Shown here: piece after piece, positions 1 through 64,000 of the stretch
Position numbering within the stretch: the stretch's first letter is position 1
How the letters are laid out: the number at the start of each line of letters is the position of its first letter
NCBI GenBank assembly: GCA_022226935.1
Contig: CP092081.1
Coordinates: 1,382,386 to 1,446,385 of the forward strand
DNA: 64,000 nucleotides
Reading direction: 5' to 3'
Source of the DNA: Nitrospira sp.
GTDB taxonomy: Bacteria > Nitrospirota > Nitrospiria > Nitrospirales > Nitrospiraceae
Position numbers and translations under genes: made by a program
The notes under the pieces: model-generated
Seen by the model: the letters and a program-made list of their open reading frames with translations, nothing else
Databases searched by the model: none
Told to the model about the DNA's origin: nothing

Positions 1-69
1 TACCTGGAGTTTGCGAGGTGCAGTCACATATCGAATCCGTCCTACTTTGACCATATAGATCAAGTGAAG

Positions 70-127
70 CGGGGGCTGCGCCCCCGATCCCCCCGGCCGT
101 CCGGTCCATTGGTCCGGAACGGCCGGG
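70..127. repeat. two adjacent GC-rich hairpins
   Basis: Positions 70-86 form a perfect 7-bp stem (CGGGGGC / GCCCCCG) with a 3-nt loop. Positions 92-100 (CCCGGCCGT) pair perfectly with 119-127, and the inner CCGG at 101-104 pairs with 114-117 with one bulged base. They lie downstream of the leftward Rep-like operon, so they could be a strong terminator or a structured origin of a rolling-circle element. I see no gene in the rest of 1-341. Confidence 0.5.
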
Positions 128-341
128 CGGCCTCGTTGGCCGTGTTCTTCTTCGACTAATCCCCGTGGTTCCGTAAGTCCTTATCTCGCTCATTGCGCTT
201 TTAGAAGACTCCCCAAGGGACGGCCAAGCTGACGCATCGCCGTCATCATTGGATAGCTGCCGTTCAGTCGAGGCCCTATCACCCCCTGGAAGACGCAGGG
301 CGTGAAAGGGCCTATTGGGTGAGACTGAAGGGTAGGGGGCT

Positions 342-593
342 TTAGTGGCGGTAATTGCGAAACGTGAGGCCAGCGCAGGCGCAGCACAGTAGGATTTCTC
401 TGGCTACGCCGTCACACTGGTAACAGATGCGCCCCCACATGCGATCAGCGTGACAAAACTCGCACAAGCGTTCATGGCTGTGTGCCGCACAGAGCCAGCC
501 CTTTCGGGCGCGATCATAGATGAGGCCAGGCCGTCCGCAGTACGTAGGTCCAAACAGGGAATCAACTTTCCTGGCACAGCCATTAACAGTCAT
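342..593 (-). CDS. small cysteine-rich (zinc-ribbon-like) protein of the mobile element
   Basis: An 83-residue protein of no family I recognise. It has nine cysteines, including CEFC near residue 45, ICYQC about twelve residues later and LCCAC near residue 70, with several histidines. This arrangement suggests one or two zinc-binding knuckles. Its start codon overlaps the stop of the Rep-like gene in an ATGA arrangement (590-593), so it is probably translated by coupling as the last gene of the leftward mobile-element operon. A DNA-binding accessory to replication is possible but is inference. Confidence 0.6.
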   Translation of the reverse strand: MTVNGCARKVDSLFGPTYCGRPGLIYDRARKGWLCAAHSHERLCEFCHADRMWGRICYQCDGVAREILLCCACAGLTFRNYRH

Positions 594-1336
594 GCTTTAG
601 AAAAGGTGAGGCCTTTCCCCAAAACGAGTTGCAGAATAAATCCGTCGAACCAGATGGCATGACCCGCGAGCAGGTCTTCCCAGGTCTTGAAAAGGACAAC
701 GCGAGGGATTTCGATTTCCCCTCTAATCCGACGAAAAGCATTCCTGCTCGACCACTGATTGCGCATTTCTTCCCACAAGGTGCTCATAGGGAAGCCGAGC
801 GACCGTTTCCAGGACCAACACATATTCACGTACCCCGATTGATCCTGAACGTATTGGCTGATCACATACCGACTGAGGCGATTGCGAGAGCGGTTTCCAG
901 GTTTGTAGGACTTAATCCAGACGACTGGAGCCCCGTGGAGGCCTTCCCATTGTGCCGACAGCCATTCGTGCGAGATCCAGAACCGGCGAGCCCGTTCACC
1001 ATCGGGGATTCGCCAAGCCCAAAAGATATGCAGCACGCCGTGACCTTCTTCCGTGCGAACTTGGTAATACTCCAGGCCTCGAAAGCCGAGCTGTCGTTCG
1101 ATCCGTTGACGTAATTGCTTATGGTGATAGGTCAGCTTGTCGGCCTGGCCGCCTTGTGCGGTAGACAGGGTGACCCATAACACTTGGAAGTGATGGGCCT
1201 CCCAAAACCACAAGAGCGAACGGACCCGTTGATACCCACGCTTTTGTTTGCGCGACCATTCCTGCCTGGCAGGCCGTTCGCGTGACTCAGGGTCTTGAGG
1301 GGCTGATTCGAATCTGGATGAATAGGCCTCAGCCAT
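590..1336 (-). CDS. putative replication initiator (Rep)-like protein
   Basis: A 248-residue protein resembling rolling-circle replication initiators in layout. There is a beta-strand ending in VTLSTA (motif-1 like, about residues 53-61), then EEGHGVLHIFWAW (about residues 96-108) where the metal-binding HUH motif would fall, then RYVISQYVQ with two tyrosines about four residues apart, where a catalytic tyrosine would lie. The histidine motif is degenerate: H-x3-H, with Phe where the second HUH His is expected. The protein is rich in Trp and Arg. Its start overlaps the preceding small ORF by 8 nt (ATGGCTGA), so translation is coupled. An inactive or divergent Rep, or an unrelated DNA-binding protein, cannot be excluded. 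Confidence 0.5.
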   Translation of the reverse strand: MAEAYSSRFESAPQDPESRERPARQEWSRKQKRGYQRVRSLLWFWEAHHFQVLWVTLSTAQGGQADKLTYHHKQLRQRIERQLGFRGLEYYQVRTEEGHGVLHIFWAWRIPDGERARRFWISHEWLSAQWEGLHGAPVVWIKSYKPGNRSRNRLSRYVISQYVQDQSGYVNMCWSWKRSLGFPMSTLWEEMRNQWSSRNAFRRIRGEIEIPRVVLFKTWEDLLAGHAIWFDGFILQLVLGKGLTFSKA

Positions 1337-1523
1337 GAAACGTCTCCTCAGATGGTGGTGGTGGCGAGAAAGCCGGGAGAGACGAACTCTGGGGACTCGT
1401 AGAAGTACTGCTAATCAAGCCGGTGAGTCGTCGTGCACCCTGGAGCAGAAGAGCCTGCAGGCGTGAGCTGCGCTCTTCTCTCGCGTGTGAATTGACAGGG
1501 ATGAAATGGACTTCAATCTTCAT
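1329..1523 (-). CDS. small hypothetical protein between Xre and Rep-like genes
   Basis: A 64-residue frame starting MKIEVHFIPV, with a short beta-strand, a basic helix (LQALLLQGARRL) and a Pro/Ser-rich tail. I do not recognise a family. The chosen ATG lies inside the last codons of the upstream Xre gene (11-nt overlap), and the stop overlaps the start of the Rep-like gene by 8 nt. Those overlaps are the main support that it is real, because the frame is short. A longer frame opening at 1601 would overlap most of the Xre gene and is not credible. Confidence 0.5.
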   Translation of the reverse strand: MKIEVHFIPVNSHAREERSSRLQALLLQGARRLTGLISSTSTSPQSSSLPAFSPPPPSEETFHG

Positions 1524-1779
1524 TGGGGTGCCCATTGGGCAACGCATGATCATGGGAAAGATCGGGTGTCTTTTCAGCCTGCAACTCGAAGAGTTCATCA
1601 ACGGTGCAACCGAAATACTCAGCGAGGAGAAGGGCGACCTGCAGACTCGGTACCGCCTTGCCCTGCTCCATTTTGGTGACGTAGGAACGATTCACCCGTA
1701 TCCTGCGTGCCAGGGTAGCCTTGGAAATGCCGCGTTGCGCTTGTCGAGCCCGCCATTCTTTCAGGTGATTTTTGATCAT
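1513..1779 (-). CDS. Xre-family helix-turn-helix regulator
   Basis: An 88-residue protein that is almost wholly one Cro/C1-type helix-turn-helix domain. The recognisable core is ATLARRIRVNRSYVTKMEQG followed by SLQVALLLAEYF, with a short acidic tail. It is first in the leftward operon, preceded by a good ribosome site (GGAGG, 7 nt before the ATG) and a promoter at 1800-1828. As in temperate phages and integrative elements, it probably represses its own operon and/or the divergent one. It faces a second Xre-type regulator at 1887, an arrangement typical of a lysogeny-like switch. Confidence 0.85.
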   Translation of the reverse strand: MIKNHLKEWRARQAQRGISKATLARRIRVNRSYVTKMEQGKAVPSLQVALLLAEYFGCTVDELFELQAEKTPDLSHDHALPNGHPNED

Positions 1780-1799
1780 GTGCAGCCTCCGTGAAGCGT

Positions 1800-1828
1800 A
1801 CTATAGGGTCTCGTTGCCTAATGGTCAA
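1800..1828 (-). promoter_or_regulatory. sigma-70 promoter of the leftward Xre/Rep operon
   Basis: Read leftward, TTGACC (1828-1823), a 17-bp spacer and TATAGT (1805-1800) give a near-consensus promoter about 20 bp from the Xre start. Confidence 0.7.
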
Positions 1829-1846
1829 GCAGGTGGAAAGATTTTG

Positions 1847-1878
1847 TGTTGACTGTATGACAACATCTGAGCTATAGA
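1847..1878 (+). promoter_or_regulatory. promoter of the rightward operon with overlapping inverted-repeat operator
   Basis: TTGACT (1849-1854), an 18-bp spacer and TATAGA (1873-1878) form a sigma-70 promoter just before the second Xre gene. An inverted repeat, TGTTG-N9-CAACA (1847-1865), with additional matching C and G inside, covers the -35 box. It is a likely operator for one of the two Xre proteins. Confidence 0.6.
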
Positions 1879-1886
1879 CTGCTCCC

Positions 1887-2267
1887 ATGAATACTCCAGA
1901 GCTCAATCGAGAAACTCCCCAAGCCCCGCAGGGTTTTCGCGCCCTGGTCAAAAAGCGAATGGAAGAGGTGAATCTCAGTCTACGGACTGTGGCCGCCGAA
2001 ACGGGGATTTCCCCGGCTTATCTCTCTCGTTTGTTATCTGGCGAACGGGGACTTCCGCCAGACGATGAGATGATTCTGAGACTGGCCGAGGTCCTGCGCA
2101 TCGATCCGCCTGAGCGGCTGCTTGTGGAAGCGAAGCGAGTGCCGAATCTACTGCTTCCGGCCCTTTTGAGCGCTCACCAAGCCGTGTCGAGCGCAGAACT
2201 GAAGGAAGCGATGAAGCAGTTAAAGGCGGTGATTGTCCAGCAACGAAAGAGGAGATTTCGGCGATGA
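1887..2267 (+). CDS. Xre-family regulator (ImmR-like)
   Basis: A 126-residue protein with an N-terminal Cro/C1 helix-turn-helix (about residues 10-65: LSLRTVAAETGISPAYLSRL) and a helical C-terminal half ending in a basic tail. It overlaps the following ImmA-like protease gene by ATGA. The pairing of an Xre repressor with a co-encoded ImmA protease is the switch of elements such as ICEBs1, where the protease cleaves the repressor to release excision; the same logic is inferred here. The start follows the promoter at 1849-1878 by 8 nt, so the leader is extremely short or leaderless. Confidence 0.85.
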   Translation: MNTPELNRETPQAPQGFRALVKKRMEEVNLSLRTVAAETGISPAYLSRLLSGERGLPPDDEMILRLAEVLRIDPPERLLVEAKRVPNLLLPALLSAHQAVSSAELKEAMKQLKAVIVQQRKRRFRR

Positions 2268-2833
2268 AGACGGTATCCGGTCTGCTCCACTCGTTCATCC
2301 AGTGGTTGCGACGACCGGAACGCTTTATTCAGAAACTCCAAGCTATCTATCCCCACTGCCAAACGCTCCCTTTCCACAATCAAGAAGATGCTGCGGCCCA
2401 ACAGGGCGTCGAGTTGCTTGAAACCACGTTCAGCCCTAAGATTGAAGGTATAACGACCAGGGACGAGGGCCAGGTCATCATTGTGACTCGCCGTGGCCTC
2501 AGTCCGCTGAATCGACAATTTGTCATTGCCCACGAATTGGGGCATGTCCATTTGCATCTTCCCGACATGAAAGACACGGAGGAGGCAGCCTTGCTCACTC
2601 CGAATGATCACCGAGACATCGAGGCTGATGCGTTTGCCCTTGTCTGGTTGATGGGGTCCTTACCGAAGGAGCGACTAGAGCGAGAAGTCTTCCCGTATGT
2701 GCTCAATAATCGCGAAATGGCCTGGCGCGCACTGCGTGTGATTGGCTACCTGGCGTGGTATCACCAGCGCATCCGCTTGGCGAACTGGCTGGAACGCGCC
2801 TGCTTGGCCCTACAAGAGAAAGGAACGGCATAA
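2264..2833 (+). CDS. ImmA/IrrE-family metallopeptidase
   Basis: A 189-residue protein with the zinc-protease motif HELGH (in IAHELGHVHLH, about residue 90) and a downstream EADAFA segment supplying the third ligand, both characteristic of the ImmA/IrrE (DUF955) family. These proteases inactivate Xre-type repressors. It sits between its likely target regulator (ATGA overlap) and the serine recombinase (TAATG overlap), so the three genes form one coupled unit controlling and carrying out excision. Confidence 0.87.
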   Translation: MKTVSGLLHSFIQWLRRPERFIQKLQAIYPHCQTLPFHNQEDAAAQQGVELLETTFSPKIEGITTRDEGQVIIVTRRGLSPLNRQFVIAHELGHVHLHLPDMKDTEEAALLTPNDHRDIEADAFALVWLMGSLPKERLEREVFPYVLNNREMAWRALRVIGYLAWYHQRIRLANWLERACLALQEKGTA

Positions 2834-4377
2834 TGGCAGTTACACCCGTCCCGACCATTTGCGGGCTCTATACGCGCGTCTCGACGCGGAATCAGGCAGA
2901 CACCGAATACAGTTCTCTCGAAACCCAACGCGAAAAGCTGGAGGCCTACTGCAAGAGCCAGGATCAATACGTCATTTATCGAGTCTATGAAGACGCTGGC
3001 TTCTCGGCGGATACGATGAATCGACCGGCTCTGAAGGAAATGCTGCAGGATATTCGTACTGGACGGATATCCTGCGTGCTGGCGTACAAAATTGATCGAT
3101 TAACCAGATCCGTGAAAGATTTCCATGTCCTGATGGATCTATTCGACCGCCACGGCGCGAAGTTCGTGTCGATTACCCAAAGTCTTGATACGCATCATCC
3201 GATGGGACGACTGCTGCGGAACATCCTCCTCGACTTTGCCCAATTTGAACGGGAAATGACGGCGGATCGTACCCGAGACAAGATGCAGCAACGGGCCACG
3301 AAGGGCCTGTGGAATGGCGGAATTGTTCCCTTCGGCTACCGCAATGAAGATAAGCGCCTGGTCAGACATCCGGAGGAAGCCGCCTGTGTGCAATTCATAT
3401 TTCAGCAGTTTGTCCAAGACCCATCACTGACCCGACTTCGTGCCGAGCTCCATCGCAGAGGATGGCTTTCGAGGAGCGGGAAGCAGTGGGGAAAGATGAC
3501 GCTGGCCTATATCCTGGCAAATCCCGTGTATTGCGGGCGCACGCAGTTTAACGACCAACTATTCCAGGGGGAACACGAAGCGTTGATTGAGGAGGGGCTG
3601 TATCACAAGGTTCAATCGCTTCCTCGCGATCATGGCAGAGCGGTTACCAAGATCCAACGGACATTTCTTCTCAAGGGATTGCTCCGATGCAGTGTCTGCC
3701 AGTCGTTTATGAGCCCTCACTACACGCAGAAGCGCCGAAAGGATCAATCAATCAACCGAATTGCCTACTATCGCTGCACGAAGACCATGCAGCACAGCAA
3801 CAGCGTCTGCCCCATCAAAGCCCTCAATGCCGACGCGGTAGAAAATCAGGTTGTTGAATATCTATCCACCCTGAGCCAGCAAGCGGAATGGGTAAAAGTC
3901 ACAGTCGAGGAGTTGAACCGGGACCAAAAAGAGCAAGTGCGACCGTTGGAACAGGAGGCGATCCGGCTGAAAGCGAGCCTGAATCGGCTGGAACGCGAAA
4001 TAGATCGATTGGTGCGAGGGGTAGGGCAGGGGACTGTATCCGTCCAACGCCTTGAAGAGGAGATGCGCCGGCAGCAGCAGGAACAACATAGCCTAGAAGC
4101 TCAATACCAGGCCGTGCAACGACAGATCCAGGAACATACGGCGAGGGAATATGATGCAGAGGTTGTGCTACGCAACCTGAAGAATTTTCAACGAATCTTC
4201 GCGGCTTTGCTTCCGAAAGAGAAGATGGAAGTACTGCGGTGTTTGGTGCGAGATATCATCGTCCACCCCGACAAGCTCGTCTTTAATATCTTTGAACTTG
4301 ACGAGGTGGGAACGAGTTCGCAAGAGCGTAAAGGTTGTCTCCCCGGGCAGGACTCGAACCTGCGACCAGCCGGTTAA
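2833..4377 (+). CDS. large serine recombinase (integrase), reading into tRNA-Asn
   Basis: A 514-residue large serine recombinase. The N-terminal resolvase domain has the catalytic serine in YTRVSTRNQ (Ser17) and the arginine-bearing IDRLTRS segment. A recombinase domain follows (about residues 160-270), then a zinc ribbon (CSVC, then YRC and CPIK, about 290-340) and a long coiled coil (about 350-450). The start at 2833 overlaps the protease stop; a frame extending further left is out-of-context. The last dozen residues (CLPGQDSNLRPAG) are the antisense translation of the tRNA-Asn 3' half, and the TAA stop is in the anticodon region. The native C-terminus in the excised form probably differs. 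Confidence 0.93.
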   Translation: MAVTPVPTICGLYTRVSTRNQADTEYSSLETQREKLEAYCKSQDQYVIYRVYEDAGFSADTMNRPALKEMLQDIRTGRISCVLAYKIDRLTRSVKDFHVLMDLFDRHGAKFVSITQSLDTHHPMGRLLRNILLDFAQFEREMTADRTRDKMQQRATKGLWNGGIVPFGYRNEDKRLVRHPEEAACVQFIFQQFVQDPSLTRLRAELHRRGWLSRSGKQWGKMTLAYILANPVYCGRTQFNDQLFQGEHEALIEEGLYHKVQSLPRDHGRAVTKIQRTFLLKGLLRCSVCQSFMSPHYTQKRRKDQSINRIAYYRCTKTMQHSNSVCPIKALNADAVENQVVEYLSTLSQQAEWVKVTVEELNRDQKEQVRPLEQEAIRLKASLNRLEREIDRLVRGVGQGTVSVQRLEEEMRRQQQEQHSLEAQYQAVQRQIQEHTAREYDAEVVLRNLKNFQRIFAALLPKEKMEVLRCLVRDIIVHPDKLVFNIFELDEVGTSSQERKGCLPGQDSNLRPAG

Positions 4378-4411
4378 CAGCCGGCTGCTCTACCAACTGA
4401 GCTACCGGGGA
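4339..4411 (-). tRNA. tRNA-Asn(GTT)
   Basis: On the minus strand a full cloverleaf is present: acceptor TCCCCGG/CCGGGGA, D-arm GCTC/GAGC, anticodon stem GCCGG/CCGGC with loop CTGTTAA (anticodon GTT), and T-arm GCAGG/CCTGC with TTCGAGT loop. The discriminator base is G and no CCA is encoded. The 3' half overlaps the end of the serine recombinase frame and is the probable integration site of the element on its left. Confidence 0.97.
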
Positions 4412-4475
4412 ACGAGGGTGTAGTTAACGAACGAGGGCATTCTAACAAAACTGAAGAGCGAAGGGGGAGACTTTT

Positions 4476-4742
4476 TTAAATGCCAAAATCATCAGTTTCG
4501 TCTTCGTCGGACGAAGCATCCGTATTGCCTTCCGCTTGTGCGGCGAAATGTTTGGCCCATGTCAGATAGAGATTTCCACTATCTCGCATAGTGTCAGCAG
4601 CTTTGATGAGCTTTTCTGCCAATTCGGGGTCCTTCCCACTCGCATGGATAACGGCAGCTCGCCGTTCAATAGCCTTAGGGTACTCGTTCAACAAGGCGGC
4701 TATGTTTCGGAGGAGCTCATCAAGTACGTTATCTTCTTCCAT
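4476..4742 (-). CDS. hypothetical acidic helical protein
   Basis: An 88-residue protein of unknown family. It is mostly alpha-helical, beginning MEEDNVLDELLRNIAALLNEY, and ends in a very acidic tail rich in Asp and Glu. No signal peptide or motif is visible. A GGGGAG ribosome site stands 6 nt before the ATG. It lies between the terminator of the OFOR operon and the tRNA-Asn gene and points the same way; the 28-nt gap to the terminator leaves little room for its own promoter. Confidence 0.6.
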   Translation of the reverse strand: MEEDNVLDELLRNIAALLNEYPKAIERRAAVIHASGKDPELAEKLIKAADTMRDSGNLYLTWAKHFAAQAEGNTDASSDEDETDDFGI

Positions 4743-4770
4743 TAGATCTCCCCAGTGCGCAACTCAAGAA

Positions 4771-4803
4771 AAAACCCCATAGCGCGGGACGCTATGGGGT
4801 TTT
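4771..4803. terminator. strong (bidirectional) terminator after the OFOR operon
   Basis: A perfect 14-bp stem, AAAACCCCATAGCG paired with 4790-4803, with a 5-nt loop. It is flanked by A- and T-runs on both sides, so it can act in both directions. It lies 17 nt after the delta-subunit stop. Confidence 0.9.
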
Positions 4804-4820
4804 TGAGGCGAAGTATCTGC

Positions 4821-5099
4821 TTACCCTTGGTAGGCTTGTCCGAGGGCTGCAGACTCGGACTTGTGAGACATCAGCTGCCCGGTGGCGCTGACTGCCTGCA
4901 TTTCGATCGCTTGATGTTTGGCGGCATTGCAGACGACGACGCAGAGCTCGCAACCTTTGCAGCGATCAATCGTGACTTCCGCCACCATTTTCGTGACGTT
5001 GAGATCCAGGCAATTGGCTTCAGGGCAATACATAATGCACAGACGGCAACCCTTTTTTGCCACGCACTTCTCGTCGATAACTTGCGCTACGTTATACAT
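4821..5099 (-). CDS. 2-oxoacid:ferredoxin oxidoreductase, delta (ferredoxin-like) subunit
   Basis: A 92-residue two-[4Fe-4S] protein that would carry electrons between ferredoxin and the catalytic subunits. The second cluster motif is a standard C47-x2-C50-x2-C53-x3-C57, but followed by Asn instead of Pro. The first is atypical: C12-x5-C18-x2-C21-x3-C25-Pro, with an extra C30. It is the last gene of the five-gene leftward operon, ending just before a strong terminator. In five-subunit enzymes of reductive-TCA organisms this subunit is the electron-entry module. Confidence 0.88.
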   Translation of the reverse strand: MYNVAQVIDEKCVAKKGCRLCIMYCPEANCLDLNVTKMVAEVTIDRCKGCELCVVVCNAAKHQAIEMQAVSATGQLMSHKSESAALGQAYQG

Positions 5100-5122
5100 G
5101 CGACGTGGTTCCTTCTCTCTCG

Positions 5123-5830
5123 TTAAGCCGCAACGGCAGGATTACCGACTCGCAACTCGACCTTATTTTTCTCGGCCCATTCGCTTGCGATCTCGTATGC
5201 TCGCTTGACGGTTGCCAAATTCTTGGCCAGCAGCATTTCCTTTTTGGCGAACTTCTTCTTGATGGCTTCGTCCAAGGAGGCCGTTCCGCCGGATGCGACA
5301 AATTTCTTTCCAAACCGTTCCTGTAAAGCACCGTCCAAAGCTTCCATCGAGACGCATTTGGTAATGCCCGCCACCGAACCGATCATCGACATGTTCGTTG
5401 AAAGCTCGGTCCCTGCGACTTCAATCGCCAGTTCAGTTCCCGCGATATAAAACAAGGAGACGTTCAGGTCTTTCAGGCGAGTCAGATCTTCCTCTGAGAG
5501 AAGGGGTTGCGCGGAGTTGATGATCACCACTCCGCCTTCCTTCACACCGGAATAGAAGGGCATCGTATAGCTTTTGCCCATCGTAATGACCTGAGGGTGA
5601 AACACTTCGATGACATCCGGGAATACCAGTTCTCCTCGGTCATAAATGCGCTCAATCCCAATCCGGCAATAACTCTCTGCCGGCGCCATACGTTTTTCAG
5701 CGCCAAAGAAGGGGTTTGAAATAGAAAATTTCCCGTCTTTGTTGGCGGCCATAGCCATGACATGGGCTGCCGTCACGGCTCCTTGGCCACCTAATCCGGA
5801 CATGCGAATATTGAGTCTTTTCTTGATCAT
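5123..5830 (-). CDS. 2-oxoacid:ferredoxin oxidoreductase, gamma subunit
   Basis: A 235-residue gamma subunit. It opens with the family signature RMSGLGGQGAVTAAHVMAMAA and continues with the typical alpha/beta fold (ESYCRIG, FPDVIEVFHPQVIT). In this family the gamma domain contributes coenzyme A binding and packs on the alpha subunit. A charged C-terminal extension follows residue 185 or so. It sits between the beta and delta genes with gaps of 17 and 23 nt, as expected for one mRNA. Confidence 0.9.
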   Translation of the reverse strand: MIKKRLNIRMSGLGGQGAVTAAHVMAMAANKDGKFSISNPFFGAEKRMAPAESYCRIGIERIYDRGELVFPDVIEVFHPQVITMGKSYTMPFYSGVKEGGVVIINSAQPLLSEEDLTRLKDLNVSLFYIAGTELAIEVAGTELSTNMSMIGSVAGITKCVSMEALDGALQERFGKKFVASGGTASLDEAIKKKFAKKEMLLAKNLATVKRAYEIASEWAEKNKVELRVGNPAVAA

Positions 5831-5847
5831 GAACGACCTCCGGTTCC

Positions 5848-6750
5848 TTAGGCTTTTCCAGCCAGCTGCTTGGCGGCAGCTTTGCGTTCCTTGTCTTTTG
5901 CTGCCAACTCAGCCAGGAACTGCTTTGCCGGCTCGCTGACATATTCCTTATAGGCAAATCGCTCAGTAGGCTTTTCAGAATCGCGCATTTCCTGAAGGCC
6001 TTCCATGCTGTTCTTACCAATTTCGAGAATGCAGGGCGTATAGAGCTGGATGTACGTTGGCCCAATTTCACGTGCGATCAAAACAGAGTTGCGGATGACT
6101 TTTTCTACCAGTGACGGTTTGCTTACGGTGCAATTGACCACGTAATGGCAACCGGACTCACGCGCAATTTCTGGTAAACGAACTTTGTCAAACAGTTTGC
6201 CAACAGGGGCCATTTTCGCGACGAACCCCTTTTGCATCAAACCGCTTTCTTGGCCGCCAGTATTCGCGTAGAGCTCGTTATCAAAACAGATCGTGGTAAA
6301 TTTTTCTTGACGGAACCACGCTTGCAAGGTCATATCGAGACCGATGTCTACTGTGGCACCGTCACCGGCCAGGACGACTACATCTTTCACACGATCAGGG
6401 AATCGTACGCTGAGTGCTCGTTTCAAACCTGATGCAATCGCATTTTGGTTGCCGAAGAGAGAGTGAATGTTGTGCACGGCCACCATGGGAAACACCAGGC
6501 TGGTGCAGCCCGTCGACCCGACCATGACGGTATCTTCAGGGTTGGGCAGGGAAGCGAGAATATACCGGAATGCCATGGACTCAGGGCAACCTGCGCACAA
6601 GGAGTGCTGTTCAATCAACTCTTTGGAAGTTCCGATATCCTTCCAACCGCGGTCTTCTTTGCCATAGGTCGCACTTTGGACCAAATCCTGGTAGTCCGAC
6701 GGCATGATGTCATATAGATCCGGCGAAATTTTGATTCGCTCTTTGCTCAT
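5848..6750 (-). CDS. 2-oxoacid:ferredoxin oxidoreductase, beta (TPP-binding) subunit
   Basis: A 300-residue beta subunit that binds thiamine pyrophosphate. The motif GDGATVDIGLD followed by the N-E-L-Y-A-N-T-G-G segment is the TPP/Mg site. The cysteines in CAGCPE near residue 52 and CTS near residue 82 correspond to cluster ligands of the family. With alpha and gamma it forms the catalytic core that reductively carboxylates acetyl-CoA or succinyl-CoA, the reverse-TCA direction. Sequence alone does not let me decide between pyruvate and 2-oxoglutarate as substrate. Confidence 0.92.
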   Translation of the reverse strand: MSKERIKISPDLYDIMPSDYQDLVQSATYGKEDRGWKDIGTSKELIEQHSLCAGCPESMAFRYILASLPNPEDTVMVGSTGCTSLVFPMVAVHNIHSLFGNQNAIASGLKRALSVRFPDRVKDVVVLAGDGATVDIGLDMTLQAWFRQEKFTTICFDNELYANTGGQESGLMQKGFVAKMAPVGKLFDKVRLPEIARESGCHYVVNCTVSKPSLVEKVIRNSVLIAREIGPTYIQLYTPCILEIGKNSMEGLQEMRDSEKPTERFAYKEYVSEPAKQFLAELAAKDKERKAAAKQLAGKA

Positions 6751-6821
6751 GTGTGCCTCCTCAAGGCTTAGCGATCTCGAATTTGATGACTCAGATTACT
6801 GCATCAGTACAAGGTACAATA

Positions 6822-8033
6822 TCAGCTGCCTCTGCCGGCAAGCGACTCAGAGCGCAGGCCGAGGGCTGTCTTAATCTCCGAGACAATAATTTCCGGCGGC
6901 ATGGTCATACCGCCGCACACGTGCGGACCGGCATGGACACGATCGCTGTTGGGAATAGTGGCCTTAATTTCTTTGGCCAGCCATCCCGTCACATTGAACT
7001 CAGGCACGAAGATATGTTTTGCATTTTTCGTCGCTTCGCGTATCTCTTCTCCGGGCCATGGACGCAGCGATTTTACCTTGACCAAACCGCAACGCACACC
7101 TTCGTCCTCAAGTAAGCGGATGGCTTCTCTTCCTTGGGACACGGCGGTACCAGAGGCAACAATGACGACCTCTGCATCGGTGTTTTCCGTATCGACCAGA
7201 CCATTGATCCACTTGATCGTATGTTTACGTGACCGTTCAATTGCTGCCCAAATTTCTTGTTGCCAAGAAGCATGAGTCGCATAGCTGATATAGTTGCTCT
7301 TCATAATGAAGGGATCGCGCATCATACGGACCGGAGGACACTCCATATCCATGCAAGGCACCGGGGAACGGTAGGGGTCGTAGGGAGGAAGGCACATGTC
7401 AGCCGGGGTCAAATTGACGACGTCTTTGGTGTGGGTCACAAAGAAACCATCGCAACACAAGGCCAATGGCAAATGCACTTCCGGCTCTTCAGATACCATG
7501 AAACCTTTGAGGATCCAGTCGAAGAAGTCTTGTGCCGTCTCTGCATGCCAGACCAGCATGCCGGTGTTTAAGAGGTATGAAATTTCAATCGTATCCGGCT
7601 GAATCGACAGCGGCGAATTGATGCCTCTGCAGGTGACGATCATTTGAATTGGTAAACGCGCACCCGCCCACATGGGAAAGTTTTCCATGGCGCGCATCGT
7701 TCCTGGCCCCGCCGTCGTTGTGAAAACTCGCGCCCCTCCGAATGCCGCACCGGCACATTGGGACATAACGGCGAACTCACTCTCTCCGCGGAAGTAATCA
7801 CCGATATAGCCTTCTGCGAATAACTCACCGATAAGAGCTGCAGCTTCGCTCTGCGGAGTAATGGGGTAGGCAATCATCACATCGCAGCTAGCCCGTCTCA
7901 AAGCCTCTTTAATGACCTCGCTACCAGTATAAAAAGACGGATTGCGAGGAGCTTCATGCATCATTTCCCACGGATCTGTGTAAGTCTGGCCCTTTTTATT
8001 CTGTGTCCCGATATGGGATTTTGTTTCTGCCAT
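6822..8033 (-). CDS. 2-oxoacid:ferredoxin oxidoreductase, alpha subunit
   Basis: A 403-residue alpha subunit with the pyrimidine-binding domain (AYPITPQSEAA near residue 55, GESEFAVMSQCAGAA, TTAGPGTM) and the C-terminal transketolase-like domain (VVIVASGTAVSQGREA, GLVKVKSLRPWP). A long N-terminal leader of about 35 polar residues precedes the domain. The gene is second in the operon, 42 nt after the epsilon subunit, and starts with an ATG behind a GGAGG ribosome site. Five-subunit enzymes of this layout are known from Hydrogenobacter and Nitrospira, where they serve carbon fixation. Confidence 0.92.
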   Translation of the reverse strand: MAETKSHIGTQNKKGQTYTDPWEMMHEAPRNPSFYTGSEVIKEALRRASCDVMIAYPITPQSEAAALIGELFAEGYIGDYFRGESEFAVMSQCAGAAFGGARVFTTTAGPGTMRAMENFPMWAGARLPIQMIVTCRGINSPLSIQPDTIEISYLLNTGMLVWHAETAQDFFDWILKGFMVSEEPEVHLPLALCCDGFFVTHTKDVVNLTPADMCLPPYDPYRSPVPCMDMECPPVRMMRDPFIMKSNYISYATHASWQQEIWAAIERSRKHTIKWINGLVDTENTDAEVVIVASGTAVSQGREAIRLLEDEGVRCGLVKVKSLRPWPGEEIREATKNAKHIFVPEFNVTGWLAKEIKATIPNSDRVHAGPHVCGGMTMPPEIIVSEIKTALGLRSESLAGRGS

Positions 8034-8075
8034 GGACTCGGCCTCCTTTCAATCGTTAGAAGTGCTCCAAACTCA

Positions 8076-8711
8076 CTAGTTGGAAGCGCTCGTCTTAGCT
8101 GATGCCAGCCGTGGTTTAACGGTGCCTTTCAGTTTGCGAATCCACTCACCCAACTTCAGAATTTTCTCCACCGAGGCATCTCTGAAGGAGAGCATGGCGT
8201 CTTCATGTCCTGCTTGTGCGCACATCGCGACGGTATAGCATGATGTCCCGCCGCGTATAATCTTCAAAGATAAATTTGCCTGATGGCAGTGTACGCCGAT
8301 AAACATGCAGCAGTCGATCTTGTTGTGCCAGATTGTGAGATTCGGATGGTTAGGATTAATTTCGACTTCCGGATTGATCTTGGGGTATTTCGGGCGATAG
8401 TCCGGCATTGGAATGAGCATCGGCTTTTGTCCAGGCTGCACACATTCTTTCAATGTTTCGTAGAGACTGCGGACGGCGGCCGCCTTCTTGGCCGCTTTTT
8501 CATTCCAGGCCCAGAGGACCAGGGGCCCTGGGAAAATGGTCGGCACCTGAGCCATGAGAAATTGGCGTGCGGCTTCCTCGTAGGCTTTTTCTTCCGGGAC
8601 GATGACGCCGTTGATATGTGCCTCGCCTGGATTAGGGAGGTAAATCCCCATCGAAGCCGCGGCCGGTGGCAGGAAGTGTTCTGGGCCTGGTAACACGCGA
8701 TACTGAGTCAT
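8076..8711 (-). CDS. 2-oxoacid:ferredoxin oxidoreductase, epsilon subunit (CODH/ACS-epsilon-like)
   Basis: A 211-residue protein resembling the extra subunit of five-subunit 2-oxoacid:ferredoxin oxidoreductases. The segment CCMFIGVHCHQANLSLKIIR followed by GGTSCYTVAMC and GHEDAMLSFRD is its recognisable core. The start is taken at the ATG at 8711, behind AGCAGG; a TTG ten codons upstream (8741) would also keep the frame. Its exact role is unsettled; position as first gene of the operon and the family association make it a structural or electron-transfer subunit. Transcription starts about 200 nt upstream. Confidence 0.8.
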   Translation of the reverse strand: MTQYRVLPGPEHFLPPAAASMGIYLPNPGEAHINGVIVPEEKAYEEAARQFLMAQVPTIFPGPLVLWAWNEKAAKKAAAVRSLYETLKECVQPGQKPMLIPMPDYRPKYPKINPEVEINPNHPNLTIWHNKIDCCMFIGVHCHQANLSLKIIRGGTSCYTVAMCAQAGHEDAMLSFRDASVEKILKLGEWIRKLKGTVKPRLASAKTSASN

Positions 8712-8920
8712 TCGAACCTGCTCTCTTTTTGGGGTTAACAAACTTGGAGAAGGGACACCATCGGTTAAAGCGTGGGGTCAAGTCACTCTATGCTTACTCG
8801 ATGTTTTTCTGCAACACAGCAGAAGGCCCACCTGGGGGAAATTTAGGGCCAGCGCCTGAGAAGGCACTTAGGTCTTTTGAACTACAAGATTCTCATCTTC
8901 CCAGACAGCGCTAAGTGCGC

Positions 8921-8950
8921 ATTATAGGTGGGAATCTTTTTAGTTGTCAA
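8921..8950 (-). promoter_or_regulatory. perfect-consensus sigma-70 promoter of the OFOR operon
   Basis: Read leftward, TTGACA (8950-8945), an 18-bp spacer and TATAAT (8926-8921) match both consensus hexamers exactly. The predicted transcript begins near 8914, leaving a roughly 200-nt untranslated leader before the epsilon subunit. I see no known riboswitch in that leader, and nothing else in 8712-9060. Confidence 0.85.
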
Positions 8951-9060
8951 TCTGACAAAGCGTGAGCGTGTTGCTCGCTCCTAGATGCGGCGGTGACCAT
9001 TTTGATGATCGGTCCGAGTGGGCGTAACAGTGTATGGCCGCTGGTGGATTTCGCGGATTT

Positions 9061-9348
9061 CTAGGCAGGAGATGCTATATCGGGGAGGACTTGCTTGAAG
9101 GGGTGGACTTCTACGCGTTCGAAAATTCCATGAACGGTATAAGGGTCTTCGTGCGCAATCTGTTTCGCTTCGTCGAGAGAGTCCGCCTCAATGATAATCA
9201 GGCTACCAGCCAGGTCAGTAAAGGGGCCGGCAAGAAGGACTCTTCCCTGCCGGTCGAGGGGTTCCAGCTTAGCCAGATGCGCCGCTCGGTGAATTTTTCG
9301 CTTCGCCTGTCCCTCAGGCCCATCAAATCCTAAAATGACAAATTTCAT
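9061..9348 (-). CDS. YciI-family protein
   Basis: A 95-residue protein of the YciI (ferredoxin-like dimeric alpha/beta) family. Visible landmarks are KFVILGFDG at the start, the His-containing helix HRAAHLAKLEPLDRQGR, LLAGPFTD and the C-terminal SLDEAKQIAHEDPYTVHG. Family members may act on small molecules, but the substrate is unknown. It follows the DUF2203 gene by 12 nt in the same direction, so the two are probably cotranscribed. Confidence 0.85.
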   Translation of the reverse strand: MKFVILGFDGPEGQAKRKIHRAAHLAKLEPLDRQGRVLLAGPFTDLAGSLIIIEADSLDEAKQIAHEDPYTVHGIFERVEVHPFKQVLPDIASPA

Positions 9349-9360
9349 AGGCGGTTCCTG

Positions 9361-9774
9361 CTATATGGCAGTGCCATCCAAAGGATGGCGATCCTTATAC
9401 CCGCAAGATACTTCGTGCCACCACCGAATTTCGTCTTCACCAAATTTCCAGCATAAGTAGACGATTCGGCCTTCAAGTTTACAGGGAAAGTCGCAGAGTC
9501 CTTGGTCAACGTCCTTGATGACGACTCCCCACTCGTGAATTGCCTGCAAGCTGCCGCTGATTTCATGGAGGGCCCGAATATAGAGTGCGCCGACCGGGCT
9601 TCCGCCGCCCGACGCGGCTTTTGAGCTCGCTTTGCTCACTTCGTCTTTTGTGCTCGCAATGATGGATTTGGCCTGCCGTATGGTGGCAAACCGTTGATTG
9701 AGCTGAGGAAGGAGTTCGTTGGCTTCCGCCAACGTAAAAATGCGATCTGGTGTATCGTGATCTGATTTTGCCAC
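9361..9774 (-). CDS. DUF2203 family protein
   Basis: A 137-residue protein. It has the DUF2203 opening RIFTLAEANELLPQL, a long helix, and the C-terminal LCDFPCKLEGRIVYLCWKFGEDEIRWWHEV segment, here described by its key residues Cys, Trp and His. The start is set at a GTG (9774) behind a well-spaced GAGGA; an ATG nine codons upstream (9801) is the alternative. The family has no established function. It is first of a two-gene unit with the YciI gene and stands back-to-back with the rho promoter. Confidence 0.82.
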   Translation of the reverse strand: MAKSDHDTPDRIFTLAEANELLPQLNQRFATIRQAKSIIASTKDEVSKASSKAASGGGSPVGALYIRALHEISGSLQAIHEWGVVIKDVDQGLCDFPCKLEGRIVYLCWKFGEDEIRWWHEVSCGYKDRHPLDGTAI

Positions 9775-9944
9775 AAAAAATCCTCGGGCGATCTTTAACA
9801 TAACGGTCGTTGAGCTGCAACCAAAGGGCCATGACCGGCTCCTGAGCGGCAGAAGCCGGTCATGAATGCTGGCGCTAGGCCCCCATTTGGCAATGGGGAG
9901 GCAAGGGAGCGATATGTATTTCATGAGACTCAGGGTTTAATTTG

Positions 9945-9973
9945 TTGACAATCATGAGGGTGGGCGCTAAAAT
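9945..9973 (+). promoter_or_regulatory. sigma-70 promoter of rho
   Basis: TTGACA (9945-9950), a 17-bp spacer and TAAAAT (9968-9973). The predicted transcript begins near 9980, which leaves a leader of about 300 nt before rho. Confidence 0.8.
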
Positions 9974-9979
9974 GACAAT

Positions 9980-10286
9980 AACTTCGCGATTCTGAAAAAA
10001 CGCATTACCTTCTGTGCATCAGCTTCCGAGCCCATTCCAATCGTAAAAATCCCAAGGTAGTTGAGCGTCGAGTGTGCAACAAGGGGTTACTTTCATTTCC
10101 GCAAGTTTTCAATCAACAACGCCTTTCATCAAAGCGATCCTGCCATAAACAACCAACAGGTTGATACCTAGGCAAATCACCTCCGTGAATTCGTTCATGA
10201 GTACTAAATCGTTTTTCTCATTTTGGGGAGCTATCGGGTTGAGAGCCTGATAGGGAAGAGGTATGACACAGGTTAAAGGGGAAGTT
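9980..10286 (+). promoter_or_regulatory. long, C-rich rho leader (possible autoregulatory rut region)
   Basis: About 300 nt separate the predicted start of transcription from rho. By hand count 10091-10160 holds 21 C against 8 G, an unstructured C-over-G stretch such as Rho binds. rho is autoregulated by termination in its leader in several bacteria, so a similar loop is plausible. No gene is credible here. Confidence 0.45.
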
Positions 10287-11534
10287 ATGCATCTCGCGGA
10301 ACTCAAGCAGAAATCGATTGCCGACCTGAATGAGGTGGCGCGGGATTTAAAGATTGAAGGCGCGGCAAACCTTCGGAAGCAAGAGCTCATTTTCGCTATC
10401 CTGCAGGCCCAGACTGAGAAAAACGGCGTCGTGTTCGGTGAAGGCGTCTTGGAAACGTTGCCGGACGGGTTTGGATTCCTCCGAGCGCCAGACTCCAATT
10501 ATTTGCCAGGACCTGATGATATCTATATCTCCCCGTCGCAGATTCGCCGATTCAATCTCAGAACTGGAGATATCGTATCGGGACAGATTCGCCCACCGAA
10601 GGAGAGCGAACGGTATTTCGCTTTGCTCAAGGTGGAAAAAGTCAATTATGAAGACCCGGAAGTTGCGCGCGATAAGATCCTGTTCGACAATCTCACCCCG
10701 CTCTATCCTGAGGAACGTTTAAATCTGGAGTTTGACCGGGAAGAATATTGCACGCGTGTGATGGACCTTACAACGCCGATTGGTAAGGGCCAGCGCGGAT
10801 TGATTGTCGCAGCTCCACGAACCGGAAAAACCATGTTGCTGCAGGCGATCGCCCGCGCCATTCTCAAGAATCACAAAGAAGTGACCCTCATCGTTCTCCT
10901 GATCGATGAGCGTCCAGAAGAAGTCACGGATTGGCAGCGTCAGGTGAAAGCGGAAGTCATCAGCTCCACTTTTGACGAGCCGGCTCAGCGGCACGCGCAA
11001 GTTGCGGAGATGGTATTGGAGAAAGCGAAGCGCCTCGTTGAGCACAAAAAAGACGTGGTCATTCTGCTCGATAGCATCACTCGGTTGGCCAGGGCCTACA
11101 ACACGATTGCCCCTCCCAGCGGAAAGGTCCTCTCGGGCGGTCTTGACTCCAATGCTCTCCAGCGGCCGAAGCGGTTTTTCGGTGCAGCCCGGAACATTGA
11201 AAATGGCGGCAGCTTGACCATCATGGCCACCGCGCTGATCGACACCGGTAGCCGTATGGATGACGTGATCTTCGAAGAGTTCAAGGGGACCGGCAATATG
11301 GAAGTGCACTTGGATCGGCGTCTGGCCGACAAACGGCTCTTCCCCGCCATCGATATCAGTCAGTCTGGCACGCGTAAGGAAGAGCTGTTGGTCGACCGTG
11401 ACCGCTTAAACAAGATGTGGATTCTGCGCAAGGTCTTGAGCCCCTTGGGCACCATGGAAGCCATGGAGTTTCTTATGGACAAGATCGGCGGGACCAAAAC
11501 GAATCAGGAATTTTTGCAATCGATGAATCGCTAG
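10287..11534 (+). CDS. rho: transcription termination factor Rho
   Basis: A 415-residue Rho helicase, the usual length. It has the N-terminal helix domain ([18 protein letters not shown]), the RNA-binding cold-shock-like domain ([24 protein letters not shown]), Walker A ([11 protein letters not shown]), Walker B ([10 protein letters not shown]) and the Q/R-loop region ([16 protein letters not shown]). The start is set at the ATG preceded by AAAGGGGAAG because it gives the standard N-terminus; an in-frame ATG at 10263, 24 nt upstream, also has a ribosome site. It is driven by the promoter at 9945 through a long leader and followed by rpmE. Confidence 0.97.
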
Positions 11535-11628
11535 GCACCGCTTGCCAGTGCAGGCCACTCCAGTGTAAAGTCGTGCACCCTGGCGAGCAGGACGAGTCAA
11601 TGATTCTAGGTCAGTAGAGGAGTTAGGT

Positions 11629-11835
11629 ATGCAAAAGGGAATTCATCCAGTCTACCGTGAAGCGACAGTGCACTGTGCTTGCGGGAACACATTCAAGACC
11701 CGATCCACTATTGGTGACATTAAGGTCGACATTTGCGCAGGGTGCCATCCGTTCTTTACCGGAACCCAGAAGATCGTCGATACGGAAGGGCGTGTCGAAC
11801 GGTTTAAAAAGAAGTACGCCAAAAAAGACAAGTAG
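11629..11835 (+). CDS. rpmE: 50S ribosomal protein L31
   Basis: A 68-residue L31 of the zinc-binding (C+) type. CxC (HCAC) near residue 16 and CxxC (ICAGCHPF) near residue 37 supply the four ligands, and the FFTG and RFKKKYAKK segments are conserved. The rho-rpmE order is widespread. A GAGG ribosome site precedes the ATG and a rho-independent terminator follows the stop. Zinc-type L31 is often replaced by a zinc-free paralogue under zinc limitation; none is seen here. Confidence 0.97.
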
Positions 11836-11855
11836 GCCTCAGTCAGGACATCATG

Positions 11856-11896
11856 GAGACCCTGCTTCCTTTTGGGGCAGGGTCTCTTGTTTTTTG
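11856..11896 (+). terminator. rho-independent terminator after rpmE
   Basis: A perfect 10-bp stem (GAGACCCTGC at 11856-11865 with 11877-11886) is followed by TTGTTTTTT. It ends 33 nt before the prfA start, so prfA needs read-through or a promoter that I did not identify. Confidence 0.88.
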
Positions 11897-11928
11897 GGCT
11901 TCAGGGCTATGGCCGGAATGGGCGAGAC

Positions 11929-13011
11929 ATGGAAGATGGGCTGATCAAAAAATGGGAAGCGATGGCTGCGCGTTTCCAGGAGCTGACGAATCAGCTGATG
12001 GATCCGACGGTCCTCAATCAGCCGGGGATGATTCACAAGCTCAATAAAGAGCGAACGGAGTTAGAGGAGCCGGCTCAGGAGTTTGCCGCCTATTCTCAAG
12101 CCCAGAAGCAACTCCACGAAGTGACGGCGATGCTGCAGGATTCCGCTACCGGAGCTGATATGAAGCAGCTTTTTGCGGAAGAGAGCGAGCATTTGACCCA
12201 ACAGCTCTTGGAAATTGAAGCACGCGCCAAGGACTTCCTTACTCCGAAAGATCCCCGAGACGAGAAGAATGTGTTTCTCGAAATCCGGGCTGGCACGGGA
12301 GGAGACGAGGCGGCGTTATTTGCGGGAGATCTCTTCCGCATGTATCTCAAGTATGCGGAACGGAATCGCCTTCGTCTAGAGGTGGTTGATGCTTCCGAGA
12401 CGGGAATCGGTGGCTACCGTGAAGTCATCGCACTGCTGGAAGGAAAGGGCGCCTACGGCCGTCTGCGATATGAAAGCGGAGTACACCGCGTGCAGCGTGT
12501 GCCGACTACGGAGGCCAGCGGGAGAATACACACCTCTACCGTGACGGTGGCGGTCATGCCGGAGGTGGACGAAGTGGATGTGCACATCGATCCCAAGGAT
12601 CTGCGCATTGATACATTTTGCTCTTCAGGCGCCGGTGGACAGAGTGTTAATACGACGTATTCGGCCGTTCGCATCACCCACATTCCGACCGGCGTCGTCG
12701 TCAGCTGTCAGGATGAGCGGTCACAGCTGAAAAATCGAACGAAAGCCATGCGAACGTTGCGGGCGCGCATCGTGGATGCTGAGCGGGAAAAGCAGGAGGC
12801 GGCCATCGCGCAAGACCGTAAGTCACAGGTTGGGACCGGTGACCGCAGTGAGAAGATTCGTACGTACAATTTCCCTCAAAACCGTGTGACCGACCACCGC
12901 ATTGGCTTGACCGTTCACAAGCTTGATCAGGTCTTGGCGGGTGATCTAGAAGAGATCGTGCAGGCACTGAGAGCGCACTACGAACATCTTGCTAGCCTGG
13001 AAACCAAATGA
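11929..13011 (+). CDS. prfA: peptide chain release factor 1
   Basis: A 360-residue RF1 that releases finished protein at UAA and UAG. GGQ (residues 236-238) is the peptidyl-tRNA hydrolysis motif. The codon-recognition tripeptide region reads PTT in [16 protein letters not shown], where PxT is the RF1 form. The start at 11929 gives the standard N-terminus; a longer frame from 11872 runs back through the rpmE terminator. Its stop overlaps the prmC start by 4 nt (ATGA), fitting because PrmC methylates the GGQ glutamine of RF1. Confidence 0.97.
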
Positions 13012-13934
13012 CTCAGCCGCAGTCCGCTAGCGTCACCTCTCCCATATTGAGTCTCGGCGCGCTCGTGAGAGAGTCCGAATCTCGCTTGGATGCCGCTGGC
13101 ATCGACCAGCCTCTTCTGGAAGCCGCCTGGTTGGTGGAACATGTTCTGAAACTGTCGCCGCTCATGCAGCGAGTCAACGCGGAACGCCTGATCAGCATTG
13201 CAGAATGGGAGCAAGTGCGGGCGCTGGTTGCACGGCGAGTGGCTCGTGAACCGCTCCAGTATCTGCTTGGTACGCAAGAGTTTCTGGGCCGAGATTTTGA
13301 CGTCACGCCGTCGGTCCTCATCCCCCGTCCTGAGAGTGCGTTGTTGGTTGATGAAGCTGTCCGCCGGTGTGCGCAGACGTCCGGCGCAACGATTGTGGAT
13401 GTGGGAACCGGGTCGGGTTGTTTGGCTGTGTCCCTGGCATTGGCCATGCCGACTGCGCGCGTACTGGCGATCGACGCTTCAGCTGAGGCGTTGGTGGTCG
13501 CGCGAACCAACCTAGCGAAGCACGGGCTTGGCGCACGTATCGCCTGTTACCATGGAGACCTCCTCGCTCCGATTTCCAAGGAAGGTTTAACGGGTCAGAT
13601 ACAAGTGGTCATTTCCAATCCTCCGTATATCGCGGACGAGGATGTCGCGACGCTCCAACCGGAGGTCAGGGATTTCGAGCCGAGGTTGGCCTTGGTAGGA
13701 GGGCATGACGGGATGAAGGTGCATCGCCGACTGCTCGAGCAGGCTCCTGCGTATTTAAAGCCCGGCGGCGTCCTTCTTATGGAAGTAGGGCTCGGCCAAG
13801 CGGCTGCTGTCTGCCGGCAGGCTGAGGAACAAGGGCAGCTCCACACCTATGCAGTGTTACAGGATGGGGGGGGAATTGACCGCGTCGTATGTTTTGAGAA
13901 GAAGGACGTGTCGTTATGGCCCTCAAGCCGTTGA
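13008..13934 (+). CDS. prmC: release factor glutamine methyltransferase
   Basis: A 308-residue SAM-dependent methyltransferase that N5-methylates the glutamine of the GGQ motif of release factors. The N-terminal helical domain is followed by the SAM site ([16 protein letters not shown]) and the catalytic NPPY motif at residues 204-207 ([13 protein letters not shown]). It overlaps prfA by 4 nt, the classic prfA-prmC pairing. A run of seven G at 13866-13872 lies inside the frame without disrupting it. murA follows after 45 nt. Confidence 0.96.
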
Positions 13935-13979
13935 AGTCTGTCGGCAATCGGTAATGCGTCGATCGACGCTCTGAAACCT

Positions 13980-15236
13980 ATGGATCAAATTCTCATTCAA
14001 GGCGGACGTCGCCTCCAAGGCGAGGTCCGCACCAGCGGGGCGAAAAACGCTGCCTTGCCCATTCTTGCTTCCACCATTCTTGGCGGAGGCGAATGTGTCC
14101 TCTCGAACATGCCAGGTGTGGTCGATGTGCTGACCATGGGGAAGCTGCTCCGCATGTTGGGAATTGCCGTCACACAGGAGGGTGAACAGACGGTCGTTCA
14201 GACACAAACCATGGCGTCCACCGAAGCGCCGTACGATCTAGTCCGCACCATGCGGGCATCGGTTCTGGTGTTGGGTCCGTTGGTGGCTCGTTTGGGTGAG
14301 GCAAAGGTTTCGCTTCCCGGAGGCTGCGCGATCGGCTCCCGACCGGTGAACTTTCATCTGGCCGGTCTTGAAAAAATGGGTGCCACGGTTGAAATCGAAC
14401 ATGGCTACATCAAGGCGACGGCCCGTCGGTTGCGGGGCAGCCGCATTTACTTTGATATACCCAGCGTCACCGGTACGGAGAATCTGATGATGGCAGCCGT
14501 GCTGGCAGAAGGCACCACGGTATTGGAAAACGCGGCAAAAGAGCCTGAAATCAGTGATCTGGCGGCATTCCTTGTCAAACGCGGTGCCCGCATTGTCGGT
14601 GCGGGGACAGACATGATTATGGTCGAAGGGGTGACCGAATTGCATGGTGCCGATCATGAAGTCATTCCTGATCGCATCGAGGTCGGAACCTATCTCGTGG
14701 CCGGAGCCATCACTGGTGGCGACATTGTCGTCGATCGGTGTCGTCCTGAGCACATGGAACCGCTATTGATGAAACTACGGGAAAGCGGCGCAGAGCTGAC
14801 TGAGGAAAAAGAACGAATTCACCTCAAAGTCACGGGGCGATTGAAAGGGACGAATGTGCGAACCAGTCCGCATCCCGGCTTTCCCACCGATATGCAGGCT
14901 CAATTTGTCGCATTGATGGCCGTGGCCGAAGGCACCAGCGTGGTGACCGAGACGATTTTCGAAAGCCGGTTCATGCATGTGGAGGAATTGCGCCGCATGG
15001 GCGCAGATATTCGCGTAGAGGGAAATCGGGTGGTGATTACGGGCAAGGAGCGGTTGACGGGCGCACCAGTCATGGCGTCGGATCTTCGGGCCAGTGCGGG
15101 CCTTATCGTAGCCGGGCTCGCGGCCGAAGGTACCACGGAGGTGTCGCGCGTCTATCATCTCGATCGAGGCTATGAACGGCTGGAAGAAAAGTTCCGGACT
15201 CTGGGGGCCAGCATCGAGCGGAGAAAGGGAAAGTGA
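13980..15236 (+). CDS. murA: UDP-N-acetylglucosamine 1-carboxyvinyltransferase
   Basis: A 418-residue MurA, catalysing the first committed step of peptidoglycan synthesis: enolpyruvyl transfer from PEP to UDP-GlcNAc. The catalytic cysteine is Cys116 in [11 protein letters not shown], the fosfomycin-sensitive form. Other landmarks are GAKNAALPI near the start and GHDGMK-free conserved [13 protein letters not shown] and FPTDMQAQF segments. Its stop overlaps the GTG start of hisG by 4 nt, tying cell-wall and histidine genes into one transcript, an order also found in other bacteria. Confidence 0.97.
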
Positions 15237-15907
15237 ACGTGAAGGCTAGGAGATCGCAAGACGAAACACCGCAAGGACTCACGATCGCGCTGTCGAAAGG
15301 AAAATTGCTCGGGCCGGTGCTCGATCTGATGAAAGAGGCCGGCTACTATAGCCCAGGGTTATCGGTGGAAAGCCGGAAGCTGGTATTCGACTGCGCCGCC
15401 AACCATGCGACCTTTCTGATTGTGAGGCCGACCGATGTTCCGACCTATGTCGAGCACGGAGCAGCAGACGTCGGCGTGGTCGGGAAAGATGTCTTGCTGG
15501 AGCAAGGCAGCGATGTCTATGAACCGTTGGATTTAAAGGTGGGAGCATGTAGAATCTCAGTCGCCGCGTTGCAGGGGCAGCCGTCACCGGATCGGTGGTC
15601 ATCGAAGATCCGGGTGGCGACGAAGTATCCCAACGTCACCGAGCGCTACTTCAATCAGCGTGGAATGCCGGTTGAGATCGTCAAGCTGTATGGGTCGATC
15701 GAACTCGCTCCGATTGTAGGACTGGCTGATCGCATTGTCGATCTGGTTGAGACTGGCAGTACCTTGAGGGCCCATGATCTGGCAGAGGTGGAGGTCATTA
15801 CCCACTCCACCGCCCGATTGATCGTCAATCGGGCCAGCCTCAAATTGAAACATGAACCGTTACAGGTGTTGATCGATCGGCTGCGCGCGGCCGTGGCTGC
15901 GAAGTAG
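15233..15907 (+). CDS. hisG: ATP phosphoribosyltransferase, short form
   Basis: A 224-residue HisG, first enzyme of histidine synthesis, condensing ATP with PRPP. Landmarks are IALSKGKLLGPVLDL, RPTDVPTYVEHGAADVGVVGKD and the PRPP loop ADRIVDLVETGSTLRAHDL. It lacks the C-terminal regulatory domain of the long form (about 290 residues), so by family knowledge it should need the HisZ partner, which is not in this window. The start is a GTG overlapping the murA stop. The N-terminal dozen residues are polar and not conserved; a second GTG two codons on is possible. Confidence 0.95.
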   Translation: MNVKARRSQDETPQGLTIALSKGKLLGPVLDLMKEAGYYSPGLSVESRKLVFDCAANHATFLIVRPTDVPTYVEHGAADVGVVGKDVLLEQGSDVYEPLDLKVGACRISVAALQGQPSPDRWSSKIRVATKYPNVTERYFNQRGMPVEIVKLYGSIELAPIVGLADRIVDLVETGSTLRAHDLAEVEVITHSTARLIVNRASLKLKHEPLQVLIDRLRAAVAAK

Positions 15908-15991
15908 CGCGGACACCTAATCCCACGGGGTGGTCGTGGGTTCCCATGATGCGACGTCCGATACAGGCGGCGCAGCGGCAGGACGGATGTC

Positions 15992-17275
15992 ATGACTATT
16001 CTCGAGAGTACCGATCGCGCCTTCGGCAAAGCCTTACGAAAAATCACGACCCGCTCGCGTTCGCAGGCGGCGAGTGTCGAGAAAAGTGTGCGCGCGATTC
16101 TGCAGGCGGTAGAACGGGGCGGTGATCGCGCGGTGCTGCGATATGCCAAGAAGTTCGATCGAGTGTCGTTAACGATCGATCAGATCCGTGTAACACCCGA
16201 AGAAATCAAGGAAGCCTATTACCATATACGGAAAGACGAGGGCGATTCCCTCCGTTATGCCGCTGACCGGGTGCGTCAGTTTCACGAACGCCAGCGCACC
16301 AAAACCTGGATGTACCAGGAGGCCAACGCCACCCTCGGCCAGATGGTGACCGCACTCGATGCCGTCGGCGTGTATGTGCCGGGCGGCAAGGCTGTCTATC
16401 CTTCCTCGGTGCTGATGTGCGCAATTCCTGCGAAGGTGGCGGGGGTTCGACGCATTGTCATGTGCACGCCCACGCCGAAGGGCGAGATCAACCCCTATTT
16501 GCTGGTCGCGGCTGATATTGCCGGGGTTGACGAAATCTATCGAGTAGGCGGAGTACAGGCGATCGGCGCGATGGCCTTCGGTACGAAGAGCATCACCAAA
16601 GTGGATAAGATTGTTGGGCCGGGAAACATGTATGTCGCAACCGCGAAACGATTGCTCTATGGCACCGTTGGTATTGATATGGTGGCTGGCCCCAGCGAGT
16701 TGTTGGTAGTGGCGGACGACGATGCAAAGCCGGCGCATGTTGCAGCAGATTTATTGTGCGAAGCGGAACATGACGAAGATGCCCAGGTCTACCTGGTGAC
16801 CACCTCCGCCTCGCTGGCCAAAGAAGTCGTCCGCCTCATTCAGGTTCAGTTGAAGGGCTTACAACGAGAAAAAATCGCAACTAAATCAATCGCGCGGCAT
16901 TTTGTCGCATTCGTGGTTCCTACCATGGATGAGGCCATCGAGGTGGCGAACGACATCGCGCCCGAGCATTTGACCTTATCGGTTGATCGTCCGTTTGATT
17001 ATCTGGAGCAGATTCGCCATGCCGGCGCACTGTTTCTGGGTCGTTATACGCCGCCTGCCGTGGCTGATTATGTGGCCGGTCCAAATCACGTGCTGCCGAC
17101 CGGCGCCACCGCCCGTTTCTTTTCGCCGTTGTCGGTCAACGACTATGTGAAGGTCAGCAACATCGTTCATTACACCAGGGAAGAATTGACGAAAGCCAAG
17201 GATCATATCGTCAGACTCGCGCATATCGAAGGCTTCGATGCGCATGCCAAATCAGCTCAAAGCAGGTTTTCATGA
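15992..17275 (+). CDS. hisD: histidinol dehydrogenase
   Basis: A 427-residue zinc enzyme that oxidises L-histidinol to histidine in two NAD-dependent steps. Conserved segments include [63 protein letters not shown] and GPNHVLPT. Its stop overlaps hisB by 4 nt. The 84-nt gap from hisG contains only a small CCCACG/CGTGGG hairpin. Confidence 0.97.
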
Positions 17276-17877
17276 AAAACACCGGCGCTCCCAGACAGGC
17301 CTCGCTGCATCGCGCGACGAAGGAAACCGATATCCGTGTCGAATGGACCTTGGACGGTACAGGCCAGGGGAAGATCGAGACGTCCATTCGGTTTTTTGAC
17401 CACATGTTGGATCTGTTAGCAAAACATGGGTTTTTCGATCTGACTGTACAGGCCAAAGGTGATATCGACATCGACGAGCATCATACGGTAGAGGATGTCG
17501 GGATTGTCATGGGCAAGGTGCTGCATCAAGCCTTGGGTGAAAAGGCGGGGATCAAGCGATTCGGGTGGGCTTCGGTGCCTCTCGACGAAACCCTTGCGCA
17601 AGTGACGGTGGATCTCAGTGGTCGGCCTTATCTGGTGTATAACGTCAGTTTGCCGGACCGAAAGATCAAGACGTTCGACCTGGGGCTTTTCGAGGATTTT
17701 TTTCAGGCCTTCGTCACGCATGGCGGCCTGAATCTCCACATAAACCTCCAATATGGTCGCAATCCTCACCACATTATGGAAGCCATCTTCAAGGCGCTGG
17801 CGCGAGCACTGGATCAAGCCACCATGCCCGAAGAGCGGTTGTCAGGAGCGGTTCTCTCGACCAAGGGCAGCCTTTAG
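17272..17877 (+). CDS. hisB: imidazoleglycerol-phosphate dehydratase
   Basis: A 201-residue monofunctional HisB, converting imidazole-glycerol phosphate to imidazole-acetol phosphate. The metal-binding repeats are visible: [13 protein letters not shown] and [16 protein letters not shown] in the first half, [14 protein letters not shown] and [19 protein letters not shown] in the second. It lacks the histidinol-phosphatase domain found in enteric fusions, so that activity must lie elsewhere. It overlaps hisD by 4 nt and is 61 nt before hisH. Confidence 0.97.
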
Positions 17878-17938
17878 GAGAAGCCTCGCGGGGGAACGGA
17901 ATCGGTAGCTGTTATCAACGTGCCTCTGTGAATGCGAC

Positions 17939-18547
17939 ATGATAGCCATCATTGATTACGGCATGGGTAACCTGCGCAGTGTCTCCAAGGCGTTTGAGGC
18001 AGTGGGCCATCAGGCTATAGTCACGCGCGAACCCAGCGTCATTGCGAATGCCAGCCATGTGGTGTTGCCTGGGGTGGGCGCCTTCGGAGACTGCATGGCC
18101 AATCTGGAACGGTATGAGTTGATTGCGCCGATCTACACGGCCATTCAATCCGGCAAACCGTTTTTGGGTATCTGTCTAGGATTGCAGCTGTTGTTTACGG
18201 AAAGCGAAGAGTTCGGAACGCACAAGGGGCTGGGGGTCATTCCCGGCCGCGTGAAGAAGTTTGTGCTGCATGCCTCGTTAAAGGTGCCGCATATGGGCTG
18301 GAATGATATCCGCATCATGCGGCCTGCGCCGATATTTGCCGGGATCGCGCCGGGCAGTTACTGCTACTTTGTGCATTCTTATTATGTTGAGCCAACCGAT
18401 GCCGCTGTCGTTGCCACGGTGACCGACTATGGAGCGCCGTTCGCATCCGCTGTGTGGAAAGACAACGTTGTCGCCTGCCAGTTCCATCCTGAGAAGAGTC
18501 AGGCCGTCGGGCTTCAGATGATTAAGAATTTCGGGGCCTGGACGTGA
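17939..18547 (+). CDS. hisH: imidazole glycerol phosphate synthase, glutaminase subunit
   Basis: A 202-residue class-I glutamine amidotransferase. It supplies ammonia to HisF. The catalytic cysteine is in FLGICLGLQLLF (about residue 80), and the His/Glu pair in CQFHPEKSQ near the C-terminus. Its stop overlaps the GTG of the following lipoprotein gene. In most his operons hisA follows directly, so the lipoprotein between hisH and hisA is unusual. Confidence 0.96.
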   Translation: MIAIIDYGMGNLRSVSKAFEAVGHQAIVTREPSVIANASHVVLPGVGAFGDCMANLERYELIAPIYTAIQSGKPFLGICLGLQLLFTESEEFGTHKGLGVIPGRVKKFVLHASLKVPHMGWNDIRIMRPAPIFAGIAPGSYCYFVHSYYVEPTDAAVVATVTDYGAPFASAVWKDNVVACQFHPEKSQAVGLQMIKNFGAWT

Positions 18548-19281
18548 GTACCGGCGTTCCACGGATCCTGGTGCTGCTGCTGGCGGTGGGGCTGATCACA
18601 GGGTGCAGCGGGACCAAAGTCACCGCTAAATCTTCTGCTCAGGCTGGAAAGTACCAGGTCCATACAATCGTGCTCATTCCCTTTGAAACGATGGCGACGC
18701 CTCAAGCCATCGAAACGAGCGGGCCATCTTTTCCTGTGCCTTCCGGCGTCAGACGGTCCGATATGGCGGTCGGAGTTCCTCCGACGACCGATCAGGCCGT
18801 TCGGCGAACGAATCTTGTGCCGCCTGGTGCGGGCGAGAAAGTTACAGATCTGATGTGGGCGAAATTGAAGGGCAAGCCGGGGTTGCAGGTCATTTCTCCT
18901 CAGGCAGCGATGGCGGCGGCACGCGATCTTTCGGGAGGAGCCGCCTCTGCAGAGACCATTCCGGCTCACAAAATTGCGCAGCGCCTCAAGGCCGATGCTG
19001 CGCTCAGCGGGAAGGTCTTGGTCTATCAAGAGCGTGTCGGCAGCCGGTTGGGCGCCGATCCTCCCGCTGCCGTGGGGTTTGAAGTGAAACTGGTGGCCCC
19101 CGATGGCATGGTCCTGTGGGAGGGCAACTACTACGAAAAGCAGCGGCCGATGACGGAAGATGTTCTGGGGTTTGTTCAGCGCTACGGGACGTTCGTGACG
19201 GCTGAAGAGTTGGCGGCCTATGGGGCGACCGAACTCGCGGATGCGTTTCCATTCGGTGCCGCAGCGGGTGAAGGGAAATAA
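18544..19281 (+). CDS. predicted lipoprotein inserted in the his operon
   Basis: A 245-residue envelope protein of no family I can name. The N-terminus is a lipoprotein signal: hydrophobic ILVLLLAVGL, then lipobox ITGC with Cys at about residue 21. The mature part begins with a polar linker and contains VHTIVLIPFETMA, ADAALSGKVLVYQERVGSRLG and VALW-like VLWEGNYYEK segments, reminiscent of periplasmic lipoproteins with a nucleotide-free Rossmann-like fold. The GTG start overlaps hisH (GTGA) and hisA follows after 22 nt, so it is translated with histidine enzymes. No role in histidine synthesis is evident. Confidence 0.82.
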   Translation: MSTGVPRILVLLLAVGLITGCSGTKVTAKSSAQAGKYQVHTIVLIPFETMATPQAIETSGPSFPVPSGVRRSDMAVGVPPTTDQAVRRTNLVPPGAGEKVTDLMWAKLKGKPGLQVISPQAAMAAARDLSGGAASAETIPAHKIAQRLKADAALSGKVLVYQERVGSRLGADPPAAVGFEVKLVAPDGMVLWEGNYYEKQRPMTEDVLGFVQRYGTFVTAEELAAYGATELADAFPFGAAAGEGK

Positions 19282-19303
19282 ACGTGAGGACACAGGTGCG
19301 GGT

Positions 19304-20029
19304 ATGCGTGTAATTCCGGCGATCGATCTGAAAGATGGCCGCTGTGTGCGACTTCGGCAGGGTGATATGGCGGCGGAAACCGTGTATTCCGAGGACGTGC
19401 CATCCGTTGCCAAACGTTGGCAGGAGCAGGGGGCCGATCTCATCCACATCGTCGATCTCAACGGCGCTGTTGACGGGGAGCCAAAGAACCTTCCTCAGAT
19501 TGAAGCGGCGATGAAAGCCGTCAGCGTGAAAGTGCAGGTCGGGGGCGGCATCCGTACCATTGAGACGGTGCGGAAGTATCTTCAGGCAGGAGTCGCACGG
19601 GTCGTCCTTGGAACGGCTGCCCTCACGGATCGTACCTTTCTGACGCAAGCCTGTCGAGAGTTTCCCCGACGTATCCTGTTGGGCCTTGATGCGCGAGACG
19701 GCAAGGTCGCCGTGAAGGGGTGGACCACGGTTTCGGAGACCAAGGCCATTGATCTCCTCAATGAACTGGCCGACCATGCACTGGGGGCAGTGATCTATAC
19801 CGACATTGCCCGCGATGGCATGCTGAATGGCCCGAACCTTCTGGCGTTACGGGAAGTTGTTGAGCGGTCGTGCTTTCCGGTCATTGCATCCGGCGGCATC
19901 AGTCGGGTGGAGGATCTGCTGGCGGTCCGTGAGCTCGGTCCTCGTGTAGAAGGTGCCATTGTGGGCAAGGCCCTGTATGACGGCAAGTTAGACTATGCAG
20001 CAGCGGTGGCTGCCCTCACGCATCGTTGA
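19304..20029 (+). CDS. hisA: phosphoribosylformimino-5-aminoimidazole carboxamide ribotide isomerase
   Basis: A 241-residue TIM-barrel isomerase (ProFAR to PRFAR). The start MRVIPAIDLKDGRCVRLRQGD is standard, with the first catalytic Asp in AIDLKDG. VQVGGGIRTIETV, LGLDARDGKVAVKGW, IYTDIARDGML and VIASGGISRVEDL mark the phosphate-binding and catalytic loops, with the second catalytic Asp in TDIARDG. An in-frame upstream extension (from 19220) overlaps the lipoprotein gene and is rejected. Confidence 0.97.
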   Translation: MRVIPAIDLKDGRCVRLRQGDMAAETVYSEDVPSVAKRWQEQGADLIHIVDLNGAVDGEPKNLPQIEAAMKAVSVKVQVGGGIRTIETVRKYLQAGVARVVLGTAALTDRTFLTQACREFPRRILLGLDARDGKVAVKGWTTVSETKAIDLLNELADHALGAVIYTDIARDGMLNGPNLLALREVVERSCFPVIASGGISRVEDLLAVRELGPRVEGAIVGKALYDGKLDYAAAVAALTHR

Positions 20030-20100
20030 GAATCCCGTATGAGCGGCAGGAATAGAACCGGTCTCTTTCACGGTGTACGTGTCATGCGTTACGAATTGCT

Positions 20101-20871
20101 ATGCTAACCAAACGCATCATTCCCTGCTTGGACGTAAAAGATGGTCGGGTCGTCAAAGGGGTCAGTTTCGTCAATTTGCGCGATGCGGGCGACCCCGTCG
20201 AGGTGGCCACCATCTATGACCGGGAAGGTGCGGACGAACTGTGTTTTCTGGACATCACGGCGTCGCACGAAAACCGTAAGACCATTGTCGATGTGGTGGA
20301 GCGAACTGCCGCCCGGGTGTTTATGCCGCTGACGGTCGGAGGCGGCGTGCGTACACTGGAGGATATTCGCACGTTGCTGAATGCCGGGGCGGATAAGGTC
20401 AGTATCAACACCACTGCAGTTCAGCAACCGGAATTTGTTCGTGAAGCGGCCCAACGTTTCGGCACACAATGTATTGTCGTGGCCATTGATGCCAAGCGAG
20501 CGGAGGTCGGCGGCCGGTGGCAGGTCTTTACGCACGGCGGACGAAACGCGACCGGCCTTGATGCGGTCGAATGGGCGCAGCGCATGGCCGGGTACGGCGC
20601 CGGCGAAATTCTGTTAACCAGCATGGATCAGGATGGCCGCCAAAACGGATATGATCTGGCATTGACAGCGGCTGTGTCGGAGAGCCTGTCCATTCCGGTG
20701 ATCGCGTCGGGTGGAGTGGGCACCTTGGAGCACCTCTATGACGGACTGGTCAAAGGGAAGGCCGAGGCGGTGCTAGCTGCTTCGATTTTTCACTATCGCA
20801 CCCACACCATTCAGGAGGCCAAGGCCTATTTGCGTGACCGTGGAGTGCCGGTTCGGCCAGGGGCCGCATAG
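20101..20871 (+). CDS. hisF: imidazole glycerol phosphate synthase, cyclase subunit
   Basis: A 256-residue TIM barrel that works with HisH to make imidazole-glycerol phosphate and AICAR. Landmarks are [19 protein letters not shown] with the first catalytic Asp, [36 protein letters not shown] with the second catalytic Asp, and [13 protein letters not shown]. The hisIE start codon follows directly after its stop. Confidence 0.97.
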
Positions 20872-21567
20872 ATGGAGCCTGTGATGTCGAACGATAGCCG
20901 CAGTCTGGTATTTGACGGGCAGGGGCTGATTCCCGCCGTGATTCAGGATTGGTTCGACGGCACCGTGCTCATGCTGGGCTACATGAATCAGGACGCCCTC
21001 ATGAAGACTTTGGCCACCAGATCCGTTCATTTTTGGAGTCGTTCCCGCCAAAAATTATGGGAAAAAGGCGAAACCTCGGGACATTTTCTGCGAGTGAAAG
21101 ATCTCTTCGTCGATTGTGATCGGGATACCATTCTGGTCAAGGCGGAGCCGGTCGGACCGACCTGTCATACGGGGGAACGCGCCTGTTTTTTTGCAAGAAT
21201 GAGTGAAGAGGGACGGGCGGACCAAGCCAAAACGCAGGATGCCGGTGGAGGAATTCTCGAACGGCTCTATCAAACGATTCTGGCACGGAAGGCCGCTCCG
21301 CAGCCGGACTCCTATGTCTCCAAGCTGCTGCAAGGCAATGTCGATCGCATTCTTAAAAAAGTGGCTGAAGAGGCCGGCGAAGTCATTATTGCCGCGAAGA
21401 ACCAGAAACGGGACGAGATCATTTACGAGACGGCCGATCTGTTTTTTCACACCCTCCTGGTTCTCGGGTACCATGATGTGACGCTGAGCGACGTGTATCG
21501 AGAACTCGGTGCTAGGTTTGGGAAGTCCGGGATTCGACCGGTACCGGAAGGGGGCGCGCGTGGATAA
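20872..21567 (+). CDS. hisIE: bifunctional phosphoribosyl-AMP cyclohydrolase / phosphoribosyl-ATP pyrophosphatase
   Basis: A 231-residue fusion. The N-terminal HisI domain carries MLGYMNQDALMKTL, the FWSRSRQKLWEKGETSGH segment and the zinc motif VDCDRDTILVKAEPVGPTCHTG. The C-terminal HisE domain has ERLYQTILARKAA, KKVAEEAGEVIIAAKN and ETADLFFHTLLVL. It performs steps 2 and 3 of histidine synthesis. The start could be the ATG at 20872 or the ATG four codons on (20884). The stop overlaps the HIT gene by 8 nt. Confidence 0.96.
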   Translation: MEPVMSNDSRSLVFDGQGLIPAVIQDWFDGTVLMLGYMNQDALMKTLATRSVHFWSRSRQKLWEKGETSGHFLRVKDLFVDCDRDTILVKAEPVGPTCHTGERACFFARMSEEGRADQAKTQDAGGGILERLYQTILARKAAPQPDSYVSKLLQGNVDRILKKVAEEAGEVIIAAKNQKRDEIIYETADLFFHTLLVLGYHDVTLSDVYRELGARFGKSGIRPVPEGGARG

Positions 21568-21904
21568 CTGTATTTTCTGTCGTATTGTGGCCGGTGCCAT
21601 CCCCGCGAAAATTGTGCACCAGGATGATCGCGTGCTGGCATTCGAAGACGTCAATGCCCAAGCCCCCGTCCATATCCTGGTCATTCCGAAGCGTCATCTG
21701 GCGGCGGTCCAGAATTGTCAGGAGGGAGACCAGGCGTTATTGGGACATCTGCTGTTGACCTGTTCTAAGGTCGCGGCGATGAAGAACCTGGCTGAGTCCG
21801 GCTATCGCATTGTGACGAACACCGGAGCGGACAGCGGGCAAACGGTGTTTCACCTTCACCTGCATGTCCTCGGCGGAAGGCGCATGGCCTGGCCTCCAGG
21901 ATAA
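21560..21904 (+). CDS. HIT-family nucleotide hydrolase (HinT-like)
   Basis: A 114-residue histidine-triad protein. Its HIT motif reads HLHLHVLGGR near the C-terminus, with the conserved Cys pair in the opening DNCIFCRIVAG. HinT-type enzymes hydrolyse purine nucleoside phosphoramidates. The start is a GTG inside the last codons of hisIE (8-nt overlap), giving the standard N-terminus. HIT genes next to hisIE are common, but a role in the pathway is not established. Confidence 0.92.
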   Translation: MDNCIFCRIVAGAIPAKIVHQDDRVLAFEDVNAQAPVHILVIPKRHLAAVQNCQEGDQALLGHLLLTCSKVAAMKNLAESGYRIVTNTGADSGQTVFHLHLHVLGGRRMAWPPG

Positions 21905-22035
21905 TCCGCCCTGCTCCTTGATTGACACATATGCAGACCGTTTGTTAGGGTGAACGGTCAACTTTCAATCGCGTCAAAGGCATCCAGCCGGGGCATCGAC
22001 CGGTGGGATCCCTGCGGGCACTAGCGAGGACCGCC

Positions 22036-23880
22036 GTGGGCCAAGGCCTGATTTCGGACGACGTCATCAACCAAATCAGAGACCGAGTGGACATCGCGGA
22101 AATCGTGGGCCAACATGTGGCGCTGACGCGGGCCGGGCAGAACCTCAAGGGCCTCTGTCCCTTTCATCAAGAGAAATCTCCCTCCTTCACTGTTAGCTCA
22201 TCACGGCAGATTTTCCACTGTTTCGGCTGCGGAGCCGGCGGCAATGTGTATACGTTTCTGATGCGATTAACCGGAGCAGCCTTCCCTGAAATTGTTCGAG
22301 ATTTGGGGCGCAAGGTGGGGGTGGATGTTCCTGAATCAACGGGCGGATATTCCAATGAGACGCGTACGCAACTTGGCCGCTTGGAACGGCTCAATGCGGC
22401 TGCGGGAGCCTGGTATCAGCATATGTTAACGGAGGGGCCGGCCGGCGCCCAGGCGCGTGCCTATCTCGACAGCCGAGGCATCCAGCAGCATACGACTGCG
22501 CAATTCAACATCGGCTACGCTCCGCCTGAATGGGACGGGCTGACGAAAGCCATGCTCAAAGAAGGGTTTGCGCCGGCGGATCTGGTCGCAGCCGGCCTAT
22601 CTATCCCCCGCGATCAGAGCGGCTCACAGAAAACCGCAGTCTCGGGGCATTACGACCGGTTCCGTTCCCGGATCATGTTTCCCATTACGGATTTGCGTAA
22701 GCGGGTTGTGGCATTCGGCGGACGGATTCTCGGCGACGGGATGCCCAAGTATTTGAACTCTCCTGAGACCCCGTTGTTTAAAAAAGGGCAGACGCTCTTC
22801 GCGCTGGATGCCGCTCGTGAAGCAGCGGGCCAGCAGCACACCTTGATCATCGTCGAAGGCTATTTCGATGCCATTGCGTTGCACCAGGCCGGCATTCGCC
22901 ATGTGGCGGCGACCTTGGGAACCGCCTTAACCGCCGAGCACATCACGGTCATTCGCCGATTCGCGTCGAATATCGTGTTGCTCTTCGATCCCGATCAGGC
23001 AGGAGTCCGGGCGGCGTTGCGCTCGCTGGATTTGTTCGTCAATAGCGGCTTGAGCGTCAAGGTCGTCTCGCTTCCCGAGGGTGACGATCCGGATACGTAT
23101 GTCCGCCAACATGGCGCCGAGGGGTTTGCGGCCTTGCATCGCGCGGCGCCAAGCCTGTTGGATTTTGCCATAGAACACAGCCTCCGCACGGCTGAGTCGG
23201 GCAGCGTGGAGGACCGGATCCGAGCCGTGGATGCGGTATTGCGGATTCTTCAGAAAAGCGCGCATCCGATCGAGCGCGAAGAACGGATTCGGCTCGTGGC
23301 GGAACGATTGGGCCTCAGTCAGCAGCGCCTCATCGAGCGCTATCCGACGCTCGTCTCGGAAGAGCAGCGTCGCCCGGAGCGGAGTGTAAAAGCTTCAGCC
23401 GTTGCCGTGCCGTCTAAAGTAAAGCCCAATCCTGAAGAGCGCGATCTGGCGCATTTGCTCGTGCAAGGGAGTTTGTCTGCCGCGGATCTCCGGAAACTGT
23501 CCCCGGACGCCTTTTCGACGCCGGCCTACAAGCGGTTGATCGAATGTGCCTTGCAGCATCTGGCAGAAGATGGCAGGGTGTCCGTCCGGAATCTGCTGGA
23601 CGCGTTGATCACGGATGAGGTCTGCGGTTCGTTGGTGTCGGAGCTGTCGATGCAGGAGCAGCACTATGACGACGTGCCGGCACATATTGCCGGATGCTTG
23701 GAGACCCTGGAGCGGCGAGGGCGCGAACGGACCATGGGCCTCTTGATTCAAGAATTGAAAGTCGCGGAACGCGAGCGGCGGGACGATGACGTGCATCGCC
23801 TGAACGGATTGATTAACGATATGCGGATTCGGAAAGCCGGTGTGATGCCGGTTGCGCTGACGTCTGCGGTGAAGGAGTAG
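22036..23880 (+). CDS. dnaG: DNA primase
   Basis: A 614-residue replicative primase. The N-terminal zinc ribbon ([11 protein letters not shown], then HCFGCGAGG) recognises template, the TOPRIM core contains [16 protein letters not shown] and [10 protein letters not shown] with metal-binding Glu and Asp residues, and the C-terminal helical domain would bind the DnaB helicase. The start is a GTG behind GAGGA, giving [16 protein letters not shown] near the front as in the family; a GTG 11 codons upstream (22003) is less likely. dnaG-rpoD is part of the conserved macromolecular-synthesis operon. Confidence 0.95.
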
Positions 23881-23882
23881 GT

Positions 23883-25688
23883 ATGCCGAAACAAGAATTA
23901 CTCGGCGAGGTGAAGAAACTCATCAATCTCGGCAAGGAGAAGGGTTTCCTCACGTACGACGATCTCAACAGCACGTTGCCGGCGGATGTCGTCTCGTCGG
24001 ACCAGTTCAGCACGATCATGACCATGTTCGGCGAAATGGACATCGAGATCGTAGAATCTGCCGAGACGGAGCGCGCTCCGAAGGCCGCGGAAGGCGAAGA
24101 GGCGATCGAGGAAAGCGAAGAATCCGACTCCTCGGAAGAAAACGAAAAGGAAATCGATCTCACCCCGGGGGCGCTTAGTCGCACCGACGACCCTGTCCGG
24201 CTCTATCTGAAAGAAATGGGCAGCGTGGCCCTGCTGAGCCGCGAGGGAGAAATCGAGATCGCCAAGCGGATCGAAGAGGGCAAGAAAGATATCGCCACGG
24301 TCGTCTACGGTTTGCCGATGACCCTGGAGTTCGTGCTGAATCTCCGCGATCAGCTGAAGAACGGCAAGATCGATGTGCGCGAGATCGTGCCGGTCGTGGA
24401 GACCGAAGAGGACTTCGAAGAAGAAGCCGTCGAAAAGGATTACGAAGAGCTCCGGGTGAAAACGCTGGACTCTCTGAACGCCGTCCGCAAGGTGTCCGCC
24501 TCGCTCAAAGATCTCTACGACAAGGCACGTCATGTCGCTGCCGATCCCGAGAAACAAAAGAAACTGCGCAAACAGATCGACACGGTGCGCGGCCAGGTCG
24601 TGGACAAGATGGAGTCAGTGAATCTGCATGGCGTCTTGAAAGACCGCATGACCCAGCGAGTGCGCGACCTCAACCTGCTGTTCCGTCAGTCGGAGCGGGA
24701 AGTTACGAGCTGCCAGCGTCGTCTCGGTGTCGGCGGCGAGGCCGGCGCTGAATTACTGCGAAAGTTGTGTCGAACCCATAAAGATTTGCTCGCGGTGAAG
24801 CGCAGGACCGGGCTCTCCGAAGAAGTGCTGCAGGACATCAAAAAGCACTACCAAGCGGCCAAGGGCCGTATCCGTCAGCTCGAAGAAGAAGAGGCGCTGA
24901 TTTCGGCTGAAGAAATCAAGGATGCGGTGAAGCATCTCGATGTGGCGGAGGAAAAGGTCAAGCGCGGGAAGGCGGAATTGGTCGAGGCCAATCTGCGTTT
25001 GGTGGTGAGTATCGCGAAAAAGTATACGAACCGTGGGCTGCAGTTCCTGGATTTGATTCAGGAAGGCAACATCGGCCTCATGAAGGCGGTCGATAAGTTC
25101 GAATACAAGCGCGGCTATAAGTTCAGCACCTATGCCACCTGGTGGATTCGGCAAGCCATTACCCGTGCCATCGCCGATCAGGCGCGAACCATCCGTATTC
25201 CGGTTCATATGATCGAAACCATCAATAAACTGATCAGGACTTCGCGCCATCTGGTGCAGAAACTCGGTCGCGAACCGACGCCGGAAGAAATTGCCGAACG
25301 CATGGATTTGCCGCTGGACAAGGTGCGTAAGATCCTGAAAATCGCGCGCGAGCCAATCTCGCTTGAAACCCCGATCGGCGAAGAGGAAGACAGCCACTTA
25401 GGGGACTTCATCGAAGACAAGAAAGCGGTCTCGCCGTTGGAAGCGGCCATTCGGTATGATTTGCAGCGTCAGATCAACGGCGCACTGGAAACCCTTACCC
25501 CTCGGGAAGAGAAGGTGTTGCGCAAGCGCTTTGGAATCGGCGAAGCGACCGACCACACGCTTGAAGAAGTCGGGCAGGATTTTGAGGTGACGCGCGAGCG
25601 CATTCGGCAAATCGAGGCGAAAGCCTTGCGGAAGCTCCGGCATCCGAGCCGTAGCAAGAAGCTGCGTAGTTTCGTGGAGAGTCTCTAG
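23883..25688 (+). CDS. rpoD: RNA polymerase primary sigma factor (sigma-70)
   Basis: A 601-residue housekeeping sigma factor. Region 1.1 lies at residues 1-60, an acidic linker at about 60-90, region 1.2 at [21 protein letters not shown], a long non-conserved insert (about 130-350), then region 2 ([37 protein letters not shown] for -10 recognition), region 3, and region 4 with the -35-binding helix ([25 protein letters not shown]). It follows dnaG by 2 nt. The near-consensus promoters seen across this window fit recognition by such a factor. Confidence 0.97.
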
Positions 25689-25708
25689 TCCTCGTCGTCA
25701 GGAGTGGT

Positions 25709-25738
25709 TTGACTCTGTCTGACTAGCAGCTTTAGAAT
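25709..25738 (+). promoter_or_regulatory. promoter of the CAU tRNA
   Basis: TTGACT (25709-25714), an 18-bp spacer and TAGAAT (25733-25738) lie about 60 bp upstream of the tRNA, just after rpoD. Confidence 0.65.
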
Positions 25739-25801
25739 CAGGCCGCTCGAACCAGGTACGCCGTCATGCAGGCTGAGGCCAGGTCACTGGCCGGCAGGGC
25801 T

Positions 25802-25878
25802 GGGCCCATAGCTCAGGTGGTTAGAGCGGCTGACTCATAATCAGCTGGTCCTAGGTTCAAGTCCTAGTGGGCCCACCA
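25802..25878 (+). tRNA. tRNA with CAU anticodon, probably tRNA-Ile2
   Basis: Complete 77-nt cloverleaf: acceptor GGGCCCA/TGGGCCC, D-arm GCTC/GAGC, anticodon loop ACTCATAAT with anticodon CAT, T-arm CTAGG/CCTAG, and encoded CCA. CAT may be elongator Met or the Ile2 tRNA whose C34 becomes lysidine. The GGGCCCA acceptor resembles Ile tRNAs, but the identity is not settled by inspection. Unlike the tRNA-Asn above, its CCA is encoded. Confidence 0.93.
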
Positions 25879-25955
25879 ACCTGAGCGCCTCACGATGATT
25901 CCGGTGCGAGAGGCGTCATGCCGATGTTGCTCTCGCGCAAACCACAAGGAGCCCG

Positions 25956-26732
25956 TTGAACCCACAGCTTTCCCCTCTCATCGAATTGCAGAAACTCGAT
26001 CTCCGCATCGCCGACCTCAAAGAACAACGGCGAAAAATACCCGAACGGCTTGAAGTGAATGAGGCGCCCCTTCGAGACGCGAGGCGGATGGTTCAAGACG
26101 CATCAGCGTCGATCGAGACCTTGAACAAGGAGCGGCGAAGCCACGAGAAGGACCTGGAGGCGCACGAGGATCGCATCGGCAAGATGAAAGATCGCGCCGC
26201 CCAGTTGAAGACGAACCAGGAATATCAGGCCCACCTGTTCGAAGTAGAGCTAGCCAATAAGAAACGCGGGGAAATCGAAGAAAAAATCCTCCTCGCGATG
26301 GAGCAGATCGAACAGACTCAACGGACGATTGCTTCCGCCCAGGTGCAATTGAAAGACTCAGAAGCCCTGTTCAGCAAAGAAAAAGCCGTACTCGACGAGA
26401 AGGATCGTGTGCTCGCTGCGGAACTCGCCGAGTTGGAAGCTCAGCAAAAGGATTTGTCAGGGCGGGTCGAGAAGGGCCTTCTCGCACGGTACAACAAGCT
26501 GAAAGCGACACGAAAAGACCAGGCGCTGGCGCTGATCAAGGACGGTATTTGTATCGGGTGCCGGCTTCAGGTCCCGCCTCAATTGATTTCCCAGGTCAAG
26601 CGCGGAGATGATGTCCATACCTGTCCCTATTGTTATCGAATGTTGTATTGGGAAGGGGAGCCAGTTCCCGAGGGAAAGCGTCCTCTCGTCCAAGACCAGG
26701 CGAAGGATTTTGAGCTCGGCGAATCCGTCTAG
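25956..26732 (+). CDS. coiled-coil protein with C-terminal C4 zinc ribbon (CT398-like)
   Basis: A 258-residue protein. The first 180 residues are a long heptad-rich coiled coil, beginning LSPLIELQKLDLRIADLKEQ. A C4 zinc ribbon follows (ICIGC, about residue 198, then CPYC about residue 228) with the conserved GLLARYNKL segment before it. The family (formerly DUF164) is widespread and binds nucleic acid or sigma/flagellar partners in some bacteria; the role here is unknown. The start is a TTG behind AAGGAG. Its TAG stop and that of the convergent RNase HIII gene overlap in one CTAG. Confidence 0.85.
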   Translation: MNPQLSPLIELQKLDLRIADLKEQRRKIPERLEVNEAPLRDARRMVQDASASIETLNKERRSHEKDLEAHEDRIGKMKDRAAQLKTNQEYQAHLFEVELANKKRGEIEEKILLAMEQIEQTQRTIASAQVQLKDSEALFSKEKAVLDEKDRVLAAELAELEAQQKDLSGRVEKGLLARYNKLKATRKDQALALIKDGICIGCRLQVPPQLISQVKRGDDVHTCPYCYRMLYWEGEPVPEGKRPLVQDQAKDFELGESV

Positions 26733-27388
26733 GTTTCGTTCAGCACCTGCTTCGTCGTTTTGAAGTGCAACTTCGCGATGGTACTCAGTCGGTCCTGCCC
26801 GTACTTCTTCACCACCATACGTCCGGCCAATTCCACGGCCGGAGATGCGCCCTTGGGTAGGGTGGTGTGTAATTCCTGTGAGAGCCGTTGGAGGCGCAGA
26901 AGAAATTCCGCGCGGGCAAGAATTGAGGCGGCCGCCACGGCCAGGTCTGCTTCCGCTTTCGTGCGTTGCACCAACCGGATCTGCTTTCCCTTCTCCTGAA
27001 GCGCGTTGAGGATCAATCGCTCGTCGCCGAACTGGTCGGCAATCGCCAGATCGCAGTCGACGTGCTGAAGCAGGTTTTCCAGCGCCCGTGCATGGCCCCA
27101 GGCGAGGAGGCGATTGAGGTTGTTGATCTTGGCATAGAGCTCATTGTAGCGCTGCGGGCCGATCGCCACGATGCTGTGGGGGCACACCATCAGGATGTCG
27201 GGGGCCAACTCGAGAATACGCCCATCGGAAATTTTCTTGCTGTCACGGACCTGCATCAGCGCTAGGTCCTGTTCTGATGCCGGTGTGACGAACACGGCGG
27301 CAATCACCAGCGGCCCGAAATAATCGCCTTTGCCGGATTCGTCGATTCCAATTCGATTCAGTGAGGAGAGGGTCGTGGTGGCAGGCAC
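26729..27388 (-). CDS. rnhC: ribonuclease HIII-type enzyme without N-terminal domain
   Basis: A 219-residue RNase H type 2 enzyme that removes RNA from RNA/DNA hybrids. The first active-site motif is DESGKGDYFGPL, the RNase HIII form rather than DEAGRGP of HII. Further acidic residues lie in QVRDSKK and AIADQFG, and the basic KAEADLAVAAASILARAEF helix is conserved. Family HIII proteins normally carry an N-terminal TBP-like substrate-binding domain of about 80 residues, which is absent. The start is a GTG behind GGGAG; further upstream the frame runs through the promoter of the divergent M48 gene. Confidence 0.82.
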   Translation of the reverse strand: MPATTTLSSLNRIGIDESGKGDYFGPLVIAAVFVTPASEQDLALMQVRDSKKISDGRILELAPDILMVCPHSIVAIGPQRYNELYAKINNLNRLLAWGHARALENLLQHVDCDLAIADQFGDERLILNALQEKGKQIRLVQRTKAEADLAVAAASILARAEFLLRLQRLSQELHTTLPKGASPAVELAGRMVVKKYGQDRLSTIAKLHFKTTKQVLNET

Positions 27389-27473
27389 TCGGTGAAACTC
27401 CCAGTGGAAACGGGTGGGGCGGCGCGGTAATCTAGCAGAGCTTACCAGACTGGTCAATTTGCGGAGGCGTGTG

Positions 27474-28364
27474 ATGAAGATGAAATCGAACCGTGAGGGG
27501 TGGTCGAACTCTGCTCTGCCATCTAACATGCTGTGGCTGTGCTTCGGCATTGTGACCATGTTGGTGACGACTGGTTGCCAAACCAATCCCTACACCGGAC
27601 GATGGCAGCTGATGATGATGCCGATGTCGCAGGAAGTGCAGATGGGGGCCCAGGCCTACGCTGACGTCAAGAGCGACCCCAAAATGAGGCCCTCCACCGA
27701 TCCGCGAGAGATCGAACCGGTCAAGCGCGTCGCCGCGAGAGTGATCGAGGCTGCTAAACGATCCAAATATAGCGACGTGGCCAATGAATTTGAATGGGAA
27801 GTGACGGTCATCAAAGATGATAAGACCATGAACGCGTTTGCTCTGCCGGGCGGCAAAATCGCAGTGTATACCGGAATTTTCCCCGTGGCCAAGACCGAGG
27901 CCGGACTTGCGGCGGTGATGGGACATGAAGTCGTCCATGCGTTGGCTCGGCACGGCGGAGAACGGATGAGTCAGAACACACTGGCGCAGACGACCTTGCA
28001 AGCGATCGGCATCGCGCTGGGGGTGAGCGGCGCCAATCCGGTTCTCTCGCAGGCGGGGATGGCGGCACTGGGTGTTGGTGCACAGGTGGGGGTGTTGCTT
28101 CCGTTCAGTCGCAAACACGAATCAGAGGCAGACTATGTCGGCGTGTTGCTGGCGGCAGATGCCGGCTATGACCCGCGTGAAGCGATCCAATTGTGGCAAA
28201 GAATGGGCGAGATGTCCGGGGGGAAATCTCCGTCCGAATTTATGTCCACACACCCGAGCCATGAAACCAGAATTCAACAACTGGAGGAGTGGATGGCTGA
28301 GGCGATGCCGATTTATCAATCGAAGCCGCCCGCACCGAACCACGAGTTGCCCGCATTGCATTAA
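27474..28364 (+). CDS. M48-family metalloprotease lipoprotein
   Basis: A 296-residue periplasmic protease. A lipoprotein signal (LWLCFGIVTMLVTTGC, Cys about residue 35) is followed by a catalytic domain with HEVVH (in VMGHEVVHALARHGGERMSQ, about residue 151) and the third zinc ligand in HESEADYVG. This is the LoiP/BepA type, which degrades or helps fold outer-membrane proteins. The start is the ATG behind GGAGG; an upstream frame extension to 27414 lacks support. It is divergent from the RNase HIII gene with about 85 nt between. Confidence 0.9.
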   Translation: MKMKSNREGWSNSALPSNMLWLCFGIVTMLVTTGCQTNPYTGRWQLMMMPMSQEVQMGAQAYADVKSDPKMRPSTDPREIEPVKRVAARVIEAAKRSKYSDVANEFEWEVTVIKDDKTMNAFALPGGKIAVYTGIFPVAKTEAGLAAVMGHEVVHALARHGGERMSQNTLAQTTLQAIGIALGVSGANPVLSQAGMAALGVGAQVGVLLPFSRKHESEADYVGVLLAADAGYDPREAIQLWQRMGEMSGGKSPSEFMSTHPSHETRIQQLEEWMAEAMPIYQSKPPAPNHELPALH

Positions 28365-28382
28365 GTCCGTCCGGCTTCTCGC

Positions 28383-28411
28383 TTGAATCCCCCTGGAGTG
28401 ACTCGTATACT
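28383..28411 (+). promoter_or_regulatory. promoter of rnpB
   Basis: TTGAAT (28383-28388), a 17-bp spacer and TATACT (28406-28411), placing the start of transcription at about 28418, exactly where the P1 helix of RNase P RNA begins. Confidence 0.8.
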
Positions 28412-28417
28412 TCCTTC

Positions 28418-28851
28418 GCGCGCTGGGGGGACACGGGTGCTCGCTCGTCGAGCGTGCTCGGCGGGAGGAAAGTCCGGACTCCAAGGGCAAGGACGCTGGA
28501 TAACGTCCAGGCGGAGCGATCCGACACCAGCACCACAGAAAACAAACCGCCGATGGCCGCGTGAGGGATTTTGGTCACTCACAGCGGCTCAGGTAAGGGT
28601 GAAACGGCGGGGTAAGAGCCCACCGCGGTGATGGCGACATCAACGGCACGGTAAGCGTCGTCCGGAGCAAGACCAAATAGGGAGACGCCCGAGGGCTCGT
28701 AAGAGCTCAGCGGAAAGGCCGGCCCGGCCGAAGTCTCCGGGTAGGTTGCTTGAGGCTCGGGGCAACTCGAGTCCCAGAGAAATGATCACCCCCGTGTGAG
28801 CGCAAGCTTCATGCGGGACAGAATCCGGCTTATAGGGTCTCTCCAACGCGC
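28418..28851 (+). ncRNA. rnpB: RNase P RNA (bacterial type A)
   Basis: The catalytic RNA that trims 5' leaders from pre-tRNAs. Conserved blocks are visible: GAGGAAAGTCCGGACTCC near the front, GGGTAAGAGCCCACCGCG in the middle, and CAGAGAAATGATCA plus ACAGAATCCGGCTTA near the end. The ends are set by the P1 helix: 28418-28432 pairs with 28837-28851 over 15 positions with one mismatch and a few G-U pairs. A run of seven T follows, serving as terminator. The last 66 nt are antisense to the convergent thioredoxin-like gene. Confidence 0.96.
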
Positions 28852-29082
28852 TTTTTTTATCGCCTTCCGCAGCTCTCCGCCGGTGACCTTGCCGGAAAGA
28901 ATTTCTCGGTCGTTCAGCAGCACCACGGGTATGCGATGACCATATCGCTGCCGGAGGGCTTCATCGTGATCGATATCGACGATCGTCAGATGAAACGCGA
29001 GATCCTCCTGTACCTGGGCCGCCACACGGGCCACCGCGTGGCACAGATGGCATTCGCGACGAGACATGATCGTGAGGCGCAT
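28786..29082 (-). CDS. glutaredoxin/thioredoxin-like protein (CxxC), overlapping rnpB
   Basis: A small thioredoxin-fold protein of about 98 residues. It has an N-terminal beta-strand (RLTIMSR), a CHLC redox motif near residue 12, and the cis-proline strand RIPVVLLND, as in the DUF836 glutaredoxin-like family. The C-terminal basic tail (about 21 codons and the stop) is read from the strand opposite to the 3' end of rnpB. The start is uncertain: ATG at 29082 fits the fold best, with ATG 29091 and GTG 29106 in frame upstream and no strong ribosome site. Confidence 0.78.
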   Translation of the reverse strand: MRLTIMSRRECHLCHAVARVAAQVQEDLAFHLTIVDIDHDEALRQRYGHRIPVVLLNDREILSGKVTGGELRKAIKKARWRDPISRILSRMKLALTRG

Positions 29083-29183
29083 GGAACTCATTGGCAGTAG
29101 GCTCACAACTCGAAGACGTTCCTATATCACGGGGCGATGATCGACACTAGTCTGTCGCACAACGAGTTCCTGTCGTGACTCTC

Positions 29184-29213
29184 TTGACCTCACTTGCGGG
29201 CTGGTGATACGAT
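29184..29213 (+). promoter_or_regulatory. probable promoter of the ilvB operon
   Basis: TTGACC (29184-29189), an 18-bp spacer and TACGAT (29208-29213). It would give a leader of about 125 nt before ilvB, in which I see no attenuator-type leader peptide. Confidence 0.5.
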
Positions 29214-29344
29214 CCGCCATCTTACCCATTGATTTTTCAGAAAGATCGTAGCAGTCTGTGTCGCAAGCAAGAATGACGCAGCGTTGCTGCTCTTTCCAGT
29301 GATGGCACACGTCCTTCGCCATGCTGCGCGAAGGGGAGGGTGAT

Positions 29345-31123
29345 ATGAAGCTCACAGGGTCTGAAATCCTGATCGAATGCTTAAAAGCTGAAGGCGTGAA
29401 AACGATCTTCGCCTTGCCGGGCGGCGTCGTGTTGAAGATTTTCGACATGCTGCACCAGCAGAAAGACATCGAAGTTGTATTGACCCGCCACGAACAGGGT
29501 GCCGGGCATATGGCCGAAGGGTATGCCAAGGCCACCGGGAAAGCCGGCGTCTGTTTAGTGACCTCCGGTCCCGGAATGACCAATGTGATTACCGCGTTGG
29601 CCGATGCCTATATGGATTCAGTTCCCCTTGTGTGTATCAGCGGACAAGTGTCCACGAGTTTGATCGGGAACGATGCGTTTCAGGAAGCGGACAACATCGG
29701 CCTGAGTCGTCCCTGCACCAAGTACAACTTCCTTGTGAAGGATGTGAACGATCTGGCGACGACCATCAAGGAAGCATTTTACATCGCCACAACCGGGCGT
29801 CCCGGACCGGTGCTGGTGGATATTCCGAAAGATGTCTCGTTGGCGAAAGCGGAGTTCACGTACCCCAGCTCCGTGGCGATTCGCGGGTATAACCCGACGT
29901 ATGAGGGCAATAAGTGGCAGATCAAGCAGGCCGCTGAAGCCATCATGAAGGCGAAGAAACCGATTCTGTATGTCGGTGGCGGCGTCGTGTTTTCGCAGGC
30001 GTCAAAAGAGTTGCTTGAATTGGCGGAGATGACGCAGATCCCCGTCGATATGACCTTGATGGGCCTGGGCGCATTCCCCGGCGAACATCCGCAATCGATG
30101 GGAATGTTGGGCATGCACGGGACCTATTGCGCCAATATGGCGGTCCATTATTCCGATCTGGTGATCGCCGTGGGCGCGCGCTTCGATGACCGGGTCACCG
30201 GGAAGGTGTCGGAGTTTTGTCCTTTCGCCAAAGTGATCCATATCGATATCGATCCGACCTCCATCCGCAAGAATATCCACGTCGATATCCCGATCGTGGG
30301 TGATTGTAGGGCGGTGCTGCGGGAGTTGAATCAAATTCTCCGCGCCACGGTCAATGGCAATCAAAAGGATCTTCGCAAACCCTGGTGGGACCAAATCCGT
30401 GAATGGCAGCAGGCGCACCCGCTGGCCTACCAGCAGGAGCCGGATGGAGCGATCAAGCCGCAGCATGTCGTCAAACGGTTGTATGAACTGACGAAGGATC
30501 GTGATCCGATCGTGGCGACCGACGTGGGGCAACATCAGATGTGGACGGCGCAGTATTTTAAACTTGCCCGGCCGAATCGCTGGTTGACGTCGGGTGGATT
30601 AGGCACGATGGGCTTCGGCTTTCCTGCCGCCATGGGGGCCCAGGCTGCCTTCAGGGATCGCTTGGTGCTTTGCGTAGCCGGAGACGGCAGCATTCAGATG
30701 AACATGCAGGAAATGGCTACTGCGGTGGTGTCGAAGCTGCCGGTCAAAATTATCATTTTGAATAATCGTTTCCACGGCATGGTTCGCCAGTGGCAGGACC
30801 TGTTCTACGAAGGGCGCTATGCCTCCAGCTATTTGGACACCACGCCGGATTTTGTGAAATTGGCGGAAGCCTACGGCGCAGTGGGATTGCGCGCCGGCAA
30901 GGTGGGGGACCTCGATGCAGTGTTGAAGGAGGCCATCTCAACCGACAGGCCGGTGGTGGTTGATGTGCCCACCTATCCCTATGAGAATTGTTATCCGATG
31001 ATCCCAGCGGGCGGCTGTAATCACGAGATGATTCTCGCAGATCCGCCTGAGTTGAAACAGCGAATGGCCGGCGTGCCCAGTACCGGATCGGACGAAAACA
31101 AAGATACGATTCTCACGGCGTAG
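29345..31123 (+). CDS. ilvB: acetolactate synthase, large (catalytic) subunit
   Basis: A 592-residue TPP/FAD enzyme joining two pyruvates, or pyruvate and 2-oxobutyrate, in the first common step of valine, leucine and isoleucine synthesis. The catalytic Glu is in LTRHEQGAGHMAEGYA, the FAD region in GARFDDRVTGK, and the TPP/Mg motif in GDGSIQMNMQEM ending in ILNN. The start is set at the ATG behind GGGGAGGG; an upstream in-frame start eight codons away is less well placed. The C-terminal 20 residues are polar. ilvN follows after about 100 nt. Confidence 0.97.
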   Translation: MKLTGSEILIECLKAEGVKTIFALPGGVVLKIFDMLHQQKDIEVVLTRHEQGAGHMAEGYAKATGKAGVCLVTSGPGMTNVITALADAYMDSVPLVCISGQVSTSLIGNDAFQEADNIGLSRPCTKYNFLVKDVNDLATTIKEAFYIATTGRPGPVLVDIPKDVSLAKAEFTYPSSVAIRGYNPTYEGNKWQIKQAAEAIMKAKKPILYVGGGVVFSQASKELLELAEMTQIPVDMTLMGLGAFPGEHPQSMGMLGMHGTYCANMAVHYSDLVIAVGARFDDRVTGKVSEFCPFAKVIHIDIDPTSIRKNIHVDIPIVGDCRAVLRELNQILRATVNGNQKDLRKPWWDQIREWQQAHPLAYQQEPDGAIKPQHVVKRLYELTKDRDPIVATDVGQHQMWTAQYFKLARPNRWLTSGGLGTMGFGFPAAMGAQAAFRDRLVLCVAGDGSIQMNMQEMATAVVSKLPVKIIILNNRFHGMVRQWQDLFYEGRYASSYLDTTPDFVKLAEAYGAVGLRAGKVGDLDAVLKEAISTDRPVVVDVPTYPYENCYPMIPAGGCNHEMILADPPELKQRMAGVPSTGSDENKDTILTA

Positions 31124-31226
31124 GGAGAATGAGCTGACGGCCGACTAGACCGTGCCAAATCGGAGTTCGTAGAGGTAAACCCTCGGCGGACCAGGCAGGA
31201 CTCGGTGGTGAGCTTATGGAAATTCC

Positions 31227-31745
31227 ATGGAACACATTATTTCAGTGACCGTTGAAAATAAATTTGGCGTGTTATCGCGCGTGGCTGGGTTGTTCAGCGG
31301 CCGCGGATTCAATATCGAAAGTCTGTCGGTTGCGCCAACCCTTGATCCGTCCATGTCCCAGATGACCATCGTCACGTCAGGGGATGAGCGAATCGTTGAG
31401 CAAATAGTCAAGCAGCTCAACAAGCTGATCGACGTCATCAAGGTCGTGGATCTCAACGAAAGCGAGTTCGTCTCGCGCGAGACCGCGCTGATCAAGGTGC
31501 ATACGAAGGCGGAAGACCGCGCTGAAGCGCTCAGAATTGCCGATATTTTCCGCGCCAATGTGATCGATTCCACGCCGTCGACCTATACCATTGAGGTGAC
31601 GGGCGATCCGAAAAAGCTTGAGGCCATCATCAACTTGCTCCAGCCGCTCGGCATCAAGGAGCTGATCAGGACGGGGCGAGTGGCGATCGCGCGCGAGGCG
31701 ATCCGGTCGGCCGTCAGCCAACCGAAGAAGCTCGCTCGAGAATAG
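31227..31745 (+). CDS. ilvN: acetolactate synthase, small (regulatory) subunit
   Basis: A 172-residue regulatory subunit. The N-terminal ACT domain (HIISVTVENKFGVLSRVAGLFSGRGFNIESLSV, shown by its Gly-Val-Leu and Asn-Ile-Glu-Ser features) binds valine for feedback control, and the C-terminal half has the typical second ferredoxin-like domain (FRANVIDSTPSTYTIEVTGD). It stimulates and confers feedback inhibition on IlvB. It is also called ilvH in other species. It is followed by ilvC after 67 nt. Confidence 0.96.
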   Translation: MEHIISVTVENKFGVLSRVAGLFSGRGFNIESLSVAPTLDPSMSQMTIVTSGDERIVEQIVKQLNKLIDVIKVVDLNESEFVSRETALIKVHTKAEDRAEALRIADIFRANVIDSTPSTYTIEVTGDPKKLEAIINLLQPLGIKELIRTGRVAIAREAIRSAVSQPKKLARE

Positions 31746-31809
31746 CGCGCGCATCCTCTCTGTGCACCAATCGTTTCCATCCATGTGCCTTAAGAACATT
31801 CAGGAGTGA

Positions 31810-32826
<1,017 letters not shown>

Positions 32827-32875
32827 CTCAACCGACGGATTCTTCGTGGTAGCATGATAGAGGGCCTGGAGGGGT

Positions 32876-33526
32876 ATGGCTGATCGAGCCGTCGGAATAC
32901 CGATTGTCAAAGAAGGCTTGCCGTTTGTCGGTGGTCTCGCAGGCGCGACGCTGTTGTCCGGGCTGGCGGGCTGGACCATTCCCACGGTCGTATCGGCTGG
33001 GTTTTTGTTATTTACCGCCTGGTTCTTCAGAAATCCCAGCCGGACCATTCCGCAGCAGCCGGATGTGGTCGTCTCATCCGGAGACGGTAAGGTCATCGCG
33101 ATCGAAGAAGAATTCGAGCCCCGGTATCTGAAGGAAAAAAGCATTCGCGTCACGGTATTTTTGAATGTGTTCGATGTGCACGTGAACCGGATGCCTTGCG
33201 CCGGAACCGTCGAAGGGGTGAGTTACCAACCCGGTCAGTTCCTCGTGGCGAGCAAGCCGGAAGCGACGCTCCGTAACGAACAAAATGCCGTGATGCTGAA
33301 GACCGAGTCGGGAGCGAAGGTGTTGTGTGTGCAGGTCGCAGGGCTGATTGCCCGCCGGATCGTCTGTTGGGTCGGGCAGGGCGATCGCGTGCAGCGCGGT
33401 GAACGGTTCGGGTTGATCCGGTTCGGTTCGCGAATGGATACCTTTCTTCCGCTTGGGTCGAAGATTTGCGTCTCGTTGGGCGACCGCGTTAAAGGGGGCG
33501 AAACCATCGTGGGGGAACTCCGATGA
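32876..33526 (+). CDS. psd: phosphatidylserine decarboxylase proenzyme (short form)
   Basis: A 216-residue membrane-associated pyruvoyl enzyme that makes phosphatidylethanolamine. Self-cleavage would occur before Ser185 in RFGSRMDTFLP, forming the pyruvoyl group; the small alpha chain is the last 32 residues. Two N-terminal hydrophobic segments (VGGLAGATLLSGLAGW and TVVSAGFLLFTAWFF) anchor it. The VHVNRMP segment is conserved. It overlaps pssA by 4 nt, pairing consecutive enzymes of the phospholipid pathway. Confidence 0.95.
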   Translation: MADRAVGIPIVKEGLPFVGGLAGATLLSGLAGWTIPTVVSAGFLLFTAWFFRNPSRTIPQQPDVVVSSGDGKVIAIEEEFEPRYLKEKSIRVTVFLNVFDVHVNRMPCAGTVEGVSYQPGQFLVASKPEATLRNEQNAVMLKTESGAKVLCVQVAGLIARRIVCWVGQGDRVQRGERFGLIRFGSRMDTFLPLGSKICVSLGDRVKGGETIVGELR

Positions 33527-34326
33527 AATCTCCAACCATGCGACCTCCGTTTGCGAAGGGGCACCGAAAGCGTCAGGCGATGTACCTGATTCCCAACCTC
33601 TGCACAACCGGCAATTTGTTTTGTGGCGTGTTTGCCATCCTGTCCGTGTTCAATGGGCAGCATTTAGTGGCTGCCATCGCCATCCTGGTCGGCATGATTT
33701 TCGACATGTTGGATGGGAAGCTGGCGCGGTTGACGAACAGCACCGGTCAGTTCGGTATCGAGTACGACTCTCTCTCTGATGTGGTGTCCTTCGGCGTCGC
33801 GCCGGGCGTGTTGATTTATTCTTACGCGCTGAGTGGACAGGGCATGTTTGGTGTGGCGGTCATGTTCGCCTATGTCGCCATGGGCGCTGTGCGCCTCGCT
33901 CGATTCAATGCCACAGTGAGCACGTCCGACAGCAAGTATTTTACCGGCTTAGCGATTCCGGCGGCTGCGGGTGTCATTGCATCGCTGGTTATCTTTGATC
34001 TCCACATCACCCAGTTGGGGGCGGAAGTGAAACCGCTGCTAATTCTGGTGATTACGTTTGGGCTGGCATTTCTGATGGTCAGTACGATCAAGTATCGCAG
34101 CTTCAAGGATATGAAGTTCCGACGAGGCGATCACTTCACGTATCTCGTGTGGGGAATTTTGGCCTTGATGTTGATTGTCGCGTGGCCTCAAGCTATGCTG
34201 TTTGTGACCTTCACGGGTTATGCAGTGTCAGGTCCGATTGCACGCCTCTGGACGATGATCGCCAAGAGTGCAGGAAAGCCGGTGGCGAAAGGTGATGGAC
34301 CGGTGGTCGAGACAAGAGAGTCGTAA
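33523..34326 (+). CDS. pssA: CDP-diacylglycerol-serine O-phosphatidyltransferase
   Basis: A 267-residue integral membrane enzyme that forms phosphatidylserine. The CDP-alcohol phosphatidyltransferase motif DxxDGxxARxxxxxxxxGxxxDxxxD is present in DMLDGKLARLT through YDSLSD. About six to eight hydrophobic segments follow, including LLILVITFGLAFLMV. The N-terminal 20 residues are basic. It overlaps psd by ATGA and ends just before the T-box leader of leuA. Confidence 0.95.
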   Translation: MKSPTMRPPFAKGHRKRQAMYLIPNLCTTGNLFCGVFAILSVFNGQHLVAAIAILVGMIFDMLDGKLARLTNSTGQFGIEYDSLSDVVSFGVAPGVLIYSYALSGQGMFGVAVMFAYVAMGAVRLARFNATVSTSDSKYFTGLAIPAAAGVIASLVIFDLHITQLGAEVKPLLILVITFGLAFLMVSTIKYRSFKDMKFRRGDHFTYLVWGILALMLIVAWPQAMLFVTFTGYAVSGPIARLWTMIAKSAGKPVAKGDGPVVETRES

Positions 34327-34334
34327 CGGCATTG

Positions 34335-34593
34335 ACGAGGAGTAGTAGGGAGCGTAAACCGAATCGAGAGAGCTGGTGGACGGTGCGAACCAGCCGGTTG
34401 CCTCCTGAACTCGCCTCCGAGCCGGACTTGTGAAGCCTCATGATGAGGTGGTAATGAGTCCCGAATGATCCGCGTCACGGATTTAATGAGGGTGTCTGGT
34501 GAAGGCTGTCTTCATCCGGCGCTGAATCAGGGTGGTACCACGAAGCTCGCAAGGCCTTCGTCCCTGTCCAGGGGCGGAGGCTTTTTTATTTTT
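34335..34593 (+). promoter_or_regulatory. T-box riboswitch (leucine type) upstream of leuA, with terminator
   Basis: Stem I is recognisable: AGTAGTA in a 5' internal loop (34341-34347), the distal hairpin CTGGT/ACCAG with GGTGGACGGTG, and a 3' internal loop reading TGAACTCG. The probable specifier is CTC (Leu) at 34410-34412. The invariant T-box AGGGTGGTACCACG is at 34529-34542. The terminator is a 13-bp helix between 34553-34565 and 34569-34581 (two G-U pairs) followed by CTTTTTTATTTTT. Uncharged tRNA-Leu would hold the antiterminator and let leuA be transcribed. Confidence 0.88.
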
Positions 34594-34619
34594 CGAATGC
34601 TGAAACAGGTGTCCGGCTT

Positions 34620-34700
34620 CGTTCTCGGCTTGGAAACGTCCTCGACGTACCGCAAGGGTACGCCTCCGGTGTTTCCTTCGCCTGCGGCCTCGCCAGCCTA
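34620..34700. repeat. imperfect hairpin element between the T-box and leuA
   Basis: GGAAAC at 34632-34637 is mirrored by GTTTCC further on, and CGTACC pairs with GGTACG around a GCAA loop (about 34646-34663). Together they make an imperfect long hairpin downstream of the terminator. Its form suggests a dispersed intergenic repeat; I see no second copy in this window. Confidence 0.4.
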
Positions 34701-34749
34701 TCTGTTTGAGCATTCTGTACGATGCGAGTAACGAAGGAGGAGGTAGGCC

Positions 34750-36297
34750 ATGACTCGGATGATCAGAATATTCGACACGACGTTGCGGGACGGCGAGCAA
34801 TCGCCGGGCGCGAGCATGAACGTCGAAGAGAAACTTATGATCGCCAAGCAGCTGGCACGCCTCGGCGTGGATATTATCGAGGCCGGGTTTGCCTACAGCT
34901 CGCCTGGCGATTTCGACGCGGTGAGACGGATCGCCCTGGGGGTGGAGGGACCGGTAGTCTGCAGCCTGGCGCGGGCCAGGCCGGAAGACATCACGCGTGC
35001 GTCGGAAGCCTTGAAAGGCGCGCCGAAGGTGCGCATTCATACATTCCTCTCCACGTCGGATATCCATTTGAAGCATCAGTTTCGGATGACACGCGAAGAA
35101 GCAAAGAAACGAGCTGTAGAGATGGTGCAATTGGCGCGCACCTACGTCGATGACGTTGAGTTTTCTCCCATGGACGCCAGCCGGTCGGACCCAGCGTATC
35201 TCTGTGAAGTGATTGAGGCGGTGATTGCCGCTGGTGCCGGAACAATCAACATTCCCGACACGGTGGGGTATGCGGTCCCGCAAGAGTTCGGAGGACTGAT
35301 CAAGCGAATTAAGGACACGGTGCCGAACAGCGGCCAGGCAGTCATTTCCGTGCATTGTCACAATGATTTGGGCATGGCGGTGGCCAATAGTCTCTCCGCA
35401 GTGGTGGCGGGGGCCGGCCAGGTCGAATGCACCATCAACGGGATCGGCGAACGAGCCGGCAATACCTCGCTGGAAGAAATTGTGATGGGGCTTCGGACGC
35501 GCCGGGATTGGTACGGGGCCGACACGAAGGTCGTGACAGAAGAGATATCCAAAACCAGCCGCCTGGTGAGCAAGATCACCGGCATGGTCATTCAGCCGAA
35601 CAAGGCCATCGTGGGGGCGAATGCGTTTGCCCATACGTCAGGCATTCATCAAGACGGCTTGCTCAAAGATAAGACCACCTATGAGATCATGCGCCCGGAG
35701 TCGGTGGGGCTGGAGCAAGTCAAGTTGGTGATGGGCAAATTGTCAGGCCGCCATGCGTTCCGGCAGCGGCTGGAAGACTTGGGCTATAAGCTGACGGAGG
35801 ACGAGGTCAATCACGCCTTTGAACGCTTCAAGCGGCTGGCGGATCAAAAGAAAGAAATTTACGAGGAAGACCTCGAGGTCATCATCTCCGAAGAAGTGGC
35901 CAAGATGTCCGAACGAGTGGTCCTGAAGTCGTTTCAGGTCGAAAGTGGAACCAATAAGACGCCGAAAGCCACAGTCGAACTGGAGATTGACGGGAAGGTG
36001 GTGTCGCACAGTGGAACGGGCGATGGACCGGTGGACGCGGTCTACCGGACGATTGCCGCCATGACGCAAACCAAGAGCAAGCTGCTGATGTTCGGGGTGA
36101 ATGCCATCACCGGCGGGACAGATGCACAAGGAGAAGTTTCAGTGCGGCTCGAAGAAGATGGCCGGACCGTCTCGGGTCATGGAGCGGATACGGACATCAT
36201 CACCGCGGCTGCCAGGGCCTATCTGAATGCGCTCAATAAGCTGGCGTATTTTGCGGCTAAGCAGGCTGAGGGGATTCATAAGGTCAGCTTGATTTGA
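34750..36297 (+). CDS. leuA: 2-isopropylmalate synthase
   Basis: A 515-residue enzyme that joins acetyl-CoA to 2-oxoisovalerate, committing carbon to leucine. The catalytic TIM barrel starts with [17 protein letters not shown] and has [16 protein letters not shown] and [18 protein letters not shown] as metal and substrate segments. The C-terminal regulatory domain (about residues 400-510) would bind leucine for feedback inhibition. Ribosome site GGAGGAGG. Transcription is gated by the T-box leader upstream, so charging of tRNA-Leu and leucine itself would control it at two levels. Confidence 0.97.
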
Positions 36298-36325
36298 TCC
36301 CAACCTGCAAGGTAGATTCCTCCGT

Positions 36326-36352
36326 CCTGACCAGCGCATCGTGCTGGTCAGG
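36326..36352. terminator. perfect hairpin after leuA
   Basis: CCTGACCAGC (36326-36335) pairs perfectly with 36343-36352 around a 7-nt loop. No T-run follows directly, so this may be an mRNA-stabilising or weak terminator element between leuA and the cupin gene. Confidence 0.45.
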
Positions 36353-36399
36353 GCGGGGCGACATCTTTTCTTGTCCCCTATCGTCATAATCGGCACACG

Positions 36400-36762
36400 A
36401 TGTTCAGCACGCACCTTCAACAATGCCCTGAATTTCTGGCGGGCGATCACACGAGATTGCGGGAATTGCTGCATCCGGGAAAGGCCGCGCTGGAACTAAG
36501 CTATAGCCTCGCCCATGGATTGCTCGATCCGGGCAAGCAGTCCCTGTGGCATCGCCTGAAATCGTCCGAGGTGTATTACTTCATCGCCGGGCGTGGGGTC
36601 ATGAAGGTGGACGAGGCATCGATGGCGGTTCAGGCTGGCTCCGTCATTTATGTGCCGCCGGGCGCCAAGCAGTCCCTGGTCAATACCGGAACAGAATCGA
36701 TCGAGTTTCTCTGCCTGGTCGATCCCGCCTGGAAGGCGGAAGATGAGGCGGTCGTTGAATAG
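36400..36762 (+). CDS. cupin-domain protein
   Basis: A 120-residue single cupin. The metal-binding motifs are HRLKSSEVYYFIAGRGVMKV (first) and PPGAKQSLVNTG (second), though the usual GxHxH of motif 1 is reduced to one His. Such proteins range from sugar epimerases to storage-type binders, and no substrate can be named. It lies between leuA and leuB, 18 nt before the latter, so it is probably in the leucine transcript. Confidence 0.85.
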   Translation: MFSTHLQQCPEFLAGDHTRLRELLHPGKAALELSYSLAHGLLDPGKQSLWHRLKSSEVYYFIAGRGVMKVDEASMAVQAGSVIYVPPGAKQSLVNTGTESIEFLCLVDPAWKAEDEAVVE

Positions 36763-36780
36763 CCGAGAGGAGAGCGTGAC

Positions 36781-37857
36781 GTGAAAGCAAAAATCGCAGT
36801 CCTGGCCGGAGATGGAGTCGGCCGTGAAATTGTTCCCGAAGCGGTCAAGGTCTTAAAGACGGTGGCAGAGCGGTTCGGGCACACCTTTGAATTTCAAGCG
36901 GCAGATGTGGGTGGCCATGCCATCGATAAGGTCGGAGTTCCTCTTCCGGCAGAGACACTCGCACTCGCGAAACAAAGCGATGCGGTCTTGCTCGGAGCCG
37001 TCGGCGGACCCAAATGGGAAGGCCTGGATTACAGCATCCGTCCCGAGCGGGCCTTGCTTGGCCTGCGCGAACAGCTCGGACTCTATGCGAATTTGCGCCC
37101 GGCGAAACTCTATCCCATGCTGGCCGATGCCTCCACCTTGCGACGGGAGGTTATCGAAGGGATCGATATGCTCGTGATCCGCGAGCTGACCGGCGGCATC
37201 TATTTCGGCAAACCGAAGGGCGTGGAAAAACTGCCCGGCGGCGGAGAGCGCGGGTTTAATACGGAGGTCTATACGACGGAGGAAATTCGCCGTATTGCGG
37301 TGGTGGCGTTCGAAGCGGCCCGCAAGCGCCGGAAGAAGGTCATGTCGGTCGACAAGGCCAATGTGCTGGAGTCCTCCGAATTATGGCGGCGGGTGGTGAC
37401 AGATGTTCACAAAAACTATACCGATGTGACGTTGAGCCACATCTATGTCGACAATTGCGCCATGCAGTTGGTGCGCAATCCACGTCAATTCGATGTATTG
37501 CTGTGCAACAATATCTTCGGCGATATCTTGAGCGACGAAGCCGCGATGCTGACCGGATCGATCGGCATGCTGCCTTCCGCCAGTGTCGGCGCCAAGGTGG
37601 GCCTCTTTGAGCCGATTCATGGGAGCGCCCCGGACATCGCCGGAAAGAATATTGCCAATCCGATTGCCACCATCGCTTCGGGAGCGATGATGCTGTCCTA
37701 CGCGTTTCAGTTGGACAAGGAGGCTGCGGCCATTGAGCAGGCGATTGTGAAGACGCTTGAAATGGGATTCCGTACCAAAGACATTCATGCCGAAGGCATG
37801 CGGTTGGTCGGGACCACTGAGATGGGTGATGCGATCGTGAAGAACCTTCCCGCCTAG
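36781..37857 (+). CDS. leuB: 3-isopropylmalate dehydrogenase
   Basis: A 358-residue NAD-dependent beta-decarboxylating dehydrogenase of leucine synthesis. Landmarks are [41 protein letters not shown], the Mg/substrate helix [16 protein letters not shown], and [25 protein letters not shown] with [14 protein letters not shown]. It starts with a GTG behind GAGAG. leuC and leuD are not in the window. Confidence 0.97.
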
Positions 37858-37860
37858 GCC

Positions 37861-39075
37861 ATGACGATCAGCGCCACACCATCCGCAATCATTGCAACCT
37901 TGGCAGGGAACGGCGAGCCCGGCTATGCCGGTGACGGCGGGCCTGCCGGAGTCGCCTCGTTGAATGAACCGAAAGGTCTCTGCATCGACCGCGAAGGCAA
38001 TGTGTATATCGCGGACTCTGAGAATCACGTCGTGCGCCGGGTCGATCGGAAAACAGGCATGATCACCACGGTCGCTGGAATGGGTCCTGGAGGAACGACG
38101 GGAGCCATGATGGCGCCGGAATCTGTCGCGATGGCACCGCAAGAAGACGAGGACCCTTTTGCCGACACCTCGGCAGACAGCACGAAGGCATACACGCAGG
38201 TCACGGACCTGAGCGGCACCGTCCGGTATGTCACCGGGGGACGTCTGACCATTGAGCAGGAATCAGGAGACGGCGGCCCGGCCCGCCGTGCGCGGCTGAA
38301 TTTTCCGAGTGCCGTGGCCGTGGATCGTGCGGGGAACCTCTACATTGCGGACACGATGAATCATCGCGTCCGGAAGGTCGATTCAAATACGGGAATCATC
38401 ACGCATGTCGCCGGCACAGGTCAGGCGCGGTATTCCGGCGACGGCGGGCCGGCGGTCCAGGCGGCAATCAACGAACCGACCGGCCTGGCCGTCACTGATG
38501 AGGCGTTGTACATTGCCGATCAGAGCAATAATCGCGTTCGCCGGGTGGACTTCGCGACCGGGATCATCACCACGGCAGCGGGCGATGGATCGGCGGCGTA
38601 CAGCGGCGATCAGGTGCCGGCTGTGCAGACGAGTTTAGCAGGGCCGAGCGGCCTGGCGGTCGGCGATGATGGGCTGTTGTATGTGGCGGATACCTTCAAC
38701 AGCCGGATACGGTCGGTCGATCCGGCGACGGGTCAGATTGCCACGGTGGTAGGGGATGGCGGCGCCTACCGTTATCAGGGGCCTGACGAGCCCGCTTCAC
38801 CCAGTCTTTCGCGTCCGGCCGGCATCGCCGTGGGCAATGATGGCAACGTGTATATCACGGATTCAGACAGTCATTTGATTCGGGTATGGAACGGGCGCAC
38901 GAAGACCATTACGCGCTTGTCCGGAACCGGTGTCGCACAGTTCGGGGGCGACGGCGGCGACGCGTTGGCAGGTAGTTTGAGTTATCCATTCGGTGTAGCA
39001 GTCGATGTGGCCGGAACCGTGTATGTGGCGGATACGTTCAATCACCGCATCAGGGTTCTCACGGCGACTGCGTAA
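37861..39075 (+). CDS. NHL-repeat beta-propeller protein
   Basis: A 404-residue protein made of about six NHL repeats, each of the form GLAV-x-GNVYIADS-x-NHVVRRVD followed by an IxTVAGxG segment with GDGGPA. No signal peptide or membrane segment is visible. About 25 extra residues interrupt the first and second blades (near residues 85-115, Asp/Thr-rich). Propellers of this type mediate binding, not catalysis. It starts 3 nt after the leuB stop and ends 10 nt before asd, so it sits inside a biosynthetic transcript without an obvious reason. Confidence 0.88.
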   Translation: MTISATPSAIIATLAGNGEPGYAGDGGPAGVASLNEPKGLCIDREGNVYIADSENHVVRRVDRKTGMITTVAGMGPGGTTGAMMAPESVAMAPQEDEDPFADTSADSTKAYTQVTDLSGTVRYVTGGRLTIEQESGDGGPARRARLNFPSAVAVDRAGNLYIADTMNHRVRKVDSNTGIITHVAGTGQARYSGDGGPAVQAAINEPTGLAVTDEALYIADQSNNRVRRVDFATGIITTAAGDGSAAYSGDQVPAVQTSLAGPSGLAVGDDGLLYVADTFNSRIRSVDPATGQIATVVGDGGAYRYQGPDEPASPSLSRPAGIAVGNDGNVYITDSDSHLIRVWNGRTKTITRLSGTGVAQFGGDGGDALAGSLSYPFGVAVDVAGTVYVADTFNHRIRVLTATA

Positions 39076-39085
39076 GGACAGTATC

Positions 39086-40105
39086 ATGTTGAAGAAGAAG
39101 CAGGCCTATACGGTAGCGGTGCTCGGGGCGACCGGAGCAGTCGGGAAAGAAAGTCTCGAGATTCTGGAAGAACGCAATTTTCCGATTGAGACGCTGCGGC
39201 TGTTTTCGTCAAAGCGTTCGGCCGGTGAAATACTCTCCTGTCAGGGCAAAGAATACAAAGTGGAGGAACTGACGGAAGCCTCTTCCTTTGCCGGAGTGGA
39301 CATTGCCTTTATCTCCGCCACCGACGCTATCAGCCGGGACTATGGCGCGCGATTGGGCGCGGCGGGCATCGTGGTTATCGATGACAGTGCCGTGTTTCGG
39401 ATGGATCCGAATGTCCCGCTCGTCGTGCCGGAGGTGAACGCTGCGGCGCTGCAGTCTATGAAGCGCGGCATCGTGGCCATTCCCAACTGCACGACGACGC
39501 CGTTAGTGATGGCGCTCAAGCCGTTGCGCGATGTTGCGGGGATTAAACGCGTCGTCGTGACCACCTTTCAGTCGGTGTCCGGCACCGGATCGGCTGCGAT
39601 GGATGAATTAGTGGACCAGACCAAGGCGCTGATTTCTTTCCAGGATGTGAAAGTGCAGGTCTACCCCTATCAAATCGCCTTCAACCTTCTGCCGCAGGTC
39701 GGGTCGTTCGGAGATGGCGGGGATTGTTCGGAAGAGGTCAAGATCGTGCAGGAGACGCGCAAGATTTTGGACATGCCTACACTCCGGGTCACGGCCACCA
39801 CTGTGCGGGTTCCCGTGCTACGCTGCCATTCCGAAGCGATCAACGTGGAACTGGAGCGGCCGTTGAAGGCCAATGATGCGCGGGCGGCCATCGCAGAGAT
39901 GCCAGGGGTGATTGTCTACGACGATCCGGTGAAGAAGCTCTATCCGATGCCGTTCGATGTATCCGGCAAAGACGAGGTGTATGTCGGACGGGTGCGCGTG
40001 GACGAGTCAATCACGAATGGATTGAATCTGTGGGTCGTCAGCGACAATCTCCGGAAGGGCGCTGCGCTGAATGCCGTTCAAATTGCCGAATGTTTGATAC
40101 AATGA
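39086..40105 (+). CDS. asd: aspartate-semialdehyde dehydrogenase
   Basis: A 339-residue enzyme reducing aspartyl phosphate to the semialdehyde used for lysine, threonine and methionine. The nucleotide site is VAVLGATGAVGKESLEILEER, the catalytic Cys is in VAIPNCTTTPLVMAL, and the conserved SVSGTGSAAMDEL follows. The start at 39086 gives the standard N-terminus; the frame extending back to 39005 overlaps the NHL gene. Length is typical. Confidence 0.97.
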   Translation: MLKKKQAYTVAVLGATGAVGKESLEILEERNFPIETLRLFSSKRSAGEILSCQGKEYKVEELTEASSFAGVDIAFISATDAISRDYGARLGAAGIVVIDDSAVFRMDPNVPLVVPEVNAAALQSMKRGIVAIPNCTTTPLVMALKPLRDVAGIKRVVVTTFQSVSGTGSAAMDELVDQTKALISFQDVKVQVYPYQIAFNLLPQVGSFGDGGDCSEEVKIVQETRKILDMPTLRVTATTVRVPVLRCHSEAINVELERPLKANDARAAIAEMPGVIVYDDPVKKLYPMPFDVSGKDEVYVGRVRVDESITNGLNLWVVSDNLRKGAALNAVQIAECLIQ

Positions 40106-40108
40106 TCT

Positions 40109-40363
40109 ATGGGTGCTTGGAACGGGATCGGTCGGCTGTTCATCGTCGCTGGGTTGGCTCTGGCCGGCGTCGGAGTTTTCCTGACGTTGCTTGAGAAATG
40201 GTCCGGTGCCGGCGCGGCGTTCGGATGGATCGGCCGGTTACCAGGCGACCTGTCGATTACGCGAGAGCGTTTCAGTCTCTATGTCCCGATTACAACCAGT
40301 CTTGTGCTCAGCATTCTGTTGAGCGTCGTGTTGTATATCCTTTCATGGATCTTTCGCCGCTGA
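40109..40363 (+). CDS. DUF2905 membrane protein
   Basis: An 84-residue protein with two transmembrane helices (LFIVAGLALAGVGVFLTLL and TTSLVLSILLSVVLYILSWIF) enclosing a conserved WIGRLPGDLSITRERFSLYVP loop typical of the DUF2905 family. Function unknown. It overlaps the SpoIID-like gene by 19 nt, suggesting coupled expression, and follows asd by 3 nt. Confidence 0.9.
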   Translation: MGAWNGIGRLFIVAGLALAGVGVFLTLLEKWSGAGAAFGWIGRLPGDLSITRERFSLYVPITTSLVLSILLSVVLYILSWIFRR

Positions 40364-41553
40364 TTCCACATCGCGCCTTCAGTTTTGTCGCAGCGGGAGT
40401 CATGGCGCTCGCTGGTATCGTCTTCGCACAGACAGCCTCTGCTGAATCCATTCGTGTCTTACTCGTACAGGAAGCACCGTTCGTAGACGTGCGCTCGGAT
40501 GGCCCGCTGGCTCTTGTGATGGAGACGGGCGACACGAAAACTCTGCATGGCCCCATCCATCTCACGGCGCGAGCGGACGGCTTACATGTGGATGGCCGAC
40601 GTGTTATGGGCGGACAGGTGCTCATCCGCTCCTTGCGGCACAATCTGACGCTGGTTGTGGGAAAAGACGGAGGAGCCGCAGCCGCTCCGCTTCCACTCAG
40701 CGGAACCGTGCGGGTGTCGCGCAAAGGGCATGCGGTCGCTGTGGTGAATCAAGTGGATTTGGAGGAATATGTGAAGGGTGTGGTGCCATCCGAAGTCAGT
40801 TCGGCCTGGCACCCGGAAATGCTGAAAGTGCAGGCGGTTGCAGCGCGGACGTATGCCTTGTACAACAAGATGCTGAGCGCCGCGCGAGACTATGATGTTA
40901 TGGCCACGATTCAGGATCAGGTCTATCGAGGACGTACCGGGGTCGATCATCGAGTTGAAGATGCCGTCGAATCGACCCGAGGGATTGTCGTCACCCATCA
41001 GCAGGCGCCGATCTATGCCGCCTTCTCCTCCACCGCGGCGGGACCGACGGAAGATGCGGTGAATGTGTGGGCCAATAAAGACCTCCCATACCTCAAGGGT
41101 GTCGAATGTCCCTTTGATCTGGAGTCGCCGTATTATCAGTGGAAGGCCAGCGTAAAAATTGAACAGCTCGAGAAGAATCTGCGCCACCAGGGATTCGCCG
41201 TCGGAACCATCGCGACGATCACGCCGATCGCCTTCAGTCGTGCGGGAAGAGTCGCGCGCTTGCGGATTTTGCATTCTGGCGGAGAGACGCTGTTGCGGGG
41301 CGAAGACCTTCGCAAGGCGGCGGGGTATACCGTCATCCCCAGTACGCAATTCGAAGTGGAATCAATCGGCGCCGAGGTGGTGTTCGCCGGGTACGGCGCA
41401 GGCCATGCGGTGGGACTGTGCCAATGGGGCGCAAAAGAATTGGCTGAACTCGGGTATTCGTACAACAGTATCCTGCAGTATTACTATCCTGGAACCGAAT
41501 TACGTAACTCGGCCGTCTCGCAGTTGATGATGCCGGTCATTCCAACCCCCTGA
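40345..41553 (+). CDS. SpoIID/LytB-domain protein (peptidoglycan-active)
   Basis: A 402-residue exported protein. A signal peptide (FVAAGVMALAGIVFAQTASA) is followed by an SPOR-free N-terminal region and the SpoIID/LytB domain: VNQVDLEEYVKGVVPSEV, EMLKVQAVAARTYALYNK, and the C-terminal GAGHAVGLCQWGAKELAELGYSYNSILQYYYPG in essence. SpoIID proteins are lytic transglycosylases acting on denuded glycans. Many non-spore-forming bacteria carry them, and here a role in wall turnover is inferred. The start overlaps DUF2905, and its stop overlaps queA (TGATG). Confidence 0.88.
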   Translation: MDLSPLIPHRAFSFVAAGVMALAGIVFAQTASAESIRVLLVQEAPFVDVRSDGPLALVMETGDTKTLHGPIHLTARADGLHVDGRRVMGGQVLIRSLRHNLTLVVGKDGGAAAAPLPLSGTVRVSRKGHAVAVVNQVDLEEYVKGVVPSEVSSAWHPEMLKVQAVAARTYALYNKMLSAARDYDVMATIQDQVYRGRTGVDHRVEDAVESTRGIVVTHQQAPIYAAFSSTAAGPTEDAVNVWANKDLPYLKGVECPFDLESPYYQWKASVKIEQLEKNLRHQGFAVGTIATITPIAFSRAGRVARLRILHSGGETLLRGEDLRKAAGYTVIPSTQFEVESIGAEVVFAGYGAGHAVGLCQWGAKELAELGYSYNSILQYYYPGTELRNSAVSQLMMPVIPTP

Positions 41554-42593
41554 TGTTGCTCAGCGAGTTTGATTTCCCATTCGATCCGGCGCTGGTGGCC
41601 GACCATCCGGTGATGCCCCGTCATGAGGCGCGTCTGCTGGTCATGGATCGCAGCAGTCACGCACGGATGCACCGCCGCGTGGCGGATCTTCCATCCCTGC
41701 TCCAGCCGGGGGATCTCATTGTGGTGAACAATACCAAGGTGATGCCGGCGCGAGTTCCGGCCCAGACGCGCTCGACGGGAAAGCTGCTCGACTTGCTGTT
41801 TGTCCAGGATCTGGGGCAAGGCCTATGGGAGGTATTGATCAAAGGACGGTTCAAGCCGGGAGCGTTGATTGATTTTCCAGGCGGCGGGTGCGGTGAAATC
41901 GTGGAGCGGAGTCAAGCCAGAACGACCGTGAGGGTGACTGGTGTGACGAGCGTGTACGATCTCATGCACGATACGGGTACGATGCCGCTCCCGCCCTATA
42001 TCAAACGCGAGCCCTCGCAGGACGACCAGCACTGGTATCAAACCATGTTCGCTCAACAGGCGGGCGCCATTGCGGCCCCGACTGCGGGTCTTCATTTTAC
42101 GCCCGAATTAGTGGAGACCTTGACCGCCAAAGGCATTGAGTTGGCGGAGGTGACGTTGCACGTGGGCCCCGGCACGTTTCGCAGCGTGAAGACAGACCGG
42201 ATTGAAGAGCACCGGATGCTGGCCGAGCAGGTGGAGGTGACTGTTCGCACGGTCGAGCAGATTCGCCAGGCACAACAGCGAGGCAATCGGGTGGTGGCGG
42301 TCGGGACGACGGTGGTGCGCGCACTGGAGACCGCAGGACGCGGTGGTCGTGGCATCCAGCCGTTCCAGGGGCCGGCTGAGTTATTCATCACACCAGGGTT
42401 TGAATTTCAGGTCATCGACGCGCTGGTGACCAATTTTCACCTGCCGCGAACGACGCTGCTCATGCTGGTCTCTGCATTTGTGGGATTGGAGCCCCTTCGG
42501 GCTGCCTATGAGGAAGCGGTGGCGAAGCGGTACCGGTTCTACAGTTACGGGGATGCGATGCTGATTGCGAGGGGAGTGCCTGCCGCTACATAA
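41553..42593 (+). CDS. queA: S-adenosylmethionine:tRNA ribosyltransferase-isomerase
   Basis: A 346-residue QueA. It transfers the ribosyl part of SAM to 7-aminomethyl-7-deazaguanine in tRNA, making epoxyqueuosine. Landmarks are LIVVNNTKVMPARV, PPYIKREPSQDDQHWYQT and AAPTAGLHFTPELVETL, with HVGPGTFRSVKT and NFHLPRTTLLMLVSAFVG. The start overlaps the preceding stop by one base. The 3' end overlaps the convergent PpiD-like gene by 8 nt. Confidence 0.96.
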   Translation: MLLSEFDFPFDPALVADHPVMPRHEARLLVMDRSSHARMHRRVADLPSLLQPGDLIVVNNTKVMPARVPAQTRSTGKLLDLLFVQDLGQGLWEVLIKGRFKPGALIDFPGGGCGEIVERSQARTTVRVTGVTSVYDLMHDTGTMPLPPYIKREPSQDDQHWYQTMFAQQAGAIAAPTAGLHFTPELVETLTAKGIELAEVTLHVGPGTFRSVKTDRIEEHRMLAEQVEVTVRTVEQIRQAQQRGNRVVAVGTTVVRALETAGRGGRGIQPFQGPAELFITPGFEFQVIDALVTNFHLPRTTLLMLVSAFVGLEPLRAAYEEAVAKRYRFYSYGDAMLIARGVPAAT

Positions 42594-43284
42594 GTTCTTT
42601 GTGGATCTTCACGGGAACTTTGCTCTTCATCGATTCCGAATAGGCCATCAGTGCCCGTTGCTGTTTTTGGAACAGCAGATTCTGGAAAATCCGTTCCTTC
42701 GCGATGGTGGCCTTCGCCGGATCAGATTCACCCTCGCGTGAGACGAGTGTCTGTGCCTCTGCATACTCAGCAGGCGTCAAGGCGACGGCATCCATGATGA
42801 CAAGGCGGGCCTTATTGGTGAGAAGGTCCTTGGCCTCCATGGCTTCGAACGAGGCGGGGGTCAAGCGATTCGCCGCCAGCAGCCGTCGATAGGACTCGGG
42901 ATCGAAGCTGCCGTTCTTCTGAAACTCCGTGCGCTGCATGATGGCTTTCCGCAAATCTTCGTCGGAGACCGAGAGTCCCATTTCTTTGGCGACATGCAGC
43001 CACATGCGGTTATCGATCAGTTGCTCCAGCACGAACTGCTTGAGGAATTCATCCTTGATGTCGTTCTGCCCTTTGTCTTTGTAGAAGCGATACGTATTTT
43101 CATAAGCGCGACGATATTCATCCAGCGGCACGACCTGATCCCCGACCGACGCCACGACATTGCCGCTCTGGTCGCCGAATCCCCACCAGCCCATCGTAAT
43201 GACGAACGCCAGGGCAAGCGTGCCCATGATGGATTTGAGGAACCACGGGTAATCGTGTGCAGCTTCGCGTAATAATTTGATCAT
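42586..43284 (-). CDS. PpiD/SurA-N-like membrane-anchored chaperone without parvulin domain
   Basis: A 232-residue protein with one N-terminal transmembrane helix (SIMGTLALAFVITMGWWGF) and a SurA-type N-terminal chaperone fold: VASVGDQVVPLDEYRRAYENTYR, FVLEQLIDNRMWLHVAKEMGLSVSDEDLRKAI. PpiD proteins normally continue into a parvulin domain, but this one ends after about 230 residues, without the His-containing parvulin core. It probably works as a periplasmic holdase at the inner membrane. It is convergent with queA and divergent from the RDD gene. Confidence 0.8.
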   Translation of the reverse strand: MIKLLREAAHDYPWFLKSIMGTLALAFVITMGWWGFGDQSGNVVASVGDQVVPLDEYRRAYENTYRFYKDKGQNDIKDEFLKQFVLEQLIDNRMWLHVAKEMGLSVSDEDLRKAIMQRTEFQKNGSFDPESYRRLLAANRLTPASFEAMEAKDLLTNKARLVIMDAVALTPAEYAEAQTLVSREGESDPAKATIAKERIFQNLLFQKQQRALMAYSESMKSKVPVKIHKELM

Positions 43285-43393
43285 CGAATGCGCCTCTTCT
43301 CGGCAGGGTTTCGCGGATTCTACTCAGGCGACGATAACAAAGGCAAGGGGAAGAAGTGCGCGGAGAGCGGGTGCGAGAAGATTGCGACTTTGT

Positions 43394-43422
43394 TTGTGCA
43401 GGTCAAAGAGATTTGCTATAGT
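43394..43422 (+). promoter_or_regulatory. promoter of the RDD-mre operon
   Basis: TTGTGC (43394-43399), a 17-bp spacer and TATAGT (43417-43422). It lies inside an open frame that extends left to 43288, arguing for the downstream GTG start of the RDD gene. Confidence 0.65.
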
Positions 43423-43446
43423 GTCGAAGAATTGGGGAGATTTCCG

Positions 43447-43905
43447 GTGGCGGAGGAGGCAATCGGGCGCGGCCCGGTCGAACTGGGCGTCTATCCCAAG
43501 GCCCAGGTGCTGAATCGCTTCATCGCGAAAATGATCGACCTCCTGATCGTGGCGGCGGTGAGCAAACTGGTCCCTCCTATCGGTGTCCTGGCCGGACTTG
43601 CCTATATCCTGTTGGCCGACGGGTTTGGTGGTGGTCGCAGTGTCGGAAAGCGGTTGATCGGACTCCAAACCATCGTCCCACGCACGCGGGACCCGGCGGG
43701 ATTCCGGGAGTCGATCATTCGCAATCTGCCTTGCGGTCTTGCTCAGTTGGCGTTTGAGATACCCTATGTGGGTTGGATCGGGTGGGGCGCGGTCCTGTCG
43801 CTGGAAGGATTGTTGGTCATCGGAAATGAGCAAGGCCGTCGGTTGGGTGACGAAATTGCCAAGACGCAGGTGCTGGAGAGCGGACAGCTGGATGTATCGG
43901 ACTGA
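43447..43905 (+). CDS. RDD-family membrane protein
   Basis: A 152-residue inner-membrane protein of the RDD family. The core includes NRFIAKMIDLLIVAAVSKLV (R and D of the family), a helical hairpin with LAGLAYILLADG, and GGRSVGKRLIGLQTI. Function is unknown for most members, though transport roles are reported. The start is a GTG behind GGGGAG; an in-frame ATG at 43288 would place the promoter inside the gene. It is 48 nt upstream of mreB. Confidence 0.82.
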   Translation: MAEEAIGRGPVELGVYPKAQVLNRFIAKMIDLLIVAAVSKLVPPIGVLAGLAYILLADGFGGGRSVGKRLIGLQTIVPRTRDPAGFRESIIRNLPCGLAQLAFEIPYVGWIGWGAVLSLEGLLVIGNEQGRRLGDEIAKTQVLESGQLDVSD

Positions 43906-43923
43906 ATGCCTCGATGCTGCTGA

Positions 43924-45003
<1,080 letters not shown>

Positions 45004-45015
45004 CCTCCATCCCGA

Positions 45016-45903
45016 GTGTGGATGGCTATATCGCGCTCAACATACGGCACCCGGCGTCTCGCCATTGTCTTGTTCGCCTGCCTGCTCGTCGCCCTCTTTC
45101 TTCTTCCTAGCCAAAGCCAGAGGTTGCTGCAGTACGTCGGTGGACCGCTCGGTCAAGTCCTCAGTCTGCCACTCGCCGCATTTTCCTCCGTGGATCATGG
45201 TATTACCGACATGTGGAACGGCTATGTCGCCTTGCAGAGTGTGCATGAGGAAAATCGCCAGCTTCATCGTGACATCGAATTCCTCAAAGGGCAGAATAAT
45301 CAGTTGCGCGAATCGATGACAGCCGTGCAGCGGTATGAGGCCTTGCTGAGTTTTAAGCAGCAATCACCATCGCAGACTCTGGCGGCGCAAGTCATCGGGC
45401 GGGATGCCACGAACTGGTATCGCGGAATGATCCTCAATAAAGGCGAGAGTGACGGGGTGCGAACTGAAATGGGGGTAGTCACCCCTGCCGGTGTTGTCGG
45501 CCGGGTGGTGAAAACCAATTCGACGTCGTCGGTGGTCTTATTGGTCACGGACCCGAACAATGCGATTGCCGGCGTGGTGCAGCGGACGCGGGATGAGGGC
45601 ATTGTCGAGGGAACCAGTCACGGGCGCGCGCGACTCAAGTACATTCCTCTGTTGTCGAGAGTTCAGGCCGGTGATCGCGTGGTCACCTCGGGCCTGACCG
45701 GAGCGTTCCCTCGGGGGTTGGCCATCGGAAGCCTGATCCAGGTCGAAAAATCGGAAGGGGATCTGTTCCAATCCGCGGAGATCGAGCCGGAGGTGGATCT
45801 CTCCAAGCTGGACGAAGTGCTTATCATCACCGCTCCCTACGAGGATGCTGAGGCCGCGCAGAAACTGCTTCAGGCTATTCATGGAGACAGAAAAAAGCCA
45901 TGA
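45016..45903 (+). CDS. mreC: rod shape-determining protein MreC
   Basis: A 295-residue periplasmic scaffold protein anchored by one helix (RRLAIVLFACLLVALFLL). A coiled coil (about residues 70-105, HEENRQLHRDIEFLKGQNNQL) is followed by the beta-barrel core with QVIGRDATNWYRGMILNKGESDGV and GVVTPAGVVGRVV. The start is a GTG at 45016 or an ATG two codons on; upstream sequence is within the end of mreB. It overlaps mreD by 4 nt. Confidence 0.95.
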   Translation: MWMAISRSTYGTRRLAIVLFACLLVALFLLPSQSQRLLQYVGGPLGQVLSLPLAAFSSVDHGITDMWNGYVALQSVHEENRQLHRDIEFLKGQNNQLRESMTAVQRYEALLSFKQQSPSQTLAAQVIGRDATNWYRGMILNKGESDGVRTEMGVVTPAGVVGRVVKTNSTSSVVLLVTDPNNAIAGVVQRTRDEGIVEGTSHGRARLKYIPLLSRVQAGDRVVTSGLTGAFPRGLAIGSLIQVEKSEGDLFQSAEIEPEVDLSKLDEVLIITAPYEDAEAAQKLLQAIHGDRKKP

Positions 45904-46400
45904 AGTTCCTGTTGTACCTGCTGTTGGCGTTGGTGGTGGTCCCCCTGCAAACGACGATGCTGCATTACGTCAGCGTATTTGGTGTGCGTCCCGACCTCGG
46001 CCTGATCGCGGCCTGTCTTGTTGGATTTCTCGGCGGGGAGCTTGATGGGTTAATTCTCGGCCTCATTCTCGGCTGTTTTCAAGATATGCTGTCTGCGGGA
46101 GATTTGTGGATCAATGTCGTGACGAAGGGGGGGAGCGGGTTTCTCGCTGGCCTGGCGGGGCGCCATATGGCGCATATTACTCCCTCCGTTATGACAGCCG
46201 GCCTCGCGATCATTTCCTGTCTCTCGAGCGCCGTCTTTCTCTATTCCATGAATCCGGCAGGTCTGGATGAGGTGTGGCTGGGGGTGCGGTCGACCGTGCT
46301 AGTGCAGGCTGGGCTCGATGCGGCCGTCGGCGCGGGACTGTATCTCTTGTTCCGTCAACGTTGGTCTGATGATCGTATGGTTACGGAGGGGGCCCTCTAA
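45900..46400 (+). CDS. mreD: rod shape-determining protein MreD
   Basis: A 166-residue integral membrane protein with about five hydrophobic segments (KFLLYLLLALVVVPLQTTML first; the VRPDLGLIAACLVGFLGGELDGLILGLILGC stretch is typical). It links MreC to the elongasome. It overlaps mreC by ATGA and precedes mrdA by 41 nt. Confidence 0.92.
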   Translation: MKFLLYLLLALVVVPLQTTMLHYVSVFGVRPDLGLIAACLVGFLGGELDGLILGLILGCFQDMLSAGDLWINVVTKGGSGFLAGLAGRHMAHITPSVMTAGLAIISCLSSAVFLYSMNPAGLDEVWLGVRSTVLVQAGLDAAVGAGLYLLFRQRWSDDRMVTEGAL

Positions 46401-46441
46401 AAGAGGCACGGTCTCCGAGAAGAGACTGGTGCAGGTCAGCG

Positions 46442-48325
46442 ATGGCGACAGTAGGATTCAACGATTCCGATCTCCTCGATCTTCAGCGGCGGCTGGTCAT
46501 TCTGCGTGTGGGCTTGCTGCTGGTTGTGGGGTTGCTTGCCCTGCGCTTGTGGCATCTCCAGATTCGGGAGGGTCCCTATTATCGGGATTTGTCTGAGAAT
46601 AACCGAACGCGTTCCGTGGTTCTTGAGCCGGCGCGCGGACTGATTTTCGACCGGAACGGCGTGTTGCTGGCGAACAACGTGCCGAGTTTTGCCTTGTATG
46701 TGACCCTGGAAGACGTCAAGGATCGTCAGGCGTTAGTCGGGCAATTGGCCTCGCTCCTTACCCTCGACCCCGAAGTGATTCAGAAGAAACTGTCGACCGG
46801 AAAGGGCAGCAAATTGCAACCCCGCAAGGTGAAGGACCGGCTGACGTTGCGCGAGGCGACCCTGATCGAGTCCCACCGCTTGGACTTGCCCGGGGTGATG
46901 ATTCAGGTGGAATCGCAGCGCAATTATCCCGCAGGCGATGTCGCGGCGCACTTATTGGGGTACGTCGGGGAAGTGTCGGCCGATCAATTGGAAAAGCCGG
47001 ATTTTGCAGATCTCCACCAGGGCAGCATCGTGGGGCAGTATGGCGTGGAAAAGTGGTTCGACCGGCAGGTCCGCGGTCGCGCGGGGCAAAAGAGTGTCGA
47101 AGTGGACGCGCTGGGCCATGAGAAGCGTGCCATCGTGTCAGATAAGCCCCTCGCGGGTGATGATCTCTATCTGACCATCGATGCCAAGCTGCAGAAAGTC
47201 TCTGAGGATCTGTTGGGGGACGAATCAGGCGCCATCGTAGCCCTGGATCCGACGAACGGCGATATTCTAGCCATGGCAAGCCGACCGGGTTTCGACCCGA
47301 ATGTGTTGTCCAAAGAATTGACGAACAAGCAATGGGTCGAAATTGTTCAGAATGAACGGCGGCCGCTTAACAATCGAGCGACGCAGGGACAGTATCCCCC
47401 TGGATCGACATTCAAGGTCGTCATGGCGGCGGCCGCCCTCGAATCGAACACGGTGACGCCTTCGACGATGGTGCGTTGCAATGGCGGCTATCAGTTCGGC
47501 AATCGGTTGTTTCATGACTGGAAACAAGGGGGACATGGATCCGTCGACATGAACGAAGCGTTGATCCACTCTTGCGACGTGTATTTTTATACCGTCGGAC
47601 AACGCATGGGAATCGACACGATCGCCGAATATGCGAAGCAATTCGGGCTCGGCCAGGAGACGGGCGTCGAGTTGCCGTCGGAACGTGTGGGCATCGTGCC
47701 TTCTACTGCGTGGAAACAGAAAGCGCGCAACCAGCCATGGTACCCGGGCGAAACCATTTCCGCTGCGATCGGACAGGGATATGTCACGGTGACGCCCTTG
47801 CAGATGGCGAGTGTGATCGGCACGGTGGCGAACGATGGCCTGTCGATCAAGCCGCGCCTGGTGCAGGCCGTGATGAATCGCACGACGGGAGAACGGGCAG
47901 AGTTTCCACCGACGGTGCGCGGAAAAGTGGCGGTCAAACCGGCGACCCTTGCGCTCATCAAGTCGGCGCTGGCCGACGTGGTGACGAAAGGCACGGCGAC
48001 GCGGGCAAAGTCCCCGCTGGTGACGATCGGCGGGAAAACCGGCACGGCTCAGACGGCGGCGTTACGTACGGGGCCTGAGAAGGACATCCCCAAAAAACTC
48101 CGGGACCATGCATGGTTTGTGGCCTTTGCTCCGGTGGAGGCGCCGCGCATTGCCGTCGCCGTCCTGGCCGAGCACATGGGGCATGGTGGATCGGCTGCCG
48201 CGCCCTTGGCGAAGGATGTCATTGAAGCCTATGTGAAAGCGTATCCCCAGGTATTGCAGGGGGCTCCGGCAAACGGGCGGGCCAAATCGCCTGCCGTGCC
48301 GGTCGATGCGCGGCCGAAGACGTGA
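46442..48325 (+). CDS. mrdA: penicillin-binding protein 2
   Basis: A 627-residue class B transpeptidase of cell elongation. One N-terminal transmembrane helix (VGLLLVVGLLALRLWHLQI) is followed by the dimerisation domain with VLEPARGLIFDRNG, then the transpeptidase: Ser322 in PPGSTFKVV (SxxK), SCD in the SxN position (HSCDVYF), and KTGTAQ near residue 536. The C-terminus carries a Pro/Ala-rich tail. It overlaps rodA by 4 nt. Confidence 0.97.
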   Translation: MATVGFNDSDLLDLQRRLVILRVGLLLVVGLLALRLWHLQIREGPYYRDLSENNRTRSVVLEPARGLIFDRNGVLLANNVPSFALYVTLEDVKDRQALVGQLASLLTLDPEVIQKKLSTGKGSKLQPRKVKDRLTLREATLIESHRLDLPGVMIQVESQRNYPAGDVAAHLLGYVGEVSADQLEKPDFADLHQGSIVGQYGVEKWFDRQVRGRAGQKSVEVDALGHEKRAIVSDKPLAGDDLYLTIDAKLQKVSEDLLGDESGAIVALDPTNGDILAMASRPGFDPNVLSKELTNKQWVEIVQNERRPLNNRATQGQYPPGSTFKVVMAAAALESNTVTPSTMVRCNGGYQFGNRLFHDWKQGGHGSVDMNEALIHSCDVYFYTVGQRMGIDTIAEYAKQFGLGQETGVELPSERVGIVPSTAWKQKARNQPWYPGETISAAIGQGYVTVTPLQMASVIGTVANDGLSIKPRLVQAVMNRTTGERAEFPPTVRGKVAVKPATLALIKSALADVVTKGTATRAKSPLVTIGGKTGTAQTAALRTGPEKDIPKKLRDHAWFVAFAPVEAPRIAVAVLAEHMGHGGSAAAPLAKDVIEAYVKAYPQVLQGAPANGRAKSPAVPVDARPKT

Positions 48326-49443
48326 TGATTGACCGGGTGATCGACAGTCGGGGGCTGGATAGTTTCGATCTTCGCTTCATGGGGCTGATCGCCGTCATCC
48401 TCTCGGTCGGGGTGCTGTCGATCTACAGCGTGACGCATTCGCAAGACACAGCCTTCCCCTTCTATCTCAAACAGCTGGTCTGGATTCTGCTTGGCACCAT
48501 CGCCTTTCTGGTGATGTATCTCTCCGATTATCACAAAATTGCGCGTCTGGCTTATCCGACCTACGCGGTCATTTTGATCATGCTCGCGGTCGTCTTGTTC
48601 ATGGGCAAATCGAGCCGCGGGGCCCAGCGATGGATCCCGATCGGTCCATTCGCGTTCCAGCCATCCGAATTCGCAAAGTTGGTCCTGGTTCTGGTCCTGG
48701 CCAATTATTATTCCCGAGCGTCTCGAGTGGGGTGGTTACACCGGGTGGTCTTGCCGGGACTGATTGTGTTGCCGGGGTTGCTGTTAATCCTGAAGCAGCC
48801 GGATTTGGGCAGTGGACTGAGCTTTTTGGCGGTCTATGCGGCTATGTTACTGATGGTCGGCGTCCGATCGAAGGCGTTGGGTATCATTCTGTTGCTCTCG
48901 GTCATGCTGTTCCCTTTTGTGTGGGAAGTGGTCTGGGCGTCACTGCACGATTATCAGCGCGAACGGGTCATGGCCTTCGTGGATCCGGATTACGATCCGG
49001 GAGGCAAGGGCTACCATGCGTTACAATCCAGAATTGCCATCGGTTCCGGGGAACTGTCGGGGAAGGGGCTCTACGGCGGGACACAAAGTCAGCTGAAGTT
49101 CCTGCCTGAAGGCCATACCGACTTCGTATTCGCCGTGTATGCGGAGGAATGGGGCTTTGTCGGTGTCCTGGTCCTGCTGGCTTTGTTTATCGCGCTGATA
49201 TGGGTGTCATTGGAAATAGCCGCGCGTGCGAAGGACACGCTCGGGGCGTTACTCGCGGCAGGTATCGTCGCCATGCTGTGTTTTTGTGTGGTGGTCAATA
49301 TCGGCATGACCGCGGGGATGTTTCCCATCGTCGGGATTCCGCTTCCGCTCGTCAGTTATGGGGGCAGCGCGACCATCATGACGATGGCATCATTAGGTTT
49401 GTTATTGAATGTGAAGCGACGTCGGCTGACCCTGTTTTACTAG
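48322..49443 (+). CDS. rodA: rod shape protein RodA, SEDS glycosyltransferase
   Basis: A 373-residue integral membrane glycosyltransferase of about ten helices, partner of PBP2 in making glycan strands. SEDS landmarks are FQPSEFAKL, LKQPDLGSGLSFLAVY with the catalytic Asp, GGTQSQLKFLPEGHTDFVFAVYAEEWGF and VSYGGSATIMTMASLGLLLNV. It starts by overlapping mrdA, the usual mrdA-mrdB order. Confidence 0.96.
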   Translation: MMIDRVIDSRGLDSFDLRFMGLIAVILSVGVLSIYSVTHSQDTAFPFYLKQLVWILLGTIAFLVMYLSDYHKIARLAYPTYAVILIMLAVVLFMGKSSRGAQRWIPIGPFAFQPSEFAKLVLVLVLANYYSRASRVGWLHRVVLPGLIVLPGLLLILKQPDLGSGLSFLAVYAAMLLMVGVRSKALGIILLLSVMLFPFVWEVVWASLHDYQRERVMAFVDPDYDPGGKGYHALQSRIAIGSGELSGKGLYGGTQSQLKFLPEGHTDFVFAVYAEEWGFVGVLVLLALFIALIWVSLEIAARAKDTLGALLAAGIVAMLCFCVVVNIGMTAGMFPIVGIPLPLVSYGGSATIMTMASLGLLLNVKRRRLTLFY

Positions 49444-49585
49444 GCGATACCTGGACAGGGGCCGACTTGTTGTGAAATAACCATGTGAACCGGATGGGCG
49501 CCGGACTGCCGGCGAGACGAGAGAACCCGGACATCTGTCCGCGTGCGTCTGCCGATCCGACCGATCTGGGCTTAAAGGAGTGTGT

Positions 49586-51097
49586 ATGGGTGTGGAGATC
49601 GCAATCAGTATCGCGCGGGAAGAAACTCGCGTTGCCGTCCTGGACAATGGTGTCGTGACGGATCTCTATGGCGACCGGGCCAAGGACCAGGACTACGTCG
49701 GCAATATTTATAAAGGGCGGGTGGCGAAGGTGTTGCCGGGGATGCAGGCGGCCTTCATCGATATCGGGCTGGAGAAGGCGGCGTTTATGCATGTCTCCGA
49801 TCTGTCCATCGATGTGGAGCCGGGAGATACCCTGGTTGAAGGCGACGACGAAGATAATAAAGATTCCGAAGTCCCGAAGCCCAAACGGCAAAGCTCAAAG
49901 CCCATCGAAGAGTTGCTGTCCGAAGGGCAGGAACTCATGGTGCAGATTTCTAAAGGCCCGATCGGCACGAAGGGCTCGCGAGTCACGACTTATGTATCGT
50001 TGCCCGGGCGGTATCTGGTGTTCATGCCGACGGTGGAGCATATCGGCGTATCCCGCAGGATTCCTCGCGATGAGGAACGCGCGCGCTTGAAAGAAATTAT
50101 GAAACGGGCACGGCGACCGGGGTTCGGCTACATCGTGCGGACGGTGAGCGAAGGAGTGAAGGAAGAAGAATTGCGCTCCGATGTCGAATTCCTGCATGTC
50201 CTCTGGCAGGACGTGCTGACCAAACGTGATCAGCAGCCTGCCCCGAGCCTCTTGCATAGCGATTTGAGCCTGAGCTTTCGCGTGGTTCGAGATCTCTTCG
50301 GCCGCCGGGTCGATCGGTTATTGATTGATTCGCGCGAGGAATACAACGCCATCAAGGGGTTCGTGCAGCGGTTTTCTCCCGAACAGACGTCCCGCATTCA
50401 CTTCTATGACAAGGAAGAAAGCCTGTTCGATTACCTGGGGGTGGAGCAAGAAATCGCCCGCGCAATGAGCCGGAAGGTGTGGCTCAAATCCGGAGGATAC
50501 CTGGTAATCGATCACACTGAAGCCATGACGGTCATCGATGTGAATACCGGCCGGTTTGTCGGCAAACGGGATCAGGAGGAAACCATTCTACGTAACAACT
50601 TGGAAGCGGCGAGGGAGATTGCCTACCAGGTCAAGTTGCGAGGTATCGGCGGAATCATCATCGTCGATTTCATCGATATGGAGCGGGAAAAGAACCGCGA
50701 TAAGGTCTATCACGCCTTGGTGGATGCCATGTCGTCGGACAAAGCGCGGACCAGGATTTCCAGAGTGTCTGACCTTGGATTGATCGAAATTTCCCGTGAA
50801 CGGGTGCGAGAGGATCTCCTTCGTTCTCTCTCGGAACCGTGCCACTACTGCGATGGACGAGGATATACGAAATCTCCCATGTCGGTGGCCTACGAAATTT
50901 TCAGGGAAGTGCGGCGGCTCGGTCACGAAATCGAGCAGCAACGTGTCGTCGTTGGTGCGCATCCCGCTGTCGCCTTGCTGTTACAGGAGCAGGAGCAGCC
51001 GGGGGTGGAGGAGCTCGAGCGGCGGTATAGCGCGAAGATTCTCGTGACTCCGGATGATCGGCTGCATCTCGAGCAGTTCGACTTAGTCGTGATGTAA
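49586..51097 (+). CDS. rng: ribonuclease G
   Basis: A 503-residue single-strand-specific endonuclease of the RNase E/G family that processes 16S rRNA 5' ends and mRNA. The S1 domain spans about residues 35-125 (YVGNIYKGRVAKVLPGMQAAFIDIG), with an acidic insert (DDEDNKDSEVPKPKR). The catalytic Asp residues are in VIDVNTGRFVG and IIVDFIDME, and the zinc-link CHYC is near residue 413. The ATG at 49586 gives the standard start; another start lies two codons upstream. It follows the mre/mrd genes, a common arrangement. Confidence 0.95.
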   Translation: MGVEIAISIAREETRVAVLDNGVVTDLYGDRAKDQDYVGNIYKGRVAKVLPGMQAAFIDIGLEKAAFMHVSDLSIDVEPGDTLVEGDDEDNKDSEVPKPKRQSSKPIEELLSEGQELMVQISKGPIGTKGSRVTTYVSLPGRYLVFMPTVEHIGVSRRIPRDEERARLKEIMKRARRPGFGYIVRTVSEGVKEEELRSDVEFLHVLWQDVLTKRDQQPAPSLLHSDLSLSFRVVRDLFGRRVDRLLIDSREEYNAIKGFVQRFSPEQTSRIHFYDKEESLFDYLGVEQEIARAMSRKVWLKSGGYLVIDHTEAMTVIDVNTGRFVGKRDQEETILRNNLEAAREIAYQVKLRGIGGIIIVDFIDMEREKNRDKVYHALVDAMSSDKARTRISRVSDLGLIEISRERVREDLLRSLSEPCHYCDGRGYTKSPMSVAYEIFREVRRLGHEIEQQRVVVGAHPAVALLLQEQEQPGVEELERRYSAKILVTPDDRLHLEQFDLVVM

Positions 51098-51205
51098 TGC
51101 CGCAAGGCGCCGGCCTCGCTGATTCCGCGACAGTCCCGTCTTTCACAGCGCTTCCCAGCACTACGGTCACAGAGTCGTGCCGACCATGCCTGATGAACTC
51201 GGACG

Positions 51206-52327
51206 ATGGTGAATAGTCGATCCCTCCGCCCCTGGCTGATGCTCCGTGCGATCCCCGGTGTGGGCGATGCCATTTTGCTCAAGTTGGTGCAGGCGCTGGG
51301 GTCTCCGGACGCGGTGTTGTCGGCGACCTCAACCGAGTTGGAAGACGTCGGGTGCCGGCCCCCGTTGATCGAAGCCATTCGCCACGGGCCGGACGCACAG
51401 GCGGTCAAACAGCTTGACCGTGAACTGGCGGCGTTGCAGTACCGTCAGATCACCGTGCTGACGTATCTTGATCCGCAGTATCCTGCGCCCCTCAAGACGA
51501 TTCCGGATCCTCCACCGCTGCTGTATCTCCAGGGAACGCTCCTTGAGAGTGATCGGCAAGCCGTGGCGATAGTCGGAACGAGGAAAGTCAGTTCCGCCGG
51601 CCGCGTCCTGGCCGAGGAATTGGCCTGTGAGTTGGCGAGCATGGGCTTTACGATTGTCAGCGGGTTGGCCCGCGGAGTGGATGCCGCCGCGCACCGTGGT
51701 GCCCTCACCGGCAAGGGACGGACGCTTGCCGTGATGGGATGCGGATTGGATCGCACATATCCGGCCGATCATGGTCCGCTTCGCGCGCAGATCGAGCGGC
51801 AAGGAGCGGTACTTTCGGAGCTGCCGCTTGGGTCCGCGCCCCACAGTTACCACTTCCCACGCCGGAACCGCATTATCAGCGGGCTGTCGTTAGGTGTCGT
51901 GGTGACCGAAGCGGCGATTGAAAGCGGGTCTCTCATTACCGCACGACTGGCCGGCGAGCAGGGGCGCGAGGTGTTTGCGATACCGGGTTTTGTGAAAGCA
52001 GAGAATAGTCGTGGGCCCAATAGTCTGCTCAAAGACGGCGCGAGGCTCGTCGAGTCGGCGCAGGATATTCTGGATGAATTGTTGCCTCAATTGGATGCCG
52101 CGTTTCGCGACCGGCTCGGCGATCGCGCGAGCGTGGCACGACCGGTTATGCAACTCGGGGCTGAAGAGGCGATGGTGTATGATGCCATATCGGTGTTGCC
52201 GCAATCGGTCGATGATGTCATTCGACGCAGCGGGCTCCCGGCCGCGCAGGTCGCCGCGTTGCTGCTTTCCTTGGAATTGAAAAATTGTGTTCGTCAACTG
52301 CCCGGTAACGAGTATGTGCGGCTCTGA
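51206..52327 (+). CDS. dprA: DNA-processing protein DprA
   Basis: A 373-residue protein that loads RecA onto incoming single-stranded DNA during transformation. An N-terminal helix-hairpin-helix-like region (AIPGVGDAILLKLVQALG) precedes the Rossmann core (VAIVGTRKVSSAGRVLA, TIVSGLARGVDAAAHRGAL, VMGCGLDRTYPADH, FPRRNRIISGLSLGVVVTEA, GSLITARLAGEQGREVFAIPG) and a C-terminal winged-helix domain. Its presence suggests natural competence is possible. topA follows after 97 nt, as in many bacteria. Confidence 0.95.
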   Translation: MVNSRSLRPWLMLRAIPGVGDAILLKLVQALGSPDAVLSATSTELEDVGCRPPLIEAIRHGPDAQAVKQLDRELAALQYRQITVLTYLDPQYPAPLKTIPDPPPLLYLQGTLLESDRQAVAIVGTRKVSSAGRVLAEELACELASMGFTIVSGLARGVDAAAHRGALTGKGRTLAVMGCGLDRTYPADHGPLRAQIERQGAVLSELPLGSAPHSYHFPRRNRIISGLSLGVVVTEAAIESGSLITARLAGEQGREVFAIPGFVKAENSRGPNSLLKDGARLVESAQDILDELLPQLDAAFRDRLGDRASVARPVMQLGAEEAMVYDAISVLPQSVDDVIRRSGLPAAQVAALLLSLELKNCVRQLPGNEYVRL

Positions 52328-52351
52328 TAGGAATTCATTGCGAGATTCCAG

Positions 52352-52379
52352 CTGACAGAGTCTCGATATTTGTTATAGT
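52352..52379 (+). promoter_or_regulatory. promoter of topA
   Basis: CTGACA (52352-52357), a 16-bp spacer and TATAGT (52374-52379), 45 nt before the topA start. Confidence 0.55.
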
Positions 52380-52423
52380 GGGTGTGGTAGTCTGGACCCA
52401 GGTACTGAGGAACGTGGAGCCAC

Positions 52424-54763
52424 ATGGCCAAATCTCTGATCATCGTTGAGTCCCCCACCAAGGCGCGAACTATCACCAAGTATCTCGGTCGCGGCTATTC
52501 CGTCATGGCCTCCGTCGGGCATGTCAAAGATTTGCCGACCAGCAAGCTGGGAGTCGATCTGGAGCATGACTTTGAGCCTCAGTACGTCACGATCAAAGGC
52601 AAATCCAAAGTCCTTGCAGACATCAAGAAAAAAGCCCAGCAGGTAGATACGGTGTTTTTAGCGCCGGACCCCGACCGTGAAGGTGAGGCGATTGCCTGGC
52701 ATATCGCGCAGGAACTGCACGGCAAGGGTAAGAAGAAAGACGGCAAGGTGTATCGTGTCCTCTTTAACGAAATCACCGAAGCGGCGATCAAGCGAGCGTT
52801 GAAGGCCCCAGGCGAAATCGATATGAAGCTGGTTCAAGCTCAGCAAGCGCGCCGGGTGCTTGACCGGATCGTGGGGTATCAGGGTAGTCAGTTGTTATGG
52901 AAAAAAGTGCGGCGTGGTCTCAGCATGGGCCGTGTCCAATCCGTCGCGGTGCGGCTTATTTGTGACCGGGAACAGGAACGCGAAAAGTTCAGAGCCGAAG
53001 AGTATTGGTCCATTGTCGCACTCTTGCGTGGAGACAATCCTCCGGCCTTCGAGGCGAGACTGCATTCCATCAACGGGCAGGATGCCGATATCGGCACGAG
53101 TGCGCAGGCCGAGCAGATTCTCAATGCCGTGCAGGGAAAACCGTTTATCGTTCAATCGATCGAGCGGAAAGAAAAAAAGAGAAACCCGGTCGCACCCTTT
53201 ATTACCAGCCGACTGCAACAGGAAGCCGCCAGGAAATTACACTTCACTCCCAAGAAGACCATGACCCTGGCGCAGCAATTGTATGAAGGCGTGGAGATTG
53301 GAGCGGAAGGTCCGACGGGACTCATTACGTATATGCGAACCGATTCGCCAAGAATCTCGCAGGAGGCGACCGAGGACGCCAGGCTGGTGATCCGGGAGCG
53401 ATTCGGAGAGGAGTATTTGCCGGCGACTCCGAATGTGTATAAGACGCAAAAGGCGGCGCAAGAAGCCCATGAAGCCATTCGGCCGACGGTGGCGGCTCGC
53501 GATCCTGAATCCATTAGGCAGTACCTGGAGCAGGATCAATACAATTTGTATAAGCTGATCTGGAATCGATTCATTGCCTCGCAGATGGTTCCGGCTATTC
53601 TCGATGTGACGCGTGTCGATTCGAGTCCGGTCGGGATACCGGAACGCTATGTGTTTCGCACGACCGGCACCGTCGTCAAATTCCCTGGCCATACCGCCGT
53701 CTATCTGGAGGGGACTGACAAGGAATTGCCGTCGCAGAAGCCGAAAAGTGAACAGGAATCCGAGGACGAATCGGACCGGCAGCTTCCTGTGCTGCGTGAA
53801 GGAGAGTCTCTGCAGTTGGTGGCGCAGGAAGACCAGACCCTGCCGGGCCTTACCTCCAAGCAGCATTTTACTCAGCCGCCGCCCCGCTACAATGAGGCGT
53901 TGCTGATCCGTGAACTAGAAGAAAAAGGCATCGGTCGTCCTTCCACTTATGCGGCCATCATTTCCACGATTCAGGATCGGAAATATGTCGAGAAGATTGA
54001 GGGCCGTTTTCTGCCTACCGAAACGGGACGGACGGTCAACGACTTTTTATTGAAGGGGTTTCCAGACCTGTTGGACACGGAATTCACCTCGCACATGGAA
54101 GAGCAACTCGACGAAGTTGAAGAGGGGACCAAGCCGTGGGTGTCGGCGGTCAGGGAGTTTTATGCCCCCTTTGTCAAGGAAATGGAACTGGCGCAAAGTA
54201 TTCCCGGGCCCAAAGACATCGTTGAGCCTCCGACCAACCTGCCTTGTGAAAAGTGCGGCCGCATGTTGGAGATCAAGTGGGGGCGAAACGGAAAGTTTTT
54301 GGCCTGTCCTGGATACAAGGAAGATCCTCCCTGCAAGAATACTCAGAACTTTGAAAAGCTTCCCGACGGGACAATCAAAATCGTTCCCAAGTTGGAGGAG
54401 ACGACCGACGAAAAGTGTGAGAAGTGTTCAAGCCCCATGGTCGTCAAGTCGGGCCGCTTCGGAAAATTTTTAGCTTGTTCCGCCTATCCTGAATGCAAAA
54501 CGACCAAAGCGATTGCCCTGGGAGTAAAATGTCCACAGCCCGAATGCGGCGGGGATCTGGTGCAAAAGCGCACAAAAAAAGGAAGAAATTTTTATTCATG
54601 CAGCCGCTACCCGCAATGCGAGTATGCTCTGTGGGATCGTCCGATCAATAAGCCCTGCCCCCAGTGTCAGGCACCGTTTCTCATTGAGAAGGTCAGTAAG
54701 CAGGCCGGCCGCTCCGTTCAGTGCCGCAATGAAGAAACGTGCGGTTACCGCGAGGCCGGATAA
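52424..54763 (+). CDS. topA: DNA topoisomerase I
   Basis: A 779-residue type IA topoisomerase that relaxes negative supercoils. The TOPRIM domain begins LIIVESPTKARTITKYLG and includes APDPDREGEAIAWH. The catalytic tyrosine is Tyr303 in GLITYMRTDSPRIS, with the conserved EEKGIGRPSTYA region later. The C-terminus has several C4 zinc ribbons (CEKCGRMLE near residue 609, CEKCSSPM, CPQPECGG and CPQC), the last near residue 744. An acidic insert (KSEQESEDESD) lies at about residue 445. Confidence 0.97.
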   Translation: MAKSLIIVESPTKARTITKYLGRGYSVMASVGHVKDLPTSKLGVDLEHDFEPQYVTIKGKSKVLADIKKKAQQVDTVFLAPDPDREGEAIAWHIAQELHGKGKKKDGKVYRVLFNEITEAAIKRALKAPGEIDMKLVQAQQARRVLDRIVGYQGSQLLWKKVRRGLSMGRVQSVAVRLICDREQEREKFRAEEYWSIVALLRGDNPPAFEARLHSINGQDADIGTSAQAEQILNAVQGKPFIVQSIERKEKKRNPVAPFITSRLQQEAARKLHFTPKKTMTLAQQLYEGVEIGAEGPTGLITYMRTDSPRISQEATEDARLVIRERFGEEYLPATPNVYKTQKAAQEAHEAIRPTVAARDPESIRQYLEQDQYNLYKLIWNRFIASQMVPAILDVTRVDSSPVGIPERYVFRTTGTVVKFPGHTAVYLEGTDKELPSQKPKSEQESEDESDRQLPVLREGESLQLVAQEDQTLPGLTSKQHFTQPPPRYNEALLIRELEEKGIGRPSTYAAIISTIQDRKYVEKIEGRFLPTETGRTVNDFLLKGFPDLLDTEFTSHMEEQLDEVEEGTKPWVSAVREFYAPFVKEMELAQSIPGPKDIVEPPTNLPCEKCGRMLEIKWGRNGKFLACPGYKEDPPCKNTQNFEKLPDGTIKIVPKLEETTDEKCEKCSSPMVVKSGRFGKFLACSAYPECKTTKAIALGVKCPQPECGGDLVQKRTKKGRNFYSCSRYPQCEYALWDRPINKPCPQCQAPFLIEKVSKQAGRSVQCRNEETCGYREAG

Positions 54764-54889
54764 CCGCCGCGCAGATCCGGCGAGAATCTCCCTCTCACCC
54801 TCCTTCCTCTCAGTCTCGATTCATTGAGCCCCGGCAAGAATTTTGCGCCCGCTCTGCTCGCTGCAGTACGCGTATTCTGATGAGAGCAA

Positions 54890-54904
54890 TGAGAAGCGTT
54901 CTCG
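54890..54904. promoter_or_regulatory. candidate Fur-like operator upstream of the bacterioferritins
   Basis: TGAGAAGCGTTCTCG is a near-perfect palindrome (GAGAA-GCG-TTCTC). It matches the Fur 7-1-7 pattern at 10 of 14 informative positions and shares the TGAGAA half-site with the box at 61273-61287. The rest of 54764-55070 holds no gene. Confidence 0.4.
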
Positions 54905-54945
54905 GCGATGTTGATAACCACCCTCATAAATACGTATATCAATGG

Positions 54946-54974
54946 TTGACAAGTCCTTCGAGAATCTCTAAGTA
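54946..54974 (+). promoter_or_regulatory. possible promoter of the bacterioferritin pair
   Basis: TTGACA (54946-54951), a 17-bp spacer and TAAGTA (54969-54974). The -35 box is perfect and the -10 box weak. Confidence 0.4.
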
Positions 54975-55070
54975 AGGAGTACAATTATTCAAGAACAGAA
55001 GGTCTACGGCGTCAAACCAATTATTTAGTCCATAGGCCAGAAAGATGTTGCATGGCCGGAGGAGGGGGAT

Positions 55071-55547
55071 ATGAAGGCGAAGCAGGGCGTTATTGAATTA
55101 CTTAATAAAGTATTGACGGCAGACCTTACCGCCATCAATCAATATTTCGTCCATGCAAAGATGTGTGCCAATTGGGGTTATGACCGGCTCCATCACACGG
55201 TCAGGGAGCGCAGCATCGATGAGATGAAAGATGCGGATGAACTGATCAGCCACATTCTCTATCTGGAAGGTGTGCCCAATGTTCAACGGATGAACACCGT
55301 ACATATCGGTGAAACCGTTTCGGAGCAATTGAAACTCGATCTGAAGGCCGAGCAGGAAATGCTTGCCCTATTGAGTGAAGGGGTGGTGCATTGTACGAAG
55401 GTGGCGGATTTTACGACGCGGCACATGCTGGAGGATATGGCGAAAGACGTGGATGAACATATCGATTGGATCGAAACCCAGATGGAAACGATCAAGCAGG
55501 TCGGTCTCGAGAATTATCTCGCTGAACAAATCAAGAAAGACAGTTAA
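55071..55547 (+). CDS. bacterioferritin, haem-binding type (ferroxidase residues missing)
   Basis: A 158-residue bacterioferritin subunit, the E. coli length. Aligned by eye with E. coli Bfr, the haem-ligand Met52 is kept (SIDEMKDAD) and Glu94 is present. Ferroxidase ligands are changed: Glu18 is Asp, His54 is Asp and Glu127 is Val. It is therefore likely to be the haem-carrying, non-oxidising subunit of a mixed shell, like the alpha type of Pseudomonas putida. The second subunit gene follows after 34 nt. Ribosome site GGAGG. Confidence 0.93.
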   Translation: MKAKQGVIELLNKVLTADLTAINQYFVHAKMCANWGYDRLHHTVRERSIDEMKDADELISHILYLEGVPNVQRMNTVHIGETVSEQLKLDLKAEQEMLALLSEGVVHCTKVADFTTRHMLEDMAKDVDEHIDWIETQMETIKQVGLENYLAEQIKKDS

Positions 55548-55581
55548 GCCCGTATCGGAATGGCGCAGGGAGGAAATGGGC

Positions 55582-56061
55582 ATGAAAGCAAAAGAGGGCG
55601 TCCTCGATATTTTGAATAAGATGTTGGGCAGTGAGCTGACGGCAGTGCATCAGTATCTGTTGCACGCTGCCCTCTGCAAGCATTGGGGGTATGGTCGGCT
55701 CCATGCGCATTTTAGTCACCTAGCTCAGGAGGAGGTCAGTCATTCCTCCGGTTTGATCGATCATATCCTCTACCTTGGCGGCGCCCCAAAGATGGGGCAT
55801 CTGGATGGTGTGGCAGCGGGTAAGAAAGTGTCGGATCTCCTGGATGCAGATTTGGTTTTTGAGCGCGAGGATGCAGAGGCGCTTCGTCATGGAATTGCAC
55901 ACTGCGCGAAAGTCGGAGATTTCACCACCCGGCATTTGTTGGAGCACATGATCATCGATACGGAGGAACACATCGACTGGTTCGAGACCCAGCTCCGAAC
56001 GATTGAGCAAGTTGGAGAAGAGCGGTATCTGGCGGAACAACTCACCTCAGACAAGTCTTAA
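55582..56061 (+). CDS. bacterioferritin, ferroxidase type (no haem ligand)
   Basis: A 159-residue bacterioferritin. Compared by eye with E. coli Bfr, the ferroxidase ligands Glu18, Glu51, His54 (in AQEEVSHSS), Glu94 and His130 are kept, while Glu127 appears as Thr. The haem-ligand Met52 is Val. It is thus complementary to the upstream paralogue and would oxidise iron while the other carries haem. The start is the ATG 7 nt after GGAGG; an ATG two codons upstream is too close to it. A terminator follows. Confidence 0.93.
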   Translation: MKAKEGVLDILNKMLGSELTAVHQYLLHAALCKHWGYGRLHAHFSHLAQEEVSHSSGLIDHILYLGGAPKMGHLDGVAAGKKVSDLLDADLVFEREDAEALRHGIAHCAKVGDFTTRHLLEHMIIDTEEHIDWFETQLRTIEQVGEERYLAEQLTSDKS

Positions 56062-56077
56062 CGCAATCGGAAGTGAG

Positions 56078-56123
56078 GGCGGGTCCGCGAGTTCAAATAC
56101 TGGCCGACCCGCCTTTCTTTTCT
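56078..56123 (+). terminator. terminator after the bacterioferritins
   Basis: GGCGGGTC (56078-56085) pairs perfectly with GACCCGCC (56106-56113), followed by TTTCTTTTCT. Confidence 0.8.
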
Positions 56124-56229
56124 CCCCATCCGATTCGTCAGTCGGAAGCATTTAATTTCTTAGTCTAATCTCCAGCCTCCCGCTCAACCAAACGGTGCAC
56201 ATTGCATTACCAGTGCTGGACGTCAGCGC

Positions 56230-56802
56230 CTATTGGGTGCCGCCGTATGGACTCTCCTGAAAGCTCTGAATAGTCCGTCTATGTTGTCGAGCAATGGTCA
56301 AACGAATGGTCATGGGCGACTGTCCCGTTGCTCGCTTGAAGAAATGGCTAAACGCAAATTGATCGCTGAATCCTAGGGCTGAGGCGATTTCTGCCAGCGT
56401 ATGCCTGGTTGTGGTAAGGAGTGCGCGGGCGCGATCGACTCGCTGGCGCCGGAGATACTTGGAGAACGGTTCTCCCATGATGCGGCAAAACAGATCCGAA
56501 CAATACTTTTCCGAGTAGCCTAGAAAATTTGCCAAGACTTTCAGCGTCAGGCCACGATGGAGATTCTCATTCACAAAGGCTGTGATGCGCGCAGGTAATG
56601 GGTGGGATTTAGGAGCAGGATGTCTTTCCGGAATGATGGTATGAGACAGATTAAATAGATCGCATATCAGGTCGCCTAAATCCTGTTCCGTTCGGACCTG
56701 CTCCAATCGATCGGCCCACTGTGGCGACTGAATTCGTAGCTCGGAAGAGAAGGTGTGCAGGCGATCAAAGGAAATAACCGAGGTGGATGATTTATCTGAC
56801 AT
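56230..56802 (-). CDS. AraC-family transcriptional regulator
   Basis: A 190-residue regulator with the double helix-turn-helix in the C-terminal 100 residues: LTLKVLANFLGYSEKYCSDLFCRIMGEPFSKYLRRQRVDRARALL in outline, then HTLAEIASALGFSDQFAFSHFFKRATGQSP. The N-terminal 90 residues are short for a ligand-binding cupin and unrecognised. It is the last of a leftward run of co-directional genes, 45 nt after the HD-GYP gene. Targets are unknown; control of the flavin/porin operon is possible. Confidence 0.88.
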   Translation of the reverse strand: MSDKSSTSVISFDRLHTFSSELRIQSPQWADRLEQVRTEQDLGDLICDLFNLSHTIIPERHPAPKSHPLPARITAFVNENLHRGLTLKVLANFLGYSEKYCSDLFCRIMGEPFSKYLRRQRVDRARALLTTTRHTLAEIASALGFSDQFAFSHFFKRATGQSPMTIRLTIARQHRRTIQSFQESPYGGTQ

Positions 56803-56847
56803 AATGTCCTCCGTCGAGAGTCCTCATACCTCAGACCTGAGCAGTGA

Positions 56848-57615
56848 TTAGGCAATCCTGTCGGTGTCTGAGTGAGTCATGAACGTGTGGGCTGAATTTT
56901 CGATCACCGGTTCGGGATACATGGATGCGCTGGTTACATCGGCAACATGGTGTGCCCGATAGTGATCTTGATTGTGTAGAAGATCAAAAAACGTGAGGCA
57001 GAAGGTTGGATCAAATTGGGATCCGGCCGAGGCACGAAGCGTTCGTAAGGCGCTGTCCAACGAATTGGTTCGACTGGCGATGCTGTCAAACACATCGGCA
57101 ATCGCGAGAATTCTCGCCGAGCCAGGAATGTATTCCCCGCGCAGTCCATAGGGATATCCGGCTCCGTCCCATCGCTCATGATGATGAGCGATCAGCCGTG
57201 CCGCTTCCTGTAGGAATGAGTAGGGGCTGAGAAGTGCGGCTCCTTCTCGAGGATGGCTTTGGATCAGAGCATAGTCATTCAGAGTGTGAGGCGCCGCCGT
57301 ACCGAGCAGATGTTCCGGCATCATCAGGAGTCCAATGTCATGCAGCAATGCCGAATAGTGCAAGTCCAGGCGTTGGTCCTTGGTGAGTCCGAGGCGATCG
57401 GCCAGCAGTAAGGCATAGTGCGCAGTGCGTTCGCCGTGCCCGAAGTGACCGGGAATGATGGTTTCGATCCGCCGTGCTAGGCGCCGAAGCTGGAGCAATC
57501 GGACCGCCTCAAGCGACTCACGAGCAAGCTGCAGGGAGTTTAAGGCTGAGAGTTGCCGCGCCAGGTCTCGTGTGAGCTGAGTCGTGGCAGGTATTGGTAA
57601 CGCCGAACGATGCAT
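56848..57615 (-). CDS. HD-GYP domain protein (putative c-di-GMP phosphodiesterase)
   Basis: A 255-residue protein with a helical N-terminus (about 50 residues) and an HD-GYP domain. HGERTAHYALLLADRLG, LLHDIGLLMMPEHLLG, SHPREGAALL and HHERWDGAGYPYGLRGEYIPGSARILAIADVFDSIAS are recognisable in order. The HD pair and the GYP loop are intact, but the Lys of HDIGK is Leu. It lacks an N-terminal receiver domain, so its input signal is unclear. It would degrade c-di-GMP. It lies 107 nt after the membrane-protein gene, behind a large hairpin. Confidence 0.88.
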   Translation of the reverse strand: MHRSALPIPATTQLTRDLARQLSALNSLQLARESLEAVRLLQLRRLARRIETIIPGHFGHGERTAHYALLLADRLGLTKDQRLDLHYSALLHDIGLLMMPEHLLGTAAPHTLNDYALIQSHPREGAALLSPYSFLQEAARLIAHHHERWDGAGYPYGLRGEYIPGSARILAIADVFDSIASRTNSLDSALRTLRASAGSQFDPTFCLTFFDLLHNQDHYRAHHVADVTSASMYPEPVIENSAHTFMTHSDTDRIA

Positions 57616-57633
57616 AAAAGTCCTCCAAAATGT

Positions 57634-57670
57634 CAGAGCCCAAGACCATATAGAATGATCTTGGGCTCTG
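57634..57670. promoter_or_regulatory. 12-bp perfect hairpin just upstream of the HD-GYP gene
   Basis: CAGAGCCCAAGA (57634-57645) pairs perfectly with 57659-57670 around a 13-nt loop. On the leftward mRNA it ends 18 nt before the start codon and is followed only by ACATTTTGG, so it is a weak terminator, attenuator or mRNA-stability element between two genes. Confidence 0.55.
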
Positions 57671-57722
57671 GGCTGAATGCCTCTGGCCGCTCATAGGTGA
57701 GCGTCAGGTCTGCGAGACTACG

Positions 57723-58241
57723 TCATCCGTGTTCTCCGCGTTTGCCTGCCATCAACGGTTGTTTCAAGATCCACATCTCGTGAAGAGGGATGACCAGCAT
57801 GATCAAAAATCCAATCGTCATGAACGTATCGCCTGTCAGCATCGTCAAAACGAAGATGGGAGAAACATAACTGATCAGCCAGGGCGATAAGAGGTCAAGT
57901 ATGACCCCTCCGAAAGAAATCCAGGTCGTGAGTATTTTTAGCTGGTTGCTGGCGTTCGTCAAATAGAGGACATGGACAAGGATCATAAACACGACAGGCA
58001 TGGTGAACAGGTGGAAGTGGGTAATTTCAGCGAGTTCTCGGAATGACATCGGTTCGCCGAAGGTTGCATTGGAGCCGCGATAATGATCTGCAATCCCTTG
58101 GGGGGCTAATCCAGTCATGCTGTGCGCCCAGAAAAATGAAAACGTGAAGCCGGCGAGCATCAAAAAAAGAAAGAATGTATAGACGAGCCTGATGTGGCGA
58201 TCCGAATCGCGGAGGCGAAAACGGGTGTTGAAATTGCGCAT
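57723..58241 (-). CDS. four-helix, His-rich membrane protein of the flavin operon
   Basis: A 172-residue inner-membrane protein of no family I recognise. Predicted helices are about residues 19-40 (LVYTFFLFLMLAGFTFSFFW), 75-95, 104-122 and 126-157. Histidines sit at the membrane edges or within helices: H40, H75 and H77 (ITHFHLFTM), H90 and H154. Such pairs could bind haem and pass electrons, as in small di-haem b-type membrane proteins, but that is inference. The gene is 12 nt after the FMN-binding protein gene and should be in one complex or pathway with it. Confidence 0.75.
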   Translation of the reverse strand: MRNFNTRFRLRDSDRHIRLVYTFFLFLMLAGFTFSFFWAHSMTGLAPQGIADHYRGSNATFGEPMSFRELAEITHFHLFTMPVVFMILVHVLYLTNASNQLKILTTWISFGGVILDLLSPWLISYVSPIFVLTMLTGDTFMTIGFLIMLVIPLHEMWILKQPLMAGKRGEHG

Positions 58242-58253
58242 GTCGGCTGAAGT

Positions 58254-58943
58254 TCAGTTTCCAAAAATCGACTTGAAGAAGCCCTTCTCGGTTTTTTGAG
58301 CGGTCACAGTGTCACTGCCACGTCCTTGTGGTTTTAAGTAAAATTCGTCGACGAGGACGAGGACGCGTTTGATGCCCGCGGTCATGGAGCGGACGGACAT
58401 CGTCGCCCCGCTGATGTTGATGATATCTTTGTTGATCCGGACAGGATCGAGAACGGATTTGCCCTCATATTGCACATTAAATCGCTTGGTCCGCACCTCG
58501 CTCCCACGCGCCTCTCGAAAAACAAGCAGTTCAACATTGGAAACCAGGCCGTTAGCATCCACGCCGACCATGTAGGTCATGGGCTTGTGTTTGCCAATGG
58601 TATTTTGCACGAGGGCATACCCATCGATATGCGTGCCGGTCTCGCCGATATAAACTTCGAAAGACTCTTCCGGAAAGGCCCAACCGATGCGATTTTCGAT
58701 GACTGCCTTCTTATCAGGGGGCACATTCAGCAATTCCTTCTTCACACGCTCGGATTTTGGAAACATGAGTTTGACCGCTTCTTCTTCAGTGAGAAACACT
58801 TCGGCCATCGTCATTTCTTGTTCCGTCAAATAACGTTTGAGTTCGTTATCCCAGACCCGTTCCGCCCAAACGGCGGAAGGAGACAGCGACCCTAACAACA
58901 TCATTGAGCAGACAAGCCGAAGAGTTCTCATGTGGGCAAACAT
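58254..58943 (-). CDS. exported FMN-binding domain protein (ApbE substrate)
   Basis: A 229-residue protein with a signal peptide (VCSMMLLGSLSPSAVWA) and an FMN_bind domain. The flavinylation motif is S-G-A-T in DIINISGATMSVRSM with Thr181 as the probable acceptor, followed by the LVLVDEFYL strand. Proteins of this type (as in NqrC, RnfG and periplasmic flavoproteins) receive FMN through ApbE, whose gene is 2.5 kb away. The start at 58943 has a good AAGGA site and overlaps the lipoprotein gene by 16 nt; ATG 58931 would overlap it by ATGA. Confidence 0.87.
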   Translation of the reverse strand: MFAHMRTLRLVCSMMLLGSLSPSAVWAERVWDNELKRYLTEQEMTMAEVFLTEEEAVKLMFPKSERVKKELLNVPPDKKAVIENRIGWAFPEESFEVYIGETGTHIDGYALVQNTIGKHKPMTYMVGVDANGLVSNVELLVFREARGSEVRTKRFNVQYEGKSVLDPVRINKDIINISGATMSVRSMTAGIKRVLVLVDEFYLKPQGRGSDTVTAQKTEKGFFKSIFGN

Positions 58944-59392
58944 CCTTGTTCCTTCAGTTTGGCGTTAATTCGGTTCACGATTTCATTTGTTGTGACTTCG
59001 GAGGGCTCGGTGGGCCACCATTTTGTGGCTTGTGATGTTACGCCGCCTCGTGAATGCCATCGCTGTCTGGTTTCCAAGGCGCTTACAGATGTGACGTCGT
59101 GCGTTCGATTGACGGAAAGGCTTAAGCGCGCGCGCTCTTTATTCCCGAACCCCTCGCGAGAAAAGATCCCGAAAGCGCGTTCCGTAAGCGGGGCGACGTC
59201 TATCCATCCGGTTTCAATCAACCCCTTTTCCTTACTGGAGGAGGCGATGGATTCTCCCTTCATCACTTCCAGAGAGGCATCCCAAACCATATCGTAGGAG
59301 CAAGCGTAAAATTGTTTTCGGTCTCCACTTAATGTGGCGCAGCCTGCGCAGATAGTGAAAAGCATCAGTATGGCTATTCGTGAGATCAACAC
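58928..59392 (-). CDS. small lipoprotein of the flavin operon
   Basis: A 154-residue predicted lipoprotein: signal MLISRIAILMLFTICAGC with lipobox ICAGC (Cys18). The mature part has a YDMVWDASLEVMKGE helix and a short beta-rich domain (GWIDVAPLTERAFG, ARLSLSVNRTHDVTSVSAL), of no family I can name. It resembles small envelope lipoproteins that hold partners to the outer membrane. It stands between the porin and FMN-binding genes and overlaps the latter. Confidence 0.8.
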   Translation of the reverse strand: MLISRIAILMLFTICAGCATLSGDRKQFYACSYDMVWDASLEVMKGESIASSSKEKGLIETGWIDVAPLTERAFGIFSREGFGNKERARLSLSVNRTHDVTSVSALETRQRWHSRGGVTSQATKWWPTEPSEVTTNEIVNRINAKLKEQGCLPT

Positions 59393-59413
59393 AGCGATCA
59401 GGGCTCCATCGTT

Positions 59414-59446
59414 GCAGGCGATCCTCTCGTAAGAGGAATCGCCTGC
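59414..59446. repeat. hairpin between the porin and lipoprotein genes
   Basis: GCAGGCGAT-CCTCT (59414-59427) pairs with AGAGG-AATCGCCTGC (59432-59446) with one bulge and a short loop. No T-run follows on the leftward mRNA, so differential mRNA stability is more likely than termination. Confidence 0.55.
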
Positions 59447-59458
59447 GATAAAGTACAG

Positions 59459-60934
59459 TTAGAAATACGTTGCGGCTGAAATGACAACCGCGCTGTCGTG
59501 AATCCTCTCACCCGTATTCGGGTTGAATGCCTTTGGCATATATTGATAGCTGATTTTAAAGACCGCATCTTCTACAGGACGATAGTTCAATCCAAAAGAG
59601 ATTTGCTCCAACTCACCCTGGTTCTCACCACGGTTGTCCCGATTTAAATTTACACGGTCATACCGGACTACAGCCGTAAAGGTCGAGCCTTCACCAAACC
59701 GCTTGGGGGAAAGTTTCGTGAGGAAGGCAGGCATAAAATGATAGTTGCCTTGGAGATAGAATCCCTGCATCCGTTGCGGCGGACCAGCAAAGGAATTTAA
59801 CGTATTGATACCGGTCAGGAATGTTCCAGGAGTAGCGAAAGTGGCTCCTTGAATGGCGCGAGAGTTTCCTCTGGAGTATGCCCATGCGGCCTCACCGAGG
59901 ATTTCAAACGGCCCCTTCTGCAGGGTCCAGTCAATTGCTGTGATGCTCAACGGGTTGTAGCTGGTAGATGATTGATTGCCATAGTAACTTGATCCGGCAA
60001 TTTCTACTCCCAACATCGGGCTGAAGGCTACGCGACCTGAAACTGCCTTTCCGTTGTTGATATCCAGGCCGTCATCGGAAGCACATTTCCGCTGACGAGA
60101 ATTACGAGTGCCATTTTCCTCGCTAACGCGTGGGGAGCCATCCTGGTTATATCCACAAGGACCCGTGGTCACATAGAACTCATAGTCCAATTTGCTCGTA
60201 CGGCCAGGATAGAGGGTTCCGTAGAAGCCCACACCGGTTTCAGCCATCGTTGAAGGAATGATCAATTGACTGACCAGCGGCCGATCAGTCAGGTCGTTGA
60301 GTGGCGAATCGTGCAGCAAGTTGAACTTACCGATGGGGATGAGCAAGATTCCAGCTCTAAGGTTGAACGGCTCATGTACTAAGTAGTCGATATGAGCAAA
60401 TTCCAGACTGATTTCGTTGTCACTGGTTTCTCGAATGCCATGCTCGATTTCAATTTCTGATGCGAACTTTACGTGTTCGGTAATATCGGCATAGATGAAG
60501 GGAACAAATCTTTGTTGGTCGAATCCATTCGTCGTTCCGCTGCCGAATCCGCCCGTTTCCAACACCCCTTTATTATGAGACCGATACTGAATATCCATAT
60601 AACCGCCCACAATAGCTTTGGGGGCTGAAACAAATGGCTTGGCATACACCAAGCGGCCTGATCCGGTTGATCCGAACGACAGCGCAGGTTGCGTGTCCGT
60701 GCGGCGTTCCTTTCCGACTTCCGGAAGCGTGCCAATTCCGGGTTCATGACCGGGAGCCACCATGCCTTCTCTTCGTTCAGACATGCCTTCACGACGCTCA
60801 TGCTCATGCAACCGCTTTTCAACCGCTTCGTCGACTAACTTTTTGATCTCCTCCGGGGTCAAGTTTTCCGCCAACGCCGGCATTGCCGGTAAACTGGCCA
60901 GGACCAGAGCCCCGAGGATTGCCCGGATCTTCAT
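59459..60934 (-). CDS. outer-membrane porin-like protein with N-terminal coiled coil
   Basis: A 491-residue protein: signal peptide (ILGALVLASLPAMPALA), a short charged helix with a repeat of ERREGM (LTPEEIKKLVDEAVEKRLHEHERREG...), then a long beta-rich barrel ending in aromatic Phe, as outer-membrane proteins do. Segments such as YMDIQYRSHNKG, FVPFIYADITEHVKFASEIEIEHG and FNLRAGILLIPIGKFN fit phosphate-selective or O/P-type porins, but no exact family is claimed. The start is the ATG behind GGAGG; the frame extends 52 codons further left without support. It is the first large gene of the leftward flavin operon. Confidence 0.85.
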   Translation of the reverse strand: MKIRAILGALVLASLPAMPALAENLTPEEIKKLVDEAVEKRLHEHERREGMSERREGMVAPGHEPGIGTLPEVGKERRTDTQPALSFGSTGSGRLVYAKPFVSAPKAIVGGYMDIQYRSHNKGVLETGGFGSGTTNGFDQQRFVPFIYADITEHVKFASEIEIEHGIRETSDNEISLEFAHIDYLVHEPFNLRAGILLIPIGKFNLLHDSPLNDLTDRPLVSQLIIPSTMAETGVGFYGTLYPGRTSKLDYEFYVTTGPCGYNQDGSPRVSEENGTRNSRQRKCASDDGLDINNGKAVSGRVAFSPMLGVEIAGSSYYGNQSSTSYNPLSITAIDWTLQKGPFEILGEAAWAYSRGNSRAIQGATFATPGTFLTGINTLNSFAGPPQRMQGFYLQGNYHFMPAFLTKLSPKRFGEGSTFTAVVRYDRVNLNRDNRGENQGELEQISFGLNYRPVEDAVFKISYQYMPKAFNPNTGERIHDSAVVISAATYF

Positions 60935-61068
60935 GGGTATCCTCCATCCGCGAGTAAGGTTATGATATGACTCGGGACTCAATGGTCTCTGGTCTGTGAT
61001 GGGATCGTATGGGTGTGGCTGAAGCCTTGAATGTTTTCCGTTGACGAAGCCTCCTTTCGTGGATCGAA

Positions 61069-61263
61069 TCATGCTGGCACCGTGCCCCACCCTTCAATTG
61101 AGGCAAAAGGGATGACCACAATGCGTTTGCAGCGCTTACATTTAAGCTCGAGCCCCTGTCCGCGAACTTTGGCGATCAGTTGGCCGCATTCGCAACGTGT
61201 TTCGCTGTCCTGGCACAAAGAGGGTGTTGAGTTATTGAGTGGTGTCATAGCCAAATGGTGCAT
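61069..61263 (-). CDS. Com-like zinc-ribbon protein
   Basis: A 64-residue protein resembling Com, the zinc-ribbon RNA-binding regulator of phage Mu mom. Cysteine pairs are CEC (with G-Q-L-I-A-K-V) and CKRC, separated by about 14 residues, ending in a beta strand and an acidic/aromatic tail. Com-like domains occur in small bacterial proteins with unknown targets. It sits directly behind a Fur-like box and promoter, and the porin follows after 134 nt, so it is the probable first gene of the operon. A start at ATG 61248 would allow a longer leader. Confidence 0.7.
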   Translation of the reverse strand: MHHLAMTPLNNSTPSLCQDSETRCECGQLIAKVRGQGLELKCKRCKRIVVIPFASIEGWGTVPA

Positions 61264-61272
61264 CCATGAAAT

Positions 61273-61314
61273 TGAGAACGATTATTAATATCTCGATCAG
61301 TGGGGAAATGTCAA
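61273..61314 (-). promoter_or_regulatory. promoter of the Com-like/porin operon with overlapping Fur-like box
   Basis: Read leftward, TTGACA (61314-61309), an 18-bp spacer and TATTAA (61290-61285) form a promoter. TGAGAACGATTATTA on the plus strand (61273-61287) matches the Fur 7-1-7 pattern TGATAATnATTATCA at 12 of 14 informative positions and overlaps the -10 box. This is where an iron-dependent repressor would act. I see nothing else of note in 61315-61493. Confidence 0.6.
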
Positions 61315-61493
61315 GTCGGTTGGGAGGCGGCGTTGAGGCGATCAAGAGGGCGGGAAGAAGTGGCCGCATTTATTGGGGATGTTGCAGCGGTAGCCTTCTG
61401 GAAAAATTGGACGCCCGGCAGCGCTAATGTGCATTTTTATTCTAGGGCAGAGATTTGGCGCATGCAGGCCTCCTCTTAACGAAGGACCAAGCC

Positions 61494-62594
61494 ATGAAGT
61501 TGTCCGTTATCAATGACACCCGACGAGTATTTCGATTCATGTTCGTAAACGATGCTGTCCTACAGCGCGGATATGATCTGACAATCCAAGGAAGCCTGTG
61601 TCTGCTATTGTTGTTTGGACTGGGGTGTGCCGCTGGGAATGTCGGGCCTACGCCGATTCTCGTGAAGCGTACACAGATGCATATGGGGACCTGGGTGAGC
61701 ATTACGGCAGTCGCTTCGGATCGGGAGACAGCTCAAAATGCCACATCGGCAGGATTTCAGGAGATTCATCGGTTGGAAGAATTATTGAGCACCTGGATTA
61801 AGGACAGCGAACTCTCCCGGGTGAACGGAGCAGCGGGAAAGGAGGCAGTCTCCGTCAGTCCCGATACGATGAAGGTCCTCCAAACATCAGTTACGATGGC
61901 GCGGCTTACGGAGGGCGGTTTCAATATTCTTGTCGGTCCGGCAGTTGAGGCCTGGAGTGTTTTGGATCGCCAACAGATTCCGTCGGAGACTGATCTCGAG
62001 AGAATCCGTCCACTCACGAACTTGAACGCCTTACAGTTGAACCAGGCACAGGGAACAGTCTATCTCGAGAAACCAGGAATGCGAGTGGATGTCGGCGGTA
62101 TTGGTAAGGGCTTTGCAGCCGACATGGCGGTTGCGTCGATGCAAAAGGCTGGTGCCGCCGCTGGGGTGGTGGCGTTGTCCGGGGATATTCGAACGTTTGG
62201 CCAACTGCCGGACGGTACGACATTTCCATTTGGCATCCGGCACCCACGGCGTGAAGAAGCGGTGCTGGCATTTATCGATCTTCAGAATGAGGCAATTTCC
62301 ACGGCGGGCGATTACGAACGGTATTTCGAGCGGGATGGGATCCGCTATCATCACGTCCTGGATCCAGTGACTTTGCAGCCGGCTCGCGACTGCCAAAGTG
62401 TCACGATTGTAGCCAAAGACGGCTTGACGGCAGACGGGTTGGATACAGGTATTTTTGTGATGGGACGGCAGCGGGGATTAGCGCTGGTTGAAACATTGCC
62501 GGGTGTCGGTGCGGTGATCGTCGATCGCGAGGGAAAGGTGTGGGTGTCCTCATCCATTAAAGGGCGAGTCCGGATCCAATACGACGCCGAATAA
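61494..62594 (+). CDS. apbE: FAD:protein FMN transferase (ApbE), lipoprotein
   Basis: A 366-residue enzyme that moves FMN from FAD to a Ser/Thr of a target protein, outside the cytoplasm. A membrane lipoprotein signal (SLCLLLLFGLGC) lies about 45 residues in, so the mature start may be later than the chosen ATG. ApbE landmarks are MHMGTWVSITAVA, the acidic ELLSTWIKDSELSRVN, VDVGGIGKGFAADMA, SGDIRTFGQ and HHVLDPVTLQPA. It is divergent from the operon encoding an FMN-binding protein 2.5 kb away, its likely substrate. Translation may start at an internal ATG at 61539. Confidence 0.92.
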   Translation: MKLSVINDTRRVFRFMFVNDAVLQRGYDLTIQGSLCLLLLFGLGCAAGNVGPTPILVKRTQMHMGTWVSITAVASDRETAQNATSAGFQEIHRLEELLSTWIKDSELSRVNGAAGKEAVSVSPDTMKVLQTSVTMARLTEGGFNILVGPAVEAWSVLDRQQIPSETDLERIRPLTNLNALQLNQAQGTVYLEKPGMRVDVGGIGKGFAADMAVASMQKAGAAAGVVALSGDIRTFGQLPDGTTFPFGIRHPRREEAVLAFIDLQNEAISTAGDYERYFERDGIRYHHVLDPVTLQPARDCQSVTIVAKDGLTADGLDTGIFVMGRQRGLALVETLPGVGAVIVDREGKVWVSSSIKGRVRIQYDAE

Positions 62595-62683
62595 TGTTTT
62601 CGTAGATTCAGCGTGCATTCCAGTAGGAGACGTTGCGAGGCCATGTTGACGAAAAGCCTGCATCAACAGGGATAAGGTCTGCG

Positions 62684-63649
62684 CTATGGTCCTAGCTGGT
62701 AGCGGATAGGAACATGAAGGGTAACTGTTGATTGTTCGAGAGGCTGCGTCAGTGTGATCGACGAAACCTTTCGAATTGTTTCAAGCGCTGCTTGATCGAG
62801 AATGTCATGCCCGGAACTTTTTGCGATCGCGGCGGACACGATTTGCCCATTTTCCTGAATGACAATTCGCACCACCACTCGTCCTTCAATATGCTTGAGC
62901 CGTGCATCCACTGGATATTGTTTCAGCGTTTCAATGCGCGGCGATAGAATGCCTGCAAGCCAGCCATAATCGGCCTTTCTGGGCGGCGCCGGAAGGTTGC
63001 TCATTGATGGGGCTAGTGCGGCGGTTAAGGCAGGAGCTGGGGTTGGATTAGGGGGGTGCTGCGAGGCTGGCAGCGACGACGATAATTGCGTTGTCGGTTC
63101 GATGTCTTTGATCGGGGAAGATAAGGATGGGTGCTCTTGTTCACTCTCTGTGGGGAATTGGGGCACTGATGTGAGGGAATGTTCCGTCGCGGGCTGCGTC
63201 CGTGGGTTTTCCGCTGACTCGGGAAGAGGAAGCACTTGAACATGTTGAGGCCTCGACTCGATATCCTCGGACGGCGAGGGAAGAGCCGAGGGTGGAGTGT
63301 ACGGTTCATGACGCATGGTATTTGAGGCCAGGGCCGATTCCATTGGATGAGGTAAGTCAGATGGCGCGGAGCGCGGAGGAGAGATCGACGTGCTCCGTGC
63401 GGTCATGCGCGCAGGTTTTGGGCCCGTTTGTGGCGTATCGGTCGTGGGCGATGGCGTAGACGGTGCAACCGATGGGGTGACGACGGTTACGTCCCAATGG
63501 AACGACGATGACGGCGGGGCTAGTCCAAGCCTGGCGGCCAACAGTGCGGCTAAGAAGACGGCTGTACCATGCAGGGATAGTGAGATGATCCACCCGCTTG
63601 CGCGCAAGCGGACGAAGGCGTCCGGCATGCCGGCACGGGAATCGGTCAC
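62684..63649 (-). CDS. tonB: TonB energy-transducing protein
   Basis: A 321-residue TonB. One N-terminal transmembrane segment (SLSLHGTAVFLAALLAARLGLA) is followed by a very long Pro/Ser/Thr-rich linker (about residues 40-230) and the C-terminal TonB domain: YPVDARLKHIEGRVVVRIVI, SSGHDILDQAALETIRKV, and VPIRYQL. It spans the periplasm to power outer-membrane receptors. The start overlaps the exbD stop by 4 nt. The linker is unusually long and rich in short PSP and SSP segments. Confidence 0.93.
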   Translation of the reverse strand: MTDSRAGMPDAFVRLRASGWIISLSLHGTAVFLAALLAARLGLAPPSSSFHWDVTVVTPSVAPSTPSPTTDTPQTGPKPARMTARSTSISPPRSAPSDLPHPMESALASNTMRHEPYTPPSALPSPSEDIESRPQHVQVLPLPESAENPRTQPATEHSLTSVPQFPTESEQEHPSLSSPIKDIEPTTQLSSSLPASQHPPNPTPAPALTAALAPSMSNLPAPPRKADYGWLAGILSPRIETLKQYPVDARLKHIEGRVVVRIVIQENGQIVSAAIAKSSGHDILDQAALETIRKVSSITLTQPLEQSTVTLHVPIRYQLGP

Positions 63650-64000
63650 AGGCGCACGACCTCCAGGCTGACAGATTGGAAGCCCAGGCCACGGATCTCG
63701 TCCACAACCGAAACAAAACGTTCCAGCATCGTGACCTTGTCCGCACGCACGACGACCAGGGATTCTCGCGGGTGGGTCAACATTACGCTTTTGAGGCCGT
63801 CCGGGGGGACAGGACGATCATTAAGAAATAGCTCACCGTTGGCAGTTAAAGTTACCACGACGGGAACATCCTTATGATCCCCGGCCTCCTTCGCCTTGGC
63901 GAGGTTCACGGGAATTTGGCCCGTACTGATGAAGGTTGCGGTCGTCAGGACGATGACGAGCAGCACCAGCATCACATCCACCAATGGAATGACGTTGATC
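63646..64000 (-). CDS. exbD: ExbD, partial at the window edge
   Basis: The C-terminal ~117 residues of an ExbD-type subunit. Reading in from the edge the frame gives INVIPLVDVMLVLLVIV, the ExbD transmembrane signature with the conserved Asp, then a periplasmic domain (VVVTLTANGELFLNDRPV, SLVVVRADKVTMLERFVSVVDEIRGLG). The N-terminus lies beyond position 64000, and exbB presumably lies further upstream. It overlaps tonB by 4 nt, so both are one mRNA and use the proton gradient to power TonB. Confidence 0.9.
   Translation of the reverse strand, partial: INVIPLVDVMLVLLVIVLTTATFISTGQIPVNLAKAKEAGDHKDVPVVVTLTANGELFLNDRPVPPDGLKSVMLTHPRESLVVVRADKVTMLERFVSVVDEIRGLGFQSVSLEVVRL

Follow-up and report, generated by a model that had tools for sequence, protein, structure and literature searches.

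What kind of mobile element, if any, does a compact replication-like gene group near the left end of this stretch of a Nitrospira sp. genome (G000, 4.23 Mb) belong to? In the window, as we call the whole 64,000-nucleotide stretch of DNA analysed here, the initial annotation had singled out four overlapping frames (an Xre-type regulator, a small frame, a Rep-like protein and a Cys-rich protein) and took them, with two nearby hairpins, for a compact replication module of a circular element now integrated. The integrated element and its replication module stood, but the four genes as a unit did not, the unit being the Rep-like gene, the Cys-rich gene and the origin. Nor did the bounds of 342–1779 hold, as the element reaches far beyond them and its integrase, ImmR/ImmA-like regulators and cargo lie outside. 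The features of the locus are as follows.

1–41: start of the element's variable, cargo-bearing side, which an assembly gap of 100 N immediately precedes
42–70, minus strand: origin-like site GCTTCACTTGATCTATATGGTCAAAGTAG, CTTG^AT-type, at the sharp border between conserved backbone and variable cargo
70–86, minus strand: GC hairpin abutting the CTTGAT site on its 5' side
88–130, minus strand: second long hairpin, of another sequence yet still a hairpin in L012 and L041
219–244: small stem-loop GACGGC...GCCGTC, conserved on visual comparison (other elements read GGCGGC...GCCGCC)
342–593, minus strand: Cys-rich protein, 83 aa, probably binding two zinc ions
590–1336, minus strand: Rep-like protein, 248 aa, with HUH changed to H103-I-F105 and Tyr157 kept
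1329–1523, minus strand: 64-aa frame, a leader of rep and not a gene
1513–1779, minus strand: Xre/Cro-type regulator, 88 aa (Pfam HTH_3, E 4e-14)
1887–2267, plus strand: HTH repressor, 126 aa, ImmR-like by domain content
2264–2833, plus strand: M78/ImmA-like metalloprotease, 189 aa (Pfam Peptidase_M78, E 1e-9)
2833–4377, plus strand: large serine integrase, 514 aa (Pfam Resolvase/Recombinase; PHROG_95 integrase, E 4e-117)
4337–4412, minus strand: target gene tRNA-Asn(GTT)
4337–4350: attachment core, the tRNA-Asn 3' end, of which intact relatives have a second copy (11–17 bp) at their far end

The overlaps between the four frames measured 11, 8 and 4 nt, as first described, but the strict translational coupling read into them fails because the 64-aa frame is without protein-level constraint: we judged it not to be a gene since its dN/dS was 0.33–1.8 and L017 carries an in-frame stop, and the ATGA overlap of the Rep and Cys genes alone remains. 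Between the window and its relatives, and excluding comparisons with saturated dS, dN/dS was 0.03–0.07 for the 248-aa gene, 0.12–0.15 for the Cys gene, 0.10–0.24 for Xre and 0.04–0.14 for the HTH, protease and integrase genes. An Xre gene at the head of the operon is confined to copies with a serine integrase at tRNA-Asn and related ones, and L006, L007, L008 and L017 keep the gene order of the window; most copies have an excisionase-like HTH gene before rep instead, overlapping it by ATGA where read, as in L010. Rep and Cys genes are adjacent wherever both are present, and with the origin-like site (window 42–130) they are the conserved core of the family. To the right of this core lie the divergent HTH/M78 pair, which its domain content suggests is ImmR/ImmA-like, then the serine integrase and tRNA-Asn; the tRNA was the sole match in an Rfam search.

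The Rep gene was present in 29 of 147 genomes of the Nitrospira family, with up to six copies per genome, and in a sample of the phylum was restricted to this family. Elements range from 4.9 to 10.7 kb (median 8.5 kb). Most copies have a tyrosine integrase, and the roughly 30 copies with both ends defined are mostly bounded by 45–48 bp direct repeats of tRNA 3' halves (tRNA-Arg, tRNA-Cys, tRNA-Gln and others). Serine-integrase copies at tRNA-Asn are bounded by a duplication of 11–17 bp, and relatives without the element hold empty sites, in which a terminator and host genes directly follow tRNA-Asn. Mapping these empty sites on occupied ones placed the insertion at the tRNA-Asn 3' end, with 11–17 bp duplicated; a site-specific integrase and an att duplication at the target gene are both present. 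In the element maps we saw neither conjugation nor capsid genes, and no transfer gene in the backbone. Actinomycete AICEs of the pSAM2 type are alike in their att-rep-int-att order at a tRNA gene, their tyrosine or serine integrases and their tandem arrays, but they have another Rep, and the Nitrospira elements are smaller, with no FtsK-like Tra among the element proteins scanned (a subset of ORFs). L083 (G064:C1:1415000-1434999) and L087 are tandem tRNA-Asn arrays with at least two serine recombinases and several cargo blocks.

For the window's own copy, the downstream flank of tRNA-Asn was located at G000 1569397; a contig ends 1.75 kb away, and its terminal 85 bases are those of window 1–85. 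Because of this match, we take the element to be probably about 6.1 kb long and the scaffold order to be probably wrong at this point, a real rearrangement being less likely; its presumed cargo is two genes without a Pfam match. A DUF6603-like gene was rejected as left neighbour, given the 100-N gap between and the tRNA-Asn flank elsewhere. Such gaps sit at the origin hairpin: besides window 1, two other origin sites of this genome (G000:C1:1571232 and 2530747) stop at one, which makes the scaffolding near window 1 unreliable.

Comparison of copies between hosts pointed to recent movement. L098 and L121, from different species-level genomes, share an element that is 100.0% identical over 9.4 kb, cargo included, with host flanks at 79.7%, and L091 and L095 are 100.0% identical over 7 kb, with flanks at 81.8%. 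Since the elements are identical and the host flanks only 80–82% so, whole elements have, by this comparison, recently been transferred horizontally. Between L004 and L091, backbones are 93.5–99.6% identical and the cargo past the origin-like site is unrelated. Cargo beyond the site includes pAgo/SIR2, a type IIG restriction-methylase, DRT UG14, Upx, a PifA-like NTPase, OLD/AriA-like ATPases, PDC candidates, an AbiJ-like protein and a RelA/SpoT-domain protein; part of it is metabolic or without assigned function. Large single-gene cargo without a Pfam match, at L094:11233-14949, L105:4739-8770 and L119:6728-8899, comprises candidate new defence genes; PADLOC matched two of the three (Upx, PDC-S46) and gave no match for the 1344-aa L105 protein.

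In the tRNA-Cys copies, among them the second copy of the window's own genome, the stretch from the Cys gene to the origin holds genes for a response regulator, a histidine kinase and a chlorite dismutase (Cld; Pfam E 1.5e-31). In that second copy the module lies at L004:15922-19074 (G000:C1:3381922-3385074), and it is also present in serine-type L017. The mobile Cld protein is 99–100% identical in eight Nitrospira genomes. Outside the element, all 29 genus genomes carry Cld-family genes, one of which, at about 50% identity, is found in nearly all.

The initial annotation could match the element to no named family. As a single sequence the Rep-like protein had no direct match in Pfam, PHROGs or the PDB, and none to Pfam REP_ORF2-G2P (PF23343) at E ≤ 10, but it has relatives in the Rep of the Thermotoga miniplasmids pRQ7/pRKU1, for which rolling-circle replication is documented. 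tblastn matched the two at E 5e-6, and hhalign aligned them over 135 columns with 28% identity (96.9%, E 1.4e-10). The pRKU1 Rep itself belongs to REP_ORF2-G2P (E 2.4e-15), and pRQ7 has been reported to replicate by the rolling-circle mechanism (PMC3398313). On the strength of these alignments, the 248-aa protein is a homologue of rolling-circle Reps. The miniplasmids (846 bp) have the same motif order and also contain TTCACTTGAT, but they are free plasmids without integrase or cargo, and their own Rep has a canonical HMH and YxxK. A search of IMG/VR returned a single matching locus, 82% identical.

The suggested check for an HUH fold pointed the same way, at low confidence. The AF2 model of the 248-aa protein was weak (pLDDT 58, pTM 0.59); with that low confidence, its secondary structure follows the HUH order, a beta-alpha-beta-beta-alpha-beta sheet with the Tyr helix. 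Its best structural match was the SIRV1 Rep (ORF119, PDB 2x3g; Z 9.2, rmsd 3.0, 110 of 116 residues), with the next unrelated row at 6.5, and 2x3g also topped the sequence-profile search, weakly (E 0.041). The SIRV1 Rep has an HUH fold and nicking activity (PMC6668415); it differs in being viral, in its canonical HUH and in sharing 7% identity. In BFVD the named top matches were replication proteins of microviruses, inoviruses, rudiviruses or circular viruses, and Foldseek against the PDB gave weak, mixed matches, the best being a monooxygenase (E 0.007), with the ISDra2 transposase at 0.017. The predicted fold thus resembles that of HUH proteins.

All three features noted at the outset in the protein (Rep-like strands, a tyrosine motif and a degenerate histidine motif) are real, and the altered active site is a fixed trait. 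HUH has become H-x-F (His103, Phe105) in all 47 distinct copies covering the motif, whereas relatives carry HMH, HYH or HLH, and Thr95 occupies a position that is Glu in most relatives. All of 48 copies have Tyr157 and Tyr162; hhalign places the former opposite the pRKU1 Tyr, and the Lys of the motif III YxxK is Ser160. As judged from these alignments, fixation of H-x-F argues against ordinary metal-dependent nicking. With His103 and Tyr157 kept but the second His, Glu and motif-III Lys all lost, catalysis may not follow the chemistry of canonical HUH Reps. One possibility, which we advance tentatively, is a new kind of initiator, in which the HUH metal site was replaced, became fixed as H-x-F and works otherwise (other invariant residues might, for instance, have taken over as metal ligands, or the adjacent zinc protein might provide them), and in which the conserved CTTGAT origin also marks the exchange of cargo. 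The neighbouring protein had no Pfam or PHROG match; its seven Cys and single His do not vary across copies, a set that suggests two zinc sites.

In alignments, GCTTCACTTGATCTATATGGTCAAAGTAG, the GC hairpin upstream of it and the second hairpin preceding that are nearly invariant. The 29-nt origin-like motif was found in 24 of 29 genus genomes (0 with a reversed-pattern control), about 510–550 nt after rep in most copies. Both hairpins near 70–130, present in the initial annotation, were upheld: they fold far better than shuffled sequences (DNA z -4.7, 0/200) and are conserved across elements. In the second hairpin, variation preserves pairing at 6 positions; because covariation over the whole alignment is nil (0.03), support for the structure comes from fold strength and from the different hairpin of L012 and L041. 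pRKU1 contains TTCACTTGAT once, and such a 10-mer would occur by chance in about 3% of simulations. The CTTG^AT of the site presumably resembles the nick sites of phiX174 and pC194. By these sequence features, the site with its hairpins is origin-like. Two other interpretations were rejected: an end of the element, as the att repeats lie beyond the cargo; and an IS91-type transposon end, as the element ends are integrase att sites. The palindrome had also suggested a Xer/dif-like site. L153, L154 and L155 have the site and att-like repeats without an intact rep, and are non-autonomous or decayed.

We propose, with a probability of about 0.72, that the locus is an excisable tRNA-site element whose Rep-like and Cys-rich proteins start rolling-circle-type replication at CTTG^AT, and which reinserts after transfer. 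As read from the assemblies, its duplicated tRNA ends, empty sites, conserved backbone, sharp change of cargo and recent movement demonstrate integration and transfer; excision, nicking and the route of transfer are what we infer. The copies are integrated forms in assemblies, with no excised circle observed. Following this logic, the ImmR/ImmA-like pair, or another repressor, would first release control, and the integrase would excise a circle. The Rep-like protein and its Cys-rich partner would then act at CTTG^AT beside the GC hairpins, leading to rolling-circle-type replication and possibly to single-strand mobilization by the Rep-like protein at the same site. The circle would reach another cell by a route not encoded in the element, and reinsert there at a tRNA gene.

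The Rep-like protein could instead be mainly a non-canonical relaxase and its site an oriT, the element being an IME carried by helper conjugation machinery. We regard this as possible but doubtful. Relaxases akin to rolling-circle initiators are encoded by 118 of 144 IMEs of streptococci (PMC5704250), and the integrase-tRNA architecture and interspecies transfer would fit. These IMEs are alike in integrase, tRNA or 3'-end targeting, Rep-like protein, cargo and absence of conjugation machinery, but they use another Rep family, and the Nitrospira element is family-restricted, with a degenerate HUH and no coupling protein found. VirD4-type coupling proteins occur in just 6 of 29 genus genomes, whereas the elements occur in most, and a relaxase would meet the same degeneration of the active site (H-x-F).

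Alternatively, the Rep-like protein may no longer nick and may serve as an origin-binding regulator or initiator factor, with another enzyme replicating or cleaving the strand. The second His, the Glu ligand and the motif-III Lys are gone in all copies while purifying selection on the protein is still strong, as this would predict; however, Tyr157, Tyr162 and His103 are invariant, which would be unexpected were catalysis gone, and we consider the idea unlikely.

Less credible is a satellite of filamentous phages, replicating as ssDNA from its own origin and packaged by Nitrospira inoviruses. Zot-bearing prophages are present in 16 of 29 genus genomes, including that of the window, the viral structural matches of the Rep-like protein are replication initiators of ssDNA phages, the variable element size would suit filamentous virions, and some inoviruses use the same tRNA site. 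Filamentous phages and RS1-type satellites also have an Xre-type regulator, a Rep-like gene, origin hairpins and tRNA integration. However, ten inovirus loci compared with the elements had only the tRNA sequence in common, with no origin-like site or hairpin, the Rep of the one locus read in detail is apparently unrelated, and no morphogenesis gene was seen among the element proteins scanned. None of the Zot positions listed across the genus falls within an element. Integrated filamentous phages with Zot, Rep-like and integrase genes were recorded at L161 (G000:C1:3717973) and L162-L170, at up to four copies per genome, and exact matches to the tRNA att sequence of one element, L111, occurred in 4 of the 10 inovirus loci examined.

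An ordinary chromosomal regulator operon or a decayed, immobile prophage remnant deserves almost no credence: some copies are decayed or without rep, but intact elements are 100% identical between hosts with flanks of 80–82%, and exact att duplications and empty sites exist.

We found no description of such a Nitrospira element in the literature searched, where the family is apparently undescribed; it is of a known general kind (IME/AICE-like), with an unusual, derived Rep. Its naturally altered active site is directly testable, and the cargo slot between origin and att offers a defined place for finding further defence genes. The element is one of the main means by which Nitrospira, nitrifiers of key importance in nature and in wastewater treatment, exchange genes, and it explains the spread of anti-phage systems and of a second chlorite dismutase among Nitrospira species.

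Follow-up and report, generated by a model that had tools for sequence, protein, structure and literature searches.

The recombinase gene and its tRNA-Asn target

The window, a stretch of 64,000 nucleotides from a Nitrospira genome (G000), begins within a putative integrative element whose last gene runs into a tRNA gene on the opposite strand (Table 1). This gene encodes a large serine recombinase, with an N-terminal Resolvase domain (PF00239, 5.7e-39) followed by Recombinase (PF07508, 9.7e-15) and zinc ribbon (Zn_ribbon_recom, PF13408, 8.2e-13) domains via Pfam, and an integrase match via PHROG. Residues 1-501 are encoded by the element, while residues 502-514 and the stop codon are read from the antisense strand of the tRNA-Asn gene, the last 13 codons (4336-4374) giving CLPGQDSNLRPAG and the TAA covering two bases of the anticodon (4376-4378). 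The earlier note had claimed just such an ending, with the stop codon taken from the tRNA, and relatives carry the same one. Every matched domain lies upstream of the 8-bp core described below, and solved serine integrases align only up to ~residue 478; a tail past this point could be regulatory or dispensable. The tail had no recognisable degradation tag, and an AlphaFold model of the protein, built from 8 close sequences, had a mean pLDDT of 44.5 and was not used.

Table 1. Features at the recombinase locus and copies of the tail motif. Positions are those of the window unless a locus is named.
Feature	Position	Strand	Basis or remark
Contig-end overlap	1..85	+	Exact match to the final 85 bases of the contig that stops at G000:C1:1571231
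248-aa conserved element gene	590..1336	-	tblastn: also in related elements with a tyrosine integrase
HTH regulator, divergent	1513..1779	-	Domain match
HTH (Xre/Cro-type) regulator	1887..2267	+	Domain and PHROG matches
ImmA/IrrE-type (Peptidase_M78) gene, integrase module	2264..2833	+	Conserved beside the recombinase in G015 and G005
Large serine recombinase gene	2833..4377	+	ORF; 514 aa; TAA 4375-4377
attR core, bracket of crossover	4335..4342	+	TTGTCTCC here; TTGGCTCC in element-carrying relatives
Host-encoded C-terminal tail CLPGQDSNLRPAG and stop	4336..4377	+	WLPGQDSNLRPAG and stop in relatives
tRNA-Asn(GTT), target gene	4336..4411	-	Relatives' tRNA coordinates, including encoded CCA
LHGLYPSRTLQFALQR motif copies	L046 13002, 13969; L055 9409, 10608; L098 10697, 9588; L099 10305, 8903		

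ARAGORN placed the tRNA-Asn(GTT) gene at 4337-4412 (-), which we shifted to the position in Table 1 by comparison with relatives. It appears to be the sole tRNA-Asn gene of the genome, given the other checked matches of a whole-genome search with this tRNA were different tRNAs. The codon of the conserved tryptophan at the junction, TGG, is the complement of the tRNA CCA. In the window genome the encoded CCA (4336-4338) reads ACA, possibly a sequencing error, and the junction tryptophan becomes cysteine; element-carrying relatives have CCA and tryptophan. A scan for promoters and terminators around the tRNA gave no match.

Element borders and assembly

Both ends of the element contain TTGGCTCC, the 8-bp core, which lies at the tRNA CCA end. 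It is a short crossover core with no long direct repeat, and a short core alone is what is expected to be shared between the ends for a serine recombinase. No repeat of the tRNA half was found elsewhere in the genome. As only the core is shared, the body of the tRNA is host DNA, and the last residues of the recombinase are host-encoded. The repeat of the tRNA 3′ half that the earlier note had looked for at the other border is therefore absent; with no tRNA half duplicated, this test does not apply here and would have misled. The att half-sites were also examined for dyad symmetry to fix the point of crossover, with no consistent centre.

Unoccupied sites in relatives, the comparison proposed beforehand, consist of a conserved gene (X), a terminator-like hairpin, TTGGCTCC, and the tRNA, with the recombinase absent. 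Among relatives of the same genus (Nitrospira), the left neighbour of the tRNA is either the same recombinase or gene X, and many relatives carry the same tRNA without the recombinase. In the window genome, the X flank (C1:1567911-1569383) is followed by TTGGCTCC and then ACGGACCTTATTCC, diverging from the empty sites after the core, and attL (TTGGCTCCACGGACC) lies at C1:1569386 on the contig with the left part of the element.

This left end is 182 kb away from the recombinase, and a rearrangement was considered and rejected in favour of scaffold gaps with an overlap between contig ends. The 4.23 Mb genome is scaffolded, with gaps of exactly 100 N in the stretches inspected, including G000:C1:1571232-1571331 and 1382286-1382385, the latter directly before window position 1. 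Because the contig that stops at 1571231 has 85 identical bases in common with the start of the window, the scaffold order is probably wrong at these two gaps. Should the two overlapping contigs adjoin, the element would be ~6.1 kb. In G015, by comparison, gene X, the left end (at 627117), cargo, recombinase, and tRNA all lie on one contig, and the element measures ~10.6 kb.

The same arrangement in relatives

Six other intact copies of the window recombinase family end in the same tRNA and in the same frame, a seventh (G004) ends likewise in a tandem neighbour, and the family and the tRNA site occur together in seven genomes. Given these six copies, and that many relatives have the tRNA alone, we do not consider the ending in the tRNA to be chance. 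A second recombinase family, 26-29% identical, also ends in this tRNA in four Nitrospiraceae genera. Every intact copy of both families crosses the core in one frame, giving W-L; a single substitution makes the W a C in the window genome. Where insertions are in tandem (G004 and G019), the frame of the upstream recombinase continues into the left end of the next element, so the tail depends on the neighbour. Serine-recombinase elements stacked at one tRNA-Asn apparently number three in G004 (L095/L096) and two in G019 (L059).

Further afield, relatives sharing 31-39% identity terminate within tRNA-Arg, -Thr (Sphingomonas, for example), -Ser (Haematobacter, for example), and -Asn, and relatives in IMG/VR end in tRNA-Ser, tRNA-Arg, or tRNA 3′ fragments, which later insertions seem to have split from the remainder of the tRNA; close relatives of the window recombinase were not found in viral contigs. 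Sinorhizobium meliloti pSymB encodes one such relative, at 39% identity, whose C-terminus runs into tRNA-Arg and reads KWRTRQDSNL before the stop. The far end of this element, mapped against an empty plasmid, encodes the tail WRAREDETGHSYVIVAPIHF and a stop, a recognisable relative of the second-family tail in another phylum.

We also noted that right ends of the second family (e.g., L095, L144, and L147) encode the last codons of the recombinase within a GC-rich hairpin on the tRNA-sense strand (GGGCACTCC..GGGGTGCCC, with a T-run in some), which may stand in for the displaced terminator of the tRNA. The window family has a different hairpin, located further inside the element.

The predicted circle-form tail

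When the recombinase end, core, and left end are joined in silico to form attP, the reading frame stays open for ~20 more codons. In the window genome, the predicted attP-form C-terminus is WLHGPYSTRTLQFHMSRNVSC, compared with the tRNA-encoded form (CLPGQDSNLRPAG here, WLPGQDSNLRPAG in relatives), each followed by a stop. The earlier claim that the integrated and excised forms encode different C-termini is thus supported by inference from both mapped ends, and the excised-form tail is conserved as protein. Other window-family copies yield joined-form tails beginning WLHGPYSSRTLQFHM and WLPGLYPRRTLRFAL, or reading WLHGLYPSRTIQFALQRKATLNY to the stop. Across the left ends of this family, the recombinase frame scored far above the other five (899 vs. 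449 in the second-best frame; none of 3000 column shuffles reached this score), and variation at third codon positions was ~2x that at positions 1 and 2 (p ~0.005).

The conserved tail of the second family differs from that of the window family (WLPGNGEAGQWHCEVRITSKL, or beginning WLPGRDQSGHWVCSIRM, both closed by a stop), and its left ends were found in five Nitrospiraceae genera. Left ends defined by position gave frame scores of 166 vs. 107 (0 of 3000 shuffles as high), and all eight gave 642 vs. 331 (0 of 2000), the former being the cleaner test, as seven of the eight behind the latter score were found with a pattern fixing part of the motif and designed from earlier left ends. This pattern matched 6 of 175 family genomes, five of which carry a second-family recombinase, and a reversed control had no match. 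These frame tests on sequence speak for a protein-coding role rather than a DNA site alone, though the element-side DNA doubles as an att half-site, and so DNA constraint contributes to the conservation. Some relatives on viral contigs have unrelated sequence past the core, without a native-like tail, and of the pattern searches of viral contigs for native tails in free form, one gave no match and another a single match that looks like chance.

Proposed integration and exchange of the recombinase C-terminus

The best explanation, to which we assign a probability of roughly 0.7, is that the element targets tRNA-Asn at its CCA end and that the recombinase gene spans attP, such that a conserved tail would be exchanged on integration. 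Crossover by the serine recombinase within TTGGCTCC would place the element at the CCA end, with the reading frame of the recombinase gene open across attP. The circle form of the enzyme would end in the conserved element-encoded tail of ~20 residues; in the chromosome, this tail would be severed and left at the opposite end of the element, with 13 residues and a stop from the tRNA antisense strand in its place. The tail may matter to the enzyme, for instance by favouring integration, or its loss may stabilise the inserted state. The target, both ends, the open frame across the join, the conserved far-end tail, and the arrangement common to the two families are demonstrated at the level of sequence. 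From these, the circle presumably exists and is translated with the element-encoded tail, and the tail swapped by integration looks to be under selection; altered recombinase activity or stability after the exchange is hypothetical, as is the switch between integration and excision raised in the earlier note. As a more speculative extension, which we consider less likely than not, the tail might act as a state sensor across a broad branch targeting tRNA ends in Nitrospiraceae and Alphaproteobacteria, the circle tail giving integration competence or a short life and the tRNA tail changing activity or stability.

Alternatively, the overlap could be passive, the recombinase core ending near residue 487, the rest being filler read from any sequence that happens to follow the core, and the far end being conserved solely as a DNA half-site. 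The limit of alignment to solved integrases is in keeping with this, as are the integrated tails, which vary freely with context (including the ends of other elements in tandem arrays), and the unrelated tails of some relatives. However, in both families the far ends are conserved in the recombinase frame well beyond what other frames or shuffled columns show, and a recognisable far-end relative exists in Sinorhizobium, which makes this account unlikely. Somewhat less likely again, and confined to the window family, is a reading of the far-end motif as a separate small coding unit of the element, joined in frame to the recombinase by a one-in-three coincidence. Apart from the recombinase, ~15 copies of the motif are indeed found across several Nitrospira genomes; some of these have an ATG (MASKSLHPLYPSRTLEFALQRI and a stop) and some stand in arrays. 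The motif is also present in tyrosine-integrase elements carrying the same 248-aa gene, so it may have arisen other than as a recombinase tail; yet the separate-unit account would leave unexplained the second family and Sinorhizobium, where a different far-end peptide lies in the same frame.

Transfer RNA 3′ ends are the classic target of tyrosine integrases, and related backbones carry such enzymes, so the serine recombinase might be a passenger in a tyrosine-type island; this is very improbable given the absent tRNA fragment, the core of just 8 bp, the lack of a tyrosine integrase among the ORFs of the element's window part, and the joint occurrence of recombinase family and site in seven genomes. 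An assembly or frameshift artefact, which the 100-N gap before the window might suggest, is refuted by relatives, as independent assemblies, including single-contig G004, have the same layout.

Relation to known systems

The recombinase resembles the serine integrases TP901-1, A118, and SPbeta YokA in its Resolvase-Recombinase-zinc ribbon-coiled coil order and short crossover core, and differs from them in being directed to the CCA end of a tRNA and in having the 3′ end of its gene run across attP, with a change of the protein on integration. Directionality in serine integrases is normally attributed to a separate factor, the enzyme integrating alone and excising only with that factor. The gene layout seen here would provide a built-in, DNA-encoded difference between the inserted and circular enzyme, and if the state-sensor proposal is true, the enzyme senses whether it is integrated through the sequence of the gene that encodes it.

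Gene-disrupting recombinases (SSV1-type "suicidal" integrases) have been described as confined to Archaea (PMC8371274). As in those, attP lies within the integrase gene (here by in silico joining of the ends), integration separates the gene, and the site is a tRNA gene, as are most SSV1-type sites. Unlike those, the enzyme here is a bacterial serine recombinase that would exchange ~20 C-terminal residues with its matched domains whole, and no tyrosine recombinase is fragmented by integration. Islander-type tyrosine islands at tRNA genes have a displaced tRNA fragment at the far end, which this element lacks. The nearest functional precedent is integration-dependent immunity in mycobacteriophage BPs, where attP lies inside the repressor gene and the prophage and circular C-termini differ with proven functional effect (PMC4557955); C-termini differing by state are predicted here too, although the gene is a recombinase with attP at its 3′ end. 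Serine recombinases at tRNA genes have been reported at least once, in Paracoccus prophage vB_PamS_Pami6, with a predicted tRNA-Met site (PMC6536676) and with no C-terminal exchange that we found described. A non-exhaustive literature search found no serine recombinase reported to replace its C-terminus.

The comparison also brings out a large set of serine recombinases that target the CCA ends of many tRNAs; these can help map islands not covered by tRNA tools restricted to tyrosine integrases and are potential integration tools with conserved targets.

Other genes of the element and related elements

The 248-aa protein had no family match in Pfam, NCBIfam, PADLOC, or PHROG; it is 82-95% conserved among elements, and motifs seen by eye recall rolling-circle Rep proteins. 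Related elements (L098 3185-6162 and L099 3588-6511) keep this gene with a tyrosine integrase instead, and the tyrosine integrase ORF of L098 also appears to end in antisense tRNA (tail judged by eye). The motif encoding LHGLYPSRTLQFALQR repeats every ~1-1.7 kb between cargo genes with protein-like conservation. As candidate integron attC sites, these repeats showed R-box-like ends by eye in some copies only and no Rfam match. The element of G015, whose contig is also that of L118 (Nitrospira defluvii NOB1), carries defence cargo in the form of a SIR2-type prokaryotic Argonaute (L055 12398-15559; PADLOC, 1051 bits) together with a protein that weakly resembles gasdermins (L055 9497-10390; 1.3e-08).

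Follow-up and report, generated by a model that had tools for sequence, protein, structure and literature searches.

The question raised by this locus is whether leuA of a Nitrospira is controlled by a leucine-specific T-box riboswitch, and how such a switch came to lie outside the Firmicutes. We analysed a stretch of 64,000 nucleotides (the window) from a genome that, as a preliminary description of the DNA had guessed, belongs to the genus Nitrospira. According to the accessible text of the papers cited here, T-boxes occur in Firmicutes, Actinobacteria, Chloroflexi and Thermus/Deinococcus, with Geobacter as a further case (PMC3766115), and a T-box before leuA has been described for both Geobacter and Pelobacter (PMC2494555), with tRNA-Leu(GAG) as the predicted cognate tRNA in Geobacter (PMC2700814). 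The preliminary description held that a leuA T-box outside Firmicutes merits attention; it was right about the location, and the surprise is smaller than it implied, since the Geobacter and Pelobacter cases had already been published. A literature search covering few subscription papers returned no report of a T-box in Nitrospirota, and TBDB or Rfam may already list such sequences. The Nitrospira element proved ordinary in mechanism, and it is its evolutionary setting that is of interest.

Identity and structure of the leader

The Rfam T-box model (RF00230) matched positions 34323–34568 of the window on the + strand with 95.0 bits (E 1.5e-19, cmscan). The match spanned model positions 1–219 of 219 and was not cut off, and its score exceeded the gathering score of 93 bits by only 2 bits, a thin margin. 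The covariance search proposed in the preliminary description thus gave a full-length match above the cut-off. The 5′ end, at about 34323, overlapped the pssA stop codon (34324–34326). The parts of the leader were located by model alignment or directly in the sequence:

34323..34568, + strand: T-box leader, full RF00230 model (95.0 bits; covariation)
34329..34422, + strand: Stem I (cmscan alignment; helices 1–5 paired in 82.9–100% of cells)
34344–34347, + strand: AGUA of the S-turn in Stem I (cmscan alignment)
from about 34367, + strand: AGAGAG bulge in Stem I (cmscan alignment)
34372–34394, + strand: distal stem-loop of Stem I (cmscan alignment)
34410..34412, + strand: specifier codon CTC (Leu), directly after GAA at 34407–34409 (sequence and alignment)
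34425..34460, + strand: Stem II (helix 6; double changes in 7/7 pairs)
34491..34523, + strand: Stem III (helices 8–9; 97.2% and 42.9% paired)
34529..34565, + strand: antiterminator (helices 10–11; 100% of cells paired)
34533..34539, + strand: T-box bulge UGGUACC, with UGGU at 34533–34536 (sequence)
34551..34584, + strand: intrinsic terminator hairpin; 34557–34565 doubles as the 3′ arm of the antiterminator
34582..34593, + strand: terminator T-tract, TTTTTTATTTTT (sequence)

Stem I, the T-box sequence, the CTC specifier and the terminator, all named in the preliminary description, were therefore found; of its coordinates (34335–34593), the location held, with the start about 12 bases late and the 5′ base of Stem I missed. 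By model alignment, the distal features of Stem I (AG bulge and distal loop) were present as well. The specifier loop read GAA-CUC-GCC, and the bulge conformed to the 7-nt UGGNACC T-box bulge, in which the base at N pairs with the discriminator base of the tRNA. The leader has the same Stem I, specifier loop, stems II/III, 7-nt UGGUACC bulge and terminator as the leucine class of RF00230 in Firmicutes. It differs from that class in lying inside an ilv-psd-pssA-leuA cluster, and the specifier is followed by GCC in most of the loci studied here versus ACC in the RF00230 model consensus.

The 3′ arm of the antiterminator is reused by the terminator, so that the two hairpins are mutually exclusive. 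The terminator folded at −24.6 kcal/mol, compared with a shuffle mean of −11.6, and none of 1000 dinucleotide shuffles was as low. Folded freely, the whole leader did not adopt the T-box fold; this is expected of a tRNA-dependent structure, and lends the assignment no support either.

Covariation was assessed in 36 relatives chosen from 106 T-box loci, with the structure taken from RF00230. Across these relatives, 88.3% of cells were paired in the model structure, compared with 36–46% in slid versions of it. Double changes, with both sides altered, were observed in 33 of 47 pairs, and the covariation score of 0.341 exceeded that of the shuffles (0.192; 0/500 as high). The inner pairs of Stem III were variable and poorly aligned (42.9% paired), and in the short helix that follows Stem II one pair was unsupported in the 36-relative alignment. 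On sequence evidence, element 34323–34568 was confirmed as a real T-box with a leucine (CUC) specifier before leuA.

Gene cluster

The T-box lies within a gene run ordered ilvB-ilvN-ilvC-psd-pssA-[T-box]-leuA-cupin-leuB. The gene names, assigned by protein family, are supported by the gene order common with the Geobacter loci described below.

29321..31123, + strand: ilvB, acetolactate synthase large subunit, first gene of the cluster (ORF; order common with Geobacter loci)
31227..31745, + strand: ilvN (ORF; order common with Geobacter loci)
31813..32826, + strand: ilvC (ORF; order common with Geobacter loci)
32876..33526, + strand: psd, phosphatidylserine decarboxylase (ORF; order common with Geobacter loci)
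33523..34326, + strand: pssA, phosphatidylserine synthase (ORF; stop overlaps the T-box start; junction conserved)
34750..36297, + strand: leuA, 2-isopropylmalate synthase, predicted controlled gene (ORF; downstream in 103/106 loci)
36400–36762, + strand: cupin ORF, between leuA and leuB
36781..37857, + strand: leuB, likely co-transcribed (ORF; order kept in many of the pattern-scan loci listed)

The T-box was the sole Rfam match in 28850–37000, even with E up to 1, which ruled out a second T-box or another known leader before ilvB. Upstream of the ilv cluster, RNase P RNA (RF00010, 277 bits) was found at 28425–28848. A simple consensus scan, which is weak evidence, detected no sigma-70-like promoter in 33400–34800, and hence no local one between pssA and leuA. 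We infer that the T-box acts as an internal attenuator of the cluster; from its position it would tune the leucine branch separately, sparing ilvBNC and both phospholipid genes.

Distribution in Nitrospira and Nitrospirota

The element in the window was the only T-box found in its genome. Within the genus, a T-box was present in 28 of 29 genomes, the one lacking a match being 89% complete. Matches exceeded the RF00230 cut-off in 22 of the 29 genomes, with scores of up to 114.9 bits, and fell below it in 6 of the 28. In a sample of the phylum, 94 of 295 genomes carried a T-box, each with a single match, and 201 gave none. None of the 18 genomes listed for f2, a sister family within the same order, carried a T-box. 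The T-box thus appears to be conserved over the whole family of the window genome and absent from f2.

A total of 106 T-box loci were examined (L001–L050 and L101–L156). pssA was found upstream in 104 of them and leuA downstream in 103; the neighbour was not visible in the others (leuA in L009, L117 and L119; pssA in L042 and L139). Wherever the downstream gene could be seen it was leuA, and 102 of the 106 loci had a terminator-like hairpin. At one locus (L034), pssA and leuA both lay several hundred bases from the T-box. Two T-boxes (L132 and L151) had a shortened Stem I without the distal part and retained the CUC specifier and the terminator. These results add Nitrospirota, to which key nitrifiers belong, to the phyla with predicted control of leucine synthesis by a tRNA sensor; here the T-box is conserved across a whole family and tied to one operon layout common with Geobacter.

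Occurrence beyond the phylum and origin

According to the accessible text of PMC2494555 and PMC2700814, the leuA T-boxes of Geobacter sulfurreducens, G. metallireducens and Pelobacter carbinolicus likewise precede leuA. A pattern scan of named genomes gave at least 117 matching stretches, 80 of which were listed and analysed; the listed matches included Nitrospira, Geobacter, Geomonas, Desulfuromonadales, 'Deltaproteobacteria', Paenibacillus, Sumerlaeota and Hinthialibacteria. Twelve loci among the matches listed, titled Geobacter, Geobacteraceae, Geomonas, Desulfuromonas, Desulfuromonadales or Deltaproteobacteria, were compared with the window. The order psd-pssA-[T]-leuA was found in 8 of these 12 listed loci (L175, L204, L210, L212, L214, L235, L246 and L254), and the remaining four showed only leuA (L179, L197, L206 and L211; L197 was too short upstream). 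Among the matches listed, the placement of a T-box between pssA and leuA was thus also seen in Geobacter-named loci. Geobacter and Pelobacter belong to a different phylum than Nitrospira, and the sequences have diverged, with LeuA about 56–59% identical.

In a tree built from 49 chosen LeuA rows, the Nitrospirota rows all fell into one group (support at its base 90/78), and the Desulfuromonadota-like rows formed a separate group (100/99). Rows without a T-box, from f2, f3 and f4, nested among the Nitrospirota carriers, which fits loss of the T-box in those families. The tree includes few T-box-free rows, most of the 201 T-box-free genomes being absent from it, and its non-Nitrospirota rows were all picked by the T-box pattern, so that it cannot date the origin of the element.

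The T-box was likely inherited together with the operon, and from these comparisons it appears to be an old operon feature that Geobacter and its relatives also have and that some Nitrospirota have lost. A recent transfer from Firmicutes would be in keeping with the high frequency of T-boxes in that phylum, where they are most frequent according to the accessible text of PMC2494555, and with the Paenibacillus loci that carry the pattern used in the scan. Such a transfer is nevertheless improbable, as the same pssA-leuA junction is shared by several families of Nitrospirota and by Desulfuromonadota, and the T-box-free f2, f3 and f4 nest within carriers in the LeuA tree. Conservation across a whole family and a single operon layout common with Geobacter favour inheritance with the operon over scattered recent transfers from Firmicutes.

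Leader-peptide candidates at the same site in the sister family

The gap between pssA and leuA was inspected in 36 loci of T-box-free families with a visible pssA (34 from f2 and one each from f3 and f4; L329, without pssA, was dropped). A terminator tail was kept in 22 gaps and missing from 14, mostly from g17, with gap lengths of 49–64 nt. Short ORFs with at least three leucine codons in four were found in 16 of the 22 terminator-bearing gaps and in none of the 14 others; T-box leaders measured likewise had one in 2 of 106 (16/36 versus 2/106, Fisher p 1.5e-9, a guide only, since the loci are related and not independent). Per locus, the leucine excess was modest (shuffle fractions 0.02–0.12, ten positive loci of 20). 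In g13, 9 of 13 ORFs were exactly 31 codons long, a length also found in 2 of g14, and the five ORFs of g16 ended in a leucine-rich tail right before the stop. Leucine-rich short ORFs before a terminator, with the T-box absent, are exemplified by L295, L303, L305, L314 and L315 and by L294, L296, L297 and L330. Pairwise differences at codon positions 1, 2 and 3 were 221, 162 and 275 in g13, a modest third-position excess, and 25, 18 and 20 in g16, where there was no such excess.

Judged by these sequence features, the leucine-rich short ORF and terminator of f2 form a candidate leader-peptide attenuator at the T-box site. Ribosome-mediated leucine leader-peptide attenuators are of the classical leu leader type. 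The f2 candidates share their control target and occupy the same pssA-leuA gap as the T-box. The T-box in the window differs from such attenuators in reading the tRNA directly, without a leader peptide.

In six f2 loci, a threshold as loose as E 10 still gave no T-box match, which excluded an Rfam-detectable remnant there. In g16, possible worn T-box antiterminator arms (GGGTGCC ... GCCTTCGTCCC) were compared by eye only; with no Rfam remnant in the six loci, it is this by-eye comparison that suggests a worn T-box. The g16 stretches GATCGGG and CCCGATC can pair by inspection, and free folds showed no clear pairing. A plausible, if not quite probable, history of the junction is that an ancestral T-box, still present in the family of the window genome, lost its tRNA-binding domain in the sister family and that its terminator was retained there and came to serve a ribosome-sensing leucine leader peptide. 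If true, one leucine attenuator would here have been converted into another along a path that can be traced. The sister family offers a chance to follow a possible replacement of one attenuation device by another at the same spot.

Specifier, tRNA and predicted mechanism

Ten long tRNA genes were fetched from the genome, five of them for leucine (UAA, UAG, CAA, GAG and CAG). The anticodon of tRNA-Leu(GAG) matches the CUC specifier, and its A73-CCA end is complementary to UGGU at 34533–34536. All five tRNA-Leu end in ACCA, so the bulge cannot choose among them and the choice falls to the specifier. TGGT of the bulge was kept in 106/106 loci, and the specifier was CUC in 104 and CUG in 2, a leucine codon in every case. 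CUC is the commonest leucine specifier, at 74% in TBDB according to the accessible text of PMC7778990.

Taken at the sequence level, the full set of parts, the agreement with a tRNA encoded in the same genome, the covariation and the conservation argue that the leader is almost certainly a canonical transcription-terminating T-box sensing leucine through tRNA-Leu(GAG). The tRNA binding, termination, read-through and co-transcription that follow are those we infer from this assignment. RNA polymerase arriving through pssA would transcribe Stem I, and the CUC specifier would pair with the GAG anticodon. An uncharged tRNA would have its ACCA end free to pair with UGGU of the bulge and stabilize the antiterminator (34529–34565); with the antiterminator held, transcription would continue into leuA and on through the cupin ORF and leuB. 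With charged tRNA the antiterminator would not be held, the terminator (34551–34584) would form and transcription would stop before leuA.

The score barely above the cut-off, together with the terminator kept in 22 of 36 gaps of the T-box-free families, could also point to a degenerate T-box that has ceased to switch, its terminator alone acting as a constitutive attenuator inside the operon. This is very unlikely given that the specifier, bulge and antiterminator are conserved, and the helices covary, across the genus and family. A response to another amino acid or tRNA is hardly credible: the specifier register was taken from the model alignment, but CUC immediately follows GAA in the specifier loop and alters only to CUG (2/106 loci), and the downstream gene is leuA wherever visible.

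The two CUG specifiers were found in loci L038 and L041, with tRNA-Leu(GAG) still present. Both genomes (G183 and G251) keep the GAG and CAG tRNAs, and loss of tRNA-Leu(GAG) was therefore ruled out as an explanation of the specifier change.

Between the terminator and leuA lies a hairpin-forming repeat (34594–34722). We do not favour it as a part of the switch because it is a dispersed repeat, found at 32 places in the genome (68–100% identical), though it often lies 3′ of the T-box in relatives: a relative of the repeat comes after the T-box at 24 of 28 loci in the genus and at 27 of 78 others.
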